Positions 1-64,000 of a stretch of 64,000 nt of DNA are shown in pieces (the first letter of the stretch is position 1; every line of letters begins with the position of its first letter). The notes under the pieces were generated by a model. The model was not told the DNA's origin and ran no database searches. It was given only the letters and a program-made list of their open reading frames with translations. A program made the translations under genes and the position numbers. The DNA is from Candidatus Pararuminococcus gallinarum (GTDB taxonomy: Bacteria; Bacillota; Clostridia; Oscillospirales; Ruminococcaceae), in contig CAJFSX010000001.1 in the NCBI GenBank assembly GCA_904419775.1, positions 1-64,000 on the forward strand, given 5' to 3'.

Positions 1-2315
1 TGCATTGTAACCGGGATAACCAATGTCTGCATTCCCTGGATTTCCTTCAGTCCATCAATCGCATCTCTTAAGACTGTCTTGGCATTGTCTACATCTACCT
101 GGGATACATTCTCATCTATAGCGACCTTTTTTGCCCCCTCTAAAGCAGATTGCAGTGCATTAATGCTGTTTAGTGTATAAATATCTTTTTCCGCAAGTTT
201 GGCTTCAGCCTCAGAAATAATCTGGTTTAACTCATCCTTATTGATTTCCGGTCCCTCTGCCTTCTCTTTCAGTGTAAAGACTAGCTCTGTTGTCCCTGTA
301 AATGGTTCCCCATCAATAGTATCAATCTCCACACTTGTATCAACCTGCTTAAATGTAAAGGTAAATTGCTGTGGATCAGCGATATACTCTTTGCCATCTA
401 TCACTGTCACTCCGTTTCTCAGATAAACAGACATCATCTGCATCCCAGAGTCGCTTGTCGACAGGGCATAACTTATCTGACCATCAAATGTTGTAGAATT
501 GTATTTCCCATAGTCTCTGTCTATGACAAATTCCACACCGTTTTCAACTCTCGTTCCGTCTTCATATATCACTTTAATACGAACATTGTTTTTGTCACAG
601 TATACTGGAAGATCTGCCTTCTCCAAGCCACTGATGGCTTCCTCAATAGCTGTGCAAGCATCATCTACATCTTGCTGAGTCGCATCCGCATCGTCCATTA
701 TCCTCTCACCTTCAGCTACTGCTTCTTTCAGTGACACATAGGACTCCGGCGTATAGTCGCTCTCCAGATAAGTTGCCGCGCTCCCAAGCCATGCGGCAAG
801 CTCTTCCTTGTTAACTTCTGACTGCGAGGGTTCTTCCTTTTTCAGGACAAAAGTGATCTCCCCCGACTCGGCGAGCGGCTTTCCATCAATCTCAACTATG
901 TAAGCGGCTGTATCCCATGCCCCTTCTGTCTTGAAAGAATGTGTTTCGATACATGTCCATTCCTCACCTGTATCCGATGTTTGTCCATCTTTCAGTGAAA
1001 CAGTATATGTCTGTCCATAGTCCCATATCCCCAGTTTAAGTTCCAGGACACCGTCTTCACCGCTGACTCCTTCATAACTATTGCCCCATGTATTATCGCT
1101 TGTAAAGTCAAATCCTGCGCCTTTTACGGGATTTCCTTCCTCATCTGTCACACGGGCCCGGAAGGTTGTCTCATCAGAGAGTACCTGATCGCCCGGTTGC
1201 TCTGACTTTTTCTCCAGACCCTGGATCGCTTTTTCCAGCTCTTCTGTCTGGCTGTCCACCTCACTCTGAGATTTCGGATCATCCAATACCGCCTGGGCTG
1301 CCGCGATCGCTTCCTGAAGTTTTCGATAGCTTTCTTCCGTATATTCTTCCGCATTAAATCCTTGAGCCTCTGCAATCTTGTTTCTCAGAGCCTCTGTATT
1401 GATTTCTGTCCCAGGTGTCTCTTCTGATTTAAGAACAAATACGATTTCTCCTGCCTCAGGAATCGGCTTCCCGTCTATACTTTCAATCGGAGCTCCCGAA
1501 ACAGGTCCGCCGCCGGTCTCGAATGTATGTGTGTCGGCACTTGTCCAGCTTTCCTGTCCCTCTTTCAGAGTCACTGTAAACTTCAAAAGGTAATCCATAG
1601 GATCCACCTTCATTTCAAGTATTCCATTTTCGCTACTGACGGCTTCGTAGGGGCCTACCCATGGATCGTTGCTCACAAATGCAAATACAGCGCCCGAAAC
1701 AGCCTTACCTTCTTCATCCACAACTCGTGCGCGGAATGTATTCTCATCTGACAGCACCGGAACTTCCTGCTGTTCTGCCTTCAATGTATATACAAGGCGC
1801 ATACCCGGCATGTACGGCTTTCCGTCAATTGTGTCTATCAACGGTATCCACTGGCTTCCGCCGTTCACCGTAAAGCTGTGCATATCATCCGTTGTATATC
1901 CCTGTCCACTCTGGAGCCGGATATCAATCTTTTTGCCATAGTCAGCAGAATATAAATATTGACTTATGATTCCCTGCTCACTTACAAGTGTCTCTCCTGT
2001 CTCTGCACCGTCTCGTATAATATCAAATGTTATACCTGAAATCGGGGTGCCGTTTTCGTCCTGAACAACAGCTCTGAATATTCCCTCTGAACATGTATCT
2101 GGTAGTTCTACAGGTTTTTCCACAAGTTCATCTATTGCCTGGCTGACTGCTTCTGTCTGTTCATCTACCTGTGCCTGTGTGGCCTCCGGATCATCATATA
2201 CCTTCTGCGCTTCTTTCAGGACACTCTGAAGTGCATCCCAGCCTTCCGTGTAGTCCTCTGCTTTCAGTTGGCCCGCCTCATCCAGCTTTTTCCGAAGTTC
2301 ATCTTTACTGGCCAC
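1..2315 (-). CDS. FIVAR / Ig-like repeat surface protein, truncated at both ends
   Basis: An uninterrupted minus-strand frame runs from about 2342 off the left edge, over 770 codons. Translation shows four FIVAR-like helical repeats of about 70 residues (each ending in a pattern like V-D-x-x-x-x-x-L-x-x-A-I-x-x-L). Between them lie beta-rich modules of about 90 residues that recur with the pattern F-R-A-R-V-x-D-E-x-G-x-x-V-x-G and end with I-D-G-K-P-x-P and a V-F-x-L-K strand. There are two such modules between FIVAR 1 and 2, and one each between 2 and 3 and between 3 and 4. This architecture is typical of secreted or wall-attached adhesins and glycan-binding proteins. No ATG start, signal peptide or ribosome site precedes the frame: upstream is a stop (2343-2345) and the sequence becomes nrdG-like on the other strand. 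Codon use (many ACA, ATA, AGA) is more AT-rich than in the rest of the window. The 3' end lies outside. The GTG at 2315 is only a nominal start. Confidence 0.75.
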   Translation of the reverse strand, partial: MASKDELRKKLDEAGQLKAEDYTEGWDALQSVLKEAQKVYDDPEATQAQVDEQTEAVSQAIDELVEKPVELPDTCSEGIFRAVVQDENGTPISGITFDIIRDGAETGETLVSEQGIISQYLYSADYGKKIDIRLQSGQGYTTDDMHSFTVNGGSQWIPLIDTIDGKPYMPGMRLVYTLKAEQQEVPVLSDENTFRARVVDEEGKAVSGAVFAFVSNDPWVGPYEAVSSENGILEMKVDPMDYLLKFTVTLKEGQESWTSADTHTFETGGGPVSGAPIESIDGKPIPEAGEIVFVLKSEETPGTEINTEALRNKIAEAQGFNAEEYTEESYRKLQEAIAAAQAVLDDPKSQSEVDSQTEELEKAIQGLEKKSEQPGDQVLSDETTFRARVTDEEGNPVKGAGFDFTSDNTWGNSYEGVSGEDGVLELKLGIWDYGQTYTVSLKDGQTSDTGEEWTCIETHSFKTEGAWDTAAYIVEIDGKPLAESGEITFVLKKEEPSQSEVNKEELAAWLGSAATYLESDYTPESYVSLKEAVAEGERIMDDADATQQDVDDACTAIEEAISGLEKADLPVYCDKNNVRIKVIYEDGTRVENGVEFVIDRDYGKYNSTTFDGQISYALSTSDSGMQMMSVYLRNGVTVIDGKEYIADPQQFTFTFKQVDTSVEIDTIDGEPFTGTTELVFTLKEKAEGPEINKDELNQIISEAEAKLAEKDIYTLNSINALQSALEGAKKVAIDENVSQVDVDNAKTVLRDAIDGLKEIQGMQTLVIPVTM

Positions 2316-2316
2316 A

Positions 2317-2565
2317 AAAATCAAGTCCCTTGGCCTGGATCTCTATATATACTCTGGGTATACATATGAACAGATTCTACAATTAAAGGATCCCTTTGCC
2401 ATAAAACTGCTGGAACAATGCGATGTGCTCATGGATGGCCCCTTTCTTCTGGAGCTTCGCACCCTGGACGCTCCTTTCCGGGGGAGCAAAAATCAGCGGG
2501 CCATTGATGTTGCCGCCACCCTTGCGGGGGAGGAAATCATTCTCCACGATTTTGGGGCGCAGTAG
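2317..2565 (+). pseudogene. nrdG: C-terminal fragment of anaerobic ribonucleotide reductase activase (NrdG)
   Basis: Reading plus from about 2317 gives 82 residues that match the C-terminal half of NrdG, the radical-SAM activase of class III ribonucleotide reductase. Recognisable stretches are S-L-G-L-D-L-Y-I-Y-S-G-Y-T-Y-E-Q, C-D-V-L-M-D-G-P-F and P-F-R-G-S-K-N-Q-R-x-I-D-V. The N-terminal half with the CxxxCxxC iron-sulfur motif is absent, and upstream the sequence turns into the antisense of the FIVAR gene. A strong terminator follows the stop, as expected for a genuine gene end. So this is a real 3' end whose 5' part has been cut off, by rearrangement or by a chimeric assembly joint. Confidence 0.8.
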
Positions 2566-2591
2566 CATGGACAAGCACATAAGATATTCTT

Positions 2592-2620
2592 CAAGGGAGG
2601 GCATTGCCCTCCCTTGTTTA
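2592..2620 (+). terminator. Rho-independent terminator after nrdG fragment
   Basis: A perfect 11-bp inverted repeat (2592-2602 with 2606-2616) and a 3-nt loop, followed by a T-rich run. It sits 27 nt after the nrdG stop. Confidence 0.8.
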
Positions 2621-2717
2621 TTGATAAACGAATTGCGGCTTTCTCCTTGGCATATACTGAAATATGCGGCCATTTCCCCAGGTATTTTTAAGATTCTTTG
2701 AAATTTTTTCGTTTTTA

Positions 2718-2746
2718 TTGAATCGCCATGGCAACCATGCTACACT
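2718..2746 (+). promoter_or_regulatory. Sigma-A promoter for the peptide-binding lipoprotein
   Basis: TTGAAT at 2718-2723 and TACACT at 2741-2746, separated by 17 bp, about 60 nt before the start codon at 2807. Confidence 0.6.
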
Positions 2747-2806
2747 TAACGTAATCACTGAAATTTCCATCGCTGCCGGCGATGTTTTTATAGGAGAAGA
2801 ATCACT

Positions 2807-4402
2807 GTGCTGAAAAAAATAACCGCTTTTCTGCTGGCCGCTCTGGCGGTCTCCCTGCTTTTTGCAGGCTGTTCCCACAGCGGGACGGACGGGCAGATTC
2901 TCCGCTACGATATTACGTCAGAGCCTATTAACCTGGATCCCCAGCTTGCCAACGATCACGAATCCATGCTGGTCATCCAAAACAGCTTTGAAGGGCTGCT
3001 CACTGTGGATGAGGACAATCAAATTGCCCAGGGCGTGGCCGAGCGCTACGAAGTCTCCGACGATGACCTTATCTACACCTTTTATCTGCGCCAGGACGCC
3101 AAATGGTCCGACGGTACCCCGGTGACGGCTGAGGATTTTGTCTTTGCCTTCCAACGTTTGGCGGATCCCGCCACCCTCTCCCCACACGCCAGCTCCTTTT
3201 TCTGCATCAAAAACGCCCAGTCCATCTATCAGGGCGCCGCTGGGGTGGAGGAATTGGGCGTAACAGCCTTGGACAGTCACACCTTACAGATTACTTTGGA
3301 CTATCCCAACCCCTATTTCCCCACCTTGATGGCTTCTTCGGCTGCCATGCCCTGCAATGAGGAGTTTTTCCTCTCCACCAAGGGGCGCTATGGACTGGAC
3401 GCTGATATGCTGCTCTACAACGGGCCGTTTTACATCCGTAAATGGTCCCATGGCGAGTATGTCTCTATGCGGCAGAACCCGGAATATGTCTCCGAAAAGG
3501 AAACCATTGCCGGCGGCATTGCCTTCTATATCCAGGAAGATGGGCTGGATCTGGACCGCCTGTTGGACGGTGAGATTGACGCCATGCCCGTCACTGCCGA
3601 CGAGCTGGATACCGTGGCTGAGCAGGGGCTATCCTATGACAGCTTTGAGGACACCGTCTGGGTGCTGGCTTTTAACGGCAATAACGAAGTTTTCCAGAAC
3701 GCCAACATCCGCAAAGGGCTCTCCTACGCCATGGACCGGCAGTCTTATATTGAAATTCTGCCCAGCTATATGTCCTATGCCCAGGCGCTGGTGCCCGAGG
3801 CGGTCAACATGCTGGACCGCTCCTACCGCTCTGTTGCCGGTGAAGATCTTATGTATGACTATGATCCGGAAACCGCCAAGCAGTTTTTCAATACGGGATT
3901 GGCGGAGTTGGGGTTGGAAAAGCTGGAGAAAACCACCATTATCTATCCTGACTCCGATCCCCATCATCTGGCTCTCAGCTTAATGCAGGGCAATTGGCAG
4001 ACCAATCTGTCCGCTTATATCAATATCGAGCCACTGCCCCAGGATGAGGTCATGGCCAAGGTGGAAAGTGGGGATTTTGACATCGCCCTGATCCCTCTGA
4101 AAGCCACCTATGATGCTCCTGAATCTCTGCTCAACAACTTTTTAGCTGAATCGGGAAGTAATTACTATGGATATAACAGCACAGCCTTTTCTGAGGCTCT
4201 GAACGCCGCTTTGGAAAGCACCGATATCACCACCAAAGCCTCCTCCTTTGCGCAGGCGGAGCAAGTTTTATTGGACGACTGTGTGGTCGTACCGCTCTAC
4301 TATCAGACCTCCAGCTACGCCATGGGCGAGGATGTCACCGACATCAGCTTCTCCCCCTTCTCAGGACAGATCCACTTTAAATATGCCCGCAAGCCGGGAT
4401 AA
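2807..4402 (+). CDS. ABC transporter peptide-binding lipoprotein (OppA family)
   Basis: A 531-residue family 5 extracellular solute-binding protein, the capture subunit for oligopeptide/dipeptide ABC importers. A lipoprotein signal peptide (residues 1-22: KK, hydrophobic core, F-A-G-C lipobox) places it on the outer face of the membrane. The mature part has family hallmarks: an early D-P-Q-L motif, Y-T-F-Y-L-R-x-D-A-K-W-S-D-G-x-P-V-T-A-x-D near residue 100, and N-x-x-I-R-K-G-L-S-Y-A-M-D-R near 300. The start is GTG with AGGAG 10 nt upstream. No permease or ATPase genes are adjacent; it has its own promoter and terminator, so it is an orphan binding protein that must dock on a transporter encoded elsewhere or act in sensing. 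Confidence 0.9.
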   Translation: MLKKITAFLLAALAVSLLFAGCSHSGTDGQILRYDITSEPINLDPQLANDHESMLVIQNSFEGLLTVDEDNQIAQGVAERYEVSDDDLIYTFYLRQDAKWSDGTPVTAEDFVFAFQRLADPATLSPHASSFFCIKNAQSIYQGAAGVEELGVTALDSHTLQITLDYPNPYFPTLMASSAAMPCNEEFFLSTKGRYGLDADMLLYNGPFYIRKWSHGEYVSMRQNPEYVSEKETIAGGIAFYIQEDGLDLDRLLDGEIDAMPVTADELDTVAEQGLSYDSFEDTVWVLAFNGNNEVFQNANIRKGLSYAMDRQSYIEILPSYMSYAQALVPEAVNMLDRSYRSVAGEDLMYDYDPETAKQFFNTGLAELGLEKLEKTTIIYPDSDPHHLALSLMQGNWQTNLSAYINIEPLPQDEVMAKVESGDFDIALIPLKATYDAPESLLNNFLAESGSNYYGYNSTAFSEALNAALESTDITTKASSFAQAEQVLLDDCVVVPLYYQTSSYAMGEDVTDISFSPFSGQIHFKYARKPG

Positions 4403-4433
4403 AGCTCGAAATAAATTTTTCAGACCTTTTCAT

Positions 4434-4467
4434 AAAAGCCCTCCCCCGGCCAGGGGAAGGGCTTTTT
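4434..4467 (+). terminator. Rho-independent terminator of the oppA-like gene
   Basis: The GC-rich hairpin pairs AAAAGCCCT..CCCC with GGGG..AGGGCTTTT and ends in a T run, 32 nt after the stop. Confidence 0.8.
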
Positions 4468-4545
4468 GGGTTTCTATCGTTTCATGCTGTCAAATTCTTT
4501 AGCGAATCGCCTTTTATAAGCTTTGTCCGTCCTGTTTAAATGGGC

Positions 4546-4583
4546 AGCAAAAAGCGGCAGGAAGTTTTACTTCCTGCCGCTTT
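4546..4583 (-). terminator. Terminator of the ribosomal protein superoperon
   Basis: A perfect 15-bp stem (4551-4565 with 4569-4583) with a 3-nt loop; on the minus strand it runs into five T's. It lies 14 nt past the rplQ stop and ends the rpsJ-rplQ transcript. Confidence 0.9.
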
Positions 4584-4596
4584 AAACGATCTATGA

Positions 4597-4938
4597 TTAC
4601 ACCAATTCGATGATCGCCATCTCCGCAGCGTCTCCGCGGCGGGGGCCAATCTTGACAATTCTTGTATAGCCGCCGTTTTTCTCTTTATAATTGGGGGCAA
4701 TCTCGTCAAACACCTTTTTGGCCACGCTTTCCTTCGTGATGAAGGAATAGACCTGACGTTTGGAGTGGAGATTGTCTTGTTTCGCGGTTGTAATCATTTT
4801 CTCAGCCATAGACCGAACCTCTTTGGCTCTGGTGACAGTGGTCTCAATCTTGCCTTTTTCCAGCAGATAGGTTACCATGGCACGCAGCATTGCCTTTCTA
4901 TGATCAGAGGATCTGCCGAGTTTCCTTGTACCTGGCAT
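4597..4938 (-). CDS. rplQ: Ribosomal protein L17
   Basis: A 113-residue L17 of normal length, a large-subunit protein binding 23S rRNA. It starts with the family signature ([20 protein letters not shown]). AGGAG precedes the ATG. It is the last gene of the alpha operon, directly after rpoA and before the strong terminator. Confidence 0.98.
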
Positions 4939-4971
4939 CGAAATTCACTCCTTTACCTGGTTGTTTGCAAG

Positions 4972-5922
4972 CTATTCCTCTTCCTTGCTCAGATTAAAGC
5001 CCAGGGAGTTGAGCTTGCTGATCACCTCTTCAAGACTCTTCCTGCCGAGGTTTCTCACTTTCATCATGTCTTCCTCAGATTTATTGATCAGGTCTTCTAC
5101 CGTGTTGATGCCTGCGCGCTTGAGGCAGTTGAAGGAACGCACAGACAGGTCAAGTTCTTCAATGGTCATCTCAAGGACCTTCTCTTTGCCGTTGTCGTCT
5201 TTCTCCACCATAATCTCGGTGCGATAGACTTCATCGGAGAGGTCAACGAACAGGTTGAGATGCTCGTTGAGGACCTTGGCTGCGAGGGATACGGCCTCTT
5301 TTGCGGAAATAGTTCCGTCAGTCCATACCTCGATTGTCAGTTTGTCGTAGTCGGTAATCTGGCCGACACGGGTATTTTCCACGGCATAGTTGACCTTTAA
5401 TACCGGCGTATAGATGCTGTCCACCGGGATCACGCCAATGGCCGTCTGCAGCGTCTGCTTGTTCCGCTCGGCGGCAACATAGCCACGGCCTTTATCCAGC
5501 GTAATTTCCATGTAGAGCTTTGCGCCAGCTCCCAGAGAAGCAATATGCATACTCGGGTCAAGAATTTCAACCTCGCTGTCCGCCTTGATAGAACCGGCGG
5601 TGACTTCGCACTCGCCCTCCGCCTCAATGCAGACAACCTTCGGGCCATCGCTGTAAAGCTTGGCTGTCAGCCCTTTGATATTGAGGATAATCTCGGTGAC
5701 GTCCTCTTTCACTCCGGGAATCGTTGAAAATTCATGTTGAATACCGTCAATCTTGACAGATGTGACGGCAACACCAGGAAGCGAGGAGAGCAGCACACGC
5801 CGTAGGCTGTTACCTAACGTTGTACCAAAGCCACGCTCGAGAGGCTCAACGATAAATTTACCATAAGTCCCGTCGGACTTCATATCCGCCGTCTCAATTC
5901 TTGGCTTCTCAATTTCAATCAT
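4972..5922 (-). CDS. rpoA: RNA polymerase alpha subunit
   Basis: 316 residues with both alpha domains. The N-terminal dimerisation/assembly domain spans about 1-230 (F[19 protein letters not shown] early). The C-terminal DNA/activator-binding domain lies near 245-310 ([20 protein letters not shown]). GGAGG precedes the ATG. It sits between rpsD and rplQ, the standard Firmicutes alpha-operon order, which couples polymerase assembly to ribosome synthesis. Confidence 0.98.
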
Positions 5923-5995
5923 TCATAACCCTCCTAGTCGGACAGGCCCAAAATGGACCCGTGTTTTTCGCCTTCCTTTGCCGATGTGTCGTGCA

Positions 5996-6622
5996 TTACT
6001 TAGAGTAAAGCTCGACGATGAGATGCTCCTCAACCTCAAGGTCAATGTCCTCACGGTTCGGCAGCTCAGCGACAGTTGCCTGCAGGTTCTGACGATCGAC
6101 ATCCAGCCATTTGGGAACCGGTTTGGCGGAGTTCGCTTCCACAACCGCTTTGATCTTGTCGGAATTCTTGCTTGCACCGGCGATCGCGATCACATCGCCA
6201 GCTTTGAGCAGATAAGAAGGAATGTTTACCTTCTTGCCGTTGACGGTGAAATGGCCGTGACGGACCAGCTGTCTGCCTTCTTTTCTAGAAGAGGCAAATC
6301 CGCAGCGGTATACCACGTTGTCGATACGGCTCTCCAGGATGCGGAGCAGGTTTTCACCGGTCACGCCCTGTTTACGTTCCGCCATCTCGAAGTATTTTCT
6401 AAACTGGCCTTCCAGAACACCATAAAAGCGTCTTGCTTTCTGCTTCTCGCGCAGCTGCAGGCCGTACTCAGAGTTCTTCTTACGGCCCTGGCCGTGCTGG
6501 CCGGGAGCATAGCTTCTGCGGACAAGTCCACACTTATCGGAGTAGCATCTCTCCCCTTTCAGGAAGAGCTTCTGGCCCTCGCGGCGGCACTGTCTGCAAA
6601 CTGCTCCAGTATATCTTGCCAT
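5996..6622 (-). CDS. rpsD: Ribosomal protein S4, zinc-binding form
   Basis: A 208-residue S4, primary 16S rRNA binder and assembly initiator. Four N-terminal cysteines (C-R-Q-C near 9-12, then two around 26 and 31) mark the C+ zinc form. The S4 RNA-binding fold follows around 95-160 (R-x-D-N-V-V-Y-R-x-G-F-A). It starts at ATG with GGAGG upstream. A 94-nt gap to rpsK carries a long hairpin that could be an S4 autoregulatory site. Confidence 0.97.
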
Positions 6623-6646
6623 ATGGTTACACCTCCTGATAAATAC

Positions 6647-6700
6647 GAATCCGCGGGGGATCTCCCGCCCTGGGCCTGCATGGCGTCAGGCCGCGGATTC
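6647..6700 (-). promoter_or_regulatory. Long-range hairpin in the rpsK-rpsD spacer
   Basis: A perfect 10-bp inverted repeat (6647-6656 with 6691-6700) encloses a GC-rich loop with its own short pairings. It sits just upstream of the rpsD ribosome site, inside one of the larger gaps of an otherwise tightly packed operon. S4 represses its own synthesis through leader structures in other bacteria; that this hairpin does so is inference. Confidence 0.4.
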
Positions 6701-6716
6701 TCCTGCACCTTTGGTG

Positions 6717-7115
6717 CTATACACGCCGTCTCTTGGGCGGGCGGCAGCCGTTGTGGGGAATCGGAGTTACGTCTTTGATCATGTTAACTTCCAGTCCTGC
6801 TGCCTGCAGGGCACGGATTGCAGCCTCACGGCCGGAGCCCGGGCCTTTGACATATACTTCCACCGTTTTCAGACCATGTTCCATAGCGGCTTTTGCAGCG
6901 GTCTCTGCTGCGGTCTGTGCTGCGAACGGAGTAGATTTTCTGGAACCTCTGAATCCGAGTCCGCCTGCACTTGCCCACGAAAGGGCGTTGCCCTGTGTGT
7001 CGGTGATGGTAACAATGGTATTGTTAAAGGTGGACTGGATATGTGCGGCGCCACGTTCGATGTTTTTGCGTTCACGACGCCGGCGAGTGGCCTTTTTCGC
7101 TGTTGCTTTTGCCAT
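6717..7115 (-). CDS. rpsK: Ribosomal protein S11
   Basis: A 132-residue S11, a platform protein of the 30S subunit near the mRNA exit channel. It has a basic N-terminus ([12 protein letters not shown]), then the conserved [15 protein letters not shown] core, [14 protein letters not shown], and a C-terminal [12 protein letters not shown]. It lies between rpsM and rpsD. Confidence 0.98.
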
Positions 7116-7134
7116 CTCTCTTATCCCTCCCTAG

Positions 7135-7503
7135 TTACTTTTTCTTGTTGGCGATGGTCTTCTTCGGTCCCTTGCGGGTTCTTGCGTTGGTCTTGGAGCG
7201 CTGGCCTCTGACGGGCAGGCCCTTTCTATGACGAACACCGCGATAGCATCCGATTTCTACCAGTCTCTTGATGTTCAGTGCGACCTCACGGCGCAGATCA
7301 CCTTCCACCTGCACATTGTGGTCGATGTACTCACGCAGTTTGGAAACGTCATCCTCGCTGAGATCTCTCACCCTTGTGTCCGGATTGACGCCTGTCGCCT
7401 GGATAATGTCCTGAGCTTTTTTGCGGCCGATACCATAGATGTAGGTAAGGCCAATCTCGACCCGCTTCTCTCTGGGCAGGTCAACACCAGCTATACGTGC
7501 CAT
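7135..7503 (-). CDS. rpsM: Ribosomal protein S13
   Basis: A 122-residue S13, a 30S head protein contacting tRNA and the 50S subunit. It begins [10 protein letters not shown] and carries the helix-hairpin-helix Y-G-I-G-R-K-K-A and the basic tail ([13 protein letters not shown]). It follows rpmJ in the operon, as usual. Confidence 0.98.
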
Positions 7504-7600
7504 ATAACTGTTGCACCTCCTTCTATACTTTTCGTTGAAAGTACCTGATTGCGGCTTTGCGGGAATCTCTCCCTACCGCAGGATGCTCTCTGTCCAGAGC

Positions 7601-7714
7601 TTAGCCCTGGCGCTGTTTATGCTTGGGGTTTACGCAAATAACCATTACACGCCCTTTGCGCTTAATGACTTTGCACTTCTCGCAAATAGGTTTCACGGAA
7701 GGTCTGACTTTCAT
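7601..7714 (-). CDS. rpmJ: Ribosomal protein L36, zinc form
   Basis: A 37-residue protein, found by translating the gap between infA and rpsM. It begins [14 protein letters not shown] and ends K-H-K-Q-R-Q-G, with the Cys-Cys-Cys-His zinc site typical of C+ L36. An AGGAGG-type ribosome site precedes the ATG. Position and length match all Firmicutes alpha operons. Confidence 0.97.
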
Positions 7715-7747
7715 TTGAAATACCTCCTTGTTACCGGCCCGGTGGGG

Positions 7748-7966
7748 CTATTTAGAACGCCATGTGATGCGTCCCTTGGTGAGGTCGTAGGGTGACATCT
7801 CGACCGTCACCTTATCCCCGGGCAGGATGCGGATAAAGTTCATCCGCAGTTTGCCTGAGATATGGGCCAGAATTTTATGACCGTTTTGAAGCTCCACCTG
7901 GAATGTGGCGTTGGGCAGGGCTTCCAGCACGGTACCCTCAATCTCGATTACATCGTCTTTCGACAA
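7748..7966 (-). CDS. infA: Translation initiation factor IF-1
   Basis: A 72-residue OB-fold factor that occupies the ribosomal A site during initiation. The core ([34 protein letters not shown]) is standard. I place the start at TTG (7966) because GGGAGGT lies 6 nt upstream and the resulting length is canonical. An in-frame ATG further upstream at 8011 would run into the KOW gene and add unconserved residues. Confidence 0.95.
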
Positions 7967-7997
7967 GCAAATACCTCCCTCGCAGGTGACGGGCCGC

Positions 7998-8267
7998 TCA
8001 CAGCTCCTCATTGACGGGAGCGTCCAGGGGGCCGTTAAACTCCCGGAGAGCGCGCCTCAATTTGTTGTTGGTTGTCAGTGTTTCCACGTCCAGGACAGTG
8101 TTGGTCGGCCGCAGATGGCGAAGGTTTTTACGTTTGGGCCGTTCCAGCTTCCGTTCCTTCCCATCGGCGATGACCGCGAAGCCATCTGTTAGGGAAAGAA
8201 CTACATAAAACCGACCGCCGTCATGGCCCGCCACGGATTTCACGACGCAGCCTTTTGCTATTTCCAT
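7998..8267 (-). CDS. KOW-domain RNA-binding protein (L14e-like)
   Basis: An 89-residue protein with an N-terminal KOW-like beta barrel ([18 protein letters not shown]) and a basic segment ([15 protein letters not shown]). Small KOW proteins of this kind commonly sit between map and infA in Firmicutes and resemble archaeal/eukaryotic ribosomal L14e. The precise role is unsettled; the operon position implies ribosome assembly or translation. Confidence 0.85.
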
Positions 8268-8281
8268 TTTGTCCCTCCCGC

Positions 8282-9031
8282 TTATGGACGGGTCAGCACC
8301 ACAGGACCATTTTCTGTGATCGCAATGGTGTATTCAAAATGGGCCGACAAGCTGCCGCTTGTGGTTACCGTTGTCCAGCCGTCTGCCAGCACTTTGACGT
8401 TTTCTCCGGTAGCGTTCACCATGGGCTCAATAGCGATCGTCATACCAGGTACCAGACGGGCGCCCCGTCCGGCCCGGCCGTAGTTGGGAACATCCGGGGA
8501 TTCATGCAGATTTTCTCCTACGCCGTGGCCGACAAACTTCTTGACAACCGCCATTCCGTTTTCTTCCACATAGGTCTGAACCGCATGGCCGATATCCCCG
8601 ATGCGGTTGCCCGCCACGGCTGCCTTGACGCCAATCTCCAGGCTCTGGCGGGTGACGTCCAGCAGCCTTTGAGCTTCTGGGCTGATCTCTCCCACCGGGA
8701 AGGTGTAGGCGTTGTCTCCATGGAAACCATGGATGCAAGCGCCCACATCTACACTGACGATGTCGCCGGATTGGATCACTTTGGTCTTTTTCGGGATGCC
8801 ATGAATAACCTCATTATTGACTGAGATACATGCGCTGCCTGGAAAACCACCATATCCCAAGAAGGACGGCACCGCACCTTCGGACACGATATAATCGTGC
8901 ACCACAGTGTCGATGTCTTTGGTGGATACGCCGGGTTTGATGTGCTCCCCGGCCACCTTCAGTGCCATTGCAGAGATTCTGCCCGCCTCCCGCATGAGTT
9001 CGAGCTCTCTCGCCGTTTTCAGCACAATCAT
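8282..9031 (-). CDS. map: Methionine aminopeptidase, type I
   Basis: A 249-residue cytosolic enzyme that removes initiator methionine. Metal ligands are visible: D in S-V-D-V-G-A, D in G-D-N-A, H in G-H-G-V-G-E, and E in A-I-E-P-M and near I-T-E-N-G-P. Also present is the substrate-binding H in Y-G-G-F-P-G-S-A-C-I-S-V-N-N-E-V-I-H-G. It follows adk by only 2 nt. A second, distant M24-fold protein in this window (40.1-41.3 kb) is not a MetAP. Confidence 0.97.
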   Translation of the reverse strand: MIVLKTARELELMREAGRISAMALKVAGEHIKPGVSTKDIDTVVHDYIVSEGAVPSFLGYGGFPGSACISVNNEVIHGIPKKTKVIQSGDIVSVDVGACIHGFHGDNAYTFPVGEISPEAQRLLDVTRQSLEIGVKAAVAGNRIGDIGHAVQTYVEENGMAVVKKFVGHGVGENLHESPDVPNYGRAGRGARLVPGMTIAIEPMVNATGENVKVLADGWTTVTTSGSLSAHFEYTIAITENGPVVLTRP

Positions 9032-9033
9032 GG

Positions 9034-9666
9034 TTAATCCTCCAGGGCTTTCAAAGTAAGTTTTGTTGTGTCCGCGACCTCTTCCTGGCCGATGACAGTG
9101 CGCAGCTTACCCTTCTGAGCATAGAAGTCCTTCAGAGGCTCGGTCTGCTCATGATAAACTTTCAGCCGGTCACGAATGGTCTCGGGCTGATCATCTTTGC
9201 GGGTGATAAGCTTTCCACCGCAGCGGTCGCACAGTCCTTCGTTCCTGGGAGCTTTGTAAAGCAGATGATAGGAAGTGCCGCAGCTCTCGCAGACACGGCG
9301 GCCGGACAGCCTCTTTTCGATGTCTTCATCGGACACTTCGATGTTGATGACTCTGTCGATTTCCACACCCATGTCATCCAGGGCCTGTGCCTGGACAACG
9401 GTGCGGGGGAAGCCATCCAGAATGAATCCATCCTTGCAGTCATCTTTAGCCAGGCGCTCCTGGATAATGCCGATGACTACATCGTCGGGGACCAGAGTGC
9501 CGGCTTCCATATAGGATTTGGCCTTCAGCCCCATCTCGGTTTCATTCTTCAGTGCTTCACGGATGATGTTTCCGGTACTGATAGCCGGAATATGCAGGTG
9601 ATCACAGATCACCTCAGCCTGTGTGCCTTTGCCGGCGCCGGGTGCGCCGAGAAGAATCAGCTTCAT
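9034..9666 (-). CDS. adk: Adenylate kinase, zinc-type LID
   Basis: A 210-residue enzyme interconverting ATP + AMP with 2 ADP. The P-loop G-A-P-G-A-G-K-G is at residues 7-14, and the long LID has four cysteines (C-E-S-C and C-D-R-C) forming the structural zinc site of Gram-positive enzymes. The start is the ATG giving M-K-L-I-L-L-G, with AGGAGG 8 nt upstream; an upstream in-frame start (9696) would overlap secY and is not conserved. Confidence 0.97.
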   Translation of the reverse strand: MKLILLGAPGAGKGTQAEVICDHLHIPAISTGNIIREALKNETEMGLKAKSYMEAGTLVPDDVVIGIIQERLAKDDCKDGFILDGFPRTVVQAQALDDMGVEIDRVINIEVSDEDIEKRLSGRRVCESCGTSYHLLYKAPRNEGLCDRCGGKLITRKDDQPETIRDRLKVYHEQTEPLKDFYAQKGKLRTVIGQEEVADTTKLTLKALED

Positions 9667-9688
9667 AACCATATCCTCCTTTAATCTA

Positions 9689-10987
9689 CTATTCAAGGAA
9701 GCCCTTGTAGTGACGCATCATCATCTGGGATTCCATCTGTCTCATGGTGTCAATTGCAACACCAACGATAATCAGGACCGTTGTACCGCCCAGTGCGATA
9801 TTCATGCCGCTGACTGCGCCAAAGGCGATGGGCAGGATGGCCACAAGGGCCAGGAAAATCGCACCGATGAAGGTAATCTTGCTGATAATTTTCCCAATAA
9901 AGTCGGAAGTGGGTTTTCCAGGCCGAATACCGGGAACCGTTCCGTTGTTTTTGCGGATATTGTTGGAAATTTCAATGGGGTTATACTGGACAGAAACATA
10001 AAAGTAGTTGAAAGCAATAATCAGCAGGAAGTAGAGGATAGCATAAACTGCTGTATTGTAATCAAACGCGCCCAGGAATTTGCCCCAGAAGCCGGTTTCG
10101 CTCGGGTCCACAAATGCCTTGATGGTGCCCGGGATGGACAGCAGGGAGCTGGCGAAGATGATGGGCATAACGCCGGACATATTGACCTTGATAGGAATAT
10201 GGCTGGACTGGCCGCCATACTGTTTCCGGCCCACCACACGCTTCGCGTACTGTACTGGGATTCTCCGCTCCGCATTGGTCATCAACACAATGAAGGCGAT
10301 GACCACCAGGAAGATGACGACGACCAGGGGAACCAGGAAGTAATACTGGGTCTGGCCGATTGCCGCCAGCTGGAAGTAGGCGATAAAGGTGGCGATAACC
10401 GACGGGAAGCGGGAGAGGATACCGGCAAAGAGGATCATGGAGATACCGTTGCCGATCCCTTTTTCGTTGATCTGCTCGCCCAACCAGACGATCAGAGCCG
10501 TACCAGCGGTAAAGCAGGCAACAATGACAACCGCCGCAAACCATCCGGAGAAGCCGGTGGTGTACTGGACAACACCAGAAGTGTTCCTCAGCATGAGATA
10601 ATAAGCGATAGCCTGGATCAGCGCAAGACCCACAGTGGTATACCGGGTGATCTTGTTGATCTTCTTCCGGCCGTCCTCGCCTTCCTTGGCCATTCTTTCC
10701 AGGGCCGGGATGGCGATGGTCAGCAGCTGGATTACGATGGAGGATGTAATGTAGGGGGTAATGGACATAGCGAAGATGGTCGCGTTGCCCAAAGCGCCGC
10801 CGGTCAGCACATCCAGATAACCCAGCAGGTTACCGCTCTGGCTGAGCATCTCTTTCATCCCAGAGGGATCCAGGAAAGGAACTGGGATGGCAGAGCCGAT
10901 TCTGAACAGAAGCAGGATAAACAGGGTAAATAGAATCTTTTTCCTCAAATCAGCGATTTTCCACGCATTTTTCAGGGTTTCAAACAC
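9689..10987 (-). CDS. secY: Protein translocase channel subunit SecY
   Basis: 432 residues with ten predicted membrane spans, the pore of the Sec translocon. The N-terminus (F-E-T-L-K-N-A-W-K-I-x-D-L-R-K-K-I) and plug region (P-F-L-D-P-S-G-M) are typical. Also present is the cytoplasmic loop G-I-R-P-G-K-P-T-x-x-F-I that binds SecA and ribosomes. It sits between rplO and adk in canonical spc-operon order. Confidence 0.97.
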   Translation of the reverse strand: MFETLKNAWKIADLRKKILFTLFILLLFRIGSAIPVPFLDPSGMKEMLSQSGNLLGYLDVLTGGALGNATIFAMSITPYITSSIVIQLLTIAIPALERMAKEGEDGRKKINKITRYTTVGLALIQAIAYYLMLRNTSGVVQYTTGFSGWFAAVVIVACFTAGTALIVWLGEQINEKGIGNGISMILFAGILSRFPSVIATFIAYFQLAAIGQTQYYFLVPLVVVIFLVVIAFIVLMTNAERRIPVQYAKRVVGRKQYGGQSSHIPIKVNMSGVMPIIFASSLLSIPGTIKAFVDPSETGFWGKFLGAFDYNTAVYAILYFLLIIAFNYFYVSVQYNPIEISNNIRKNNGTVPGIRPGKPTSDFIGKIISKITFIGAIFLALVAILPIAFGAVSGMNIALGGTTVLIIVGVAIDTMRQMESQMMMRHYKGFLE

Positions 10988-10988
10988 T

Positions 10989-11429
10989 CTACTTCACCTC
11001 AGCCTTTCCGCCCGCCGCTTCAATTTTCTGCTTTGCGGAAGCAGAGAAGGCAGCGACGCTTACTGTCAGCTTTTTGGTGAGTTCACCATTTCCCAGGATT
11101 TTAATGCCATCCAGGGGTTTTTTCAGAATTCCAGCCTCAATGATTGCTTTCTCGTCTACAGTAGCGCCGTCCTCAAACCGCTCCAGGGCGGAAACATTGA
11201 TGGCTGCATACTTTTTCGCGAAGATGTTATTGAAGCCTCTCTTGGGGATACGTCTCTGCAGAGGCATCTGACCGCCTTCAAATCCGGGTCTGACGCCGCC
11301 GCCGGAACGTGCATTCTGGCCTTTGTGGCCTTTGCCGGCTGTTTTGCCGTTTCCAGAACCAGCACCTCTGCCTTTGCGCTTAACATCCTTTACGGAACCA
11401 GGTGCCGGAGATAGCTCGTGCAATTTCAT
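10989..11429 (-). CDS. rplO: Ribosomal protein L15
   Basis: A 146-residue L15, a late-assembling 50S protein. It begins [12 protein letters not shown] and has the glycine/basic-rich extension (G-R-G[15 protein letters not shown]) followed by the F-E-G-G-Q-M-P-L-x-R-R-x-P-K-R-G-F signature. The stop is one base from the secY start. Confidence 0.98.
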
Positions 11430-11490
11430 CGTGTTCGCACCTCCTTGTTAGGCTTTCTGCCTGCATTACTCATCAATTGATGGGGAAGCC

Positions 11491-11670
11491 TTACGCCTCT
11501 TCTACCTCAACCATGTGGGAGATCTTGGCGACTTTCCCTCTTGTTGCTGCATTATCAGGCTGAATCACCTGTGCACCGATTTTGCGAAGGCCCAGGGATT
11601 TGGCTGTGGCGATCTGGTCGTCTTTTTTCCCCGCAAAGCTTTTTGTAAGCTTGATTTTCAGGTTTGCCAT
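11491..11670 (-). CDS. rpmD: Ribosomal protein L30
   Basis: A 59-residue protein read from the gap between rplO and rpsE. M-A-N-L-K-I-K-L-T-K-S at the start and the L-G-L-R-K-I-G motif identify L30, and R-G-x-x-x-K-I-S-H-M-V-x-V closes it. GGAGG precedes the ATG. Normal length and position. Confidence 0.97.
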   Translation of the reverse strand: MANLKIKLTKSFAGKKDDQIATAKSLGLRKIGAQVIQPDNAATRGKVAKISHMVEVEEA

Positions 11671-11684
11671 TGTAATCCCCTCCC

Positions 11685-12185
11685 TTAACCTAAGATTTCT
11701 TTGACAGTCTTGCCCCGGATTGCCGCGACTTGCTCTGCGTCGCGCAGGGAGGCCAGACCGTTCATGGTCGCGCTCACCACGTTGCAGGGGTTATTGGAGC
11801 GCAGGCATTTTGTACGGATATCACGGATACCGGCGGTCTCAAGGACTGCACGGACCGCGCCGCCAGCGATAACACCGGTACCAGGGGCAGCCGGTTTCAT
11901 CAGAACGCGGCCGGCGCCGAATACGCCGATGATCTCGTGAGGAATGGTTGTGCCTTTCAGGGAAACTTTGATGAGGTTCTTTTTAGCGTCCTCGATTCCC
12001 TTACGAATTGCATCCGGGACCTCGGAAGCTTTGCCAATGCCAAAGCCTACGATGCCGTTGCCGTCTCCGACTACTACCAGGGCGGCGAATTTGAAAATAC
12101 GGCCGCCTTTTACGGTTTTGGATACACGGTTGATGGATACAACTCTTTCAGTGAGTTCAAGTGTAGATCCGTCGATTCTAGCCAA
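11685..12185 (-). CDS. rpsE: Ribosomal protein S5
   Basis: A 166-residue S5, a 30S accuracy/helicase protein at the mRNA entry site. The double-stranded RNA-binding N-terminal domain has [18 protein letters not shown]. The C-terminal half has [11 protein letters not shown] and V-R-A-V-L-E-x-A-G-I. The usual neighbours rplR and rpmD flank it. Confidence 0.98.
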
Positions 12186-12199
12186 AAGTATCCTCCTCC

Positions 12200-12559
12200 C
12201 TAGAATTTCAGTCCGCTCTCGCGAGCGCCGTCGGCCAGCTCTTTGATGCGGCCGTGATAAATATATCCGCTGCGGTCAAACACCACTTCGGTAATGCCGG
12301 CTTCCATGGCTTTTTTGCCGATGGTCATGCCGACCTTTTTAGCAGCCTCTTTGTTACCGCCAAAACCTTCAAAATCTTTGTCCATAGAAGATGCGGAAAC
12401 CAAGGTGACTCCCTTCACATCATCAATAATCTGGGCGTAGATGTGTTTTGCGGAGCGGAATACGTTGAGGCGCGGACGCTGCGCGGTGCCGCTGATCTTA
12501 GCGCGCACTCTGCGATGTCTTAAAAGCCTTGCTTTGTTGCTGTCAGGCTTTGTCACCAT
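12200..12559 (-). CDS. rplR: Ribosomal protein L18
   Basis: A 119-residue L18, which binds 5S rRNA with L5. The basic N-terminus is followed by [20 protein letters not shown]. The C-terminal half has [13 protein letters not shown]-x-L-A-D-G-A-R-E, all family signatures. Confidence 0.98.
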
Positions 12560-12578
12560 AGCTTTTTCACTCCTTTAA

Positions 12579-13124
12579 TTACTTCTTGCCCTTACCGGCC
12601 TTGCCTTCCTTGCGGATGATCACTTCGTCAACGTACTTGATGCCCTTGCCCTTATAGGGTTCCGGCGGACGTTTCTCGCGGATCTCTGCGGCAAACTGTC
12701 CAACCTGCTGTTTGTCAGCGCCGTGGACAATGACTTTGTTGGGGGCAGGTACTTCGATGGTGATGCCATCGATCTCAGGCACGATGACCTGATGGGAGTA
12801 ACCCAGTGTCAAAACCAGGTTTTTACCCTGTTTTGCAGCACGGTAACCAACACCGTTGATCTCCAGCTCTTTGCTGAAGCCGGCGGTGACACCCTGTACC
12901 ATGTTGGAGATCAGGGTCCGGGTCAGACCGTGCAGGCTCTTGTGCATTTTATCTTCGGAAGGACGGGAGACGATAATCTCATTGCCTTCCAGCGCAATCC
13001 CGATTTCAGGATGGAAGGTCATGTCAAGAGCGCCTTTGGGGCCTTTGACAACAACCTCGTGTCCGTTGACCTTTACATCAACGCCTGCGGGAATTTCAAT
13101 TGGTTTTCTTCCGATACGAGACAT
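12579..13124 (-). CDS. rplF: Ribosomal protein L6
   Basis: A 181-residue L6, a two-domain 50S protein near the factor-binding centre. It starts M-S-R-I-G-R-K-P-I and has the C-terminal signature [11 protein letters not shown]. Residues after 165 are a short basic tail. Confidence 0.98.
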
Positions 13125-13139
13125 TCCCTGTGCACCTCC

Positions 13140-13538
13140 TTACCAAATAAATGCAAGGACTTCGCCGCCGACATTTTCCTTGCGGGCCTGTCTGTCGGTC
13201 ATAACGCCCTTGGATGTGGAGAGAATCGCGATGCCGAGGCCCTTCATCACCTTGGGCATATCCTCGCAGCTGGTGTAGATGCGCAGGCCGGGTTTGGATA
13301 CCCTACGCAGGCCAGTGATGACCTGTGATTTATTCTCACCGTATTTTAAGGTAATACGGATAATCCCTTGCTTACCATCGTCGATGACCTGGAAGCCTTT
13401 GATATATCCCTCGTCCACAAGAATCTGCGTGATCGCTTTCTTCATGTTGGAAGCGGGGACATCCACCGTGTCGTGTTTTGCTGAGTTAGCGTTTCTGATG
13501 CGTGTCAGCAAATCGGCAATTGTATCGGTGATCTGCAT
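13140..13538 (-). CDS. rpsH: Ribosomal protein S8
   Basis: A 132-residue S8, a primary 16S rRNA binder that in E. coli represses the spc operon. It has M-x-x-T-D-x-I-A-D-x-L-T-R-I-R-N-A at the start and the [14 protein letters not shown] motif near the end. Confidence 0.98.
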
Positions 13539-13561
13539 GCCGTCAACCTCCTTTGCTCTTT

Positions 13562-13747
13562 TTACCAGCTGGCCTTCTTCACGCCCGGGATCTGGCCTTT
13601 GTAGGCGAGCTCCCTAAAGCAGATACGGCAAATGCCGAACTTGCGAAGATAGGCGTGTGGCCTGCCGCAGATTTTGCATCTGTTGTATGCTCTTGTGGAG
13701 AACTTGGGAGTTCTCTGCTGTTTTGCAATCATGGATTTCTTTGCCAC
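13562..13747 (-). CDS. rpsN: Ribosomal protein S14, type Z (zinc)
   Basis: A 61-residue short S14. Two CxxC pairs (C-K-I-C-G-R-P-H and C-R-I-C-F-R-E-L-A) bind zinc, unlike the zinc-free long paralogue many Firmicutes keep elsewhere. It sits between rplE and rpsH. Confidence 0.98.
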
Positions 13748-13759
13748 AAATCTTCCCCC

Positions 13760-14299
13760 TTACTTCGCGAACGGGGCGCCCATGAGAGTCAGCAGCTCCC
13801 GGGCTTCCTCGTCGGTTTTCGCGGTAGTGACAAAGCAGATGTCCATGCCGCGAACCTTATCAATTTTATCGTACTCGATTTCAGGGAACAGAAGCTGCTC
13901 CTTAAGTCCCATGGAGTAGTTGCCGCGTCCGTCGAAGGAGTTGGCGTTGATGCCTCTGAAGTCTCTAACGCGCGGCAGCGCAACGTTAAAGAGGCGATCC
14001 AGGAACTCATACATCCGGTCGGAGCGCAGGGTAACCTTTGCGCCGATGTCCATGCCTTCACGGAGCTTGAAGTTAGCAACCGATTTCTTTGCCTTGCAGA
14101 CGACGGGCCGCTGGCCGGTGATCGTGGAAAGGTCGGAAATGATTGCCTCGATGACCTTGTGGTTGTCGCGGGCTTCGCCGCAGCCAACGTTGATGACGAT
14201 CTTTTCAAGCTTCGGGATCTGCATGACGCTCTGGTAGCCGAACTTTTTCATCAAAGCCGGAGCTACTTCTTTCACATAGAAGTCTTTCATTCTAGCCAT
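13760..14299 (-). CDS. rplE: Ribosomal protein L5
   Basis: A 179-residue L5, which with L18 anchors 5S rRNA in the central protuberance. Signatures: [37 protein letters not shown], and R-D-F-R-G-I. Confidence 0.98.
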
Positions 14300-14315
14300 G
14301 TTGTTTCCTCCTCAC

Positions 14316-14639
14316 TTAAAAAGTCTCGCCGCATTTTTCGTTTTTGCACATACGAACCTTGCTCCCGTCAGCCAGGATCTTGTGGCCGATGCGGGTGGGT
14401 TTGCCGCAGCGCGGGCAAACCAGCTGTACCTTGCTGGCATACATGGCGCCTTCCGCCTTGACAATGCCGCCGGGCTCGCCCATTCTGCGAGGTTTCACAT
14501 GTTTGGTGACCATGTTGATGCCCTCGACAATGACCTTCTGCTCAGCGGGGCTGACAGCCAGAACCTTGCCTTTTTTGCCCTTGTCCTTGCCGGACAGAAC
14601 AATGACGGTATCGCCCTTTTTGACATGAATTTTATTCAT
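14316..14639 (-). CDS. rplX: Ribosomal protein L24 with zinc ribbon
   Basis: A 107-residue L24, an assembly initiator at the exit tunnel. The N-terminal KOW motif ([18 protein letters not shown]) is followed by a C-terminal four-cysteine segment (C-P-R-C-G-K and C-K-N-E-K-C-G), a zinc ribbon seen in some bacterial L24 proteins. Confidence 0.97.
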
Positions 14640-14654
14640 TCCAGAGCACCTCCA

Positions 14655-15023
14655 TTAAAGCACCTCAGGGGCGAGGCTTAATATCTTGAGGTAATCCTTA
14701 TCGCGGAGTTCCCTCGCCACCGGGCCAAAAATACGTGTGCCCCTCGGGTTTTTGTCTTCTCTTATAATAACGGCTGCGTTTTCGTCGAAACGAATGTAAG
14801 AACCGTCGTCGCGGCGCAGGCCCTTCGCAGAGCGAACGATGACCGCTTTGACCACTTCACCTTTTTTGACAACGCCGCCGGGTGCAGCTTTTTTAACCGA
14901 AGCTACAACTACATCGCCAATGTTGGCGTATCTTCTGCGGGTGCCTCCCAGCACACGGATGCACATCAGTTCCTTTGCACCGGTGTTGTCGGCAACCTTC
15001 AGATAGGTCTGCATCTGTATCAC
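14655..15023 (-). CDS. rplN: Ribosomal protein L14
   Basis: A 122-residue L14, at the subunit interface. It shows [17 protein letters not shown] and [15 protein letters not shown]. It has standard length and lies between rpsQ and rplX. Confidence 0.98.
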
Positions 15024-15056
15024 AGAGCGTTCCTCCTTTCGGCTTTGACAGTTTGA

Positions 15057-15314
15057 CTATTTCGCTTTCTCGATGATGGTGGTAACCCTCCATCTTTTAT
15101 CCTTGGAAATGGGGCGGGTCTCCATCACCTGCACCTTGTCGCCGATGCCGCAGGCATTGTCTGCGTCGTGGGCTTTCAGCTTCACCGTGCGTTTGATGAT
15201 CTTTTTATAAAGGGGGTGTTTTACGTTGTCTTTAATGGCGACGACAACAGTTTTGTCCATCTTATTGCTGACAACAGTGCCGACCCTCGTTTTTCTGAGG
15301 TTTCTCTCGCTCAC
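15057..15314 (-). CDS. rpsQ: Ribosomal protein S17
   Basis: An 85-residue OB-fold S17, an early 16S rRNA binder. Signatures: R[18 protein letters not shown] and the G-D[16 protein letters not shown] strand near the C-terminus. Confidence 0.98.
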
Positions 15315-15335
15315 AGTTTCATCCTCCCTTCCGTG

Positions 15336-15530
15336 TTACTGCACGCTCTCTTTTTCGCGGATGATGGTCTTAATCCGGGCGATGTCTTTTTTCACCGCTT
15401 TGATCCGCATGGGGTTATCCAGCTGGTTGATGGCGTGCTGGAACCGGAGGTTGAAAAGCTCAGCTTTGAGGTCCGCCAGCTTTGCATTCAGCTCGGACTG
15501 GGTCATATCACGAATCTCTGTCGCTTTCAT
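15336..15530 (-). CDS. rpmC: Ribosomal protein L29
   Basis: A 64-residue helical L29 at the tunnel exit, docking site for SRP and trigger factor. The start is the ATG giving [10 protein letters not shown], with GGAGG upstream. The ATG overlaps the rplP stop in a TAATG arrangement, so translation is coupled. An upstream in-frame start would add unconserved residues inside rplP. Confidence 0.97.
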
Positions 15531-15952
15531 TACTTCTCCGCCTCCTTCTCCTTGGTGATAAATTTGCACTTCAGCGGGAGCTTGTGAGCTGCAAGTCTCA
15601 TAGCTTCCCTTGCAACGTCTTCACTGACGCCGCCCATCTCGAACATAACGCGGCCGGGTTTTACAACGGCAACCCAGTACTCAGGGCTACCTTTACCGGA
15701 ACCCATTCGGGTCTCAGCCGGTTTCTCAGTAACGGGCTTATCGGGGAAAATTTTGATCCATACCTGACCGCCACGTTTGATGTAACGGGTCATAGCGATA
15801 CGAGCCGCCTCAATCTGCTGGGAGGTAACCCAGGAGGGCTCCAGAGCCTGCAGACCGTACTCACCGTTGGAAACAGTGTTGCCCCGCATAGCTTTGCCCT
15901 TCAGACGTCCTCTGTGGACACGGCGGTATTTAACTCTCTTCGGTAGAAGCAT
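15530..15952 (-). CDS. rplP: Ribosomal protein L16
   Basis: A 140-residue L16, a late 50S protein shaping the A site. Signatures: [18 protein letters not shown]-x-G-K-x-type turns around W-I-K-I-F-P-D-K-P, and [11 protein letters not shown]. Its start overlaps the rpsC stop by one base, and its stop overlaps rpmC. Confidence 0.98.
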
Positions 15953-16617
15953 TATTTTCTGCCTCCTTCCCTCTGAGGCTTTCTAACTTCCTGCAGTACC
16001 TCTCCGGCGTAGATCCAAACCTTGACGCCGATTTTGCCATAGGTGGTGTTTGCCTCAGCAAATCCATAGTCGATGTCTGCGCGCAGGGTCTGCAGCGGGA
16101 TGGTGCCCTCGTGATAATGCTCGGTACGGGCGATCTCCGCGCCGCCCAGACGGCCGGACACGCAGGTCTTAATGCCTTTTGCTCCCAACTTCATGGCGCG
16201 GCCGATGGCTTGTTTCATGGCGCGTCTGAAGGAGATTCTGCGCTCCAGCTGGGATGCGATGGACTCGGCCACCAGCTGCGCGTTTTTATCGGGTTGTTTT
16301 ACCTCAACGATGTTGAGGAAAACAGGTTTTCCAATGAGTGCCTCGCAATTTTTGCGGAGCTTCTCGATCTCTGTGCCGCCTCTGCCGATAACCATACCGG
16401 GTTTGGCGCAGTGGATGTTGATTCTGATTCTCTTGGCATCGCGCTCGATCTCGATGCGGGGGACGCCGGCAGCATACAAAGTCTTCTTAAGGAACTTACG
16501 CAGCTTATAATCCTCAACGAGGATATCGCCGAAAGCATCGTCCTTAGCAAACCAGCGGGAATCCCAATCTTTGATTACGCCCACTCTGAGACCATGTGGG
16601 TTAACTTTCTGGCCCAT
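15952..16617 (-). CDS. rpsC: Ribosomal protein S3
   Basis: A 221-residue S3, which with S4 and S5 lines the mRNA entry channel. It shows [13 protein letters not shown] and a KH-domain loop [10 protein letters not shown]. The C-terminal domain has D-I-D-Y-G-F-A-E-A[13 protein letters not shown]. Coupled to rplP by TAATG. Confidence 0.98.
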
Positions 16618-16637
16618 AGTTTACCTCCTCTTTCAGC

Positions 16638-16973
16638 TTATTCCTTTTCTCTCAGAACCAGGGTCATGTGCGAAGTTCTTTTCTTGATGCTAAATGCACG
16701 GCCCTGTGCTCTCGGCCGGATCCTTTTCAGGGTCGGTCCCGGTGTAACAAAACACTCGGCAACAAACAGGTTGTTTCTATCCATGTTGTTGTTATTCTCC
16801 GCGTTTGCCACGGCCGATTTCAGGAGCTTCTGAAGAGGCTCACATGCAGCCTTCGGTGTATACTTGAGTATCGCCATCGCCTCGTCCACCGGCTTGTTCC
16901 GGATCAGGTCAAGCACAATCTGGACTTTGCGGGGCGCAATACGGGCATATCTAAGGTAAGCCCTCGCTTCCAT
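16638..16973 (-). CDS. rplV: Ribosomal protein L22
   Basis: A 111-residue L22, whose hairpin lines the exit tunnel. Recognisable by [11 protein letters not shown][10 protein letters not shown] and [19 protein letters not shown] near the C-terminus. Confidence 0.98.
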
Positions 16974-16997
16974 AGGTAATCCTCCTTCCGGCCTTCT

Positions 16998-17279
16998 TTA
17001 CTTTCCGGTATTCGATTTCTTGGAGCCTGCGTGGCCTTTGAAGGTTCTGGTGGGAGCAAACTCACCGAGTTTGTGACCGACCATATCTTCGGTAATATAC
17101 ACAGGCACATGTTTGCGTCCATCGTGGACAGCAAAGGTGTGTCCGACGAATTCGGGGAATATTGTAGATGCGCGGCTCCAGGTCTTGAGGACCTTCTTCT
17201 CGCCGGCCTCGTTCATAGCGACGACTCTCTTATACAGTGCTTCCTGTACGAAAGGGCCTTTTTTTACGCTTCTACCCAT
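16998..17279 (-). CDS. rpsS: Ribosomal protein S19
   Basis: A 93-residue S19, a 30S head protein bridging to the 50S. Signatures: [26 protein letters not shown], and [13 protein letters not shown]. Confidence 0.98.
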
Positions 17280-17306
17280 TGATCATCTGCCTCCTTTCAT
17301 GTCGCT

Positions 17307-18137
17307 CTATTTAGCGTTGCGACGTTTCACAATGAACTTGTCGGAGCGGTGATGTTTCGCTCTTGTCTTGTAGCCCAGTGCAGGTTTGCCCCACGGGGTT
17401 ACAGGGCCCGGACGGCCAACGGGGGATTTACCTTCACCACCACCGTGGGGGTGATCGCAGGGGTTCATAACAGAACCGCGGACGGTAGGTCTCCAACCCA
17501 TGTGGCGTTTGCGGCCGGCTTTACCGATGTTGACGTTCTCGTGGTCAACGTTGCCGACCTGGCCGATGGTGGCCATGCAGGTGACAGGAACATTGCGAAG
17601 CTCGCCGGAGGGCAGTCTGATCAGCGCGTAGCCGTTCTCTTTTGCCATGAGCTGTGCCAGAATACCGGCGGCACGGGCAAGCTGTGCGCCTTTGCCGGGA
17701 TACATCTCCACGTTGTGGATGAAGGTACCCACGGGGATGTTGGTCATGGGAAGGGCATTGCCCGGTTTAATATCAGCATCAGGACCGGTGGCAATGGTGT
17801 CGCCCACCTTCAGGCCTACCGGAGCGATGATGTAGCGTTTCTCGCCGTCCTCATACTGCACCAGGGCAATATGTGCGGAACGGTTGGGGTCGTATTCCAG
17901 GGTGAGAACGTTGGCCTTGCCGACCTTGTCTCTCTTGAAATCGATGATGCGGTATTTTCTGCGATTGCCGCCACCACGGTGACGAACGGTAATTCTACCT
18001 GTATTGTTGCGGCCGGAATTGCTCTTCATGGTTTCCAGAAGGCTCTTCTCCGGAGCAACCTTGCTCAGCCCGCTGAAGTCGGTGGTGGTCATGCCACGGT
18101 GACCGGCTGTGGTCGGGTTGTAAGTCTTGATCGCCAT
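17307..18137 (-). CDS. rplB: Ribosomal protein L2
   Basis: A 276-residue L2, needed for subunit association and peptidyl transfer. It has the N-terminal K-T-Y-N-P-T-T-A-G-x-R and an RNA-binding core [12 protein letters not shown]. The universally conserved histidine stretch is V-R-G-S-V-M-N-P[10 protein letters not shown]. A 122-nt gap follows upstream before rplW. Confidence 0.98.
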
Positions 18138-18259
18138 TCGGTTTCACTCTCCTCATAAATTCTGTTTCGCGGAAGGTTCCGCTGACAAGAACTTGGTTTA
18201 GCGGGATTTATGAGTATCCCATACAAGTCCCTAGCAATCGGCTGTCTATTCCGTAGGGA
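18138..18259 (-). other. rplB-rplW spacer with two inverted repeats
   Basis: This 122-nt gap is one of the widest in the operon and encodes no protein I can see. It carries a 6-bp palindromic hairpin (18169-18182) and an 8-bp inverted repeat, 18226-18233 with 18254-18261, the latter overlapping the rplW stop. No T tract follows, so a processing site or weak attenuator is more likely than a terminator. Confidence 0.35.
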
Positions 18260-18553
18260 CTACACCATGCTCTCGAAGAACTCGATGCCTTTGGAGTCTT
18301 CTTTGAGAGTAACGATGGCCTTCTTCCAGTTGGGCTTGTAGCCGACGTTTCTGCCCATCCGTTTTTTTCTGCCTCTGACGTTCATGGTGTTCACTTTTGC
18401 AACCTTCACACCGAACAGTTCTTCAACGGCCTGGCCGATTTCGATTTTGTTGGCGTCGGTAGCTACTTTAAACGTGTATTTTTTCATGCCGATGGCCTCC
18501 ATGGAAGCCTCGGTGATGATGGGGCGGATAATGATGTCCTGAGCGGCCTTCAT
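18260..18553 (-). CDS. rplW: Ribosomal protein L23
   Basis: A 97-residue L23, the trigger-factor and SRP docking protein at the tunnel exit. It shows I-I-I-R-P-I-I-T-E-A-S and a beta segment Y-T-F-K-V-A-T-D-A-N-K. A V-x-x-x-N-T-M-N-V-R-G-R-K-K-R-M-G-R loop follows. Start and rplD stop overlap by one base. Confidence 0.98.
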   Translation of the reverse strand: MKAAQDIIIRPIITEASMEAIGMKKYTFKVATDANKIEIGQAVEELFGVKVAKVNTMNVRGRKKRMGRNVGYKPNWKKAIVTLKEDSKGIEFFESMV

Positions 18554-19176
18554 TATGCATACACCTCCTCGATCTTTGCCACGGCGTCCTTGACAACGAT
18601 GAATTTATCGTAGTTGAGGATGTCGTATACGTTCAGGGTGTTAACCAAGGCGGTCTTGACGCCGGGGATGTTTCTCGCGCTCATGACAACTGTGTTGTCA
18701 ACTTCCGGCATAACGATGAGTGCCTTGCGGTCAGCTCCCAGAGCTTTGAGCATTTCCACAATGCTCTTTGTCTTGATCTGATCCAGCTTCAGGGCGTCGA
18801 GAACAACGATCTCGCCAGCCTGTGCTTTGCTGGAAAATGCGGATTTCATGGCCAGTCTCTTGACCTTCTTGTTCAGGCTGTAGCTGTAATCCCGAGGTTT
18901 GGGACCCAGAGCGATTCCGCCGTGTCTCCACTGGGGAGCCCGGATGGAACCCTGTCTTGCGTGGCCGGTGCCTTTCTGTCTCCAGGGTTTGCGGCCGCCG
19001 CCTGCAACCTCAGTACGGGTCTTGGTGGACTGTGTACCCTGGCGCTGGTTGGCCAGGTAATTTACGACAGCGTCGTGCATCACAGATGTGTTGGGGGTGA
19101 TCCCGAAGATCGCATCGGAAAGCTCGATCTCGCCAACATTTTTTCCAGCCATGTCAAATACGGTAACTTTTGGCAT
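18553..19176 (-). CDS. rplD: Ribosomal protein L4
   Basis: A 207-residue L4. The long loop reaching the tunnel constriction contains [19 protein letters not shown]. In enteric bacteria L4 also represses its own operon through the S10 leader; no matching leader element is evident here. Confidence 0.98.
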
Positions 19177-19193
19177 CGTGCTTCCTCCTTCCC

Positions 19194-19829
19194 TTAAGCC
19201 TTCTTCACGCTGTCAGTGATAAAGACGATCCCGTTCTTGGGGCCCGGGATTGCACCTTTCAGCGCGATCAGGTTGTTTTCTGCATCTACCTTTACTACCT
19301 CCAGGTTCTGGACAGTAACGGTCTCAGTACCCAAATGGCCCGGCAGCTTCTTGCCTTTGAAAACCCTGGACGGGTCGCTGCACGCGCCCATGGAACCAGC
19401 GTGACGGTGCACAGGTCCGGAACCGTGGGTCTCTTTCAGTCTGGCGTTGTTCCAGCGCTTGATGGTACCGGCATAGCCTTTACCTTTGCTGGTGCCGCAA
19501 ACGTCGACCTTATCACCCAGCTCGAATTTGTCGGCTTTGATGATGTCGCCTACGTTCAGCTCGTCACAGTTGTCCAGGCGGAACTCTTTGAGGGTTCTCT
19601 TCACCGGAGCGTCGGCCTTTGCGAAGTGGCCGGCGATGGGCTTGTTCACGTTTTTGGAACGGATATCCCCAAAGCCGATCTGTACAGCTTGGTAACCGTC
19701 ATTGTCCACAGTTTTCTTCTGGACAACAACGCAGGGGCCCGCTTCCACAACGGTGACCGGGATGACTTTTCCCTTTTCGTCAAAAAGCTGGGTCATGCCA
19801 ATCTTTTTGCCTACGATGCATTTTTGCAT
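19194..19829 (-). CDS. rplC: Ribosomal protein L3
   Basis: A 211-residue L3, an early 50S assembly protein reaching the peptidyl-transferase centre. It shows [10 protein letters not shown] and the extended loop H-x-G-S-M-G-A with K-x-L-P-G-H-L-G downstream. The upstream rpsJ-rplC gap is 68 nt. Confidence 0.98.
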
Positions 19830-19897
19830 ACTCTACTTACCTCCTATGGTTATTGGTTGACTCCCGATGGGGGCCAACTTGACCTGACCGGGTGGGA

Positions 19898-20209
19898 TTA
19901 AAGCTTGACTTCGATATCCACGCCGGCAGGAAGCTCAAGACCTAACAAAGCCTCAACAGTCTTTTTGGACGGCTTAATTATGTCGATGAGTCTTTTGTGG
20001 GTTCTCATCTCAAACTGCTCGCGGCTGTCTTTGTACTTGTGGACAGCGCGCAGGATGGTGATGACCTCTTTCTCGGTGGGAAGGGGGATCGGACCGGAAA
20101 TCTTGTCGTTCTCTCTCTTCGCGATTGCAACGATCTTTTCAGCCGCTGCGTCGATCAGCTTGGGGTCATAACTCTTCAGTCTGATTCTGATGTTTTCTTT
20201 GACTGCCAC
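19898..20209 (-). CDS. rpsJ: Ribosomal protein S10 / NusE
   Basis: A 103-residue S10, first gene of the operon, also the NusE antitermination partner of NusB. It shows [14 protein letters not shown] and [10 protein letters not shown] take the GTG at 20209 as start: AGGAGG is 8 nt upstream and the product then begins (M)-A-V-K-E-N like its homologues. The ATG two codons upstream would be only 2 nt from the ribosome site. Confidence 0.96.
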
Positions 20210-20527
20210 TACCATCGCCTCCTCATAATTTCGCTTGTGCGGGGCAACGATCAAAAAACTGAACACCGAGCCGTGTGTTCCGTGCTCGACCATTTAAAAA
20301 ACCGGTTAAACTGTGGGGAAACCACACGTCTAGCCGGGACATCAGGCATGTTACAGCCTTACGAGAGCGCCAAAAATCGCGGAAAGACGCAATCTTCCCA
20401 AGATTTTTCGCGGTTTCAGTATTTTTTGTCGCCCGGTTTTAAATCGGACATACTCGGCGGAAATTCCCTGCTTCCAAGAGCAGCAACCTCCCGCTTCATC
20501 GCATATCTAGTGCAGTCGTGCTTAAAT
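20210..20527 (-). promoter_or_regulatory. Leader of the S10 operon transcript
   Basis: About 300 nt lie between the promoter near 20.54 kb and rpsJ. No conserved protein frame is visible. The segment has several short GC-rich inverted repeats but no clean terminator. A long leader on this operon suggests post-initiation control, but I recognise no known ribosomal-protein leader motif. Confidence 0.4.
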
Positions 20528-20556
20528 ATAATACTATAAAAACGGCTTAAATGCAA
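20528..20556 (-). promoter_or_regulatory. Promoter of the S10-spc-alpha operon
   Basis: Minus strand TTGCAT (20551-20556) and TATTAT (20528-20533) spaced by 17 bp, in an AT-rich tract. It is the only good promoter upstream of rpsJ. The rest of the intergenic region (20557-20770) holds one 14-bp palindrome at 20680-20693 and no gene. Confidence 0.6.
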
Positions 20557-20770
20557 GCTTTTTTTACTATTTTACAAGGAAATTCCCGAGGAAATGCAAC
20601 TTTGTTGCTTTGCCCATTTTTTACAATAATTTTTCGTCAAATTTAGATAAAATCCCAAAGTTTCTTTGCGGCATAGGGTCTGCCTATAGGCAGTTCACGG
20701 GCTTAAGTTATATCTAAAAACACGGCGCAATAACCCCTTTGTCAGGCGGCGTGTCGTTGGGGACGAAAAA

Positions 20771-20806
20771 GAAAAAAGCGGCAGAACGAAAGTCCTGCCG
20801 CTTTTT
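20771..20806 (-). terminator. Terminator of gldA
   Basis: A 12-bp stem (A-rich arm plus GCGGCAG pairing with CTGCCGC plus T-rich arm) 10 nt past the gldA stop. A/T runs on both sides could make it bidirectional. Confidence 0.8.
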
Positions 20807-20816
20807 ATGCTTTTTA

Positions 20817-21911
20817 TTAATCCTTGAAATAGCGTCCGATGGCGTCCGCTGCAATCATGGCAGCGCACACCTTTTCCGGAGTGACCTCCAAAGGCATGTT
20901 CCGCAGGGTGTCCCCTTCGGCGCTGGCCAGGGTGGCAGCTTCCATAAGTTTTTCCTTATCCACCTTCTTAATGCCCATCTCCGCGAAGGTGACAGGCAGG
21001 CCAACCTCAATGCAGAAGGAAACCACTTCTTCGATTTCCTCCTCCGGCGCATTCTCCAGCACCAGCTGGGTCAATGTACCGAAAGCCACCTTCTCGCCGT
21101 GATAGAGGTGATGGCATTCCTTAATGCAGGTCAGGCCGTTGTGGATGGCGTGGGCGCCGGCCAGGCCGCCGCTCTCAAAACCGATGCCGCTGAGATAGGT
21201 GTTGGCCTCAATGATTCTCTCCACCGCTTCGGTGCAGACGCCGGCCTCCACAGCGATTTTCGCCTTGACGCCTTCGGTCATCAGGGTGTCGTAGCAGAGC
21301 TTAGCCAGGGCCATGGCGGCACTGGTCACCTTTCCTCCGGCGCAGGTATCGCTGCGGCTGGCCTTGGTGGCTCTCGCCTCAAAATAGGTGGCCAGGGCAT
21401 CGCCCATGCCGGAAACCAGCAGGCGGGCAGGCGCTGCCGCCACAATCGCGCTATCCACCAGCACCAGGTTGGGGTTGGCGGGAAGGAACAGGTATCTTTC
21501 AAAGACGCCGTCGTCAGAGTAGATCACCGACAGGGCCGAGCAGGGCGCATCGGTGGACGCAATGGTGGGGCAGACCACCACCGGGCATTTCTCATAATAA
21601 GCCACAGCCTTGGCAGTATCCAGGATCTTGCCACCGCCAATGCCGATGACGCAGTCGCATTTTTTCTCAGCAACGACTTTGCGCAGGCGGTTGATCTCAT
21701 TTTCGGAGCATTCGCCGCCAAAGGTCTCAAAGGCATAGGCAATGCCGGTATCCGCAAAGCTGCTCTCTACCAGGCTGCCGAGGCGCTTCATGCCGCCGGC
21801 GCTGATGAGGATCAGCACAGATGTGCCCAGGCTCTTGACATAGCCGCTCAGATTGGAGAGCTCTCCCTGGCCCTGGACATATTTGTTGGGGCTGATAATG
21901 ATGTTTGCCAT
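20817..21911 (-). CDS. gldA: Glycerol dehydrogenase
   Basis: A 364-residue iron/zinc-dependent polyol dehydrogenase of the GldA family, oxidising glycerol to dihydroxyacetone with NAD+ or the reverse. The dinucleotide-binding motif is G-I-G-G-G-K near residue 94. Metal ligands are in G-M-G-D-A-L (Asp), H-A-I-H-N-G (His) and H-G-E-K-V-A (His). It stands alone between a terminator and a repeat region. Related enzymes acting on other diols or sn-glycerol-1-phosphate share the fold, but the overall match is to glycerol dehydrogenase. Confidence 0.9.
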   Translation of the reverse strand: MANIIISPNKYVQGQGELSNLSGYVKSLGTSVLILISAGGMKRLGSLVESSFADTGIAYAFETFGGECSENEINRLRKVVAEKKCDCVIGIGGGKILDTAKAVAYYEKCPVVVCPTIASTDAPCSALSVIYSDDGVFERYLFLPANPNLVLVDSAIVAAAPARLLVSGMGDALATYFEARATKASRSDTCAGGKVTSAAMALAKLCYDTLMTEGVKAKIAVEAGVCTEAVERIIEANTYLSGIGFESGGLAGAHAIHNGLTCIKECHHLYHGEKVAFGTLTQLVLENAPEEEIEEVVSFCIEVGLPVTFAEMGIKKVDKEKLMEAATLASAEGDTLRNMPLEVTPEKVCAAMIAADAIGRYFKD

Positions 21912-21958
21912 GGTGTTCCTCCACCTTTCGTCATTTCTAATTTTCTATATTTTACCAC

Positions 21959-22126
21959 GCGCCTCCCGGCGAGGAAGACGCGCCCTAGGTCTCGTTTGAA
22001 ACTTTGCCGTGTCTCACGCGAATACGCTGCGATTGACACATCAGCGCGACTCGGCTGCGGGCACTGCCCGCCCGCGTCACACGCAATTACGTTGCGATTG
22101 ACCCCACAGCGCGAATTCCTCCCCGG
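21959..22126. repeat. Dispersed GC-rich repeat element, locus 1 (gldA-proS gap)
   Basis: One diverged copy of the 59-bp unit (about 21959-22017) is followed by two copies of a second module (about 22014-22078 and 22078-22125). The second module centres on TGCGATTGAC and CAGCGCGA. The same two modules recur at 48.96-49.38 kb. No protein or terminator explains the conservation. Confidence 0.6.
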
Positions 22127-22134
22127 GCGGGGGC

Positions 22135-23580
22135 TTAATAGGCTTTGCCCCAGTAGACCATCGCCTTGGCAGGCTTGCCGCAGCAGACGCAGGTATCGGA
22201 GAGATGCTCCTGCTCAAAGGGCATGCAGCGGGAAGAGACCCCTGCCACCTCTTTGAGTTTTTCCTCGCAGGCCTGGTCGCCGCACCACATGGCCTTGATA
22301 AAGCCCGGCTTGGTCTCGGCAATTTCCTTGAGCTGTTCCAGGCTGGTAGCCTCATAGGTTTTTTCCTCCCGGTTTTTCAGGGCTCTCTCATACATGCCGT
22401 CGTGAACCATCTGAAGCAGCTCGGGGACTTTGGTCTCCAGCTCATCCAGGGAAACAAAATATTTTTCCCGGTTGTCCCGGCGAACCAGGACACACTGGTT
22501 TTTCTCGATATCCTTAGGACCGATCTCCAAGCGGAGGGGTACTCCCTTCATCTCGTACTGGGCAAACTTCCAGCCGGGAGAGTTGTCGCTGAGATCGATT
22601 TTGGCCCGGCAGAACTTCTGCAGCCTTGCCAGCACCTCGTTGGCCTTATCGGTGACGCCCTCCTTATGCATGGCAATGGGGACGATGACCACTTGGGTCG
22701 GAGCCACCGCCGGCGGCAGCACCAGGCCGTTATCGTCGCCGTGGGTCATGATGATGGCGCCGATGAGCCGGGTAGAGACGCCCCAAGAGGTCTGATGAGG
22801 ATGCTGCAGGGTGTTATCCCGACCGGTGAAGGTGACGTCAAAGGCTTTTGCAAATCCGTCGCCGAAATAATGGGAGGTACCGCTTTGCAGCGCCTTGCCA
22901 TCGTGCATCATGGCCTCGATGGTATAGGTTGCCTCCGCGCCGGCGAATTTCTCTTTGTCAGTCTTGCGGCCTTTGATCACCGGGATAGCCAGGTCATTTT
23001 CGCAGGTTTCCGCGTAGATGCCCAGCATCCGCTGGGTTTCTTCCATGGCTTCCTCAGCGGTCTCGTGCATGGTATGGCCCTCCTGCCAGAGGAATTCTAC
23101 GTTGCGCAGGAAGGGGCGGGAGGTCTTCTCCCACCGGACCACCGAGCACCACTGATTGTAAAGCATGGGCAGATCCCGGTAGGATTTGATCACATGGGCA
23201 TAGTGGTCACAGAAGAGGGTTTCAGAGGTGGGCCGGACACACAGCCGCTCGGTGAGTTTTTCGTTGCCGCCATGGGTCACCCAGGCCACCTCGGGGGCAA
23301 AGCCCTCCACGTGATCCTTTTCCCGCTGGAGCAGGCTTTCTGGGATAAACATTGGCATATAGACATTCTCATGTCCCGTTGCCTTGAACTTGGCGTCGAA
23401 AATCTTCTGGATATTTTCCCACAGGGCATAGCCGTAGGGGCGGAAAATCATGCAGCCCCGGACGCTGGAATAATCCACCAGATCCGCCTTGATGACCACA
23501 TCGGTGTACCATTTGGCAAAGTCCACATCCATGGGGGTAATGGCCTCTACCATTTTCTTCTGATCTGCCACGTTTTTCAA
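22135..23580 (-). CDS. proS: Prolyl-tRNA synthetase, archaeal/eukaryotic-like type
   Basis: A 481-residue class II synthetase charging tRNA-Pro. It lacks the inserted editing domain of the long bacterial ProRS. It has the compact core with R-P-T-S-E-T near residue 116, F-L-W-Q-E-G-H-T and an anticodon-binding domain. A C-terminal extension ends in Y with a cysteine cluster (C-V-C-C-G) typical of the archaeal/eukaryotic-like form. This form occurs in many Clostridia. It starts at ATG; its other neighbours are unrelated. Misacylation with alanine would have to be cleared by a separate deacylase. Confidence 0.96.
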
Positions 23581-23629
23581 ACCTTTCTCTTGCCGGACCC
23601 CGGCGTTTTCTCAATGGAGTTTTCTCCGT

Positions 23630-23776
23630 TTATTTTTCTTCTTTTTCCTTGTTTCCGGTCACTTTGGTCAGCACCAGCACCACCAGGTAGATCAAGACAA
23701 TGACCACAAAGATACCCAGCATCCCCTGGCCCATGAGCTGGAGGGTCTGCATTAATGCGTGCATATCCACGTTCAT
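23630..23776 (-). CDS. Small OadG-like subunit of a sodium-pumping decarboxylase
   Basis: A 48-residue peptide, too short for most gene callers, found in the proS-oadB gap. One transmembrane helix spans about 18-38 (M-L-G-I-F-V-V-I-V-L-I-Y-L-V-V-L-V-L), followed by a charged K/E tail. That is the layout of the gamma/delta subunits that tether oxaloacetate, methylmalonyl-CoA or glutaconyl-CoA decarboxylases to their membrane beta subunit. AGGAG lies 7 nt upstream of the second ATG, which I chose as start. It is 31 nt downstream of the beta subunit gene, so they form an operon. Confidence 0.75.
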   Translation of the reverse strand: MNVDMHALMQTLQLMGQGMLGIFVVIVLIYLVVLVLTKVTGNKEKEEK

Positions 23777-23807
23777 ATTCATTCTCCTTTTCTACATTAC
23801 AGGATGA

Positions 23808-24947
23808 TTAACCCAGCATTCCCGGCACCAGGCCCAGGATGATACCGCCAGCAACTACCGAAGCAATCTGTCCGGAAACGTTAGCGCCTACGGCATGCAT
23901 GAGCAGGTGGTTCTGATTATCCTCTTTGAGGGCCAGCTTCTGCACTACACGGGCGGACATGGGGAAAGCGGAGATACCGGCGCCACCCACCATGGGATTG
24001 ATCTTGTTTTTCAGGAACAGGTTCAGGATCTTGGCGAAGAGTACGCCGCCGATGGTGTCGAAGATAAACGCTACCAGACCCAGTACCATGATCAGCAGGG
24101 TGGTGGGGGAGACAAACTGCTCCGCCTTCATGCTGGAAGCGATGGTGATACCCAGCAGCAGGGTGACCAAGTTGGCCAGTTCTTTCTGGGCGGTCTGGCT
24201 CAGGGAGTCCAGACGTCCGCACTCGCGGATCAGGTTGCCGAACATGAGGAAGCCCACCAGGGAAACCGATGAAGGCGCGACCAGGCCGGCGATGATGGTC
24301 ACCAGGATGGGGAAGAGGATACGGGTGGTCCGGGATACGTTTTTGGGATTGTAAGGCATCCGGATGGCCCGCTCTTTTTTAGTGGTGACAAGTTTAATGG
24401 CAAAGGGCTGTATAATGGGCACTAACGCCATATATGAGTAGGCGGCCACTGCGATGGGGCCGATATAGTTGGATTTGAGTACCTGGGAAACCAGGATGGA
24501 GGTGGGGCCGTCCGCCGCACCGATGATGCCGATGGCCGCCGCATCCTTCAGGCCAAAGCCGAAGACTACCGCCACGGTAATGGTAAGGAAGATACCAAAC
24601 TGGGCTGCCGCTCCAAAAAGGAACATCTTGGGGTTGGAAAGCAGAGGGCCAAAGTCGATCATAGCGCCAATGCCGATAAACAGCAGCAACGGCATGGCTT
24701 CCGAAGCCTCAATACCCACATTGAAAAGCCAGTCGATAATTCCATTGACTTCGCCAATGCCTTCCATAGTCTGGTTGATCGCACCGCTTAGGGGAAGGTT
24801 AACGAGAATTGCGCCAAAGCCCATGGGCAGGAGCAGCGCTGGTTCATAGTCTTTTTTGATGGCCAAATAGATCAACAACGCGCCGATGACCCACATGACC
24901 ACCTGTTGCCAAGTGATGGACATGATGCCGTCAATGAGAAAATCCAA
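23808..24947 (-). CDS. Sodium-translocating decarboxylase, beta subunit
   Basis: 379 residues, about ten membrane helices, of the OadB/GcdB/MmdB family. It couples decarboxylation of carboxybiotin to Na+ export. Family motifs include G-A-A-D-G-P-T-S-I near residue 140 and P-I-I-Q-P-F near 178, and V-G-G-A-G-I-S-A-F-P-M-S-A-R-V near 320. It starts at TTG (AAGGAG 9 nt upstream). The catalytic alpha subunit and biotin carrier are not adjacent, so which acid is decarboxylated cannot be told. An accB-encoded biotin protein lies 4 kb away in the fatty-acid operon but belongs to another complex. Confidence 0.9.
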   Translation of the reverse strand: MDFLIDGIMSITWQQVVMWVIGALLIYLAIKKDYEPALLLPMGFGAILVNLPLSGAINQTMEGIGEVNGIIDWLFNVGIEASEAMPLLLFIGIGAMIDFGPLLSNPKMFLFGAAAQFGIFLTITVAVVFGFGLKDAAAIGIIGAADGPTSILVSQVLKSNYIGPIAVAAYSYMALVPIIQPFAIKLVTTKKERAIRMPYNPKNVSRTTRILFPILVTIIAGLVAPSSVSLVGFLMFGNLIRECGRLDSLSQTAQKELANLVTLLLGITIASSMKAEQFVSPTTLLIMVLGLVAFIFDTIGGVLFAKILNLFLKNKINPMVGGAGISAFPMSARVVQKLALKEDNQNHLLMHAVGANVSGQIASVVAGGIILGLVPGMLG

Positions 24948-25022
24948 TCCTTACAACTCCTTTTTAATAAAGTCCATTTTTAATTTGTCCTGTCATTTTA
25001 ACTAACAGGGTCAACATTCATT

Positions 25023-25051
25023 ATTATAGGGGAATTTGACCTATTTTTCAA
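25023..25051 (-). promoter_or_regulatory. Promoter of the decarboxylase beta/gamma genes
   Basis: TTGAAA (25046-25051) and TATAAT (25023-25028) with a 17-bp spacer on the minus strand, about 75 nt before the TTG start. Confidence 0.75.
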
Positions 25052-25085
25052 TATGATTCGACTCGAAAATTCATAATCTTCCCGT

Positions 25086-25123
25086 GATAAAAGAAGGCCG
25101 CCGCACTGATCCAGTGCGGCGGC
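25086..25123 (-). terminator. Terminator after acpP
   Basis: A perfect 12-bp GC stem (25097-25108 with 25112-25123), followed on the minus strand by TTCTTTTAT. It closes the fatty-acid operon. Confidence 0.85.
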
Positions 25124-25137
25124 TCGTAATCTAGGTT

Positions 25138-25371
25138 TTACGCTTCTACCTTCGACTCAATGTACTTGACAATGTCGCCGACAGTTTTAATGTTCTCAAC
25201 TTCCTCGTCGGGGAATTCCAGATCGAATTCTTCCTCAATGCTCATGACCAGGTCGACAACATCCAAAGAATCTGCTCCCAAATCATCAGTGATGCTGGCA
25301 TCCAGGGTAACCTGCTCCTCCTCTACATCCAGCTGATCGCAAAGAATTTCTCTGACTTTCTCCAGTACCAT
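25138..25371 (-). CDS. acpP: Acyl carrier protein
   Basis: A 77-residue acidic protein carrying acyl chains on phosphopantetheine. The attachment serine is in G-A-D-S-L-D-V-V near residue 35. It is last in the fab/acc operon, 83 nt after accA. That gap holds a small 6-bp hairpin (25420-25433) that may partly insulate acpP, whose product is needed in excess. Confidence 0.97.
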
Positions 25372-25454
25372 GCCTTGTTCCTCCTTGAAAAACTTTCTTT
25401 TGTTTTTTCATTATTTAAAGGTGATCTATCACCGGTTAAACCTATTTCTATGCG

Positions 25455-26270
25455 TTATTCCTCGGAAAATTCACCAATTTTCCTAAATTTATGGTAACGG
25501 TTCTCTAAAAGCTCCTCCACCGAAGTCTCCTGGAGCGCTCCCACGGTGGAGAGCAGATAGTCCCGGATGGTGTGGGCCATTAGCTTGGGCTGCTTGTGGG
25601 CGCCTCCCATGGGCTCCGCCAGGATATCGTCACACACGCCGAATTCCTTTAGGTCCTCCGCCGTCATCTTGAGCACCTGGGCTGCTTCCTTCTCCCGGCT
25701 GGCATCCTTCCACAGGATACTGGCACATCCCCGGGGGGAAATGACCGAGTAAACCGCGTTTTCCAGCATGGCAAGCCGGTCGCAAACTCCAAGACCCAAG
25801 GCTCCGCCGCTGCCGCCTTCCCCTAAGACGATGGAAACCACAGGGGTTTTCAGTCCCATCATCTCAAAGAGATTTTTGGCGATGGCCTCGCCCTGTCCCC
25901 GCTCTTCCGCCTCTATGCCGCAGAAAGCGCCGGGGGTGTCGATAAAGCAGATAATAGGACGATGGAATTTCTCCGCCTGCCGCATCAGCCGCAGGGCTTT
26001 GCGATATCCCTCGGGATGGGCCATGGCGAAGTTGGCCCTCTTGTTTTCTTCAATGGTTTTCCCCTTGAGCTGGCCGACCACCGTCACCGGAGTTCCGCCC
26101 AGGGTAGCAATGCCTCCTATAATGGCGCCATCATCGCCGTAATAACGGTCTCCATGCAGTTCGATGAACTCCTCAAAGACCAAGGGGATATAGTCGCGGA
26201 GGGTCGGACGCTCCTTATTGCGGATGAGCTCAATGCGCTCCCAGGTTGTCAGCTTATTCATTGGCACCAC
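25455..26270 (-). CDS. accA: Acetyl-CoA carboxylase carboxyltransferase, alpha subunit
   Basis: A 271-residue crotonase-fold subunit that with AccD moves CO2 from biotin to acetyl-CoA. Markers are F-I-D-T-P-G-A-F-C-G-I-E-A-E-E-R-G-Q and S-I-V-L-G-E-G-G-S-G-G-A-L. It is shorter than E. coli AccA at the N-terminus, like other clostridial versions. Its 5' end overlaps the accD 3' end by 17 nt, so the two subunits are co-translated. Confidence 0.96.
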   Translation of the reverse strand: MVPMNKLTTWERIELIRNKERPTLRDYIPLVFEEFIELHGDRYYGDDGAIIGGIATLGGTPVTVVGQLKGKTIEENKRANFAMAHPEGYRKALRLMRQAEKFHRPIICFIDTPGAFCGIEAEERGQGEAIAKNLFEMMGLKTPVVSIVLGEGGSGGALGLGVCDRLAMLENAVYSVISPRGCASILWKDASREKEAAQVLKMTAEDLKEFGVCDDILAEPMGGAHKQPKLMAHTIRDYLLSTVGALQETSVEELLENRYHKFRKIGEFSEE

Positions 26271-27132
26271 CTGTCCTTCCGCTGTGCAGCCTGAGCAGAT
26301 CTGCCAGTGTCTTTCTCATATCCCGGCGTTCCACAATTTTGTCTACAAAACCGTGGCTTTCCAGAAATTCCGCCGACTGAAAATCGTCTGGCAGCCGTTG
26401 TTTGATGGTGCCCTCAATGACCCGGCGGCCGGCAAAGCCCACCAGCACCTTTGGTTCTGCCAGGATAATGTCTCCCAGCATGGCAAAGCTGGCGGTGACC
26501 CCTCCGGTGGTGGGATCGGTGAGCACCGTGATGTAAAGCAGTCCCGCGTCGCTGTGGCGGGCACAGGCTCCGGAAGTTTTGGCCATCTGCATCAGGGAAA
26601 GGATCCCCTCCTGCATCCGGGCGCCTCCCGAAGAGGCGAAGATGACGATGGGAAGGCGTTTTTCGGTGGCCCTTTCAAAGGCGCGGGTTATTTTCTCCCC
26701 TACCACCGAGCCCATGGAAGCCATCATAAAGCGGGAATCCATCACCGCGATGACACATGGCTCCCCCATGATCTCGCACTCGCCGGTGACCACAGCATCG
26801 GACAGCCCCGTCTTTTCCTGCAGCTCCCGGATTTTCTCCTCATAGCCGGGAAAGTCGATGGGGTTTTTGCTTTTCATAAGGGTATCATATTCTTTAAACG
26901 TCTGGTTGTCAACAGTCAATTCCAGTCTTTCTCTGGAGGAGAGCCTGGCGTGATAGCCGCAGTTCTTGCAGACTTTGTTCCCGGCTTCAAATTCCTCCAT
27001 CAGCACCACCTGCTGGCAGCGGGGGCACTTGAAGAGCAGGTCACTGGGAATGTGGATCTTTTTGGTCTTCGCGGCCGGCTGCTCATCAATATCCAGCCGG
27101 GTCTTGACCTTTTGGAACAACTCTTCCCACAA
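26254..27132 (-). CDS. accD: Acetyl-CoA carboxylase carboxyltransferase, beta subunit
   Basis: A 292-residue partner of AccA. The N-terminal zinc finger has two CxxC pairs (C-P-R-C near 36 and C-K-N-C near 55). The crotonase core follows with F-A-S-S-G-G-A-R-M-Q-E-G and T-D-P-T-T-G-G-V-T-A-S-F-A. It starts at TTG, with GGAGG some 13 nt upstream, a rather wide spacing. Confidence 0.95.
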   Translation of the reverse strand: MWEELFQKVKTRLDIDEQPAAKTKKIHIPSDLLFKCPRCQQVVLMEEFEAGNKVCKNCGYHARLSSRERLELTVDNQTFKEYDTLMKSKNPIDFPGYEEKIRELQEKTGLSDAVVTGECEIMGEPCVIAVMDSRFMMASMGSVVGEKITRAFERATEKRLPIVIFASSGGARMQEGILSLMQMAKTSGACARHSDAGLLYITVLTDPTTGGVTASFAMLGDIILAEPKVLVGFAGRRVIEGTIKQRLPDDFQSAEFLESHGFVDKIVERRDMRKTLADLLRLHSGRTGGANE

Positions 27133-27177
27133 AATAGCTCCGCCTCCTTTATGGACAGGGGATCATTCCCCTCCCGT

Positions 27178-28533
27178 CTAACGATGGGTAAAGTTCTTTC
27201 TGTCTAAAAATCCGATATCAAAGTTGCCCGCCTCAAAGTCCGGGTCTTTCACCAAGTTTAACTGAAACTCAATATTGGTGTCAACGCCTTCCACCAAAAA
27301 TTCGGCCAGGGCCCAGCGCATTTTCAGGATGGCTTCCTTGCGGGTGGGGGCATAGACGATCAGTTTCGCAATCATAGAATCGTAGTACGGGGTTATAGTA
27401 TAACCCTGATAGATGGCGCTGTCAATACGCACACCGGGGCCTCCCGGCATATGCAGCGCCTGGATGGTGCCCGGGCAGGGGCGAAATCCCTGGGCCGGAT
27501 TCTCCGCGTTAATGCGGCACTCGATGGCGTGTCCCTTGAGGGCGATGTCCTTCTGGGTATAGGGAAGTTTGTGCCCGGCGGCAATGAGAATCTGCCGGCG
27601 GACAATATCCACCCCTGAGACAAGCTCGGTGACCGGATGCTCCACCTGAACCCGGGTGTTCATCTCCATGAAGTAGAAGTTGCCTTTGGCGTCCACCAAA
27701 AATTCAATGGTCCCTGCATTTTCATAGCCGCAGGCTTTCGCCGCGGCGCAGGCCGCCTGGCCCATCTTCTCCCGCAGTTCTTCGGTCATAAAGGGGGCCG
27801 GGGAGGGAGACTCCTCCAGCACCTTCTGGTTGCGGCGCTGCATGGAGCAGTCCCGCTCCCCCAGGTGGACCACATTCCCGAACCGGTCGGCCAGGATCTG
27901 CACCTCAATATGCCGGGGACCTTCAATAAACTTTTCAATATAGACCTGATCGTTGGCGAAGAAGCTGAGAGCCTCCTGTTTTGCGGCCACAAAAGCCGAT
28001 TCCAGCTCCCCTTCGTCGCCTACATACCGGATACCCCGGCCGCCGCCGCCGGCGCTGGCCTTGACCATAATCGGATAGCCGATCTCCGACGCGATCCGCC
28101 GGGCGTCTTCCAGTGTCTCCACCACTCCGTCGGAGCCGGGAACCACCGGCACGCCGGCTTTCTTCATGGTCTCCTTGGCGGTGGATTTATCCCCCATCAT
28201 CTCGATGGATTCGGGCCTGGGCCCAATAAATTTCACGCCGCATTTCTCGCACATCCGGGCAAACCCTGCGTTTTCCGAAAGAAAGCCAAAGCCGGGATGC
28301 AGTGCCTCCACGCCGGTGATCTCACAGGCGGAGAGGATGGCGGCAACGTTGTTATAGCTGTCCCGGGTGGCGGCAGGGCCGATGCAGATGGCCTCGTCAG
28401 CGATCTGGGCGTGGAGGGCGTCCCGATCCGGCTCGGAAAAGACCGCCACCGTCCGGATGCCAAGTTCCCGGCAGGCCCGGATGATCCGCACCGCGATTTC
28501 TCCCCGGTTGGCAATGAGTACTTTACTGAACAT
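27178..28533 (-). CDS. accC: Biotin carboxylase
   Basis: A 451-residue ATP-grasp enzyme that carboxylates biotin on AccB. It begins with [16 protein letters not shown] and has the ATP-binding glycine loop [10 protein letters not shown]. The catalytic segment is [16 protein letters not shown]. It has full length for a free-standing bacterial subunit and lies between fabZ and accD. Confidence 0.97.
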
Positions 28534-28545
28534 AAGCGCCTCCCG

Positions 28546-29004
28546 CTATTCTTTCTGCTCTGCGGCCTTGGGGCCGATGGCAAAGGTCAGCTCCGCTGTC
28601 ACCGCACGCTTTCCATTTACGGTAGCGGTGGCTTTTCCCACCCCGATGGAGCCTCTGAGCTTGATGACCTCCACCTCCAAGAGGATGGTATCCCCCGGCA
28701 GGATCTGCTTGCGGAACCGTGCCTTGTCGATGCCGGCGAAAAAGGCCACATGGCCTTTGTACTGCTCTAAAGAGAGGACGCAGACCGCGCCGGCCTGGGC
28801 CAGCATCTCCACCGTCAGCACGCCCGGCTGTACCGGCATCCCAGGAAAATGCCCTTTAAACCAGAATTCATCCTCCTTGAGGGTCTTTCTGGCTACCACA
28901 TGCTCCCCTGGGGTCAGCTCCAAGATATCGTCAATGAGCAGGAAGGGGTCCCGATGGGGGATAATCTCCTTGATCTGCTCCTGTGTCATGAGCACTTCTT
29001 CCAT
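28546..29004 (-). CDS. fabZ: 3-hydroxyacyl-ACP dehydratase FabZ
   Basis: A 152-residue hotdog-fold dehydratase of fatty-acid elongation. The catalytic histidine is in [10 protein letters not shown] and the glutamate in [11 protein letters not shown] start at 29004 because GGAG lies 8 nt upstream; a longer in-frame extension to 29115 overlaps accB and is unconserved. Confidence 0.95.
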
Positions 29005-29068
29005 GTTTTTGTCTCCTTCTGCCCCCATGGGGCCAATATTTCCCAACGCGGATATATCGCCGCTTTGG

Positions 29069-29515
29069 CTATTCGATGACCAGAATGGGCTGGCCGTATT
29101 CCACCGGCTGGGCATTGTCCACCAGAATCTGGGTCACGGTGCCGTCTACATCGCTGGGCACCTCGTTCATCAGCTTCATGGATTCGATGATAAAGAGGGT
29201 ATCCCCCTTTTTCACCTTGCTGCCCACGCTGACATAGGGGGGCTTTTCCGGAGCGGGAGAGTGATAGAAGGTGCCCACAATGGGGGATTTGACCACGTGG
29301 CCCTTGATTTCCTCCTTTTCCGGAGCAGGGGCCGCGCTGCCAGGAGCCGCGGCTGCCGGAGCAGCTGCTACCTGGACCGCCGGCGCCTGGATCACCTCAG
29401 TTTTGGGGCCCTCGATAACCACCTTCAACCCCTCAGATTCAATTTCCAGCCGGGTCAGTTTGTTTTTTGCCACCCGGTCCATTAAGCTTTTGATGTTATC
29501 TACGTTCAGTTCCAT
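29069..29515 (-). CDS. accB: Biotin carboxyl carrier protein
   Basis: 148 residues. An N-terminal helical AccC-binding segment is followed by an Ala/Pro-rich linker (about 50-75) and the biotinyl domain with the modified lysine in I-E-S-M-K-L-M-N-E. It lies between fabF and fabZ. It supplies the mobile carrier for AccC and AccA/AccD encoded downstream. Confidence 0.97.
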
Positions 29516-29527
29516 TGGTTCCTCCTG

Positions 29528-30787
29528 TCAAGCTCTCTCGTCTTCGAACTTCTTCAGGCACAAGGTGGCGTTCTGGCCGCCAAAGCCCAGAGAATTGGTG
29601 ATGGCATATTCGATGTCCGCCTTGCGGGCGCCTTCGGTGATATAATCCAGGTCGCACTCCTCGTCAGGCACCTTGTATCCTACGGTGGGAGGCAGAACGC
29701 CGTCCCGCAGAGCCAGGCAGGTGATGGCGGCCTCAATGGCGCCCGCCGCGCCCAGCATATGTCCGGTCATGGACTTGGTGGAGGAGATGGGCACCTGAGA
29801 CGCCCGCTCCCCAAAGACCTTTTTCACCGCGTTTGTCTCATATTTATCGTTGATGGGGGTAGAGGTGCCGTGGGCGTTAATGTAACCCACGTCCTCTGTG
29901 GTAATCCCCGCCTCCCCGATGGAAAGCTCCATGGCCTTGATGGCGCCGGTTCCCTCCGGATCAGGGCTGGTGATGTGATAAGCGTCTGCCGTGGCGCCGT
30001 AGCCTACTATCTCGCCGTAGATTTTGGCGCCTCTGGCCCTGGCGTGCTCCAATTCCTCTAAAATGAGCATTACCGAGCCCTCGCCCATAATAAAGCCGTC
30101 CCGCTCCTTGTCAAAGGGGATGGAGGCCCGGGCCTTGTCCTGGCTCTTGGAGAGAGCGCCCATGTTGTTGAAGCCGGAAGCGGCGAATTTGGTGATGGTG
30201 GCTTCGGCGCCGCCGGCCACCGCCACATCCAGATAGCCGTATTTGATCTTGCGGAAGGCCTCGCCAATGGCGTGGTTGGCCGAGGAGCAGGCGGTGACCG
30301 CTGTAAAGTTATCGCCCTTGAAGCCATGCTGCATGGCGATCATACCGCAGCCCATATTGGAGATCATCATGGGGATAAAGAAGGGGGAAACCCGGTTGTA
30401 TCCTTTCTCCAGAGCCTTGATATGCTCCTCCTCCAAGGTGTTGATGCCGCCGATACCGCTGCCCAGAATGACACCCACCCGGAAGGGATCCTCCTCTTTG
30501 AATTCGGTGCCGGCGTCGGTGAGGGCCAGGTTGGCCGCCGCGCAGGCAAACTGGCAGTACCGGTCCATCCGGCGGGCCTCTTTCTTGGCAATGCCATAAT
30601 CTACGGCCTGGAAGTCCTTGACCTCCGCCGCCAGCTTGATGTCAAAATCGCTGGTGTCAAAGTGGGTGATTTCATCAATGCCGCAGACGCCGGCCTTGAT
30701 ATTCTCCCACATGGCATCCACACCGATCCCCACCGGGGTCACGGCGCCAATGCCGGTAATCACTACTCTTTTCATCTGATTTTCCAT
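29528..30787 (-). CDS. fabF: 3-oxoacyl-ACP synthase II
   Basis: About 419 residues, the main elongating condensing enzyme. The Cys-His-His triad is visible: T-A-C-S-S-A-N, H-G-T-S-T-P and G-H-M-L-G-A-A-G, with the conserved S-T-K-S before the last. The start is uncertain: ATGs at 30787 and 30772 both give plausible N-termini (the shorter begins M-K-R-V-V-I-T-G), and neither has a strong ribosome site. Confidence 0.96.
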   Translation of the reverse strand: MENQMKRVVITGIGAVTPVGIGVDAMWENIKAGVCGIDEITHFDTSDFDIKLAAEVKDFQAVDYGIAKKEARRMDRYCQFACAAANLALTDAGTEFKEEDPFRVGVILGSGIGGINTLEEEHIKALEKGYNRVSPFFIPMMISNMGCGMIAMQHGFKGDNFTAVTACSSANHAIGEAFRKIKYGYLDVAVAGGAEATITKFAASGFNNMGALSKSQDKARASIPFDKERDGFIMGEGSVMLILEELEHARARGAKIYGEIVGYGATADAYHITSPDPEGTGAIKAMELSIGEAGITTEDVGYINAHGTSTPINDKYETNAVKKVFGERASQVPISSTKSMTGHMLGAAGAIEAAITCLALRDGVLPPTVGYKVPDEECDLDYITEGARKADIEYAITNSLGFGGQNATLCLKKFEDERA

Positions 30788-30885
30788 GCCTTTCCATCCC
30801 TTGCGGGCCAATTTTGCCCGCCGCTGGCCTTCTCCCAGCAGGTCAAAATGTAAAAATTATATCTTATTATACTATTTGTATTTGA

Positions 30886-31629
30886 TTACATAGCCAATCC
30901 GCCGGATACCACCAGGGTCTGGCCGGTGATATAAGAAGCATCGGGGCCGGCCAGGAAGGATACCACAGCCGCTACCTCTTCCACCTTGCCGAACCGGCGC
31001 AGTGCGATGGCGTGGAGGGCTTCCTCCTTGACCTTGTCGGGGAGGACGGCGGTCATCTGGGTGTCGATGAATCCGGGAGCCACCGCATTGACGGTGATGT
31101 TCCGGCTGCCCAGCTCCTTGGCGGCGGTCATGGTCATGCCGATGACGCCGGCCTTGGAAGCGCTGTAGTTAAACTGTCCGGCGTTGCCGTAAACTCCCGC
31201 CACCGAAGAGATGTTGATGATCCGGCCGCTTCTCTGGCGCATCATTAGGGCCCCGGCGTGGCGGGTCATGTTAAAGACGCTCTTCATATTCACATTGATG
31301 ACTGCGTCATACTGCTCCTCGCTCATCCGAACCAGCAGCCCATCCTTGGTGATGCCGGCGTTGTTGACCAGCACATCCAGGCTGCCGAAGCGGGCGGCCA
31401 CCTTCTTGACCATCTCGCCGCATCCGGCGAAATCGGTGACATCACAGATAAAGCAGTCGGCGTCCACGCCAAATTCCCGGCACTTGGCCGCTGTCTCTTT
31501 CCCGCCGTTTTCATATTCCGCTTCACCCCGGCAATTCACCGCGATGTTGAATCCATCCTGGGCCAGGCGCAGGGCGATGCAGGCGCCAATACCCTGGGAA
31601 GCTCCTGTAATCAATGCTGTCTTTGCCAA
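30886..31629 (-). CDS. fabG: 3-oxoacyl-ACP reductase
   Basis: A 247-residue short-chain dehydrogenase reducing 3-oxoacyl-ACP with NADPH. Cofactor motif T-G-A-S-Q-G-I-G is near residue 10; N-N-A-G, S-S, and Y-S-A-S-K complete the active site. I start at TTG (31629), since GGAG lies 8 nt upstream; the GTG three codons earlier overlaps that site. The 98-nt gap to fabF is AT-rich and has TATAAT-like sequences, a possible internal promoter. Confidence 0.95.
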   Translation of the reverse strand: MAKTALITGASQGIGACIALRLAQDGFNIAVNCRGEAEYENGGKETAAKCREFGVDADCFICDVTDFAGCGEMVKKVAARFGSLDVLVNNAGITKDGLLVRMSEEQYDAVINVNMKSVFNMTRHAGALMMRQRSGRIINISSVAGVYGNAGQFNYSASKAGVIGMTMTAAKELGSRNITVNAVAPGFIDTQMTAVLPDKVKEEALHAIALRRFGKVEEVAAVVSFLAGPDASYITGQTLVVSGGLAM

Positions 31630-31677
31630 AATAAACACTCCTTCATCCTTATAACTTATGGTATAAACAAATATAAA

Positions 31678-32667
31678 TTATACGTCAAATATAATAGCGC
31701 CATAGGTCAGCCCCGCGCCAAAGCCCACCAAACAAACCCGGCTGCCTTGGGGCATCCGGCCAAGCCGTCTGGCCTCTTCACAGGCCAGGGGGATGCTGGC
31801 GGAGGAGGTGTTGGCGTATTTATCCAGATTGCAGAACACCTTCTCCATAGGGATATGGAGTTTCTGAGCCGCGGTTTTGATGATCCGGATGTTGGCCTGA
31901 TGGGGGATGAGCAGGTCGATGGACTCGGTGGGGATCCCCGCCTTTTCCGCCGCTTTTTCCACCGCATGGGGCATCACCCGGGTGGCGAATTTATAGACCT
32001 CCCGGCCATCCATATAGACAAATCCGTCGGGCCAATCAGGATAGCCCTCCGGAAGGGGGGCCGGGTCGTTTTGCATAAACACGGTTTTCAGCTCCGGCTT
32101 TTTCGCGAAGAGAAGGTGGGCCCCGGTGCCATCGGCCCCCATATAAGAGGTATAAAGGGTATCCGCTTCCTCCAGCAGATAGGCCGCCGCCCCGTCCCCA
32201 AAGAGGACACAGGTGGAACGGTCCTCATAGTTGCAGATCTGGGACAGTCGTTCGGCGCAGATGACCAAAACCTTTTTCACATCGCCGGTGGCCAGATACC
32301 GCCGGGCCATGTCAATGGCGTAAACGCATCCGGCGCAGGCGCAGTTGATGTCAATGGACATGCATTCCTGGATTCCCAGCATCCCCTGGGCGATGCAGGC
32401 CATGGAGGGGGTGTGTAAATCCGCCGTCACCGAACTAAAGAGGATCAGATCCACCTCCTGGGGGTCGATACCGGCGTCTTCCAATGCCTTCTGCGCCGCT
32501 TTGACGCCCATATCCACCGTCAATTCCCCGTCGGCCACATGCCGGGTCTTGATTCCCGAGCGGGTGGTAATCCATTCGTCGGAAGTGTCCAAAAAAGAGG
32601 TGAAGGCTTCGTTATCCACCGTCAGGGGTGGGACATAACTCCCCATACCCAAAATCCGAATTCCCAT
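31678..32667 (-). CDS. fabH: 3-oxoacyl-ACP synthase III
   Basis: A 329-residue initiating condensing enzyme joining acetyl-CoA to malonyl-ACP. The Cys-His-Asn triad is in N-C-A-C-A-G-C, I-P-H-Q-A-N and Y-A-N-T-S-S-A-S. I start at the ATG giving M-G-I-R-I-L-G-M-G-S; an in-frame frame to 32730 adds unconserved residues. It is first in the leftward operon; an enoyl-ACP reductase gene is missing and must be elsewhere. Confidence 0.95.
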   Translation of the reverse strand: MGIRILGMGSYVPPLTVDNEAFTSFLDTSDEWITTRSGIKTRHVADGELTVDMGVKAAQKALEDAGIDPQEVDLILFSSVTADLHTPSMACIAQGMLGIQECMSIDINCACAGCVYAIDMARRYLATGDVKKVLVICAERLSQICNYEDRSTCVLFGDGAAAYLLEEADTLYTSYMGADGTGAHLLFAKKPELKTVFMQNDPAPLPEGYPDWPDGFVYMDGREVYKFATRVMPHAVEKAAEKAGIPTESIDLLIPHQANIRIIKTAAQKLHIPMEKVFCNLDKYANTSSASIPLACEEARRLGRMPQGSRVCLVGFGAGLTYGAIIFDV

Positions 32668-32782
32668 TGCGTTTCCAATCCCCGCGGCCGCACGCGGTTG
32701 CAAGTTTTTCTCCAAACGGAAGCTGTCCACGAGCTATATTTGACAAGCTCCCCGCAAATTTTGTTAACTTTTTCGTGATCCC

Positions 32783-32852
32783 TTGATTTTCCAGGGGTTT
32801 ATTGGTATATTGATTCTGTAGGCCTCCCGTCCATTTTTCAGGGAGGACTTTT
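32783..32852 (+). promoter_or_regulatory. Possible fabD promoter and leader hairpin
   Basis: Plus strand TTGATT (32783-32788) and TATATT (32806-32811), spacer 17 bp. About 12 nt later a 6-bp CCTCCC/GGGAGG hairpin (32823-32846) is followed by a short T run, resembling an attenuator in a leader of about 235 nt. Confidence 0.4.
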
Positions 32853-32932
32853 CTATGGTAGGATGCGGCGCCAAAGGAGCCGGTATAAACTTCCATTTTT
32901 TTAAAAAAATATAATAGCCGTTACATTTTATT

Positions 32933-32961
32933 ATGATAGTGGCTGACAGCGGATTTGTCAA
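32933..32961 (-). promoter_or_regulatory. Promoter of the fabH-acpP operon
   Basis: Minus strand TTGACA (32956-32961) and TATCAT (32933-32938) with a 17-bp spacer. It leaves a leader of about 260 nt that overlaps the divergent fabD leader on the other strand. Confidence 0.65.
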
Positions 32962-33052
32962 TCGGCTTTTTGTGAAATACTTCCCAAAAGACGAATTTTT
33001 CTCATTCTGAAGGGCTTTTTACCCGTAAAACACTGCAAAGGAGACCATCGCC

Positions 33053-33979
33053 ATGACGAAAGTAGCCTATCTTTTCTCCGGACAGGGATCACAATATCCC
33101 GGTATGGGCAAGGAATTTTACGACAATTTCCCGGCTGTGCGCCAGATTTATGAGTGCGCCGGGGACATTCTGGGCCGGGATATCGCCGCCGTATCCTTCG
33201 GCGAGGACGAGGCCCAGCTGCAAAAAACCATCAATGCCCAGCCGGCCATCTTTGCCCTAAGCCTAGCCTGCTATACCCTTTGCAAGGAGCATCTGCCTCC
33301 CGCCATCGCCATGGCCGGACACTCCCTGGGAGAGTATGCCGCCCTTTGTGCCGACGGCGTTATGACCATGGAGGACGGTTTTCGGGTCATCGGCGCCCGG
33401 GCTGCCGCCATGGAGAAGGCGGGAGAACGTCATCCCGGCGCCATGTATGCCATTATCGGCTGCGAACCGGCTACCATTGCCCAGGTCTGTGACGAGACGG
33501 AGGGCTATGTCCTCCCCGTCAACTATAACAGCCCCGTCCAGACGGTCATCGCCGGGGAGCTGGACGCCGTCCAAAAGGCCGCGGAAACCTTCACCCAGAT
33601 GGGGCATCGGGCCATTAAATTAGGAGTCTCCGCCGCCTTCCATTCCAAGCTCATGGAGGAAGCCGCCCAGGAGCTGAAGGAGGCTGTTTCCGGCACCCCC
33701 TTTGCTGAGCCGGCGGTTCCCTTCTTCTCCAATGTGACCGGCGACCAAAACGCTGACCTTTCCGACATGCCCTCCTATTTCTATCGGCATATGATCTCCC
33801 CCGTCCGCTTTACAGACGAGCTGACCCATATGCGGGAGGCCGGACCCAGTGTCTTTGTGGAGCTGGGGCCGGGGAAGGTGCTCACCGGTTTGGTCAAGAA
33901 AACCCTCAAAGGCATGCCTGTCATGTACATTGAGAATATGAAAACCCTTGGGAAAGTGGTCGAGTCCCTTTCCCTGTAA
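33053..33979 (+). CDS. fabD: Malonyl-CoA:ACP transacylase
   Basis: A 308-residue acyltransferase loading malonyl onto ACP. F-S-G-Q-G-S-Q at the N-terminus, the nucleophile elbow G-H-S-L-G-E-Y near residue 88 and the catalytic His in A-A-F-H-S-K-L-M mark the family. AAGGAG precedes the ATG. Unusually it is not in the main fatty-acid operon but diverges from it and leads fabD-aroE-aroK. Confidence 0.97.
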   Translation: MTKVAYLFSGQGSQYPGMGKEFYDNFPAVRQIYECAGDILGRDIAAVSFGEDEAQLQKTINAQPAIFALSLACYTLCKEHLPPAIAMAGHSLGEYAALCADGVMTMEDGFRVIGARAAAMEKAGERHPGAMYAIIGCEPATIAQVCDETEGYVLPVNYNSPVQTVIAGELDAVQKAAETFTQMGHRAIKLGVSAAFHSKLMEEAAQELKEAVSGTPFAEPAVPFFSNVTGDQNADLSDMPSYFYRHMISPVRFTDELTHMREAGPSVFVELGPGKVLTGLVKKTLKGMPVMYIENMKTLGKVVESLSL

Positions 33980-33998
33980 TAAAGATGAGGCGAATGTC

Positions 33999-34883
33999 AT
34001 GAACCCTTCCTCAAAACGGCGGGCCTTTGCCCTGACCGGTTATCCCTTGGGACACACCATGTCCCCGCCCCTCCACCAGCGGCTGTTTGAAATGGCCGGC
34101 CGGGAGGGGGAATATCAGGTGCTGGAAATCCCTCCGGAGGAACTTTCCTCCCGGGTGGAGGAGCTGTTGGCACTGGACGGCTTTAACGTCACTATTCCCC
34201 ATAAATTGGGGATTATTCCCTATTTGGATGAACTCTCTAATAGTGCCCGGCGCTATGGCGCTGTCAACACTGTCAAGTGCGGAGAAAAATCCATCGGTTA
34301 CAACACCGATGTAGACGGTTTTGTCCGGGCGCTGGCCGAAGCCGGTGTGGAATTAAAAAACAAGCGGATCCTCGTCTTAGGAGCCGGCGGCGCCGGCCGG
34401 ATGATGGCCATCGAATCCTGCCTCGGCGGCTGCGATGTGGTGGTGGCCATCCGGATGAGCAGTGTGCCCCGGGCTGAGGCCCTGGCGGCAGACATCCGCG
34501 CGCTGCGTCCCGACGCAAAGATCCGAATCTGTCTGATGGATGAACTCCTCCCCCTGATCGGTGAGGAGGGGGGCTTTGATCTGCTGTGCAACGCCACTCC
34601 GGTGGGTATGTATCCCAAAACCGACGCCATGCCGGCCCAGGAGGAGGTCATCAAAGCCTGCGGCTGTGTCTTTGACGCCATCTACAACCCTGGAAGAACC
34701 CGCCTTCTGGAGGTGGCTCAGCGCCATGGCATCCCCACGGTAGGCGGCATGTCCATGCTGGTGTGGCAGGCGGTGGCCGCCCACGAGATCTGGGACGGGG
34801 ATCGGTATGACCCCGGCGACATCCAAAAGCTGACGGAAGAAATGTCCCAACTTGTCTCGCTGCAGTTCGGCGGCGGAAAATAA
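33999..34883 (+). CDS. aroE: Shikimate dehydrogenase
   Basis: A 294-residue enzyme reducing 3-dehydroshikimate with NADPH. It shows G-Y-P-L-G-H-T-M-S-P, the catalytic lysine in N-V-T-I-P-H-K, Y-N-T-D-V-D-G-F and the Rossmann loop G-A-G-G-A-G-R. The usual N-R-T after the second strand is I-R-M-S here, so cofactor preference could differ. Start at 33999 (GAGG 8 nt upstream), 19 nt after fabD. Confidence 0.93.
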   Translation: MNPSSKRRAFALTGYPLGHTMSPPLHQRLFEMAGREGEYQVLEIPPEELSSRVEELLALDGFNVTIPHKLGIIPYLDELSNSARRYGAVNTVKCGEKSIGYNTDVDGFVRALAEAGVELKNKRILVLGAGGAGRMMAIESCLGGCDVVVAIRMSSVPRAEALAADIRALRPDAKIRICLMDELLPLIGEEGGFDLLCNATPVGMYPKTDAMPAQEEVIKACGCVFDAIYNPGRTRLLEVAQRHGIPTVGGMSMLVWQAVAAHEIWDGDRYDPGDIQKLTEEMSQLVSLQFGGGK

Positions 34884-34909
34884 GGGCCTTTGGCCAAAGG
34901 AGCGAAATC

Positions 34910-35440
34910 ATGTCCCGCAATATTGTCTTATGTGGATTTATGGGCAGCGGAAAGACCACCATCGGCAAGATGCTGGCCCAGCATCTTCTTTATACCTTCG
35001 TAGACACCGACGATGTCATTGAAGCGACGACCGGTATGACAGTTCCCCAGATCTTTGAAATCCATGGGGAGGAACACTACCGGGATCTGGAACACAACGC
35101 GGTTAAGGAGCTGGCTTCCCGGAAAAAAAGCCATGTCATCGCCACCGGCGGCGGGGTAATGACCTTACAGCGGAATGTGGATGTATTCCGGGCCCATGGG
35201 GATAAAATCATCTTTCTGGATATCCCCTTCGAGGTATGCTATAAGCGGATCAAGGATTCGGACCGCCCGCTGGTGCGAAACAACACAAAGGAAGCTTTGC
35301 ATGAGATTTACCACGCCCGCCGGGATCTCTACCTGGCGGCTTGCGACCAGCGGATTACCGGTCTGGATTCCCAGGCCATTGTCCGGGAGATTATCCAGGG
35401 GATCCATTCGTCCTATACCCCGGAAAGCGAACGGTACTAA
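34910..35440 (+). CDS. aroK: Shikimate kinase
   Basis: A 176-residue P-loop kinase phosphorylating shikimate. It has G-F-M-G-S-G-K-T-T-I-G at residues 8-18, D-T-D-D for magnesium/shikimate, and G-G-G-V-M-T near 83. It directly follows aroE in one transcript with fabD and ends in a strong terminator. Confidence 0.95.
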   Translation: MSRNIVLCGFMGSGKTTIGKMLAQHLLYTFVDTDDVIEATTGMTVPQIFEIHGEEHYRDLEHNAVKELASRKKSHVIATGGGVMTLQRNVDVFRAHGDKIIFLDIPFEVCYKRIKDSDRPLVRNNTKEALHEIYHARRDLYLAACDQRITGLDSQAIVREIIQGIHSSYTPESERY

Positions 35441-35444
35441 ACAA

Positions 35445-35483
35445 AAACCGTGTATCCCTTTTGGGGATACACGGTTTCTTCTT
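35445..35483 (+). terminator. Terminator of fabD-aroE-aroK
   Basis: A 14-bp perfect stem (about 35445-35458 with 35464-35477) and a T-rich tail, 4 nt past the aroK stop. Confidence 0.85.
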
Positions 35484-35504
35484 TCTCATTTTCGCACAAA
35501 CGCG

Positions 35505-35530
35505 CCCGGAACCGGTGACACGGTTCCGGG
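35505..35530 (-). terminator. Hairpin downstream of the 43-residue membrane peptide
   Basis: A perfect 10-bp GC stem with a 6-nt loop, 27 nt past the small gene's stop on the minus strand. The following T run is weak, so termination is only likely. Confidence 0.4.
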
Positions 35531-35557
35531 GACATGTCCGAAATAAGGCTTACAGGA

Positions 35558-35689
35558 TTAATCCAGGTTCCTGGAAAGCAGTTTGACGCAAGCGATGGCG
35601 CTGAGCACCATGGCCGCACAGCCCGCGGCCACCAGGGATAAGGCGACAATGGCGTTCCAAAGGGCCGCGTTTTTTCCTTTTTCATTCAT
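35558..35689 (-). CDS. Small single-span membrane peptide, unknown function
   Basis: A 43-residue frame: basic N-terminus (M-N-E-K-G-K-N), then a hydrophobic helix rich in Ala, Val and Leu (about 10-36) and a short basic tail ending in R-N-L-D. It is supported by GGGAGG 8 nt upstream and a clear promoter (35725-35753), with a hairpin after the stop. I do not recognise a family. It lies alone between aroK and the F420 cluster, antisense to nothing. Confidence 0.65.
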   Translation of the reverse strand: MNEKGKNAALWNAIVALSLVAAGCAAMVLSAIACVKLLSRNLD

Positions 35690-35724
35690 GGGAACGTCCT
35701 CCCTTTTTCATTATGATTATGGTT

Positions 35725-35753
35725 AGTGTAGCACGTTTTATCCTCTCTTGCAA
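35725..35753 (-). promoter_or_regulatory. Promoter of the small membrane peptide
   Basis: TTGCAA (35748-35753) and TACACT (35725-35730), spacer 17 bp, on the minus strand, about 30 nt before the start. Confidence 0.6.
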
Positions 35754-35783
35754 CGGAAAAAGGCGGGAAGGTCGCTATCATAG

Positions 35784-35818
35784 TAAAAAAGGCAGCCGCT
35801 GAGCGGCTGTCTTTTTTA
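35784..35818 (-). terminator. Terminator of the F420 cluster
   Basis: An 8-bp GC stem with A and T runs on both sides, 26 nt past the cofE stop; it can work in either direction. Confidence 0.85.
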
Positions 35819-35843
35819 TTATGCGACTATGCGGCACTAAGTT

Positions 35844-36596
35844 TTAAGTAAAGAGTTCTCTTTCCGGTAGCCGGAAAATTTCCTTCGCCCCTTTTTCCGA
35901 CGGGGGATAGGCATAGCCCTGGATGAGCACAGCTGGACGGGATTCATCCCCCTGGCCCATGAGCAGGGTGGCCGCGGAGCAAAGCTCGTCGGCAATGGCT
36001 TCCTCCGAGGACTGCATCACATAGCCATCCCGGTCGGCAGCTCCCCGATAGCTATGGATGGGGGCGATTCCATAGCATCCAACACAGACGCCGATGGCCC
36101 CTTCCCGGAAGGAGCGTCCATGGGTATCCGCCACAATCACCGCTACCCTCTTCCCAGTCAAGGAAAAAATACCATTAGAAATTCTCTTGGCACTCTGGTC
36201 TGGGTCGCGGGGCAGAGCAACGACCAAATCCTCCCCGCCGGCATTGGAATGATCCACCGCGGCATTGGCGCAGATAAATCCCAGCTTATGCCGGGTGATG
36301 ATTACCCCAGGCCTCACCTTCACTACTTCGGAGGATTCTTCCAGCACCACCTGCAAAATCCGTGGATCCTTTCCTGTCATTTGCGCGTAACGCAGCGCCT
36401 CAGGGGAAGGGGTCACCTGGGATAGGGAATAAACCCTTCCCTCTGCTTTAGAGATAATCTTATGGGCCAGAACCAGAATATCGCCGTTTTGTATCTCTCC
36501 CACCGTGTGAAGAGCGGCAGTAAGGATCTGGGGCAGGTCATCCCCGGCATGAATCGGAGGGATTCCCTCCGGGGCAAGCATCCGTATTCCCCTCAT
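35844..36596 (-). CDS. cofE: Coenzyme F420-0:L-glutamate ligase (CofE-like)
   Basis: 250 residues. CofE adds gamma-linked glutamates to F420-0 with GTP, the last step of F420 synthesis. Family features in order: G-D-I-L-V-L-A-H-K-I-I-S-K-A-E-G near residue 38, I-T-R-H-K-L-G-F-I-C-A-N-A-A-V-D near 98, and S-N-A-G-G-E-D with P-R-D-P-D-Q-S-A near 116-133. Then V-A-V-I-V-A-D-T-H-G-R-S-F-R-E-G and Y-R-G-A-A-D-R-D-G follow. No FbiB-type C-terminal nitroreductase domain is present. Its start overlaps the stop of the ECF component by 4 nt (ATGA type), so the two are translationally coupled. The partner genes cofC, cofD, cofG and cofH are not in this window; the protein could instead glutamylate a salvaged or related deazaflavin. 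Confidence 0.88.
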   Translation of the reverse strand: MRGIRMLAPEGIPPIHAGDDLPQILTAALHTVGEIQNGDILVLAHKIISKAEGRVYSLSQVTPSPEALRYAQMTGKDPRILQVVLEESSEVVKVRPGVIITRHKLGFICANAAVDHSNAGGEDLVVALPRDPDQSAKRISNGIFSLTGKRVAVIVADTHGRSFREGAIGVCVGCYGIAPIHSYRGAADRDGYVMQSSEEAIADELCSAATLLMGQGDESRPAVLIQGYAYPPSEKGAKEIFRLPERELFT

Positions 36597-37153
36597 ACCC
36601 GATCCCTCGCATGGAGTAGATTTGGTACCCGTTTGAGAACCACCTGATAAATCACGACCGTACCAAAAGAGTTGATCGCCGCCTTGATGAGGTTAAAGGG
36701 GATCAGGGCATAGGGCATCATTTGAAGTACCTTTTCTGTCCCGTAGCCAAATTGAAGGGGCAGGATGACACAGTTGACCGGCACCATGGCAATGGTCCGG
36801 GCAATAGAGCCAATAATACAGGCGATAATCAGCCCCTTGCAGTCTGGCTTCTTCTGGTAAATCCAGCCTACCACAAAGACAAACACCGAGGTAATCAGGC
36901 AATCGCTTAAGGGTCCAAAAATTCCTTTGGCCCGGAACATAAAATAAAGGATATCCTTGATAAGATTGGTCATGACGCCGGCAACCGGGCCAAAGGTCAC
37001 TGAAGCCACCAGGGCGGGAATTTCACTGGGCTCAAAGCGGAGAAATTGGGCCCCTGGAATCAGCGGTACCGAAAAGATAGACATGAGCAGGAAGGCAAGG
37101 GCCCCCAAAAGTCCCACGTAGGTAATTCGTTTGGTATTGACTTTCTGTTTCAT
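36593..37153 (-). CDS. RibU-like ECF transporter substrate-binding (S) component
   Basis: 186 residues, about six membrane helices. The N-terminal K-R-I-T-Y-V-G-L-L-G-A-L-A-F contains the AxxxA-like helix that docks on EcfT. F-L-R-F-E-P-S-E-I-P-A-L, then F-G-P-V-A-G-V and L-I-K-D-I-L-Y-F match the riboflavin-binding RibU family. The gene is preceded by a good ribosome site and no FMN riboswitch, unlike most free-standing ribU genes. It sits between an F420 reductase and cofE and overlaps cofE. The direct annotation is a riboflavin transporter; the context suggests it may import a deazaflavin such as Fo or F420-0. That part is inference. Confidence 0.85.
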   Translation of the reverse strand: MKQKVNTKRITYVGLLGALAFLLMSIFSVPLIPGAQFLRFEPSEIPALVASVTFGPVAGVMTNLIKDILYFMFRAKGIFGPLSDCLITSVFVFVVGWIYQKKPDCKGLIIACIIGSIARTIAMVPVNCVILPLQFGYGTEKVLQMMPYALIPFNLIKAAINSFGTVVIYQVVLKRVPNLLHARDRV

Positions 37154-37178
37154 CCCAGTTTTCTCCTTTGCTATCCGG

Positions 37179-37823
37179 CTAAATTCCGGTTAGTCCAATG
37201 CCGATATGCCCCCGTTTATAGCGTTTGTTCATGCCGATGATCATGGGAGTCAGCCCCTCGACGGTACGGGCGTTGAGAAGACTGCCCGCGTCAAAGCCCC
37301 GCAGGCCGATATCCTCTGCCAGGCTGATCAGTGTGTTCTTTGCCTCTTCATCCTCGCCTAGAATCAGGGCGTCACCTTTGACCTCTTTTTCCGGATTTTC
37401 CAGCATGGCCGCCGAAACAGTATGGAAAGCCGCTACTACCTTAACGCCCTCACCCAGCGCCGCCTGGGTCTGCTGGGCATTGGAGCCCTCTGCCGGCGCC
37501 TCGTAGCGCAAAGGTTTAAAGCGCAGGGGGATGGTCACATCCACCACAATTTTCCCTTGGACCAGTGGTTTAATCAGCTCCAGCACCGCCGCTCTGGCGG
37601 CGTCGGGGACGGCCAGAACCACAATGTCCCCTGCCTGGACAGCGTCTTCGTTGGCAAGGCCTCGGGCATTCTGTCTTCCGGTCATCTCATTGATCCGGCC
37701 GGCCGCTTCCTCCGCCCGCTCCTTCTGCCGGGAGCCGATGACAATCTGATGGCCAGCTTTGGCCCAACGGTATCCTAAGCCAAAGCCCAGATCCCCGGTG
37801 CCTCCTACAATCACAATATTCAT
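37179..37823 (-). CDS. npdG: NADPH-dependent F420 reductase (Fno/NpdG family)
   Basis: A 214-residue Rossmann protein transferring hydride between NADPH and F420. The nucleotide loop is G-G-T-G-D-L-G-F-G-L near residues 7-16; G-S-R-Q-K-E-R-A (about 31-38) is the NADP-phosphate contact. The conserved V-D-V-T-I-P-L lies near 94 and A-F-H-T-V-S near 132. Length and order match the archaeal and actinobacterial enzymes. AAGGAGG precedes the ATG. In this cluster it would reduce F420 to F420H2 for the neighbouring LLM enzymes, or reoxidise it. Confidence 0.9.
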   Translation of the reverse strand: MNIVIVGGTGDLGFGLGYRWAKAGHQIVIGSRQKERAEEAAGRINEMTGRQNARGLANEDAVQAGDIVVLAVPDAARAAVLELIKPLVQGKIVVDVTIPLRFKPLRYEAPAEGSNAQQTQAALGEGVKVVAAFHTVSAAMLENPEKEVKGDALILGEDEEAKNTLISLAEDIGLRGFDAGSLLNARTVEGLTPMIIGMNKRYKRGHIGIGLTGI

Positions 37824-37851
37824 AAGGATTTCCTCCTTCGTTTGCTGTGTC

Positions 37852-38850
37852 TTAGTCGAGTACGTATTTGGAGATGATCTGCAGGGATTCCATGGGATCT
37901 ATCCCCATGACCTCGAAGGCCACCGGGTTGTCCACCCCGGCCTCGTTGAGGGCCTTCAGTTTTGCTTTACACTCGTCGGGATCCCCGGCGATGGCCAGCA
38001 GGTCCACCATCTCGTCGGTGACAAGCTCGGTGGCGAATTTCCCCTTCAGGACCCCTTCCTTAAAGGGCATAATCTGCTCTTCGGTCATACCGGTGCAGGT
38101 CAGGATGGGGTGCACGCCGTGGATGCCCACGAATTTAGCGATCACTTCTTTAACCGCCTGTTTTGCCTTCTTGGAGTCCTTGTCCACATGCATGGGGAAG
38201 TATGCGGAGATTTTGATCTCGCTGGGATCCCTTCCCGCCTCTTTGGCGCCGGCTGCGATGTGCTCCTTGGCATAGGCTACATAGGGAAGGCTTGTCATGG
38301 TGGAGAGCAGAACGCCGTCGGCAATCTGGCCGGCGATATGCAGGGCTTTGGGCCCCTTCACCCCCAAATAAACCGGCATGTCTTTGCGGTAGGGTACGAA
38401 ATCCAGCTCTACGTCCCCGGTCTTGAAGACCTCCCCGTCGAATTTCACATGGCCCTTGCCGATGAGCTCTTTAATAATCATAGCACACTCTTTGGTGGAT
38501 TGGATGGGCTTTTTAAAGGGAATGCCCGCCATATCCTCCATCCAGCGCTTGTTGGAGCCGCCAAGGCCCAGGATGATGCGGCCCTTGGAAATGGCGTCCA
38601 GGGAAGCGCTCTCCATGGCGGAGAGGACTGGGTGGCGGGTAAAGGGGTTGATGACGCCGATGCCGATCTGGATTTTGGAGGTCTGCACCGCGCAGGCCGC
38701 CGCTGTGGAGAAAGCGCCGCCATAGAAATAGTCCTCCGCAATCCAAACAGAAGCAAAATCATTGTCCTCAGAAGCTTTGACCAGTTTCATAACGGTGTCG
38801 CAGTCGTGACCGCCGTAAAATCCGAAGCCTAAATTATAGGGGTTCGCCAT
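37852..38850 (-). CDS. LLM-class F420-dependent oxidoreductase, Mer-like
   Basis: A 332-residue (beta/alpha)8 luciferase-like protein. It opens with L-G-F-G-F-Y-G-G-H and D-F-A-S-V-W-I-A-E-D-Y-F-Y-G-G near 33-47. I-G-I-G-V-I-N-P-F-T-R-H-P follows near 60-75, then G-R-I-I-L-G-L-G-G-S near 92. These are the marks of the subfamily containing methylene-tetrahydromethanopterin reductase (Mer) and other F420-dependent reductases, including the bulge segment before N-P-F. The substrate is unknown; no methanopterin genes are seen. It lies between the PLP enzyme and the F420 reductase. Confidence 0.85.
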   Translation of the reverse strand: MANPYNLGFGFYGGHDCDTVMKLVKASEDNDFASVWIAEDYFYGGAFSTAAACAVQTSKIQIGIGVINPFTRHPVLSAMESASLDAISKGRIILGLGGSNKRWMEDMAGIPFKKPIQSTKECAMIIKELIGKGHVKFDGEVFKTGDVELDFVPYRKDMPVYLGVKGPKALHIAGQIADGVLLSTMTSLPYVAYAKEHIAAGAKEAGRDPSEIKISAYFPMHVDKDSKKAKQAVKEVIAKFVGIHGVHPILTCTGMTEEQIMPFKEGVLKGKFATELVTDEMVDLLAIAGDPDECKAKLKALNEAGVDNPVAFEVMGIDPMESLQIISKYVLD

Positions 38851-38868
38851 AATAGATTACTCCTTTCT

Positions 38869-40131
38869 CTATTTCATTTCATAGCCGTAATTTTCTTTCA
38901 ACGCTTTGGAAAGTTCCTCAAAGGTGGGCTGAATGGTAGGCACTGCCGGCAGATGCTCCGCTGTGGTGGCAGGATCTTTCAGTCCGGTAGAAGTGATCAC
39001 CGCGACTACTTTGTCATTGGGCCCTATCTTTCCAGCCTGGGCCAGCTTCTCAATGGCCACCAAGGAGGTAACCGAAGCAGCCTCACCATAAATTCCTTCT
39101 TCCCGGGCCAGCCGCAGCTGCATGGCCATGGTTTCCTCATCAGAGCTGGTCTCAGCGTAGCCTTCCGATTCCTTCAGCGCGGCATAGCCCTGGTAGGTAC
39201 CCTGGGGGCCGGCGATGGAGAAGGAGATAGACCACTCGGAGGGGACTACTACCGGCCCATCGGCGTTTTCTTTCAGGGACTGTTTCAGGGAACCGAAGAC
39301 CTCTGAAGCGATCATCTTGGTCTTTTTCTCAGAAACACCGATGGTCTGTAGGTCCTTAACCCCTTTCCAGACGCCGTAAAGGCCGTCGGAATAAGCGGAG
39401 GGAACAGCGATAAACTCAGGCAGATCCCCCAGCTGCTCATACAGTTCAAAAGCGATGGTCTTATATCCGTCGATGCCAAAACAGTTGCTGCCAATGGGCG
39501 GGGACATATATCCGCTGAGAGGATACCAGCCTTTCTCCTTAACACAGGCCTTCATGATAGTCCAGCGGTCGATGGGCTGGGGAGTCACCATGACATAGGC
39601 TCCAAAGGACTGCATGAGTGTTTTCATGGTTGTGGGGACCTGGGGCAGGGTAAAGATGACGCAGGGCTTATCCGCCGCAGCGCTGTAAGCCGCCGTGGCC
39701 GCACCGTGATTTCCGGTAGAGGAAACGGTGACCACCGGCCGTTTTTCTTGGACAGCCCGGGTCACTGCCACGCTGCACAGCCGGTCTTTATAAGACCAGG
39801 TGGGATTGACCGACTCATTTTTCAGATAGAGGTGATTTAGCCCCATGCTTCTGCCCAATTTCTTTAAGTGGAGCAAGGGAGTGTCCCCTTCCCCCAAGGT
39901 GACAGGCTCTGTCTCGGGCGCGATGGGAAGAAATTCACGGTGTTTCCACAGCCCCTTTCCCTTGGCGGAGAGGAACGTCTCCTTGGCTTTGGCTTTATCG
40001 CCAAAGTCATAGACGGTTGTAAAATTCACATTGATGCCCTTGGCTCCGCAGACAGGGCAGGCGTCGAAAGCCTCCTCCAAGGTGCCTTCATAGCCGCATT
40101 TGATACATTGAATTCCCTGATAATAACTCAT
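38869..40131 (-). CDS. Threonine-synthase-like PLP enzyme with zinc ribbon
   Basis: A 420-residue fold-type II PLP protein. An N-terminal zinc ribbon (C-I-K-C near 9-12, C-P-V-C near 26-29) precedes the catalytic domain. The Schiff-base lysine is in W-S-Y-K-D-R near 117, and the phosphate-binding S-S-T-G-N-H-G is near 140. Near the C-terminus is V-I-T-S-T-G-L-K-D-P. By family it would be annotated threonine synthase. But it sits with RidA and oxidoreductases, not with homoserine kinase, and family members also act as ammonia lyases. An elimination/deamination role releasing an enamine that RidA hydrolyses is plausible inference. Confidence 0.8.
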   Translation of the reverse strand: MSYYQGIQCIKCGYEGTLEEAFDACPVCGAKGINVNFTTVYDFGDKAKAKETFLSAKGKGLWKHREFLPIAPETEPVTLGEGDTPLLHLKKLGRSMGLNHLYLKNESVNPTWSYKDRLCSVAVTRAVQEKRPVVTVSSTGNHGAATAAYSAAADKPCVIFTLPQVPTTMKTLMQSFGAYVMVTPQPIDRWTIMKACVKEKGWYPLSGYMSPPIGSNCFGIDGYKTIAFELYEQLGDLPEFIAVPSAYSDGLYGVWKGVKDLQTIGVSEKKTKMIASEVFGSLKQSLKENADGPVVVPSEWSISFSIAGPQGTYQGYAALKESEGYAETSSDEETMAMQLRLAREEGIYGEAASVTSLVAIEKLAQAGKIGPNDKVVAVITSTGLKDPATTAEHLPAVPTIQPTFEELSKALKENYGYEMK

Positions 40132-40146
40132 AGCTTACTATTCCTC

Positions 40147-41337
40147 CTACAAGCTCAGTTTGATCAATTTCCGGGAGGACTTGGTTAAATAACGGGCACC
40201 GTCTTTCTCCACGGCCACCGTGTCCTCTACCTGGACACCGCCCCAGCCGATTTCATAGTAGGGAGTTTCCACATTAAGGGTCATCCCTTCCTGGAGGACG
40301 GTCTTATCTCCAGGTGCCACAGACGGTGGATCATAGACCTCAATGCCAATGCCATGCCCGCAGTGATGACGCTGATAGTGGCGCATCTTCTCCTGGGTTG
40401 TGCGCAGGGCAATCTGGAAGATTTCTTCCGCCGTCACGCCGGGACGGATGGCGTCAATGGCCTTTTCCTCCCCCTCCAAGATGGCGGCATAATAATCTTC
40501 CGCCTTTTGATTATTGCCCACAACAACAGTCCGGGCAATATCGGAACGATAGCTTTCATAGATACAGCCCAGGTCAAAACGGATCACGCTGCCATCCTTG
40601 ACTACCTGGGTCCTAGTGTTGATGGTATCAGAATAGGCCGCCCGCTCATCAATGGTGATGACGCAGAAGAAGGGTAGAGCCCCTCTTTTTCCACAGCCCT
40701 CGGCAAAAAGCCGCGCGATTTCGTATTCACTCATTCCCAGTTTGATTTGATCGATAGCCTCATACATGGCATCTTCCGCAATGTTGGCGCTGCGCTGGAT
40801 CAGGGCAATCTCATCCGGATGCTTAATTAGCCGGATCTGGGAGAAAATTCCCGCCGCCGGGATAAGCTCGTGATGGGGCAGCTCCTGCTCCAGCCATTTC
40901 CAGGCGGTAATGGGGGTCCGGCTTTCATCCAAGCCGATCCGGCCGCCGGTAGGGCACGCCGCCAAAATCGCTGATTTCAGCGCTTCGATAGCGGAAGGAT
41001 AACGGTGCTCAATGGCTTTTTGCAGCTTCTCCCCCAAGGGGCCAATTCCCTGGTCGCAGTAAGAGAATTGGAATCCTCCCACAGCCAGAATCTCATCTAC
41101 CTGGCCCGCCTCCAGCAGGGTGGGGACATCAGAAGCGGATGTGACGATGGTTTTTTTGTCCTCCGCCAGGTTATACACCAAATAGGACTGGGTTTTGCTC
41201 AGAATCTGCTGCCCTACATTGTCAAAGCCGCAAAGATAATAGATATTCTCCGGCAAAGAGGCCACCAACAGGTCCAAGCTGTTTTTTTCCATTTGGGAAC
41301 GGGTCCGTTCCCTTTTAAACACAAGCAAACTGCTCAT
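40147..41337 (-). CDS. M24-family metallohydrolase (Xaa-Pro dipeptidase/creatinase fold)
   Basis: 396 residues with the two-domain M24 layout: an N-terminal creatinase-like domain (about 1-150) and a C-terminal pita-bread catalytic domain. All five metal ligands appear in order: R-F-D-L-G-C, R-S-D-I-A-R, H-C-G-H-G-I-G, N-V-E-T-P-Y and Q-V-E-D-T-V. So it should be a dinuclear metallopeptidase cleaving before or after proline, or a creatinase-type amidinohydrolase. Start chosen at 41337, where GGAGG lies 7 nt upstream; the longer frame runs into unrelated sequence. Its place among LLM, PLP and RidA genes points to a catabolic role. Confidence 0.85.
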   Translation of the reverse strand: MSSLLVFKRERTRSQMEKNSLDLLVASLPENIYYLCGFDNVGQQILSKTQSYLVYNLAEDKKTIVTSASDVPTLLEAGQVDEILAVGGFQFSYCDQGIGPLGEKLQKAIEHRYPSAIEALKSAILAACPTGGRIGLDESRTPITAWKWLEQELPHHELIPAAGIFSQIRLIKHPDEIALIQRSANIAEDAMYEAIDQIKLGMSEYEIARLFAEGCGKRGALPFFCVITIDERAAYSDTINTRTQVVKDGSVIRFDLGCIYESYRSDIARTVVVGNNQKAEDYYAAILEGEEKAIDAIRPGVTAEEIFQIALRTTQEKMRHYQRHHCGHGIGIEVYDPPSVAPGDKTVLQEGMTLNVETPYYEIGWGGVQVEDTVAVEKDGARYLTKSSRKLIKLSL

Positions 41338-41404
41338 AGGCTTTCCTCCGCGCCGCCGCACCCGGCATAATTTCTCCATGTGCGGTAGATTCAAAAAGGG
41401 ATTC

Positions 41405-41437
41405 TATAAAAATGCGGCCGAACTTAGCCGGCCGCAT
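41405..41437 (-). terminator. Terminator between the LLM gene and the M24 gene
   Basis: A perfect 9-bp GC stem (41412-41420 with 41429-41437) followed on the minus strand by five T's. It follows the 42.5-41.5 kb oxidoreductase gene and would split the F420 cluster into two partly separate transcripts. Confidence 0.75.
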
Positions 41438-41482
41438 GATTTGCCAGCGGCAGGGTGATGTACCACACACCGGCAATATTGA

Positions 41483-42493
41483 TCATTTGAAGTTTGGCAT
41501 AACCTCTTCCGAGAACAGCTGCATATCCTCGATGAAAGAATCGACGGTATTTGCGGCAAACAGCATGGCGGAGCAGGTGGTCACGCCGGCTTCTTTATAT
41601 TTCTGGATCTGCTCGGAAATTTCATCCGGTGTGCCGATCAGGTTTCGCTCCATATAGTTGCTAGCGTCCTGATCCTTTAAGGTAGATTTCTTCAGGCTCA
41701 CCAGGTGTTTATAGAGCTGGGAGCTTTCAAACTTCTTGCAGGCTTCCTCTTTAGTCCGTGCAATAGAGATAGAAAGCTGAGGCGCAATGTCAATATCCTT
41801 GATGTCCCGGCCTTCAGCCTCGCACAGTCTGGCGATATCCTCTACGCCAGCCTTAATTTCACCAGGGGTCAGTACGGCGGGCAGCCAGCCGGTGCCATAT
41901 TTCGCAACCCTTCTACGGCCGTTGGGGTTGTTTCCACCGATGTAGAAGGGGAAGGGATCCTGAACCGGCTTAGGATAGGACTGTACCCCTTGCAGGTCAA
42001 AGTATTTGCCCTTCATGGTTACCCGTTCCTCTTTAAACAGGCGAGCAACCATCTCCAAAGACTCGTCCAGCATCTCGCCCCGGTTGACACCCTGGGCGGC
42101 CGCGCCTTCCATAGCCTCGAACTCTTCGCGGTATGCGCCGATGCCTACACCAATGATGGTGCGCCCACCGGAGAGCTGATCCAGAGTGGCCAGTTCTTTC
42201 GCGATGATAGCAGGATTGCGGAAGGGGAACACCAGCAGGGCGGTAGCTACCTTCAAAGTCGTGGTGTTTTCCGCAATGGCAGCCAGGGTGATCAGGGGAG
42301 CGTAGTAGTTGGGGGCGCAGCCGAATTCCTCGCTGACATAATGCTGGGTGGAAACATGGTCATTGCCCCACACAGAATCAAAGCCCAACTTCTCTGCCGC
42401 TTTGGCCATTTTAATATTGTCCCGCACATGGGCGAAGGGGATGGGGTACATAAGCCCCTCGGTGCCGGTAGGGATACCAATACCAAATTTCAT
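41483..42493 (-). CDS. LLM-class F420-dependent oxidoreductase, second subfamily
   Basis: A 336-residue luciferase-like barrel. It starts M-K-F-G-I-G-I-P-T-G-T and shows L-G-F-D-S-V-W-G-N-D-H-V near 36-47, A-T-A-L-L-V-F-P-F-R-N-P near 85-96, and L-D-Q-L-S-G-G-R near 104. A long segment then runs to F-Y-I-G-G-N-N-P-N-G-R-R-R near 185. The D-H-V and P-F-R-N-P motifs are those of LLM families predicted to use F420. It is only distantly similar to the Mer-like protein 3 kb away, so the two probably catalyse different steps. FMN use cannot be ruled out from sequence. Confidence 0.82.
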   Translation of the reverse strand: MKFGIGIPTGTEGLMYPIPFAHVRDNIKMAKAAEKLGFDSVWGNDHVSTQHYVSEEFGCAPNYYAPLITLAAIAENTTTLKVATALLVFPFRNPAIIAKELATLDQLSGGRTIIGVGIGAYREEFEAMEGAAAQGVNRGEMLDESLEMVARLFKEERVTMKGKYFDLQGVQSYPKPVQDPFPFYIGGNNPNGRRRVAKYGTGWLPAVLTPGEIKAGVEDIARLCEAEGRDIKDIDIAPQLSISIARTKEEACKKFESSQLYKHLVSLKKSTLKDQDASNYMERNLIGTPDEISEQIQKYKEAGVTTCSAMLFAANTVDSFIEDMQLFSEEVMPNFK

Positions 42494-42535
42494 AAGAACC
42501 TTCCTTTCACCGGCCCGCGCCGGTTATTGAGATTT

Positions 42536-42577
42536 TTAAGAAAGACACACCGGGCGGACAAACTCCTGCCCGGTGTG
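42536..42577 (-). terminator. Hairpin after the NCS1 permease
   Basis: A 10-bp stem CACACCGGGC/GCCCGGTGTG (42546-42555 with 42568-42577), then TTTCTT on the minus strand, 17 nt past the permease stop. Partial termination is likely. Confidence 0.6.
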
Positions 42578-42593
42578 CGACAGCAAATCTAAA

Positions 42594-43937
42594 TTATTTC
42601 CCAGAAGTTTCTTCTGCAACCGCCATGGTGAAGGTTTCACCCTTGGTGCTCTCTTTGTTCTTAAAGATGAGTCCGATAATGGCATAGATAACGATAGCGG
42701 AAAGCAGACCGATAATAGCCGGAATGGTCACGTTGGAAACCTTAGCAATGACAACGGCCAGGATCCAGGACACAAAGGCGGTCCAACGGAAGCCAGAGGG
42801 CATAAAGACTTTCTTCTTATCCCGGTGGATAATCCAGAAGTGGGCGATAATAATACCGGCAAAGGGAGGCATAACGGTGCCGATAAAGTTGAGCCATACC
42901 ACAAACTTGGAAGCCAGGCCCAGCATAGCGACTGCAACCGCAATAAGGATAGAGATGACGGTCCAAACAGGCTTGCTTACCTTAATGTGAACCATTTCAC
43001 TGAGGTTTGTAAACGCCAGAGCCGAGGAGTAAAGGTTGCTGTTGGTGGTGGTCCACAGGGCCAGGGCTAGGATGATAATGCCGGGGATGATCAGGCCCAG
43101 GATGGTCATGGTCTGGACAAAATCGCCAGTACCGGTGGCAACAGAGGACAGGACTGCCACGGCCTCATAAAGTCCGGAACCCAGGATATAACCTGCGAAA
43201 GCGCCCAGGATAACATGGGAGGCCTTTTTGCAGTAACGGGTAACGTCGGAAACCAGGGCGGCGCCGGTAACCCAGGTGGCGATGGCCGCGCCCATAGCGG
43301 TGGAGAAGGAGATGGGCTCCTCAGGCTGGATGCTGAAGATAGCGCCTAAACCGCCGCCATGCATTATAGTACAGATGAACAGGACAATCAAAAGGATCCA
43401 CAGAGCCGGGCTGGCAATGGTGCCAACGATAGACAATCCCTTAAATCCAAAGAGTGCGGCCGCGCCAACCAGGATAGCAAACACAATGACCGCAATCCAA
43501 GACGGGATCTCTGGCACCAGAGAATGGAGCGCGTCGCCAAAAGAGTTGAGCAGGACGCCGATGAATCCCATAGAAAGAATACCCATGAGCAGGGATGAAA
43601 TAATCGAACCTTTCTTACCAAAAACAATACGGCCAATAGAATAGGTGGTCAGACCAGTGCGATAACCGATGAGGCCGACGAAAACGGCAATAAGCATCAG
43701 TACCAGGTTGCCGGCGAAAACAGCCAGGATGCCGTTTCCTGCCGTACTGCCGGATCCGATGGTACCGCCGGTCATAAAGGCGCTCAGGGAAATACACCAG
43801 CCGATCCAGACGGTGGCGGTGGCGATCAGGCTCCGGCGTTTGTCCTTGGGGACGGTATCCAGAGAGTAATCGTCCTGAATGTCATTCTGGATGTCGCTCG
43901 TTTGTTTCTTAACTTCTTTGACTTCGTTTGTACTCAA
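42594..43937 (-). CDS. NCS1-family permease (cytosine/purine/hydantoin type)
   Basis: A 447-residue membrane protein with about twelve helices, of the nucleobase:cation symporter-1 family. The family loop W-I-G-W-C-I-S-L-S-A-F near residue 45 and the glycine-rich first helices (G-G-T-I-G-S-G) fit. So does W-T-T-T-N-S-N-L-Y near 295. I start at TTG (43937) since GGAGG lies 7 nt upstream; the upstream ATG frame lacks one. Known substrates of relatives are cytosine, purines, allantoin and hydantoins. In this cluster it probably imports the nitrogen compound acted on by the LLM enzymes. Confidence 0.88.
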   Translation of the reverse strand: MSTNEVKEVKKQTSDIQNDIQDDYSLDTVPKDKRRSLIATATVWIGWCISLSAFMTGGTIGSGSTAGNGILAVFAGNLVLMLIAVFVGLIGYRTGLTTYSIGRIVFGKKGSIISSLLMGILSMGFIGVLLNSFGDALHSLVPEIPSWIAVIVFAILVGAAALFGFKGLSIVGTIASPALWILLIVLFICTIMHGGGLGAIFSIQPEEPISFSTAMGAAIATWVTGAALVSDVTRYCKKASHVILGAFAGYILGSGLYEAVAVLSSVATGTGDFVQTMTILGLIIPGIIILALALWTTTNSNLYSSALAFTNLSEMVHIKVSKPVWTVISILIAVAVAMLGLASKFVVWLNFIGTVMPPFAGIIIAHFWIIHRDKKKVFMPSGFRWTAFVSWILAVVIAKVSNVTIPAIIGLLSAIVIYAIIGLIFKNKESTKGETFTMAVAEETSGK

Positions 43938-44045
43938 TGTTCTCCCTCCAGTTGAAAAAATAAATTTGTATCGCATTACCTCGCCTCTAAAGCCCAATGG
44001 AGGAGGGCTTTATCTTTACCTGCTCTAGGCAAATTGCGAGGCAAA

Positions 44046-44429
44046 TTAGCCTTGATAAGCCACCAATTCAATCTCAACCATAGCAGCTTTAGGCAAGGCT
44101 GCTACCTGGAAAGCAGCTCTAGCCGGCAGAATAGCGCCATTAAAGTACTGGGCGTAAATCTCATTGACAGTGGCAAAATCCCCCATATCAGCCAGAAGCA
44201 CTGTAGTCTTAACCACATTGTCGAAGCTCATGCCAGCCTCTTCCAAAATTGCCTTCAAGTTTTTGAACACCTGATGGGCCTGGGCCTGGATGCCGCCTTC
44301 CACAACAGCGCCTGTCTTGGGATCAATAGGCACCTGACCGGAAACATAAAGGAAATCTCCCGCCCTCACCGCTTGGGAATAAGGGCCAATAGCGTCTGGT
44401 GCATTTTTAGTACAAATTTCTTTTTTCAT
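44046..44429 (-). CDS. ridA: RidA family enamine/imine deaminase
   Basis: A 127-residue trimeric YjgF/RidA protein that hydrolyses reactive enamines and imines, often made by PLP enzymes. It shows [18 protein letters not shown] near residue 30 and the catalytic arginine in [10 protein letters not shown] near 104. It directly follows the regulator gene (27 nt) and precedes the permease. Its pairing with a PLP enzyme in the same cluster supports a detoxifying role in the pathway. Confidence 0.95.
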
Positions 44430-44456
44430 GGGAACAGCTCCTTACCTGTTTGAAAT

Positions 44457-45113
44457 TCAAATCTCCTTCAGGTAACGGTAAACGGTCTGCTCGGATACAT
44501 CCAGCGCTTGGGCGACTTCACCTACTGCGCCTTTGAGTAAAAACGCTCCTTTACCCTGGAGAGTTGCGACAACTTGTTTTTTCTCCTCAATGGTCATGCG
44601 GGAAGCGTCCACCGCATAATCCCCCATGGCAGTCTGGACCATTTGAGAGAGCATTTCTTCAAAGGAAGACGCAAAACTTTCTCTCTGCTCCTGATCCTCC
44701 CCATCTTGTATAGCAGTTGTACCCGAAAACATCAACATTCCATCCAATTGCTGACGAACCCGCAGGTAGGGCGAGATATCGATGTTGATACAAAACATGC
44801 CGATCAAATTTTTATCTTCATCTTTTATAAAATAGGTGGACGAACGGAAAATTCTTCCGTCTTCTTTCATCTTTCCGGTGTAATTGGTGATGTAATCCCG
44901 GTGTTCATATTCTTTACCATGGATCAGCCCCAAGGCAAAGTCGGTAATCGTTCCTCCTAGTTTTCTTCCCGTTAGGGTGTGATCGCTCAAAGCGATGATA
45001 GATTTTTCCAGGTGACGGATATCGTGGAGCACTACCTCCGCATTTTCTCCAAACACCTTTCCTATAAATTTGACAAAGGGGATGTACATTTGCAAAATGT
45101 CATCTGCTGTCAT
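44457..45113 (-). CDS. PAS/HTH transcriptional regulator, YheO/DauR type
   Basis: 218 residues. The N-terminal PAS_6-like domain (about 5-115) has V-V-L-H-D-I-R-H-L-E-K-S-I and I-T-N-Y-T-G, then Y-F-I-K-D-E-D-K-N-L-I-G-M-F-C-I-N-I-D. The C-terminal HTH_22-like domain (about 160-218) has E-V-A-Q-A-L-D-V-S-E-Q-T-V-Y-R-Y-L. Relatives such as DauR control amino-acid catabolism and often sit beside RidA genes. It has a strong promoter at 45.25-45.28 kb. As first gene of the run it probably senses a small ligand and controls the F420 cluster. Confidence 0.9.
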   Translation of the reverse strand: MTADDILQMYIPFVKFIGKVFGENAEVVLHDIRHLEKSIIALSDHTLTGRKLGGTITDFALGLIHGKEYEHRDYITNYTGKMKEDGRIFRSSTYFIKDEDKNLIGMFCINIDISPYLRVRQQLDGMLMFSGTTAIQDGEDQEQRESFASSFEEMLSQMVQTAMGDYAVDASRMTIEEKKQVVATLQGKGAFLLKGAVGEVAQALDVSEQTVYRYLKEI

Positions 45114-45253
45114 TATGTCTTTCCTCCCGATTTTATTAGGGCAGGCCGGCCCTGATTATGTGCAACGAGATAGAAAACTTGTGCCGCCGGCTTATGGAGG
45201 AATTATACTCCTATGGATTTAATAAAAAATTATTATCTCAATAAATTATTATT

Positions 45254-45282
45254 ATAATACCTGGTTGCACACAGTATGTCAA
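45254..45282 (-). promoter_or_regulatory. Promoter of the F420-cluster regulator operon
   Basis: Minus strand TTGACA (45277-45282) and TATTAT (45254-45259), spacer 17 bp. The spacer contains TGTGCAAC; the same 8-mer lies inverted at 45159-45166 in the leader. The pair could be operator half-sites. Confidence 0.7.
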
Positions 45283-45375
45283 TAGACAAAACAGCCTATT
45301 TTTTATTAAAATCTCGTCGTTATGCCCTATTTTCTCCTGCTGGAATATCATTTCCTTGTATTTTTTCAAAGTCCC

Positions 45376-45411
45376 TACCCTGTGGTGAGAATTTTTTCTC
45401 ACCACAGGGTA
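45376..45411 (-). terminator. Second hairpin downstream of pckG
   Basis: A perfect 16-bp stem (45376-45391 with 45396-45411) with a 4-T loop. It lies just beyond the pckG terminator, and only a modest T run follows. Confidence 0.6.
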
Positions 45412-45412
45412 T

Positions 45413-45446
45413 TAAAAAAGGCGGTACGATTTGTACCGCCTTTTTG
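45413..45446 (-). terminator. Terminator of pckG
   Basis: A 13-bp stem (45415-45427 with 45433-45445) with A and T runs on its flanks, 13 nt past the pckG stop. Confidence 0.9.
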
Positions 45447-45458
45447 CTAGAAACCAGC

Positions 45459-47261
45459 TTATTTGTTCAGGTTTTCTTCCAGAACCGCCAGCTGATGACG
45501 GAGTTCCTCCGGCAGTTTGTCGCCGAATTTTCCATAGAACTCATGGATGCCCTTAGCTTCCTCTTTCCAGAGGTCGACGTCAACATCCAGCAGGCCCTTG
45601 ATGGTATCCAGATCCAGGTCCAGGCCGTCGATGTCGATATCCTCGGGCTTGGGCTCGTAGCCGATGGGGGTCTCTACTGCGTCAGCTTTGCCTTCGCAGC
45701 GGTTGAGAATCCACAGCAGGACACGCATGTTGTCGCCAAAGCCCGGCCAGATGAAGTGGCCTTCGTCATCGGTGCGGAACCAGTTGACGTTGAAGATCTT
45801 GGGAGCTTTGTCGCCCAGTTTCTTGCCCATGTCGATCCAGTGCTGCCAGTAATCGCCCATATGGTAGCCGCAGAAGGGCAGCATAGCCATGGGGTCACGA
45901 CGAACAACACCTACAGCGCCGGTTGCAGCTGCAGTTGTCTCAGAAGCCATGATGGAGCCCACAAAGACACCGTGGTTCCAATCGCGGGACTGGTAAACCA
46001 GGGGAGCAGTCTTTGCACGGCGGCCGCCGAATACGATAGCGGAAACAGGAACGCCTTTGGGGTTGTTGAATTCTTTGCTGATGCAGGGGCAGTTTCTCGC
46101 CGGAGCGGTGAAACGGCTGTTGGGATGAGCGCCCTTGGAGCCGTCGGTGCAATCCCACTTCTCGCCCTTCCAGTTAATGGCGTTCTTCGGCGGGTTCTTG
46201 TCCAGGCCCTCCCACCAAACAGTGTTGTCATCCAGGTTGTGGACAACGTTGGTGAAGATGGTATCGCTTCTGGTGGTTGCCAGAGCGTTGGGGTTAGATT
46301 TCTCGTTGGTGCCAGGTGCAACGCCGAAGAAGCCGTTCTCCGGGTTGATGGCCCACAGGCGGCCGTCAGCACCGATGCGCATCCAGGCGATGTCATCGCC
46401 GACGCACCAAACTTTGTAGCCCAGATCCTGATATTTCTTGGGAGGAATGAGCATAGCCAGGTTGGTTTTACCGCAAGCAGAGGGGAATGCGGCTGTGATG
46501 TATTTGATTTCGCCCTGGGGATTCTCAATGCCCAGGATGAGCATATGCTCTGCCATCCAGCCTTCCTTCCAGCCCTGGTAGGAAGCAATTCTCAGTGCGA
46601 AGCACTTCTTGCCCAGCAGCACGTTGCCGCCGTAACCAGAGTTGACGGACCAAATGGTGTTGTCCTCGGGGAAGTGGACAATGTATCTGTTTTCTTCGTC
46701 CAGCTGTGCCTTGGAATGGAGGCCGCGGACAAAGTCGTTGGACTCATCACCCAGGTGTTTGAAAGCGTCGACGCCCATTCTGGTCATAATGTCCATGTTG
46801 AGTACAACATAGATGGAGTCGGTCAGCTCAACGCCTACCTTGGACAGCTCGGAACCGATGGGGCCCATGCAGTAGGGGATGACATACATGGTACGGCCTT
46901 TCATGCTGCCGTCAAAAAGTTTTCTCAGTTTTGGATACATGACCTTCGGGTCTTCCCAGTTGTTGGTGGGACCTGCATTTTCTTTTTCTCTGGAGCAGAT
47001 GAAGGTTCTTCCCTCCACCCGGGCCACGTCGTTGATCGCTGTTCTGTGCAGCAGGCAGCCGGGCAGCTTCTCTTCGTTAAGCCGCTCCATTTCGCCGGTG
47101 GCAATCGCCTGATCCCGCAGCTCGCTGAGCTGCTCCTCGCTTCCGTCCAACCAGACGATCTTGTCCGGTTTTGTCAGGGCCGCCATCTCGTCGACCCAGT
47201 CAAGAACATTCTTGTTTTTTGTAAGCATTGTCCTATCTCCTTTCGCCGATTGCTTTGGCAA
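45459..47261 (-). CDS. pckG: Phosphoenolpyruvate carboxykinase (GTP)
   Basis: A 600-residue enzyme interconverting oxaloacetate + GTP with PEP + CO2 + GDP. The kinase P-loop is F-P-S-A-C-G-K-T-N near residue 275, with the reactive cysteine typical of the GTP form. Other marks are M-G-P-I-G-S near 130 and N-W-F-R-T-D near 490. ATP-type enzymes are shorter and unrelated in motif. It has its own promoter, hairpin leader and double terminator, so it is regulated alone. In a fermenter it could run in the carboxylating direction towards oxaloacetate. Confidence 0.97.
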   Translation of the reverse strand: MPKQSAKGDRTMLTKNKNVLDWVDEMAALTKPDKIVWLDGSEEQLSELRDQAIATGEMERLNEEKLPGCLLHRTAINDVARVEGRTFICSREKENAGPTNNWEDPKVMYPKLRKLFDGSMKGRTMYVIPYCMGPIGSELSKVGVELTDSIYVVLNMDIMTRMGVDAFKHLGDESNDFVRGLHSKAQLDEENRYIVHFPEDNTIWSVNSGYGGNVLLGKKCFALRIASYQGWKEGWMAEHMLILGIENPQGEIKYITAAFPSACGKTNLAMLIPPKKYQDLGYKVWCVGDDIAWMRIGADGRLWAINPENGFFGVAPGTNEKSNPNALATTRSDTIFTNVVHNLDDNTVWWEGLDKNPPKNAINWKGEKWDCTDGSKGAHPNSRFTAPARNCPCISKEFNNPKGVPVSAIVFGGRRAKTAPLVYQSRDWNHGVFVGSIMASETTAAATGAVGVVRRDPMAMLPFCGYHMGDYWQHWIDMGKKLGDKAPKIFNVNWFRTDDEGHFIWPGFGDNMRVLLWILNRCEGKADAVETPIGYEPKPEDIDIDGLDLDLDTIKGLLDVDVDLWKEEAKGIHEFYGKFGDKLPEELRHQLAVLEENLNK

Positions 47262-47265
47262 TCGG
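47246..47265 (-). promoter_or_regulatory. Hairpin beside the pckG ribosome site
   Basis: An 8-bp perfect stem CCGATTGC/GCAATCGG with a 4-nt loop in the mRNA leader, 2 nt upstream of AAAGGAG. It may stabilise the message or regulate ribosome access. Confidence 0.5.
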
Positions 47266-47291
47266 ATATAAGCAAAAGTTCCACAAGTACC

Positions 47292-47320
47292 ATTATAAAC
47301 GGTATGTCCAGGGTTTTCAA
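47292..47320 (-). promoter_or_regulatory. Promoter of pckG
   Basis: TTGAAA (47315-47320) and TATAAT (47292-47297), spacer 17 bp, minus strand. Confidence 0.8.
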
Positions 47321-47365
47321 GAAAATATTGTTACATTCTTATCAAATTTTCAAAACCGAAACAAA

Positions 47366-48394
47366 TTATACCCCTTTCACCCCAGAAATCTGGTCAATTG
47401 GTAGGCTGGCACAGGCATTTAACGCCATATCCGCCACATGTCCGGCCAGAAATTCATGGTAGGCCTGGGCCCCCACCATGACCGCATTGTCGGTGCAGTA
47501 AACGGGGGAGGGGACGGTCAGGGTATAGCCCCTGTCATCGCACTGCTTTTGCAGATATTCCCGAAGGCCGGAGTTGGCGCTGACGCCTCCTGCCAGCACA
47601 ATCCGGCGGTAGCCCAGTTCCTGGGCCGCCAGCAGCAGCCGGCCGGAGAGGATCTCCACCACCGCCTTCTGGAAGGAGGCGGCCAGGTCATCCCGGTTGT
47701 ACCCTTCCCCTTTCTGGGCGCAGTTGTGGATCAGGTTAATCACCGCTGTTTTCAGCCCCGAAAAGCTAAAGTCATAAGGGCTTCCCTCCACCTTAGGGTG
47801 GGGGAGTTTGTAGGCGTCAGGATTCCCAACCTTGGAAGCTTTATCAATATAGATGCCTCCGGGATAGGGGAATCCCATGGCCCGGGCCGCCTTGTCAAAG
47901 GCTTCTCCCGCCGCGTCGTCCCGAGTCCGGCCCACAATCCGGAAATCGGTATAATCCCGCACCTCGATAATATGGCTGTGTCCTCCCGAAGCCACCAGGC
48001 AGAGGAAGGGGGGGACAAGATCCGGATGCTCAATATAGTTGGCCGCAATGTGGCTGCGGATATGGTGGACGGGGATAAGAGGCTTTCCCGAGCCAAGGCA
48101 GAGCCCTTTGGCGTAGTTTACTCCCACCAGCAGGGCCCCGATGAGCCCTGGATAAGCGGTGACAGCCACCGCGTCCACCCCGTCCAGGGTCAGGCCCGCC
48201 TCCGCAAGGGCGGAGGTGACCACCCCGTCAATGGCCTCACAGTGTCGGCGGGAGGCAATCTCCGGCACCACGCCGCCGTAAATTTTGTGCTCCTTCACCT
48301 GGGACGCGATGATAGAAGAAAGGACCTTCCTTCCGTCTTCCACCACAGCGGCGGCGGTCTCGTCGCAGGAGCTTTCAATGGCTAATATCTTCAA
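47366..48394 (-). CDS. tsaD: tRNA threonylcarbamoyladenosine transferase TsaD
   Basis: A 342-residue ASKHA-fold protein, catalytic subunit that puts threonylcarbamoyl on A37 of ANN-decoding tRNAs. It opens M-K-I-L-A-I-E-S-S-C-D-E-T and has the metal-binding H-x-x-x-H in V-H-H-I-R-S-H-I near residue 108. Near 270 is V-L-A-G-G-V-S-A-N. rimI lies immediately upstream in the same direction (18 nt), a common pairing, though tsaB and tsaE are not nearby. Confidence 0.97.
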   Translation of the reverse strand: MKILAIESSCDETAAAVVEDGRKVLSSIIASQVKEHKIYGGVVPEIASRRHCEAIDGVVTSALAEAGLTLDGVDAVAVTAYPGLIGALLVGVNYAKGLCLGSGKPLIPVHHIRSHIAANYIEHPDLVPPFLCLVASGGHSHIIEVRDYTDFRIVGRTRDDAAGEAFDKAARAMGFPYPGGIYIDKASKVGNPDAYKLPHPKVEGSPYDFSFSGLKTAVINLIHNCAQKGEGYNRDDLAASFQKAVVEILSGRLLLAAQELGYRRIVLAGGVSANSGLREYLQKQCDDRGYTLTVPSPVYCTDNAVMVGAQAYHEFLAGHVADMALNACASLPIDQISGVKGV

Positions 48395-48412
48395 AGGTTT
48401 CCCTTCCTTTCT

Positions 48413-48928
48413 TCATTGAGCTGGCGTGAGGAACTCGGCTCCATGCACCTGTTCGGGGAATGCCCGGTCGTGCCAATAATCCTTGGTCATAATCAGGGCG
48501 TCCTCTTTCGGCTTCTGGTAATAGCCAGGCCGAACGCCTACCTGGACAAAACCCAGCTGCTCGTACAGGGCAATGGCCCCGGCATTGGAGGCACGAACCT
48601 CCAGCGTCACCAGGCGCAGATGGTTTTCTTTCGCAAAGTGAAGCAGCGTCTCCATGAGGGCACGGCCAATCCCCCTTCTCCGGCAGGAGGGATACACCGC
48701 CACGTTGGTGACATACCCTTCCCCCACAATGTTGTGCATCCCCGCATAGCCTGCTACCCGGCCTTTGGGATCCAGCGCCACATAAAAAGCCGCCAAGGGG
48801 TTGGTCAGTTCATATCGCAGCCCATTTTCATGCCATGGGGTGGAAAAGCACTCCCTTTCCAGCCGGGCCACCTCTTTGATGTGGGAGCCTTCCATCTTTA
48901 CAATCCGGATTCCTTCTACAGCTTCCAT
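48413..48928 (-). CDS. rimI: Ribosomal protein S18-alanine N-acetyltransferase-like (RimI)
   Basis: A 171-residue GNAT acetyltransferase. Acetyl-CoA loop V-A-V-Y-P-S-C-R-R-R-G-I-G-R-A-L near residues 82-97; E-V-R-A-S-N-A-G-A-I-A-L-Y-E-Q-L-G-F is the RimI signature. Neighbourhood with tsaD supports RimI. Start set at 48928; the frame stays open far upstream, but only through the repeat array, giving basic low-complexity sequence with no family counterpart. Confidence 0.9.
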   Translation of the reverse strand: MEAVEGIRIVKMEGSHIKEVARLERECFSTPWHENGLRYELTNPLAAFYVALDPKGRVAGYAGMHNIVGEGYVTNVAVYPSCRRRGIGRALMETLLHFAKENHLRLVTLEVRASNAGAIALYEQLGFVQVGVRPGYYQKPKEDALIMTKDYWHDRAFPEQVHGAEFLTPAQ

Positions 48929-48954
48929 ACCATTTCCGTCCTTTGTCCTCAATT

Positions 48955-49378
48955 GTATTTTTAGCTTCGGCGGGCGGCAATTCGCGCCCCAGGCTTTGAT
49001 CGTGACACTGCCGCGGCCCACATAGGCTTGTTGCGATTGACACATAAGCGCGGTATCCCCCACCGGTAGGTGGCGCGCCTGGCGGCGGGCAATCCGCGCC
49101 CATGGCCTAGCTAAAATCATCGCCGCGCTGCCCGCGCCTAGCGGCGGGCAGGTCGCGCCCATGGCTTTGATCGTAACACTACCGCGGCACACGCGCCTGG
49201 CGGCGGGCAATCCGCGCCCATGGCCTAGCTAAAATCACCGCCGCGCTGCCCGCGCCTAGCGGCGGGCAGATCGCGTCCATGGCTTTTGATCGTGACACTG
49301 CCGCGGCACACGCGATTTTGTCTCGAACAACACCACAGCGCGACTTGGCTGCGGCGACTCGCCGCCCGCCGGCAGGTG
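48955..49378. repeat. Tandem 59-bp GC-rich repeat array, locus 2 (rimI-polA gap)
   Basis: Four head-to-tail units of 59 bp run from 49075 to about 49311 (49075-49133, 49134-49192, 49193-49251, 49252-49311). Alternate units match better, so the longer period is 118 bp. A partial unit lies at about 48961-49020. A second module (TTGCGATTGAC..AGCGCG type) follows the array at about 49309-49375 and also the partial unit at about 49018-49060. The units share GCGCCT-n-GCGGCGGGCA and CGCGCCCATGGC cores. The same modules occur at 21.96-22.13 kb. Confidence 0.75.
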
Positions 49379-49379
49379 G

Positions 49380-51977
49380 TCAGCCCTTGGCAGCCAGCCA
49401 GTTTTCCCCAGCGTGGACATCCACCTCCATGGGGACCTTGAGGTGAACAGCATTTTCCATCTCCTCTTTGAGGATGGCAGAAGCCCTGTCCACCTCCTCC
49501 GGCGGAGCGGCCAGAATCAGTTCGTCGTGGACCTGCAGGATCAGCTTTGTCTTTAGCCCCGCTTTTTCCAGGGCTTCGCTGACCCGGACCATGGCGATTT
49601 TGATGATGTCCGCCGCTGTGCCCTGAATGGGGGTGTTCATGGCCACCCGCTCTCCAAAGTTGCGCATATTCCGATTGGAGCTGGAGAGCTCCGGCAGGTA
49701 CCTGCGGCGGCCCATCAGGGTTACCACATAACCGTTTTCCTTGGCAAATTCCTTAATATTCTTCATATACTGGGCCACCCCGCGATAGGTGTCCAGATAG
49801 CCTTTGATGTAACTGTCGGCTTCGGCTACGCTGACCCCAATGTCCTGGGAAAGGGAGAAGGCGCCGATGCCGTAGACAATGCCGAAATTGACCGCCTTGG
49901 CCCGGGAACGCATGAGAGGCGTCACCTCCAAAGGGGTCAGATGGAATACCTGGGCCGCTGTCTGGCGGTGGATATCCTCATGGTTGCGAAATGCCTCGAT
50001 CATATGCTCATCCTCGGCAATGGAAGCCAAAACCCGCAGCTCGATCTGGGAGTAGTCGGCGTCGATGAGGGTCCAGCCCTTGGGCGCGGTAAAAAACTTC
50101 CGCAGGGTAGAGCCCAGCTCGGTGCGCACCGGGATGTTCTGCATATTGGGCTCGGTGGAGCTGATCCGGCCGGTCCGGGTTTCGGTTTGGTTAAAGCTGG
50201 AGTGAATCTTGCCGTCGGGCTGTACTGCCGCCAGCAGCCCGTCCACATAGGTGGATTTCAGCTTGGTCAGCTTCCGGTATTCCAGAATGTCCTCAATGAT
50301 GGGATGCTTTCCCCGCAAGGATTCCAGCACATCCGCATTGGTGGAATAACCGGTCTTGGTCTTCTTCCGGGCGGGCAGTTCCAGCTTTTCAAAGAGGATC
50401 ACCCCCAGCTGTTTGGGGGAGTTGATGTTAAAGACCTCCCCGGCAAAGCCATAGATCCGCTCCTGTAAGGAGAGGATGTCCTTGTCCAGGCCCTTGCCAA
50501 ACTCCGCCACCCCAGCGGTGTCGATGTCAAAGCCCACATGCTCCATCTGCGCCAGCACCCGGGAGAGAGGCATCTCAATCTCAAAGAGCAGCTTCTCCTG
50601 GCCGTTTTCCTGGATGGCGGCCAGCAGGGACGGATACAGCGCCAAGGTCATGGCGGCATCCAGGGCCCCCCGCTCGTCTTTGCGCTCCCCGGTCAGCAGG
50701 GGCACCTTGGCGCCGTACTGGGAGGAAAGCATGGTCAGGTCATAGCTTGCCGAGGTTGGGCTGAGCAGATAGGCGGCCAGGGAAACGTCAAAGGCCAGAT
50801 TGTCCACCCTGTAGCCCCGGCTGATGGCGTGGTGATGGAGGGCCTTGCCATTGTCGGTGATGATTTTCACCTGATCCGCCTGCAAAATCTGATCGATGAG
50901 GGCGGTGTCCTCGGTGTGATAAACCCTTTCAGCTGTGGCGGCCCAGGCTTCGGTGATTTCTTCCCCCTGACTCCGTACACAGAGGGAGAAAGGCTCTGCC
51001 TCTCCCAACAGCGTCTTTAACGCGCCGGCGTCCAGCTCCACTACAGGGATGGAGGCTACCGACGCTTCTTCCGTCCGCTCCTTTGGCGCAGGCGCGGAGA
51101 CCGCCTCAGCCCGCAGCCCCAACCGCTGGATGGTGGAATACATCTCCAGCTTGGAGAGAAGCCGCACCGCGGCTCCTTCGTCCGGTTCTCCCCGGACATA
51201 GCAGCTGGCTCCGCACTCCACCGGCGCGTCCACGTCGATGGTGGCCAGGACCTTGCTCATCTGGGCGATGCCCTGGGCGTCCTGGAGCTTCTTGCGGACG
51301 CCGGGTTTTAATTCGATTTCCTCAAAGTGCTCAAAGATATACTCAATGCTCCCAAAGCGGGAGATCAGATCGGTGGCGGTTTTCTCCCCGATGCCAGCCA
51401 CTCCGGGAATATTGTCGGAGGTATCCCCCATGAGGGCTTTTACATCGATAAACTGCTTGGGGGTGACGCCGTACTTGGCTTTGACCTCCTCAGGGCCGTA
51501 GACGGTGTATTCCGCTTTCCCCATCTTGGTAGCGGCCAGCAGCACCGTGACCCCATCTCCCACCAGCTGAAGGGAGTCCCGGTCCCCGGTGGCGATGACG
51601 CACTCGTCCCCATCGTTTTTGCAGTGCTGGGCCAGGGTGCCCAGGATGTCGTCAGCTTCATAGCCCTCTTTTTCCACAATTTTATAGCCCAGGTCGGTCA
51701 ACAGCTCCTTGACAAGGGGCAGCTGGACCGCCAGTTCCTCCGGCATCCCCTTTCGGTTGGCCTTGTAATCGTCAAACATGAGATGGCGGAAGGTGGGGGC
51801 CTTCAGGTCGAAGGCAAAGGCCACCGCATCCGGTTTCACGTCCTCCATGAGTTTGAGCAGGATATTGACAAACCCAAAAATGGCGTTGGTATAAACGCCG
51901 TCCTTATTCGAAAGCAGCCGGATGCCATAAAAGGCCCGGTTGAGAATGCTGTTGGAATCCACTGCCAGTAATTTCAT
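49380..51977 (-). CDS. polA: DNA polymerase I
   Basis: An 865-residue repair/Okazaki-maturation polymerase. The 5'-nuclease domain spans 1-290 (L-A-V-D-S-N-S-I-L-N-R-A-F-Y, A-T-G-D-R-D). A middle 3'-5' exonuclease-like domain (about 310-470) lacks the D-x-E metal motif (F-S-L-C-V-R where E. coli has F-D-T-E-T-D). The family A polymerase follows with D-A-D-Y-S-Q-I-E-L-R, R-S-R-A-K-A-V-N-F-G-I-V-Y-G and Q-V-H-D-E-L. So proofreading is probably absent, as in Bacillus and Taq enzymes. Confidence 0.97.
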   Translation of the reverse strand: MKLLAVDSNSILNRAFYGIRLLSNKDGVYTNAIFGFVNILLKLMEDVKPDAVAFAFDLKAPTFRHLMFDDYKANRKGMPEELAVQLPLVKELLTDLGYKIVEKEGYEADDILGTLAQHCKNDGDECVIATGDRDSLQLVGDGVTVLLAATKMGKAEYTVYGPEEVKAKYGVTPKQFIDVKALMGDTSDNIPGVAGIGEKTATDLISRFGSIEYIFEHFEEIELKPGVRKKLQDAQGIAQMSKVLATIDVDAPVECGASCYVRGEPDEGAAVRLLSKLEMYSTIQRLGLRAEAVSAPAPKERTEEASVASIPVVELDAGALKTLLGEAEPFSLCVRSQGEEITEAWAATAERVYHTEDTALIDQILQADQVKIITDNGKALHHHAISRGYRVDNLAFDVSLAAYLLSPTSASYDLTMLSSQYGAKVPLLTGERKDERGALDAAMTLALYPSLLAAIQENGQEKLLFEIEMPLSRVLAQMEHVGFDIDTAGVAEFGKGLDKDILSLQERIYGFAGEVFNINSPKQLGVILFEKLELPARKKTKTGYSTNADVLESLRGKHPIIEDILEYRKLTKLKSTYVDGLLAAVQPDGKIHSSFNQTETRTGRISSTEPNMQNIPVRTELGSTLRKFFTAPKGWTLIDADYSQIELRVLASIAEDEHMIEAFRNHEDIHRQTAAQVFHLTPLEVTPLMRSRAKAVNFGIVYGIGAFSLSQDIGVSVAEADSYIKGYLDTYRGVAQYMKNIKEFAKENGYVVTLMGRRRYLPELSSSNRNMRNFGERVAMNTPIQGTAADIIKIAMVRVSEALEKAGLKTKLILQVHDELILAAPPEEVDRASAILKEEMENAVHLKVPMEVDVHAGENWLAAKG

Positions 51978-52137
51978 AGCTTCACCTCATCTGCGGCCGG
52001 GCAAACTCTCGATTTCGCCGCCTATTTCCTCTTGGATAGAAATGATGCCCATACGAAAGATATTATACCACATTTGTTGCACCTCTCCCACAAATTTGCT
52101 AGAATTAATTTTACGCATCAAACAAAGGAGACTATCC

Positions 52138-53127
52138 ATGGAATATATCACCATCGGCAACGTGAAAATCGAAAAAACCGCTACTCTGGCCCCCATGGCT
52201 GGGGTGGGAGACCGCGCCTTCCGGCAGGTGTGCAAGGAGTTTGGCTGCGCTTATGTGGTGGGGGAAATGGCCTCCTCCAAGGGACTGACCTACTCGGACA
52301 GAAAGACCAAGTCCCTGCTCACCGTCACCGACAGGGAGCGGCCTATGGCGGTCCAGCTCTTCGGGGACGAGCCCGCCACCCTGGCCGAAGCCGCCCGGCG
52401 GGCTATGGAGTTTGACCCCGACATCATCGACATCAACATGGGCTGCCCCGCCCCCAAGGTGGCGGGCAACGGCGGAGGCTCCGCCCTGATGAAGCATCCG
52501 AAGCTGGCTGGGAAGATTGTGGCCGCCGTGGTGAAGGCAGTTCCGGTGCCGGTGACAGCCAAATTCCGGAAGGGCTGGGACGAGGAGCATGTCAACGCCG
52601 TGGAGTTTGCTCAGATTTTGGAGGGGGCGGGAGCCGCCGCCCTCACCATCCACGGCCGGACCCGGCAGCAGATGTATTCCCCGCCTGTGGATATCGGCAT
52701 CATCCGCCAGGTCAAGGAGGCTGTCTCTATCCCCGTCTTTGGCAACGGAGACGTGACCAGCCTGGAAGGGGCTCTGGCTCTGTATGAGGAAACCGGCTGT
52801 GACTGTGTGGCCATCGGCCGGGGCGCTTTGGGACGGCCTTGGGTCTTCGCCCAGATCCGGCGGTATTTCGAGGACGGCACCGTTCTGCCCGAGCCTGATC
52901 TGCCCCAGAAGATGGAAACCATGCTTCATCAGATACAGCTGGCCTGTGAGTACAAAGGGGAATACACCGCCATGCGGGAGGCCCGGCGCCACTGTGCCTA
53001 TTACATGCACGGGCTGCGGGGAGCCGCTTCCCTGCGGCGGATGGCAGGCTCCCTCCGGGAGTTTGCCGACGCCCAGCGGCTGGCGGAGGAGGCGCTTCGG
53101 CTTAATCTGGATACCGCTGAGCAGTAA
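52138..53127 (+). CDS. dusB: tRNA-dihydrouridine synthase B
   Basis: A 329-residue FMN enzyme reducing uridines in the tRNA D-loop. It has T-L-A-P-M-A-G-V-G-D near 20, D-I-N-M-G-C-P-A-P-K near 102, H-G-R-T-R near 175 and G-N-G-D-V near 205 for FMN. The cysteine in N-M-G-C-P is the catalytic acid. AAAGGAG precedes the ATG at 52138; the open frame further upstream lies antisense to polA and is unconserved. Confidence 0.95.
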   Translation: MEYITIGNVKIEKTATLAPMAGVGDRAFRQVCKEFGCAYVVGEMASSKGLTYSDRKTKSLLTVTDRERPMAVQLFGDEPATLAEAARRAMEFDPDIIDINMGCPAPKVAGNGGGSALMKHPKLAGKIVAAVVKAVPVPVTAKFRKGWDEEHVNAVEFAQILEGAGAAALTIHGRTRQQMYSPPVDIGIIRQVKEAVSIPVFGNGDVTSLEGALALYEETGCDCVAIGRGALGRPWVFAQIRRYFEDGTVLPEPDLPQKMETMLHQIQLACEYKGEYTAMREARRHCAYYMHGLRGAASLRRMAGSLREFADAQRLAEEALRLNLDTAEQ

Positions 53128-53130
53128 GAC

Positions 53131-53169
53131 AAAAGGCTCCAGCACGAGATAACAGTGCTGGAGCCTTTT
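53131..53169 (+). terminator. Terminator of dusB
   Basis: A perfect 15-bp stem (53131-53145 with 53155-53169), T-run at the end, 3 nt past the stop. Confidence 0.85.
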
Positions 53170-53170
53170 G

Positions 53171-53210
53171 AACACAAAGAGCCGGTCCCGAAGGACCGGC
53201 TCTTTGTGTT
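53171..53210 (+). terminator. Second, 18-bp hairpin after dusB
   Basis: A perfect 18-bp stem (53171-53188 with 53193-53210) and a CGAA tetraloop, 1 nt after the first terminator. The remaining gap to htrA (53211-53368) holds nothing I can identify. Confidence 0.6.
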
Positions 53211-53368
53211 TGGAGAATATTTTGAGAAGAAGAAGTATTCTTTCGAAGTACGCTCAATCAAGTCGGCCAGTTTGTGGGGAATCAATATGTCACCGCAATG
53301 GTTTCATCCCCTGGCCTTTGCTTTTCATCTATCAATATATTGCCTCATCCTGCCGGATCTTATTCACC

Positions 53369-54793
53369 TTAGTTATAGGTGGTTTCCGCCAGCGTCACCG
53401 CAAGAGACACCTGCTGGCCGTTTCTTTCCACTACAATCGTGATCTTATCGCCAGCGGTGTGGCTCTGGATAATCTCCTTGAGCTGAGATCCGCTTTCAAT
53501 GGCAGTGCCATCTACCGATACGATCCGGTCGCCTGCCTGCATACCGGCTAAAGCGGCATTTCCATCTACATTGACCTGCTGGACATAAACGCCCTGTTGA
53601 TCGACACGGTATCTGGCCTGCGCCTCATCACTGGTAATGTCGATGGTGGTGACGCCCAGCTCAAAACGGCCTCTCACATAGCCATAGTCGATCAGGCTGT
53701 CTAAAACCTCCTTGACATCGTTGATGGGGATGGCAAATCCCAAGCCTTCCACGTTTTCACCGGTGGATTTTGCCACCACTAGACCGATCAGTTCGCCTTT
53801 GTCATTAAAGAGTCCACCGCCGGAGTTGCCAGGGTTGATGGCTGCGTTGGTCTGCAGCAGATTCATGGTCTCCCCGTCCAGGGTGATCTCACGGTCCAGG
53901 GCGCTGATGATACCGTTGGTAACGGTGCCGCCCAACTGGCCCAAAGGATTGCCGATGGCAATGGCTGTCTGGCCCACCTGAAGGGTGTCGGAGTCGCCTA
54001 AGGTTGCCGGGGTCAGCCCCTCGGCGTCAATCTTGATGACAGCCACATCGGTTTCAGGGTCGGTGCCCACCAACTTCGCATCATAGGTATCCCCATTTTT
54101 CAGCCGGACGGTCACTGTGTTGGCGTCCTCAATAACATGGTTATTGGTGATGATATATCCATCCTCCGAAATGATGACACCGCTGCCGGCGCCGGAGGAA
54201 ATATATTGCTCCATAAAGAATCCGCCGTTGGTCACGCTTTCTGTGGTAATCTCTACCACAGAATTCTGGGTCATTTCCACCACCTGCTGTACTGTCAAGC
54301 TGCCGGTATCGGCGCTGACGGTAGAAGCCGGCGCGGAGGTGCTTCCGCTACTGGCCTGCGTCGTTGACCCTTGCCGTAGGCTGGCGGAGAGATACCCGCC
54401 GCCAAAGCCCGCAGCGGCTGAGACCACAACTCCTGCGGCCAGGATAAAAGCCGCCGCCTTCATCGTCATGGGACGGGATGGCTTTTTCTCCTTAGGCACT
54501 TTTGGTTTTTTCTCCTTAGGCGCCTGTCTCGGCTGGGACGCGTACCAATCGGTGCTGCGTCCGGTGCTTCCGCTGTCCTGTTGGCCAGAAGGAGCGTCCG
54601 ACATGGTCCAACCGGTTTCCGGTGTGGTACCTCCGTAAGTCGTTTGACTATCATCCGGCTGGGGTGCGAAACCGGATGCAGCGGCCTGTTGGGAATCAGA
54701 TGGGCTCTCATTATCTATTTCCTGTTGGGACTTATTCTCTTCCCGCAAAAAATCAAACAAACCGTTCTCCTCATGATTTCTGTCGTCATACAT
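53369..54793 (-). CDS. htrA: Membrane-anchored HtrA-type serine protease
   Basis: 474 residues. A disordered acidic/Gln/Ser-rich cytoplasmic N-terminus (about 1-105) with a K-P-rich stretch precedes one membrane span (about 110-135). The extracytoplasmic trypsin-like domain carries the triad His (T-N-N-H-V-I-E), Asp (T-D-V-A-V-I) and Ser (P-G-N-S-G-G-G), followed by a PDZ domain (about 375-470). It is a surface quality-control protease. Start at 54793: GAGGAGG lies 8 nt upstream, better than the ATG 39 nt earlier. Confidence 0.93.
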   Translation of the reverse strand: MYDDRNHEENGLFDFLREENKSQQEIDNESPSDSQQAAASGFAPQPDDSQTTYGGTTPETGWTMSDAPSGQQDSGSTGRSTDWYASQPRQAPKEKKPKVPKEKKPSRPMTMKAAAFILAAGVVVSAAAGFGGGYLSASLRQGSTTQASSGSTSAPASTVSADTGSLTVQQVVEMTQNSVVEITTESVTNGGFFMEQYISSGAGSGVIISEDGYIITNNHVIEDANTVTVRLKNGDTYDAKLVGTDPETDVAVIKIDAEGLTPATLGDSDTLQVGQTAIAIGNPLGQLGGTVTNGIISALDREITLDGETMNLLQTNAAINPGNSGGGLFNDKGELIGLVVAKSTGENVEGLGFAIPINDVKEVLDSLIDYGYVRGRFELGVTTIDITSDEAQARYRVDQQGVYVQQVNVDGNAALAGMQAGDRIVSVDGTAIESGSQLKEIIQSHTAGDKITIVVERNGQQVSLAVTLAETTYN

Positions 54794-55058
54794 AGCAGGT
54801 TCCTCCTCATTTATATACATTGTCTTTGTCATTTGATTTTGGTTGTCTTTTCTGTTCCTGATTACGTTTTATAGTATAACCAGGCCAAGTGACAGTTTTT
54901 TGAATGGAAACTGAATAGCGAATGAAAGTAAATCATTCATTTTGTAAACAAAACCGCCGTTTATGACCAAACAACGAACAACTCTTAAACAATCTTTTAT
55001 CTGGACTTTTCTGTGATTTTCACCAAGAGATCCGTCAGATTTTCTGAAGGTCCTTTCC

Positions 55059-55087
55059 TTGCAATTCCCTGTGGGGACAACTATAAT
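55059..55087 (+). promoter_or_regulatory. Promoter of the VOC gene
   Basis: TTGCAA (55059-55064) and TATAAT (55082-55087) with a 17-bp spacer, about 45 nt before the start. Confidence 0.75.
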
Positions 55088-55132
55088 AGAGACAGGCGTT
55101 TTCACTATTTTTATAAAAGAGGTGTGTGTATT

Positions 55133-55510
55133 ATGAAAAATAATCCCGTCGGTTTGGCCCACATCGGTCTGCCTGTGAAAGATTTCAAAACATCCGTGGA
55201 ATTCTATAAGAGCCTCGGCTTTAATGAAGTCGTCATGCTGGAAGAATCCTGCATGCTGGAGAACAATGGATGTACCATGGAAATCTATCAGCGCCATGAC
55301 GACCTTTCCCAGAAACCCATCGGCATTATCGACCACATTGCCTTTGTCTCCAACGACATTGACGCCGCCTATGAAGAGGCTGTTTCCTTAGGATACAAAA
55401 TCACCACCCAGGGCATCGAATCCAATGATATGTTCGCTCCCAAGTCCAACCGGTATTTTAAAATTTCCGGTCCCGACGGCGAAGAGCTGGAATTTGCCCA
55501 GGTAAAATAA
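55133..55510 (+). CDS. VOC/glyoxalase-family protein
   Basis: A 125-residue vicinal-oxygen-chelate protein: two beta-alpha-beta-beta-beta modules. Metal-ligand positions look present: His in L-A-H-I-G-L near 9, Glu in C-T-M-E-I-Y near 50, His in I-D-H-I-A-F near 70 and Glu in E-L-E-F-A near the end. It could be a lactoylglutathione lyase-like, methylmalonyl-CoA epimerase-like or dioxygenase-like enzyme; sequence alone does not decide. It is a single-gene unit with its own promoter and terminator. Confidence 0.85.
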   Translation: MKNNPVGLAHIGLPVKDFKTSVEFYKSLGFNEVVMLEESCMLENNGCTMEIYQRHDDLSQKPIGIIDHIAFVSNDIDAAYEEAVSLGYKITTQGIESNDMFAPKSNRYFKISGPDGEELEFAQVK

Positions 55511-55518
55511 GAGAATCT

Positions 55519-55549
55519 AAAAAGCACCGGCTAGGCCGGTGCTTTTTTT
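55519..55549 (+). terminator. Bidirectional terminator between the VOC and regulator genes
   Basis: An 11-bp stem (55521-55531 with 55535-55545) plus T run; the minus-strand side also ends in T's, so it serves both convergent genes. Confidence 0.85.
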
Positions 55550-55566
55550 ATCGGATATGATAGGAG

Positions 55567-56400
55567 TTACCGTTCCATGGGCTCATGGTCCAGAGTGCGG
55601 ATTTTTTTGACGGACATCGGCATCCCTTCCCCTGAAGCGCGGCGGACAATCCCCACCACGACGCCCATGCAGTATAAATCGTCACTGTCACCCACCTGGA
55701 TAATCGGCACCTTTCGGTTAATGGAGATCAGCTTGGTAACGCCCTTGCTGTGAAAATATCTTCGCACAAATCCTTCCCCATTGAGGAGAAACGCGCCGAT
55801 CTGGTTGTGCTTCACCTCGCCCTGCCGGACCCCCAGCAGGTCCCCTTTGCAGTAAAGAGGCGCCATGGCGTCTCCCGTGACCTGGACCACAAAGTCCGAT
55901 TGGCGGGAGATGTTGTCGTCCTGGATGAGCATTTCCTCCACCAGCGCCGCGCCTATGGCCACGCCCTGTCCGCCGGCGGCCGCCGCTAAATATACCGGAA
56001 GCCGCCTGCTCCCGGCCTTTTCTCCGCTTCCTCTGACCTGCTGCAGCTGTCCCGCCAGCCGCTCTACTACCTCTTTTTCTCGGGAGGTGCAACATCGGAA
56101 TCTTTCTACCAATAGCCGTTCCCTCTCACTGATGGCATAAAAGTCGTACTTTTCCGCCAGCGCCGTCACGGCGCTCTCAGCGCATTCCACCGGAACATCG
56201 TCGTCCATCAAATAGCGCACCGCTACATCGAAAGCCACCGCCAACCGTTCCACACTGCTCAAAGACGGCCGCTTGGTTTCCCCGCATAAAATTTTGTTCA
56301 GGGTACCGATGGGTATCCCGCTCTTTCTCGATAGCTCCCGGGTCGTCATCCTGTCCCGTTTTTTTAGATAAATGAGCTTTTCTACCATGCACGATTTCAT
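55567..56400 (-). CDS. XRE-HTH regulator with a catalytically dead S24 (LexA-like) domain
   Basis: 277 residues. The N-terminal HTH (about 3-66) has M-T-T-R-E-L-S-R-K-S-G-I-P-I-G-T-L-N-K-I-L. The C-terminal S24 domain begins near 135 (L-P-V-Y-L-A-A-A-A-G, the usual self-cleavage region). In V-T-G-D-A-M-A-P the catalytic serine is alanine (codon GCC, about residue 178). The expected lysine in the later V-K-R-type strand reads F-V-R-R. So RecA-driven autocleavage looks lost, and the domain may only dimerise or bind a ligand. Divergent from the small gene at 56534, which may be its target. Confidence 0.88.
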   Translation of the reverse strand: MKSCMVEKLIYLKKRDRMTTRELSRKSGIPIGTLNKILCGETKRPSLSSVERLAVAFDVAVRYLMDDDVPVECAESAVTALAEKYDFYAISERERLLVERFRCCTSREKEVVERLAGQLQQVRGSGEKAGSRRLPVYLAAAAGGQGVAIGAALVEEMLIQDDNISRQSDFVVQVTGDAMAPLYCKGDLLGVRQGEVKHNQIGAFLLNGEGFVRRYFHSKGVTKLISINRKVPIIQVGDSDDLYCMGVVVGIVRRASGEGMPMSVKKIRTLDHEPMER

Positions 56401-56471
56401 CATAATCCCTCCTCAATTATCCGTTTATGGTAAAAAATCCCTATATTTCTTTTGTTTTTCACAAACAGCCC

Positions 56472-56499
56472 TTGACAATACCAACCGTTTCTTTATAAT
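56472..56499 (+). promoter_or_regulatory. Promoter of the 83-residue gene
   Basis: TTGACA (56472-56477) and TATAAT (56494-56499), 16-bp spacer, within the divergent gap to the S24-like regulator. Confidence 0.75.
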
Positions 56500-56533
56500 C
56501 AAAATATACAAATTGTAAAGGAGTTGCCATGGG

Positions 56534-56785
56534 ATGAACAGGTACTACGTGGTGAAAAGCCCATCCAACGGTTGCTTTAGCATTCATGCAGTAACCGGTG
56601 AGAAAGTTGAGGGCCTTTTTCCCAACCGCCAGATAGCGGAAAAAATTGCACAGCGATTCAATGAGTTGGAACTATCGACCATACATTTTTATGAGGTCAT
56701 CGAAGATTTGCTGTGCTCCTATAATAAAACGCTAGAGGTTGCCGGATTGCAGTGGCTAAACCAGCAGCAGTTGCGTTTTTTATGA
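56534..56785 (+). CDS. Hypothetical small protein, 83 residues
   Basis: I do not recognise a family. It is soluble and mixed alpha/beta, starting M-N-R-Y-Y-V-V-K-S-P with F-N-E-L-E-L-S-T-I-H in the middle. It has a near-consensus promoter, AAAGGAG and a strong terminator, so it is a real gene. A two-codon frame (ATG-GGA-TGA at 56529) overlaps its ATG. It is transcribed divergently from the S24-like regulator, the usual layout of a repressor and its controlled gene. Confidence 0.75.
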   Translation: MNRYYVVKSPSNGCFSIHAVTGEKVEGLFPNRQIAEKIAQRFNELELSTIHFYEVIEDLLCSYNKTLEVAGLQWLNQQQLRFL

Positions 56786-56844
56786 TATCGAATCTATTAT
56801 ATTTCTGTTATAAAACGATGTCAATATGATGTCGTTGTTCGTGT

Positions 56845-56882
56845 AAAAAGGGCGGCGGACCATGAGTCCGCCGCCCTTTTTT
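56845..56882 (+). terminator. Bidirectional terminator
   Basis: A 15-bp GC stem flanked by A5 and T6, between the small gene and the convergent glycosyltransferase. Confidence 0.85.
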
Positions 56883-56889
56883 CGTTGGT

Positions 56890-57849
56890 CTATTGTTTTA
56901 AAAACGTTTCGATAATATACCGAGGCCGATGCTTGACCTCACCATAAATTTTGCCTATGTACTCCCCGATGACACCCAAACAGAGCAGCTGGATGCCGCC
57001 GATGAGCCAGATGGACGCGGCCAGGGTGGTCCATCCCGGGACGGTATGTCCCATCAGCCACACGATCAAGGAATAGAGAAGCACCAGAATGGAGACAAAG
57101 AAGATGACAAAGCCGATGGTGGCAATGAGCCGGATGGGCTTGACGCTAAAGGAGGTAATTCCATCAAAGGCAAAGGCGATCATCTTTTTGAGGGGGTATT
57201 TGGATTCCCCGGCAAAGCGTTCGTGGCGTTCATAGGTGACAATCCCGCTTTGATAGCCGATGAGGGGAACGATCCCCCGCAGAAACAGGTTGACCTCATC
57301 AAATTGGGAGAGGGATTCCAGCGCACGCCGGCTCATAAGGCGGTAATCCGCATGATCCTCCACAATATCCACCCCAAGGGCCTTCATGAATTTGTAAAAG
57401 CCCCGGGCCGTACTCCGTTTAAAGAAGGTGTCGGTATCCCGCTTACTGCGCACGCCGTAGACCACGTCGCAGCCTTCCTGGAATTTTTCCAGGAAGCCGT
57501 CCACCGCCTCAATGTCGTCCTGGAGATCCGCATCCATGGAGATAGCGCAGTCACACAGCTCTTTGGCGGTCATCAGCCCCGCCAGCAGGGCGTTCTGATG
57601 CCCCTTGTTCCGGGAGAGCTTCAGGCCACAGACATAGCTATTTTCCTGACACAGTTCCTCAATGATGCTCCAGGTGGCGTCCTTACTGCCGTCGTTGACA
57701 AAGAGCATCCGGCTGTCGCCGGAAATTTTCCGCTGGGCCATCAGGCTTTCCAGCTTGGCGGTCAGCCGTTTGGCCGTTTCGTGGAGCACCTCCTGCTCGT
57801 TATAGCAGGGCACCACAATATAGAGTACCGGGCTTGTCACATTCTTCAC
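56890..57849 (-). CDS. Membrane-bound family 2 glycosyltransferase (GtrB/DPM1-like)
   Basis: 319 residues. A GT-A domain (about 1-220) opens V-V-P-C-Y-N-E-Q-E and has the metal motif S-M-D-A-D-L-Q-D-D near 103. Two C-terminal membrane helices (about 230-300) complete the bactoprenol-phosphate glycosyltransferase layout. It would load a sugar onto undecaprenyl phosphate on the inner face. Start GTG at 57849, 9 nt after the YfhO-like gene, so the pair is co-transcribed. Ribosome site weak. Confidence 0.9.
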   Translation of the reverse strand: MKNVTSPVLYIVVPCYNEQEVLHETAKRLTAKLESLMAQRKISGDSRMLFVNDGSKDATWSIIEELCQENSYVCGLKLSRNKGHQNALLAGLMTAKELCDCAISMDADLQDDIEAVDGFLEKFQEGCDVVYGVRSKRDTDTFFKRSTARGFYKFMKALGVDIVEDHADYRLMSRRALESLSQFDEVNLFLRGIVPLIGYQSGIVTYERHERFAGESKYPLKKMIAFAFDGITSFSVKPIRLIATIGFVIFFVSILVLLYSLIVWLMGHTVPGWTTLAASIWLIGGIQLLCLGVIGEYIGKIYGEVKHRPRYIIETFLKQ

Positions 57850-57858
57850 GCCTTTCTT

Positions 57859-60312
57859 TTATTTCTTCTCCTGATCCGGCGGATTCTCTTCGCCGGAATC
57901 TCTTTCATCGCAATCCTCCAAAAGGTCTTCCCAGTCCTGCGCCGCCGGGATGATTTCCCCCGGCCGGGGCGCTGCCAGCGCCTGGGCGGAGACCCGCTTT
58001 TTGCTGCGGCGCACCCACAGCAGATAGGCCGCCAGCACCAGGATGCTGGCCCCTGTCACCCCAAGGCCCGGAATCAACCCTGGCGCCACATATTCAAAGC
58101 GGATTTCACAGGGGCCTGCCGGCACCTTCACCGCCATAAAGCCAATGCTCACCTGTTCGATTTCCACCGGTTCCCCGTTGACGGTGGCGCTCCATCCGTC
58201 GTCGTAGGGGACGCTGAAGAACATCAGGTTTTCCCTGTCCAGATTGGCCGTGGCCGTAAAGCCGCGGTTGTCGATTTCAAAGGTGTCACAGCTCATGGAG
58301 CGCCGGTCCAGGCAGTCCTCCAGATACTGTTCCCGGGTAAGGTCGGGGAAGGCGCTGTTGGGCAGCGGCTCCAATATATCCCCATACTCCGCGATCTGCT
58401 CGTCGGTTAGGTAGAGCGCCTGCATCAGCAGGTTGGAGCGTTTGGACTCGGTGCAGGTCTCAAAAGCGGTGTCGTCGATATAATAATCATAGGCAAAGCC
58501 CATGGGTACAAAATACTGGTTTTCGTAGATATCGTGCCCTAACTGGTTGTCCACCTTTTCAAAGCCGGGAAGATCCGGCGCCTCTTCCGCGTCCTGGTCG
58601 GCAAAAAGATATTTGACCGAGAGCAGCCCCCGCAGGGCATACAAGGAGATATCCGGCTTGGAGGAAACATCCCGGGTTACCCCCACCTCCGGGTAAAACT
58701 CCATGAGGGAAACCGGCACAATGGAGTGGAAGGCCTGGATGTTGGGCAGATGCCAGAACATCCCCAGATTGGTGGTGGTCTCGTAAAAATCGCTGCGGTA
58801 GAAGGCGTCATCCTCCGGCAGCTGGAGCTGATCCCGCCCCTGGATGGCGGTCTCTACAATCTCCCCGCCGTTGGTGCTGAAATAGCCCATGCCCAGATAG
58901 ATCATTCCGAAGCAGGCGCTCACCCCCATGACCCCGCTGAGGAGGAAGGCAATAAATCGGGGATCCTTCCGGTAGTGATGCATAATCAGATAGCACAGCA
59001 CAAAGCAGACCGCCGCCATGAGCACATAGGCCCAGAACTGGCCGGCATCAGCGGCAAGGCCGATCCGCCATTCCCCATCCACCTTCTGGGGGGTGAGCCC
59101 CACCGGAACGGCGATGATGAGGGAGATGATCCCGGTCCACCTCATCCCACGCATAAAGTCCACCTGGGGACTGTCCAGAGCCTTGGCAGAGGCCAAAGCC
59201 ATCAGGAGGATGGGCATATAAAACCAACGGGCATAATAGGAATTGTTCAGCAGGATAAACAGGGCGTTGAGGCCAGGCACCAAAGCTATCACCAGGCAGA
59301 TGCAGAGCATCCGTTTCAGCCAGTTTTTCTTCACCGAGAGCAGGTAGGCCAAGACCCCCGACATACTAAACAAGGGCAGCCATGCCGAAAGGGAGGACCA
59401 TTTCCCGCCGTGGTCGGGGAAGAAGTTGGGGGCGGGAGGCAGATCCGGCGGGAAGAACAGGGACTGGATGATCCCGCAGTAGCGCTGGGGATGGCTGTAA
59501 AGCCACAGGTTCCACCCCGAGAGGAGGGAGTCGGTGCCGGTGCGGGGGTTGCCCAGGATGGCCAGCACCGAGGGCAGGAAGATAAAGAGGGCCAGCCCCA
59601 TCCCCAGCACCGCCTCGAAAAAGAGCCAGAGGAACCGCTGAAAGCTCAACCGGAAGCTGGGGCTTGTCAGCCGCACAAAAAAGTAGAGGATGGTAAAGAC
59701 TACTTCCCCGATAAAGAACCAATAGTTGACAATGGCGTTGACCGCCACCGCCAGGGCAAAAACCCCTCTGCGGTCATGGAGGACAAACTCCTCCAGGGCG
59801 ATGAGGAGCAGGGGATAGAAGACCATGGCCTCATGGAAATGGTTAAAAAAGATATTATAGATGCCAAAGCCGGAAAACGCATAGAGCAATCCGCCCACCA
59901 GGGCGTAATTCTGGTTGCGGACAAACCGGGAGATAAAAGCGTACCCTGTCAGAGAGACGCAGGCGAATTTCAGCACCAACAAAGGCGCCATCAGGTAGGG
60001 GACAAAGCTGGTGGGGAAGAGCAGGGTCAGCCAGAAAAAGGGGCTCATGAGAAGGTAAAAACTGTAGGAGCCGATAAAGTTGGCCCCTAGATCGGTATAC
60101 CAGTTCCAGAAGATATCCCCGGAGCGGATAGCCTCATGGGCCAGCTTATAAAAGGGGATCTGCTGGACGTTAAAATCACCGTAGAAGGTAAAGTATCCGC
60201 CGCCCATAATGACGTAGGGCAGAAACATCACCGCCGCCGTCAGAAGAGCCAGAAAAAACGCCTGTTTATACTTTTTGGTGGAGCCGTTCTCCAAACTCTG
60301 TACCAAATCCAT
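57859..60312 (-). CDS. YfhO-family polytopic membrane glycosyltransferase
   Basis: 817 residues with about a dozen membrane helices followed by a large extracytoplasmic region (about 520-760) and a last helix near 765-785. The N-terminal loop G-D-F-N-V-Q-Q-I-P-F-Y and N-W-Y-T-D-L-G-A-N fit YfhO, a GT-C enzyme that in Bacillus/Listeria puts sugars on lipoteichoic acid. With the adjacent lipid-sugar transferase it forms a two-gene cell-surface glycosylation unit. Start at 60312; the frame extends further but over the promoter. Confidence 0.88.
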   Translation of the reverse strand: MDLVQSLENGSTKKYKQAFFLALLTAAVMFLPYVIMGGGYFTFYGDFNVQQIPFYKLAHEAIRSGDIFWNWYTDLGANFIGSYSFYLLMSPFFWLTLLFPTSFVPYLMAPLLVLKFACVSLTGYAFISRFVRNQNYALVGGLLYAFSGFGIYNIFFNHFHEAMVFYPLLLIALEEFVLHDRRGVFALAVAVNAIVNYWFFIGEVVFTILYFFVRLTSPSFRLSFQRFLWLFFEAVLGMGLALFIFLPSVLAILGNPRTGTDSLLSGWNLWLYSHPQRYCGIIQSLFFPPDLPPAPNFFPDHGGKWSSLSAWLPLFSMSGVLAYLLSVKKNWLKRMLCICLVIALVPGLNALFILLNNSYYARWFYMPILLMALASAKALDSPQVDFMRGMRWTGIISLIIAVPVGLTPQKVDGEWRIGLAADAGQFWAYVLMAAVCFVLCYLIMHHYRKDPRFIAFLLSGVMGVSACFGMIYLGMGYFSTNGGEIVETAIQGRDQLQLPEDDAFYRSDFYETTTNLGMFWHLPNIQAFHSIVPVSLMEFYPEVGVTRDVSSKPDISLYALRGLLSVKYLFADQDAEEAPDLPGFEKVDNQLGHDIYENQYFVPMGFAYDYYIDDTAFETCTESKRSNLLMQALYLTDEQIAEYGDILEPLPNSAFPDLTREQYLEDCLDRRSMSCDTFEIDNRGFTATANLDRENLMFFSVPYDDGWSATVNGEPVEIEQVSIGFMAVKVPAGPCEIRFEYVAPGLIPGLGVTGASILVLAAYLLWVRRSKKRVSAQALAAPRPGEIIPAAQDWEDLLEDCDERDSGEENPPDQEKK

Positions 60313-60427
60313 GGGTTTCACCGCCTGTTTCTTTTCTTTCTCAGTGTCATAAAATCTATAAAAAAATGCGTATTTCTTTATTTTGGCATTGATTTTGCCT
60401 TGGCAGCAAAACTGCCGCTTCTGGGTT

Positions 60428-60456
60428 ATTATACCACAATTTGCCCATCCGGTCAG
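60428..60456 (-). promoter_or_regulatory. Promoter of the YfhO/glycosyltransferase operon
   Basis: TATAAT (60428-60433) with a weak CTGACC (60451-60456), spacer 17 bp, minus strand. Confidence 0.5.
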
Positions 60457-60619
60457 CATGGGCCTGAAAAAGTCATAAAAAATTAAGCCCGGCGGTGGAA
60501 AACCCCTGTGGGATCAGGTATACTGAAAACAATATCACTCAGAATATTCTGCCCGCCCCGACAGCATGCCAGCAGGGGCGCCGGCGGGAAGCAATCTCCA
60601 AAGAAAGCAGGCGATCTTT

Positions 60620-61204
60620 ATGGGAAAGGGAAATTTTTTCGCCATGATTTCCCGAATGCAATATATTGACCGGTGGGCCCTCATGCGCAACACCCGCCAG
60701 GAAAACCTCAGCGAACACAGCCTCATGGCCGCTGTCATCGCCCACGCCCTGTGCGTCATCGGCAACCGGCGGCTTCACAAAAACCTGGACGGAAACCGGG
60801 CCGCCGTCCTGGCCCTCTACCATGACGCGGAGGAAATCCTCACCGGGGACCTGCCCACCCCCGTCAAATACTATAATCCCGCCATTCGGCAGGCCTATCA
60901 GCAGGTGGAGCAGGTGGCTGGAAAAAAGCTTCTCTCCATGCTGCCGGAGGATCTGCGCCCCGATTATGAGGCCATCTTCTTCCCGCCCCAAGAGGATGGC
61001 TACCTGCTCCGGTTGGTCAAGGCGGCGGACAAAATCTGCGCCCTGATCAAATGCGTAGAGGAGGAAAAAGCCTCCAACTCTGAATTTTCCAAGGCCAAAG
61101 TCTCCACAGAAAAGGCCATCCGCGCCTATCAACTTCCGGAGGCCGACATCTTTTTGGACGAGTTCATGGCCGGATTCTATCTGACCTTGGACGAATTGGA
61201 TTAA
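60620..61204 (+). CDS. HD-domain 5'-deoxynucleotidase (YfbR-like)
   Basis: 194 residues. The metal-binding histidines/aspartates are in E-H-S-L-M-A near residue 33 and Y-H-D-A-E-E near 71, followed by T-G-D-L-P-T-P-V-K-Y, all as in E. coli YfbR, which hydrolyses dNMPs. Start set at 60620, the M-G-K-G-N-F-F N-terminus; an upstream extension is low complexity. Likely in one unit with the two short genes that follow. Confidence 0.9.
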   Translation: MGKGNFFAMISRMQYIDRWALMRNTRQENLSEHSLMAAVIAHALCVIGNRRLHKNLDGNRAAVLALYHDAEEILTGDLPTPVKYYNPAIRQAYQQVEQVAGKKLLSMLPEDLRPDYEAIFFPPQEDGYLLRLVKAADKICALIKCVEEEKASNSEFSKAKVSTEKAIRAYQLPEADIFLDEFMAGFYLTLDELD

Positions 61205-61255
61205 CCTTCCCATCCGGGCATAGACTGCCCCATCTTTTAAAAAGGAGTCTTTTCT

Positions 61256-61558
61256 ATGCAGTGCAGCCCTATCATTCAACAGGTGGCGGATAGTATCCGC
61301 CAAAGGTATCCGGTAGAGCAGATCATCCTTTACAACGAAAAGCATGCCGTGACCGGGGAGACCACCTCCTTTAAACTCTGTCTTATCCTGGACACCCGGC
61401 GTCCGTCGGAGGTGGAGCGCCAGCTCTATCTGACCATCGACTGCGATATTCCCTTTGACCTGCTCATCTACACCCCCGCCCAGTGGAACCATCTGAAAAA
61501 TTGTGAGGGTTCCTTTGCCTGGCGGATCGCGCAGACAGGGAGTGTGATCGATGGGTAG
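61256..61558 (+). CDS. Nucleotidyltransferase-fold (MNT-like) protein, degenerate
   Basis: A 100-residue protein whose length, partner and I-L-Y-x-x-x-H-A-x-x-x-T...L-I-L-D pattern match a minimal nucleotidyltransferase. Yet the G-S-x-A-R-G loop that binds NTP is missing (L-Y-N-E-K-H-A-V-T-G in its place). It overlaps the HEPN gene by 8 nt. In active MNT/HEPN pairs the MNT enzyme AMPylates the HEPN toxin; this copy probably cannot. Confidence 0.6.
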   Translation: MQCSPIIQQVADSIRQRYPVEQIILYNEKHAVTGETTSFKLCLILDTRRPSEVERQLYLTIDCDIPFDLLIYTPAQWNHLKNCEGSFAWRIAQTGSVIDG

Positions 61559-61988
61559 GCGAAGAATCAATCCCCGGGATTCCCGGCGGTATTACGATTG
61601 GTTCAACCAGGCCGAGGACGATATGGCCGCCGCCCAGCTGCTGATGCAGAATGAGCGGTGCTACAATCTTTCCGCTTTCCACTGCCAACAGGCCATTGAG
61701 AAGGGGCTCAAAGGCTATATCCTCTTCCGCACCGGCAATCTGGTGGACGGTCACAACCTGACCTGGCTTTGCAAACAGGCGGTGAAGCTGGACGGGACCT
61801 TTGCCCGGTGGCTTTCTCAATCGGCCAAGCTCAACCGGTGCTACATTGAGACCCGGTATCCCGCCGACATCCCTCTGGACCTGTCCCTTTCCAAGGTGAA
61901 GGAGGCCTTTCAGATGTCCAGCGATATGCTCGACTTTATCTTTGATCAGTTCGAGAAGGAATCCGGCTTGGAGGCCGATTTTTCCTGA
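61551..61988 (+). CDS. HEPN-domain protein
   Basis: A 145-residue helical protein. F-N-Q-A-E-D-D-M-A-A-A near 18 and A-F-H-C-Q-Q-A-I-E-K-G-L-K-G-Y near 42-56 are classic HEPN helices. The R-x(4-6)-H RNase motif of toxic HEPN proteins is not evident (nearest is R-T-G-N-L-V-D-G-H, spacing 7). It is translationally coupled to the MNT-like gene. Likely a nucleotide- or RNA-binding partner; toxicity is doubtful. Confidence 0.85.
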   Translation: MGRRRINPRDSRRYYDWFNQAEDDMAAAQLLMQNERCYNLSAFHCQQAIEKGLKGYILFRTGNLVDGHNLTWLCKQAVKLDGTFARWLSQSAKLNRCYIETRYPADIPLDLSLSKVKEAFQMSSDMLDFIFDQFEKESGLEADFS

Positions 61989-62007
61989 CGCCGGCCCTCT
62001 TCTCCAG

Positions 62008-62036
62008 TTGCACTCTTTACTATTTTATAATATAAT
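62008..62036 (+). promoter_or_regulatory. Promoter of the 151-residue gene
   Basis: TTGCAC (62008-62013) and TATAAT (62031-62036), 17-bp spacer. Confidence 0.7.
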
Positions 62037-62103
62037 AGTTGTAGTATCGAAATAGATAAAAACAGGTGTATTTCGTGGAGTGATATTGGGGAGGGTAACG
62101 GAG

Positions 62104-62559
62104 ATGGCAGAAAAGCCGCGCAGCAAAATTTGGATGATCGCCGCCGTCGTACTGCTTTTGTTGACCCTGGTTCCCATTATCTCCTACGCCTTAGACGACC
62201 AGCTTTCGGGAGAGGACGCCCTGTCCCTGCGGGTTGCCGACGTCTATCGGATTTCGGTCCGCCATGGGGATGACTATTGGGAGGTCACCGACCCTGCCCA
62301 TGTGGCCACCTTGATGGAGGAGATCCAGGCCCTTTCCTTCCAGCGGCACATCTCCCTGGATGAGACTAGGACCTTGGGCAACACCATTATCGAGGTGGAG
62401 GCGCCGGGGCGGATGGAATTTATTTCAGAGGTGAACAACCGCTTTAGCCTGTATTATCACGTTCCCTTCCTTTCCTTCCTCACCACCTATTACGACGTGG
62501 AGGACACCGGCCAGCTCTCAGAAATTGTTGCCCTCTCTCAAACTTTATCCGACGAATAA
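62104..62559 (+). CDS. Membrane-anchored hypothetical protein
   Basis: 151 residues: a short basic cytoplasmic start (M-A-E-K-P-R-S-K), one membrane span (about 10-30), then an exported domain of about 120 residues with alternating strands and W-E-V-T-D-P. I do not recognise a family. I start at 62104, since GGAGG lies 9 nt upstream. It has its own promoter and terminator between the HEPN gene and ilvN. Confidence 0.75.
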   Translation: MAEKPRSKIWMIAAVVLLLLTLVPIISYALDDQLSGEDALSLRVADVYRISVRHGDDYWEVTDPAHVATLMEEIQALSFQRHISLDETRTLGNTIIEVEAPGRMEFISEVNNRFSLYYHVPFLSFLTTYYDVEDTGQLSEIVALSQTLSDE

Positions 62560-62560
62560 A

Positions 62561-62590
62561 AAGCCGTGCCCGGGAAGGCACGGTTTTTTT
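62561..62590 (+). terminator. Bidirectional terminator before ilvN
   Basis: A stem CCGTGCC/GGCACGG with T runs in both orientations; it closes both the 62.1-kb gene and the convergent ilvB-ilvN transcript. Confidence 0.75.
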
Positions 62591-62606
62591 GCGCTGAACA
62601 CGGCGC

Positions 62607-63101
62607 TTATTTTTTGTTGATGGTCAGTGCCCCTTTCTGCACGGCGATCAGGCCGGTGCGGGCCACCTCCAGGATGCGGTAGGGGGTGAGCAGATCCTCC
62701 AGCAGGGCGATTTGCTCGGCGGTATCGGTCATCTCCACAGTCAGAGTGGAGCGGGAGATGTCGATGATCTTGGCCCCCATAATCTTGCACAGGTCCATTA
62801 CCTCGCTGCGCTGGGAAATCTCGGTCTGGATCTTAAAAAGGACCAGTTCCCGGGTCACCAGCTCCTCCTCGGGGATGGTGCGGACCTTGATAACGTCGAT
62901 GAGCTTATTGAGCTGCTTTTCCACCTGCTCCACCGTGTAGTCGTTCCCCTCCACCACGATGGTCATCCGGGAAATGGTGGGGTCTTCGGTGATTCCCACC
63001 GCCAGGCTGTCAATGTTAAAGCCCCGCCGGGAAAACAGCCCCGACACCCGGGAAAGGACGCCGGAGTGGTTTTCCACCAGGACTGAAATGGTATGCTTCA
63101 T
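62607..63101 (-). CDS. ilvN: Acetolactate synthase, small regulatory subunit
   Basis: A 164-residue two-domain regulator giving valine feedback to IlvB. The N-terminal ACT domain reads H-T-I-S-V-L-V-E-N-H-S-G-V-L-S-R-V-S-G-L-F; the C-terminal half has the G-A-K-I-I-D-I-S type strand near 110. It is 19 nt downstream of ilvB, as in most branched-chain operons. Confidence 0.96.
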   Translation of the reverse strand: MKHTISVLVENHSGVLSRVSGLFSRRGFNIDSLAVGITEDPTISRMTIVVEGNDYTVEQVEKQLNKLIDVIKVRTIPEEELVTRELVLFKIQTEISQRSEVMDLCKIMGAKIIDISRSTLTVEMTDTAEQIALLEDLLTPYRILEVARTGLIAVQKGALTINKK

Positions 63102-63120
63102 CTTCTCTTCCGTCCTTTCT

Positions 63121-64000
63121 TTAGTGTGAAGGCTCGTCCGGCCGGACCAGGCACTGAAGCAGATAGGGGCCCGGATGGCGAAGCATCTCCTGGATGGCCT
63201 CTTCCGCCTGGCTCTGCTCCCGGATACTGGCGGCTTTTATGCCATAGGCCCCCGCAATCTTGATGTAATCCGGTCCGCCCTCCAGCCCTACAGCCATATA
63301 GTTGCCATGGTATAAATTCTTTTGCAGCTCCCGGATCATCCCCAGGCTGCCGTTTTTCATCAGGATAACCTTTACCGACAGGTTCTCCTGGCAGATGGTG
63401 GCCAGCTCCATCATCTGCATCTGAAAGGCGCCGTCTCCGCAGACCGCCACTACCGCCCGGCCCGGGTCGGCAAATTGGGCCCCAACTGCCGCCGGCAGGG
63501 AATAGCCCATGGTGCCCATCCCCCCTGTGGTGAGGAAACGGCCTCCCGGCCGGACATTGATGTTGTTGGCCGTCCAAATCTGGTTTTGTCCCACATCGGA
63601 GACCACCACCGCGTCATCGGGCAGGGCGGCGGAAAGCTGGCGAATCAGCTGCCGGGGATTGATATATCCCTCCCGGTCCTCCAGGTCAAAGGAAACCTCC
63701 TCCCGCCACTGGCGGACCTGGACCAGCCACTGGGAAAAGTCGGTGCCCGGCGTCATGTCGTAGAGGTGGTGGAGGATGTGCTTGGCATCTCCTACCAGGG
63801 GGATGGCGGTGCCCATATTTTTCCCGATCTCCGCCGGGTCGATATCGATATGGATTACCCGGGTCCGCTTTTCCAAAACGCCGGGAGTGGCTACCGCCCG
63901 ATCTCCCACCCGGGCGCCGATGATAATCAATAGGTCGGAGGCGTCAATGGCCCGGTTGGCCGCCCAGGTGCCATGGGTTCCCAGCATCCCAAGGTAGAGG
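63121..64000 (-). CDS. ilvB: Acetolactate synthase, large catalytic subunit (5' end missing)
   Basis: The C-terminal 293 residues or so of a TPP enzyme condensing pyruvate to acetolactate; the frame is open to the right edge, and the ATG at 63987 is internal. The TPP motif G-D-G-A-F-Q-M...N-G-S-L-G-M-I-R lies near the end. Upstream are D-L-L-I-I-I-G-A-R-V-G-D-R and H-I-D-I-D-P-A-E-I-G-K-N. Ends just before ilvN. Confidence 0.96.
   Translation of the reverse strand, partial: LYLGMLGTHGTWAANRAIDASDLLIIIGARVGDRAVATPGVLEKRTRVIHIDIDPAEIGKNMGTAIPLVGDAKHILHHLYDMTPGTDFSQWLVQVRQWREEVSFDLEDREGYINPRQLIRQLSAALPDDAVVVSDVGQNQIWTANNINVRPGGRFLTTGGMGTMGYSLPAAVGAQFADPGRAVVAVCGDGAFQMQMMELATICQENLSVKVILMKNGSLGMIRELQKNLYHGNYMAVGLEGGPDYIKIAGAYGIKAASIREQSQAEEAIQEMLRHPGPYLLQCLVRPDEPSH

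Follow-up and report, generated by a model that had tools for sequence, protein, structure and literature searches.

ECF importers carry mostly trace vitamins and metals, and in folate salvage ECF import is followed by polyglutamylation, which keeps the folate inside the cell. RibU, the riboflavin S component of such importers, has been reported to bind further flavins besides riboflavin (PMC4418817), and a deazaflavin ligand is therefore plausible for a protein of this type. Coenzyme F420 has so far been regarded as something that every user synthesises on its own. In its main text, a 2021 FEMS review of F420 (PMC8498797) never mentions uptake, salvage or scavenging, and the review lists F420 production by Firmicutes as unresolved. 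FO has been reported in culture supernatant in at least one case (PMC11104420). In the literature searched, with partial coverage, neither an ECF importer of F420 or Fo nor an F420 salvage or uptake system was described.

The window, as we call the whole 64,000-nt stretch of DNA analysed, contains a cluster of ten genes, all on the minus strand and with intergenic gaps of 100 nt or less. We compared it with loci of Ruminococcaceae bacterium Marseille-P2935 (L050), genome G783 (L090) and genome G1046 (L096; another family of the order). From its first gene onwards, the cluster reads as follows.

44457..45113, minus strand: YheO-like PAS and HTH regulator, with homologues in L090 and L096

44046..44429, minus strand: RidA-family protein (PF01042)

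42594..43997, minus strand: NCS1-family permease (PF02133), candidate importer of the operon's substrate, also in L050

41483..42493, minus strand: LLM-class F420-type oxidoreductase (TIGR03619, 195.2 bits, cut-off 166.9), with homologues in L050, L090 and L096

40147..41394, minus strand: M24-family peptidase or creatinase-like enzyme, conserved in the locus

38869..40131, minus strand: threonine-synthase-like PLP enzyme (PALP), conserved in the locus

37852..38850, minus strand: LLM-class oxidoreductase closest to the F420-dependent Mer of archaea, scoring under the Mer equivalog cut-off

37179..37823, minus strand: npdG, NADPH-dependent F420 reductase (TIGR01915, 217 bits, cut-off 149.8; nearest PDB entry the F420H2:NADP oxidoreductase 5n2i)

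36593..37153, minus strand: RibU-fold S component of an ECF transporter, in a clade of cofE-linked proteins, and a putative deazaflavin (F420-0 or Fo) binding subunit

35844..36596, minus strand: cofE, F420-0:L-glutamate ligase (TIGR01916; PDB CofE 7uld and 2phn), of a clade of S-adjacent CofEs

The stop codon TGA of the S gene lies within the ATGA of the cofE start (...GTATGAGG...), and this 4-nt overlap is also kept in Marseille-P2935. An earlier note on this DNA had described the S gene as ‘fused by overlap’ to cofE and as lying next to the F420 reductase; the overlap is real and npdG is indeed in the same cluster, but ‘fused’ is a loose word for two genes with overlapping ends. Elsewhere in the window, an ordinary S10-Clostridia ribosomal protein leader was found at 20426-20507 on the minus strand (49.8 bits).

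The S gene encodes a protein of 186 aa that scores above the cut-offs of the ECF S-component profile PF12822 (79.7 bits, cut-off 30.7) and of the riboflavin S-component profile PF07155 (39.6 bits). Its best sequence match in the PDB was Thermotoga maritima RibU (5kbw, 3.5e-24), with Staphylococcus aureus RibU also matched. The predicted model (pLDDT 91) has the six-helix S-component fold and superposes on T. maritima RibU with a Z of 25.8 and an rmsd of 1.8 over 171 aligned residues, and on S. aureus RibU with a Z of 23.0, while the best non-RibU S component reached 17.4 and the others no more than that. Foldseek likewise ranked RibU above other S components. In both sequence and fold the protein is of RibU type, as the earlier note had read from its RibU marks.

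CofE, at 257.8 bits against TIGR01916 (cut-off 180.65), is an equivalog-level match, predicting F420-0 glutamylation. A folate system, with a FolT-like S component and a folate gamma-glutamate ligase, would draw on the match of the S component to the folate family TIGR04518 (56.8 bits, just below the cut-off of 60) and of CofE to TIGR04132 (76 bits), but the latter is far below its cut-off of 350, FolT folds rank well below RibU for the S model, npdG sits in the same operon and an S component under a THF riboswitch is found elsewhere in the genome; we regard this reading as extremely unlikely.

The genome encodes seven PF12822 proteins. One, of RibU type (L001), is preceded in its locus by a same-strand FMN riboswitch, and another, of FolT type (L004), likewise by a THF riboswitch; the RibU-type locus of Marseille-P2935 (L112) also carries an FMN riboswitch. 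It is these riboswitch-linked S components, sitting elsewhere, and not that of the window, that are the obvious importers of riboflavin and folate for the cell. An energising module is present: EcfT was found (L086), and two adjoining ABC ATPases were read by eye (L091), giving EcfA, EcfA' and EcfT.

As the earlier note had said, no FMN riboswitch precedes the S gene: none scored over threshold anywhere in the 64,000 nt, and neither this riboswitch nor riboflavin genes, which are usual but not obligatory for RibU, were found near the gene. In a tree of the four cofE-linked S components and 30 RibU-type sequences (T. maritima RibU, S. aureus RibU and 28 others), the four formed one clade (support 100/96, 99% of bootstrap trees), albeit on four long branches, apart from all 30, including proven and riboswitch-controlled RibUs. 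As the earlier note had suggested, ligand-site residues were compared with RibU. N127, N154 and K157 are kept in the cofE-linked S components; in S. aureus RibU they align with N131, N164 and K167, which we take to be riboflavin-ring ligands. S83-D84, present in all four, occurs in 0 of the 30 RibU-type sequences, which have M/A and H/N there. R119, R74 and K76 were considered as a phosphate site and set aside as a lead rather than evidence, being found in the window and L050 only and absent from the S components of L090 and L096.

These data bear on whether the gene could be a second, ordinary riboflavin importer that lies in an F420 operon by chance, perhaps feeding flavins to other enzymes. 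The top sequence and fold matches and the three retained putative flavin-ring ligands would suit such a RibU, and two ribU paralogues occur in many Lachnospiraceae (PMC12934955). We nevertheless consider it unlikely, given the FMN-riboswitch RibU-type gene already present both in this genome and in Marseille-P2935, the missing riboswitch ahead of the window gene, the separate clade with its own S83-D84 signature and a pairing with cofE that is conserved across three lineages (below). Anaerobic riboflavin degradation was also considered as the role of the operon and rejected; F420, luciferase-family genes and ECF genes do not come up in the Lachnospiraceae paper (PMC12934955).

Marseille-P2935 carries the genes from ridA to cofE in the same order as the window, with identities of 84% for S, 75% for CofE, 93% for npdG and 92% and 90% for the two LLM enzymes, so the window locus is no binning error. 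Among 397 genomes of the family, an S component more than 80% identical was found only in the window genome and in G507, where its sequence is identical to that of the L050 copy; we therefore take G507 to be the same species as Marseille-P2935. G783 has a 37% identical S component, also adjoining cofE. There (L090), S lies between two CofEs, with a nitroreductase resembling the FbiB C-terminus and with CofD, and CofC, LLM, M24, PALP and npdG genes are arranged divergently. In G1046 (L096) the order is CofE, S, nitroreductase and a second CofE, followed by regulator, LLM, M24 and PALP.

The pairing thus recurs across three lineages, with S components of only about 34-37% identity. Scanning 35 S-component loci for CofE gave two positives, L057 (G507) and L059 (G783), and none beside the other 33 (27 from relatives and the six others of the window genome). 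Kept in three diverged lineages and seen at 0 of 33 other S-component loci, the pairing is beyond chance. CofE over the cut-off is itself rare, in 1 of 120 relatives, 1 of 391 genomes of a class sample and 3 of 394 of an order sample, with the window genome counted each time. A single clade (95/96) likewise unites the CofEs that lie next to S, while G783 and G1046 each have a second CofE that falls elsewhere; from these trees, importer S component and CofE ligase seem to have travelled together in evolution.

Several features of these loci are recorded here as side observations. Nitroreductase-family genes lie beside S and CofE in L090 (8772-9383) and L096 (11560-12375), with none in the window operon; that of L090 resembles the FbiB C-terminal domain at 94 bits, below the cut-off, a likeness that may hint at a dehydro-F420-0 species. 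The second CofEs, of a different clade, are at 9465-10283 in L090 and 12419-13150 in L096. The PALP gene of G783 (L090 15105-16354) is split over two frames by a frameshift or an assembly error.

Other CofE candidates were rejected. Nine genomes of a further family in the class (f32; L041-L049) encode CofE-like proteins that scored 111-124 bits, below the cut-off. Five of these loci were opened and showed an unrelated context, with an RNase-H-like gene alongside and, in those with enough flank, a gene for a PilT-like ATPase. Plasmid CofEs were less than 60% identical (best 44% among the matches listed), with no annotated S component in the three neighbourhoods opened, and what one paper seemed to give as a Moorella ‘CofE’ turned out to be CoFeSP.

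Gene presence and absence were called by profile and protein searches. In the window genome (G000), CofH, CofG, CofD (two models) and CofC gave no match over the cut-off, and CofD, CofC and CofG gave none in Marseille-P2935. In an acidobacterial control, a joint query of FbiC (taken from L098, the record of an Aromatoleum plasmid), CofD and CofC picked up all four proteins, with identities of 55% for CofG and 45% for CofH; it gave no match in G1046 and, in the window genome and Marseille-P2935, only marginal radical-SAM matches (15.5-17 bits). Those weak radical-SAM matches that were typed were HydE, HydG or ThiH. G783 has CofC and CofD, and FO synthase gave no match there; as G783 is 91% complete, the enzyme may simply fall in a gap, and misbinning of the contig is conceivable. 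The evidence base is four genomes, three with estimates of 90% or better and two or three of them draft assemblies.

The window genome thus yielded none of the FO synthase, CofC and CofD that a self-sufficient F420 producer would carry, and CofE is, by these searches, the only known F420-making enzyme left. Gene identities, linkage, the clade and this lack of a known upstream pathway are read from the sequences themselves. The earlier note had asked whether the genome lacks Fo synthase but keeps CofC and CofD. No FO synthase was found, so that the refutation named by the note, a complete FO synthase together with exclusive riboflavin binding, does not hold in its genomic half, but CofC and CofD were undetected too.

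With CofE alone remaining, the F420-0 on which this enzyme is known to act must be obtained from outside or by an unknown route. Could F420 be made by non-homologous replacements of FO synthase, CofC and CofD, the importer serving something else? CofE, NpdG and two LLM enzymes do imply that F420 is available, and homology searches would miss unknown enzymes, but several simultaneous replacements would be required in each of three genomes, and G783 has normal CofC and CofD, making this very unlikely.

The rest of the cluster offers another possible cargo. The YheO-like regulator, LLM, M24 and PALP set recurs (window 38869-42493 and 44457-45113; L090 7095-7757 and 12880-18203; L096 13369-17672) and is apparently an undescribed F420-dependent catabolic pathway. 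The S component might import the substrate of this pathway, with F420 made or obtained otherwise, as the catabolic genes share its cluster in all three lineages. We find this quite unlikely: each locus type has its own candidate substrate importer (NCS1 in the window, Opp-type ABC in L090, TRAP in L096), S adjoins cofE rather than the catabolic genes, the F420 pathway is missing and trace vitamins and metals are the usual ECF cargo.

Taken together, these results make it probable that the gene encodes the substrate-binding S subunit of an ECF deazaflavin importer, paired with CofE for F420 salvage. The earlier note's deazaflavin salvage is now the best-supported explanation, while its version with Fo import and retained CofC and CofD fits the relative G783, not the window organism. 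With CofC and CofD undetected in the window genome and Marseille-P2935, no known route would lead from imported Fo to F420. A cargo downstream of CofD, most simply F420-0, should be needed by the window organism, by Marseille-P2935 and by G1046; in G783, with CofC and CofD, Fo would suffice. Because CofC and CofD were not found in the window organism, we lean slightly towards F420-0 (or a short-tailed F420) as its most likely cargo. F420-0 exceeds riboflavin in both size and charge, which speaks against the proposal, and there is no charged residue set common to all three lineages needing an F420-0-type cargo.

As to what is bound, how it is imported and trapped, and which way the electrons flow, we infer the following scheme. 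The S component would bind the deazaflavin head outside the cell and, once loaded, dock on the housekeeping EcfA-EcfA'-EcfT module for ATP-driven import. CofE would glutamylate imported F420-0 and so retain it in the cell, by analogy with folate polyglutamylation; NpdG would then reduce F420 using NADPH, and the two LLM enzymes would use F420 in the operon's own pathway.

The overlap of a vitamin-type importer gene with cofE, in a gut-type bacterium with F420-using enzymes but apparently no F420 synthesis, suggests that the coenzyme, or a precursor, is taken from neighbours like a vitamin. We give about even chances to the broader idea that some gut-type Oscillospiraceae relatives are F420 auxotrophs, importing intact phosphorylated F420-0 (or F420) through a dedicated RibU-related ECF S component and trapping it with CofE, with F420 as a shared vitamin. 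If salvage is true, deazaflavins are a traded vitamin between microbes, F420 enzymes in genomes without the pathway are accounted for, and an S83-D84 RibU homologue beside cofE is a genetic marker for auxotrophs. The named isolate Marseille-P2935 carries the operon, so the idea is testable.

The system resembles several known ones in part. With RibU (T. maritima 5KBW, S. aureus 3P5N) it shares the fold, about 30-34% identity and the N/N/K positions, but differs in clade, signature, FMN riboswitch and pairing with cofE. Certain Firmicutes ribU homologues without an FMN riboswitch (PMC4418817) are likewise RibU paralogues that perhaps serve another metabolite, but they adjoin helicase and phosphatase genes, with no F420 link described. 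FolT with folylpolyglutamate synthase offers an analogous logic, ECF import of a cofactor that glutamylation then retains, but with a different S family, a different ligase fold and a THF riboswitch. The complete bacterial F420 pathway (FbiC or CofG/CofH, CofC, CofD and CofE) shares CofE and NpdG with the window organism, which in place of detected FO synthase, CofC and CofD has the putative importer. What we propose as new is the cargo of a RibU-type ECF S component, together with a role in F420 salvage for which the literature searched has no precedent.
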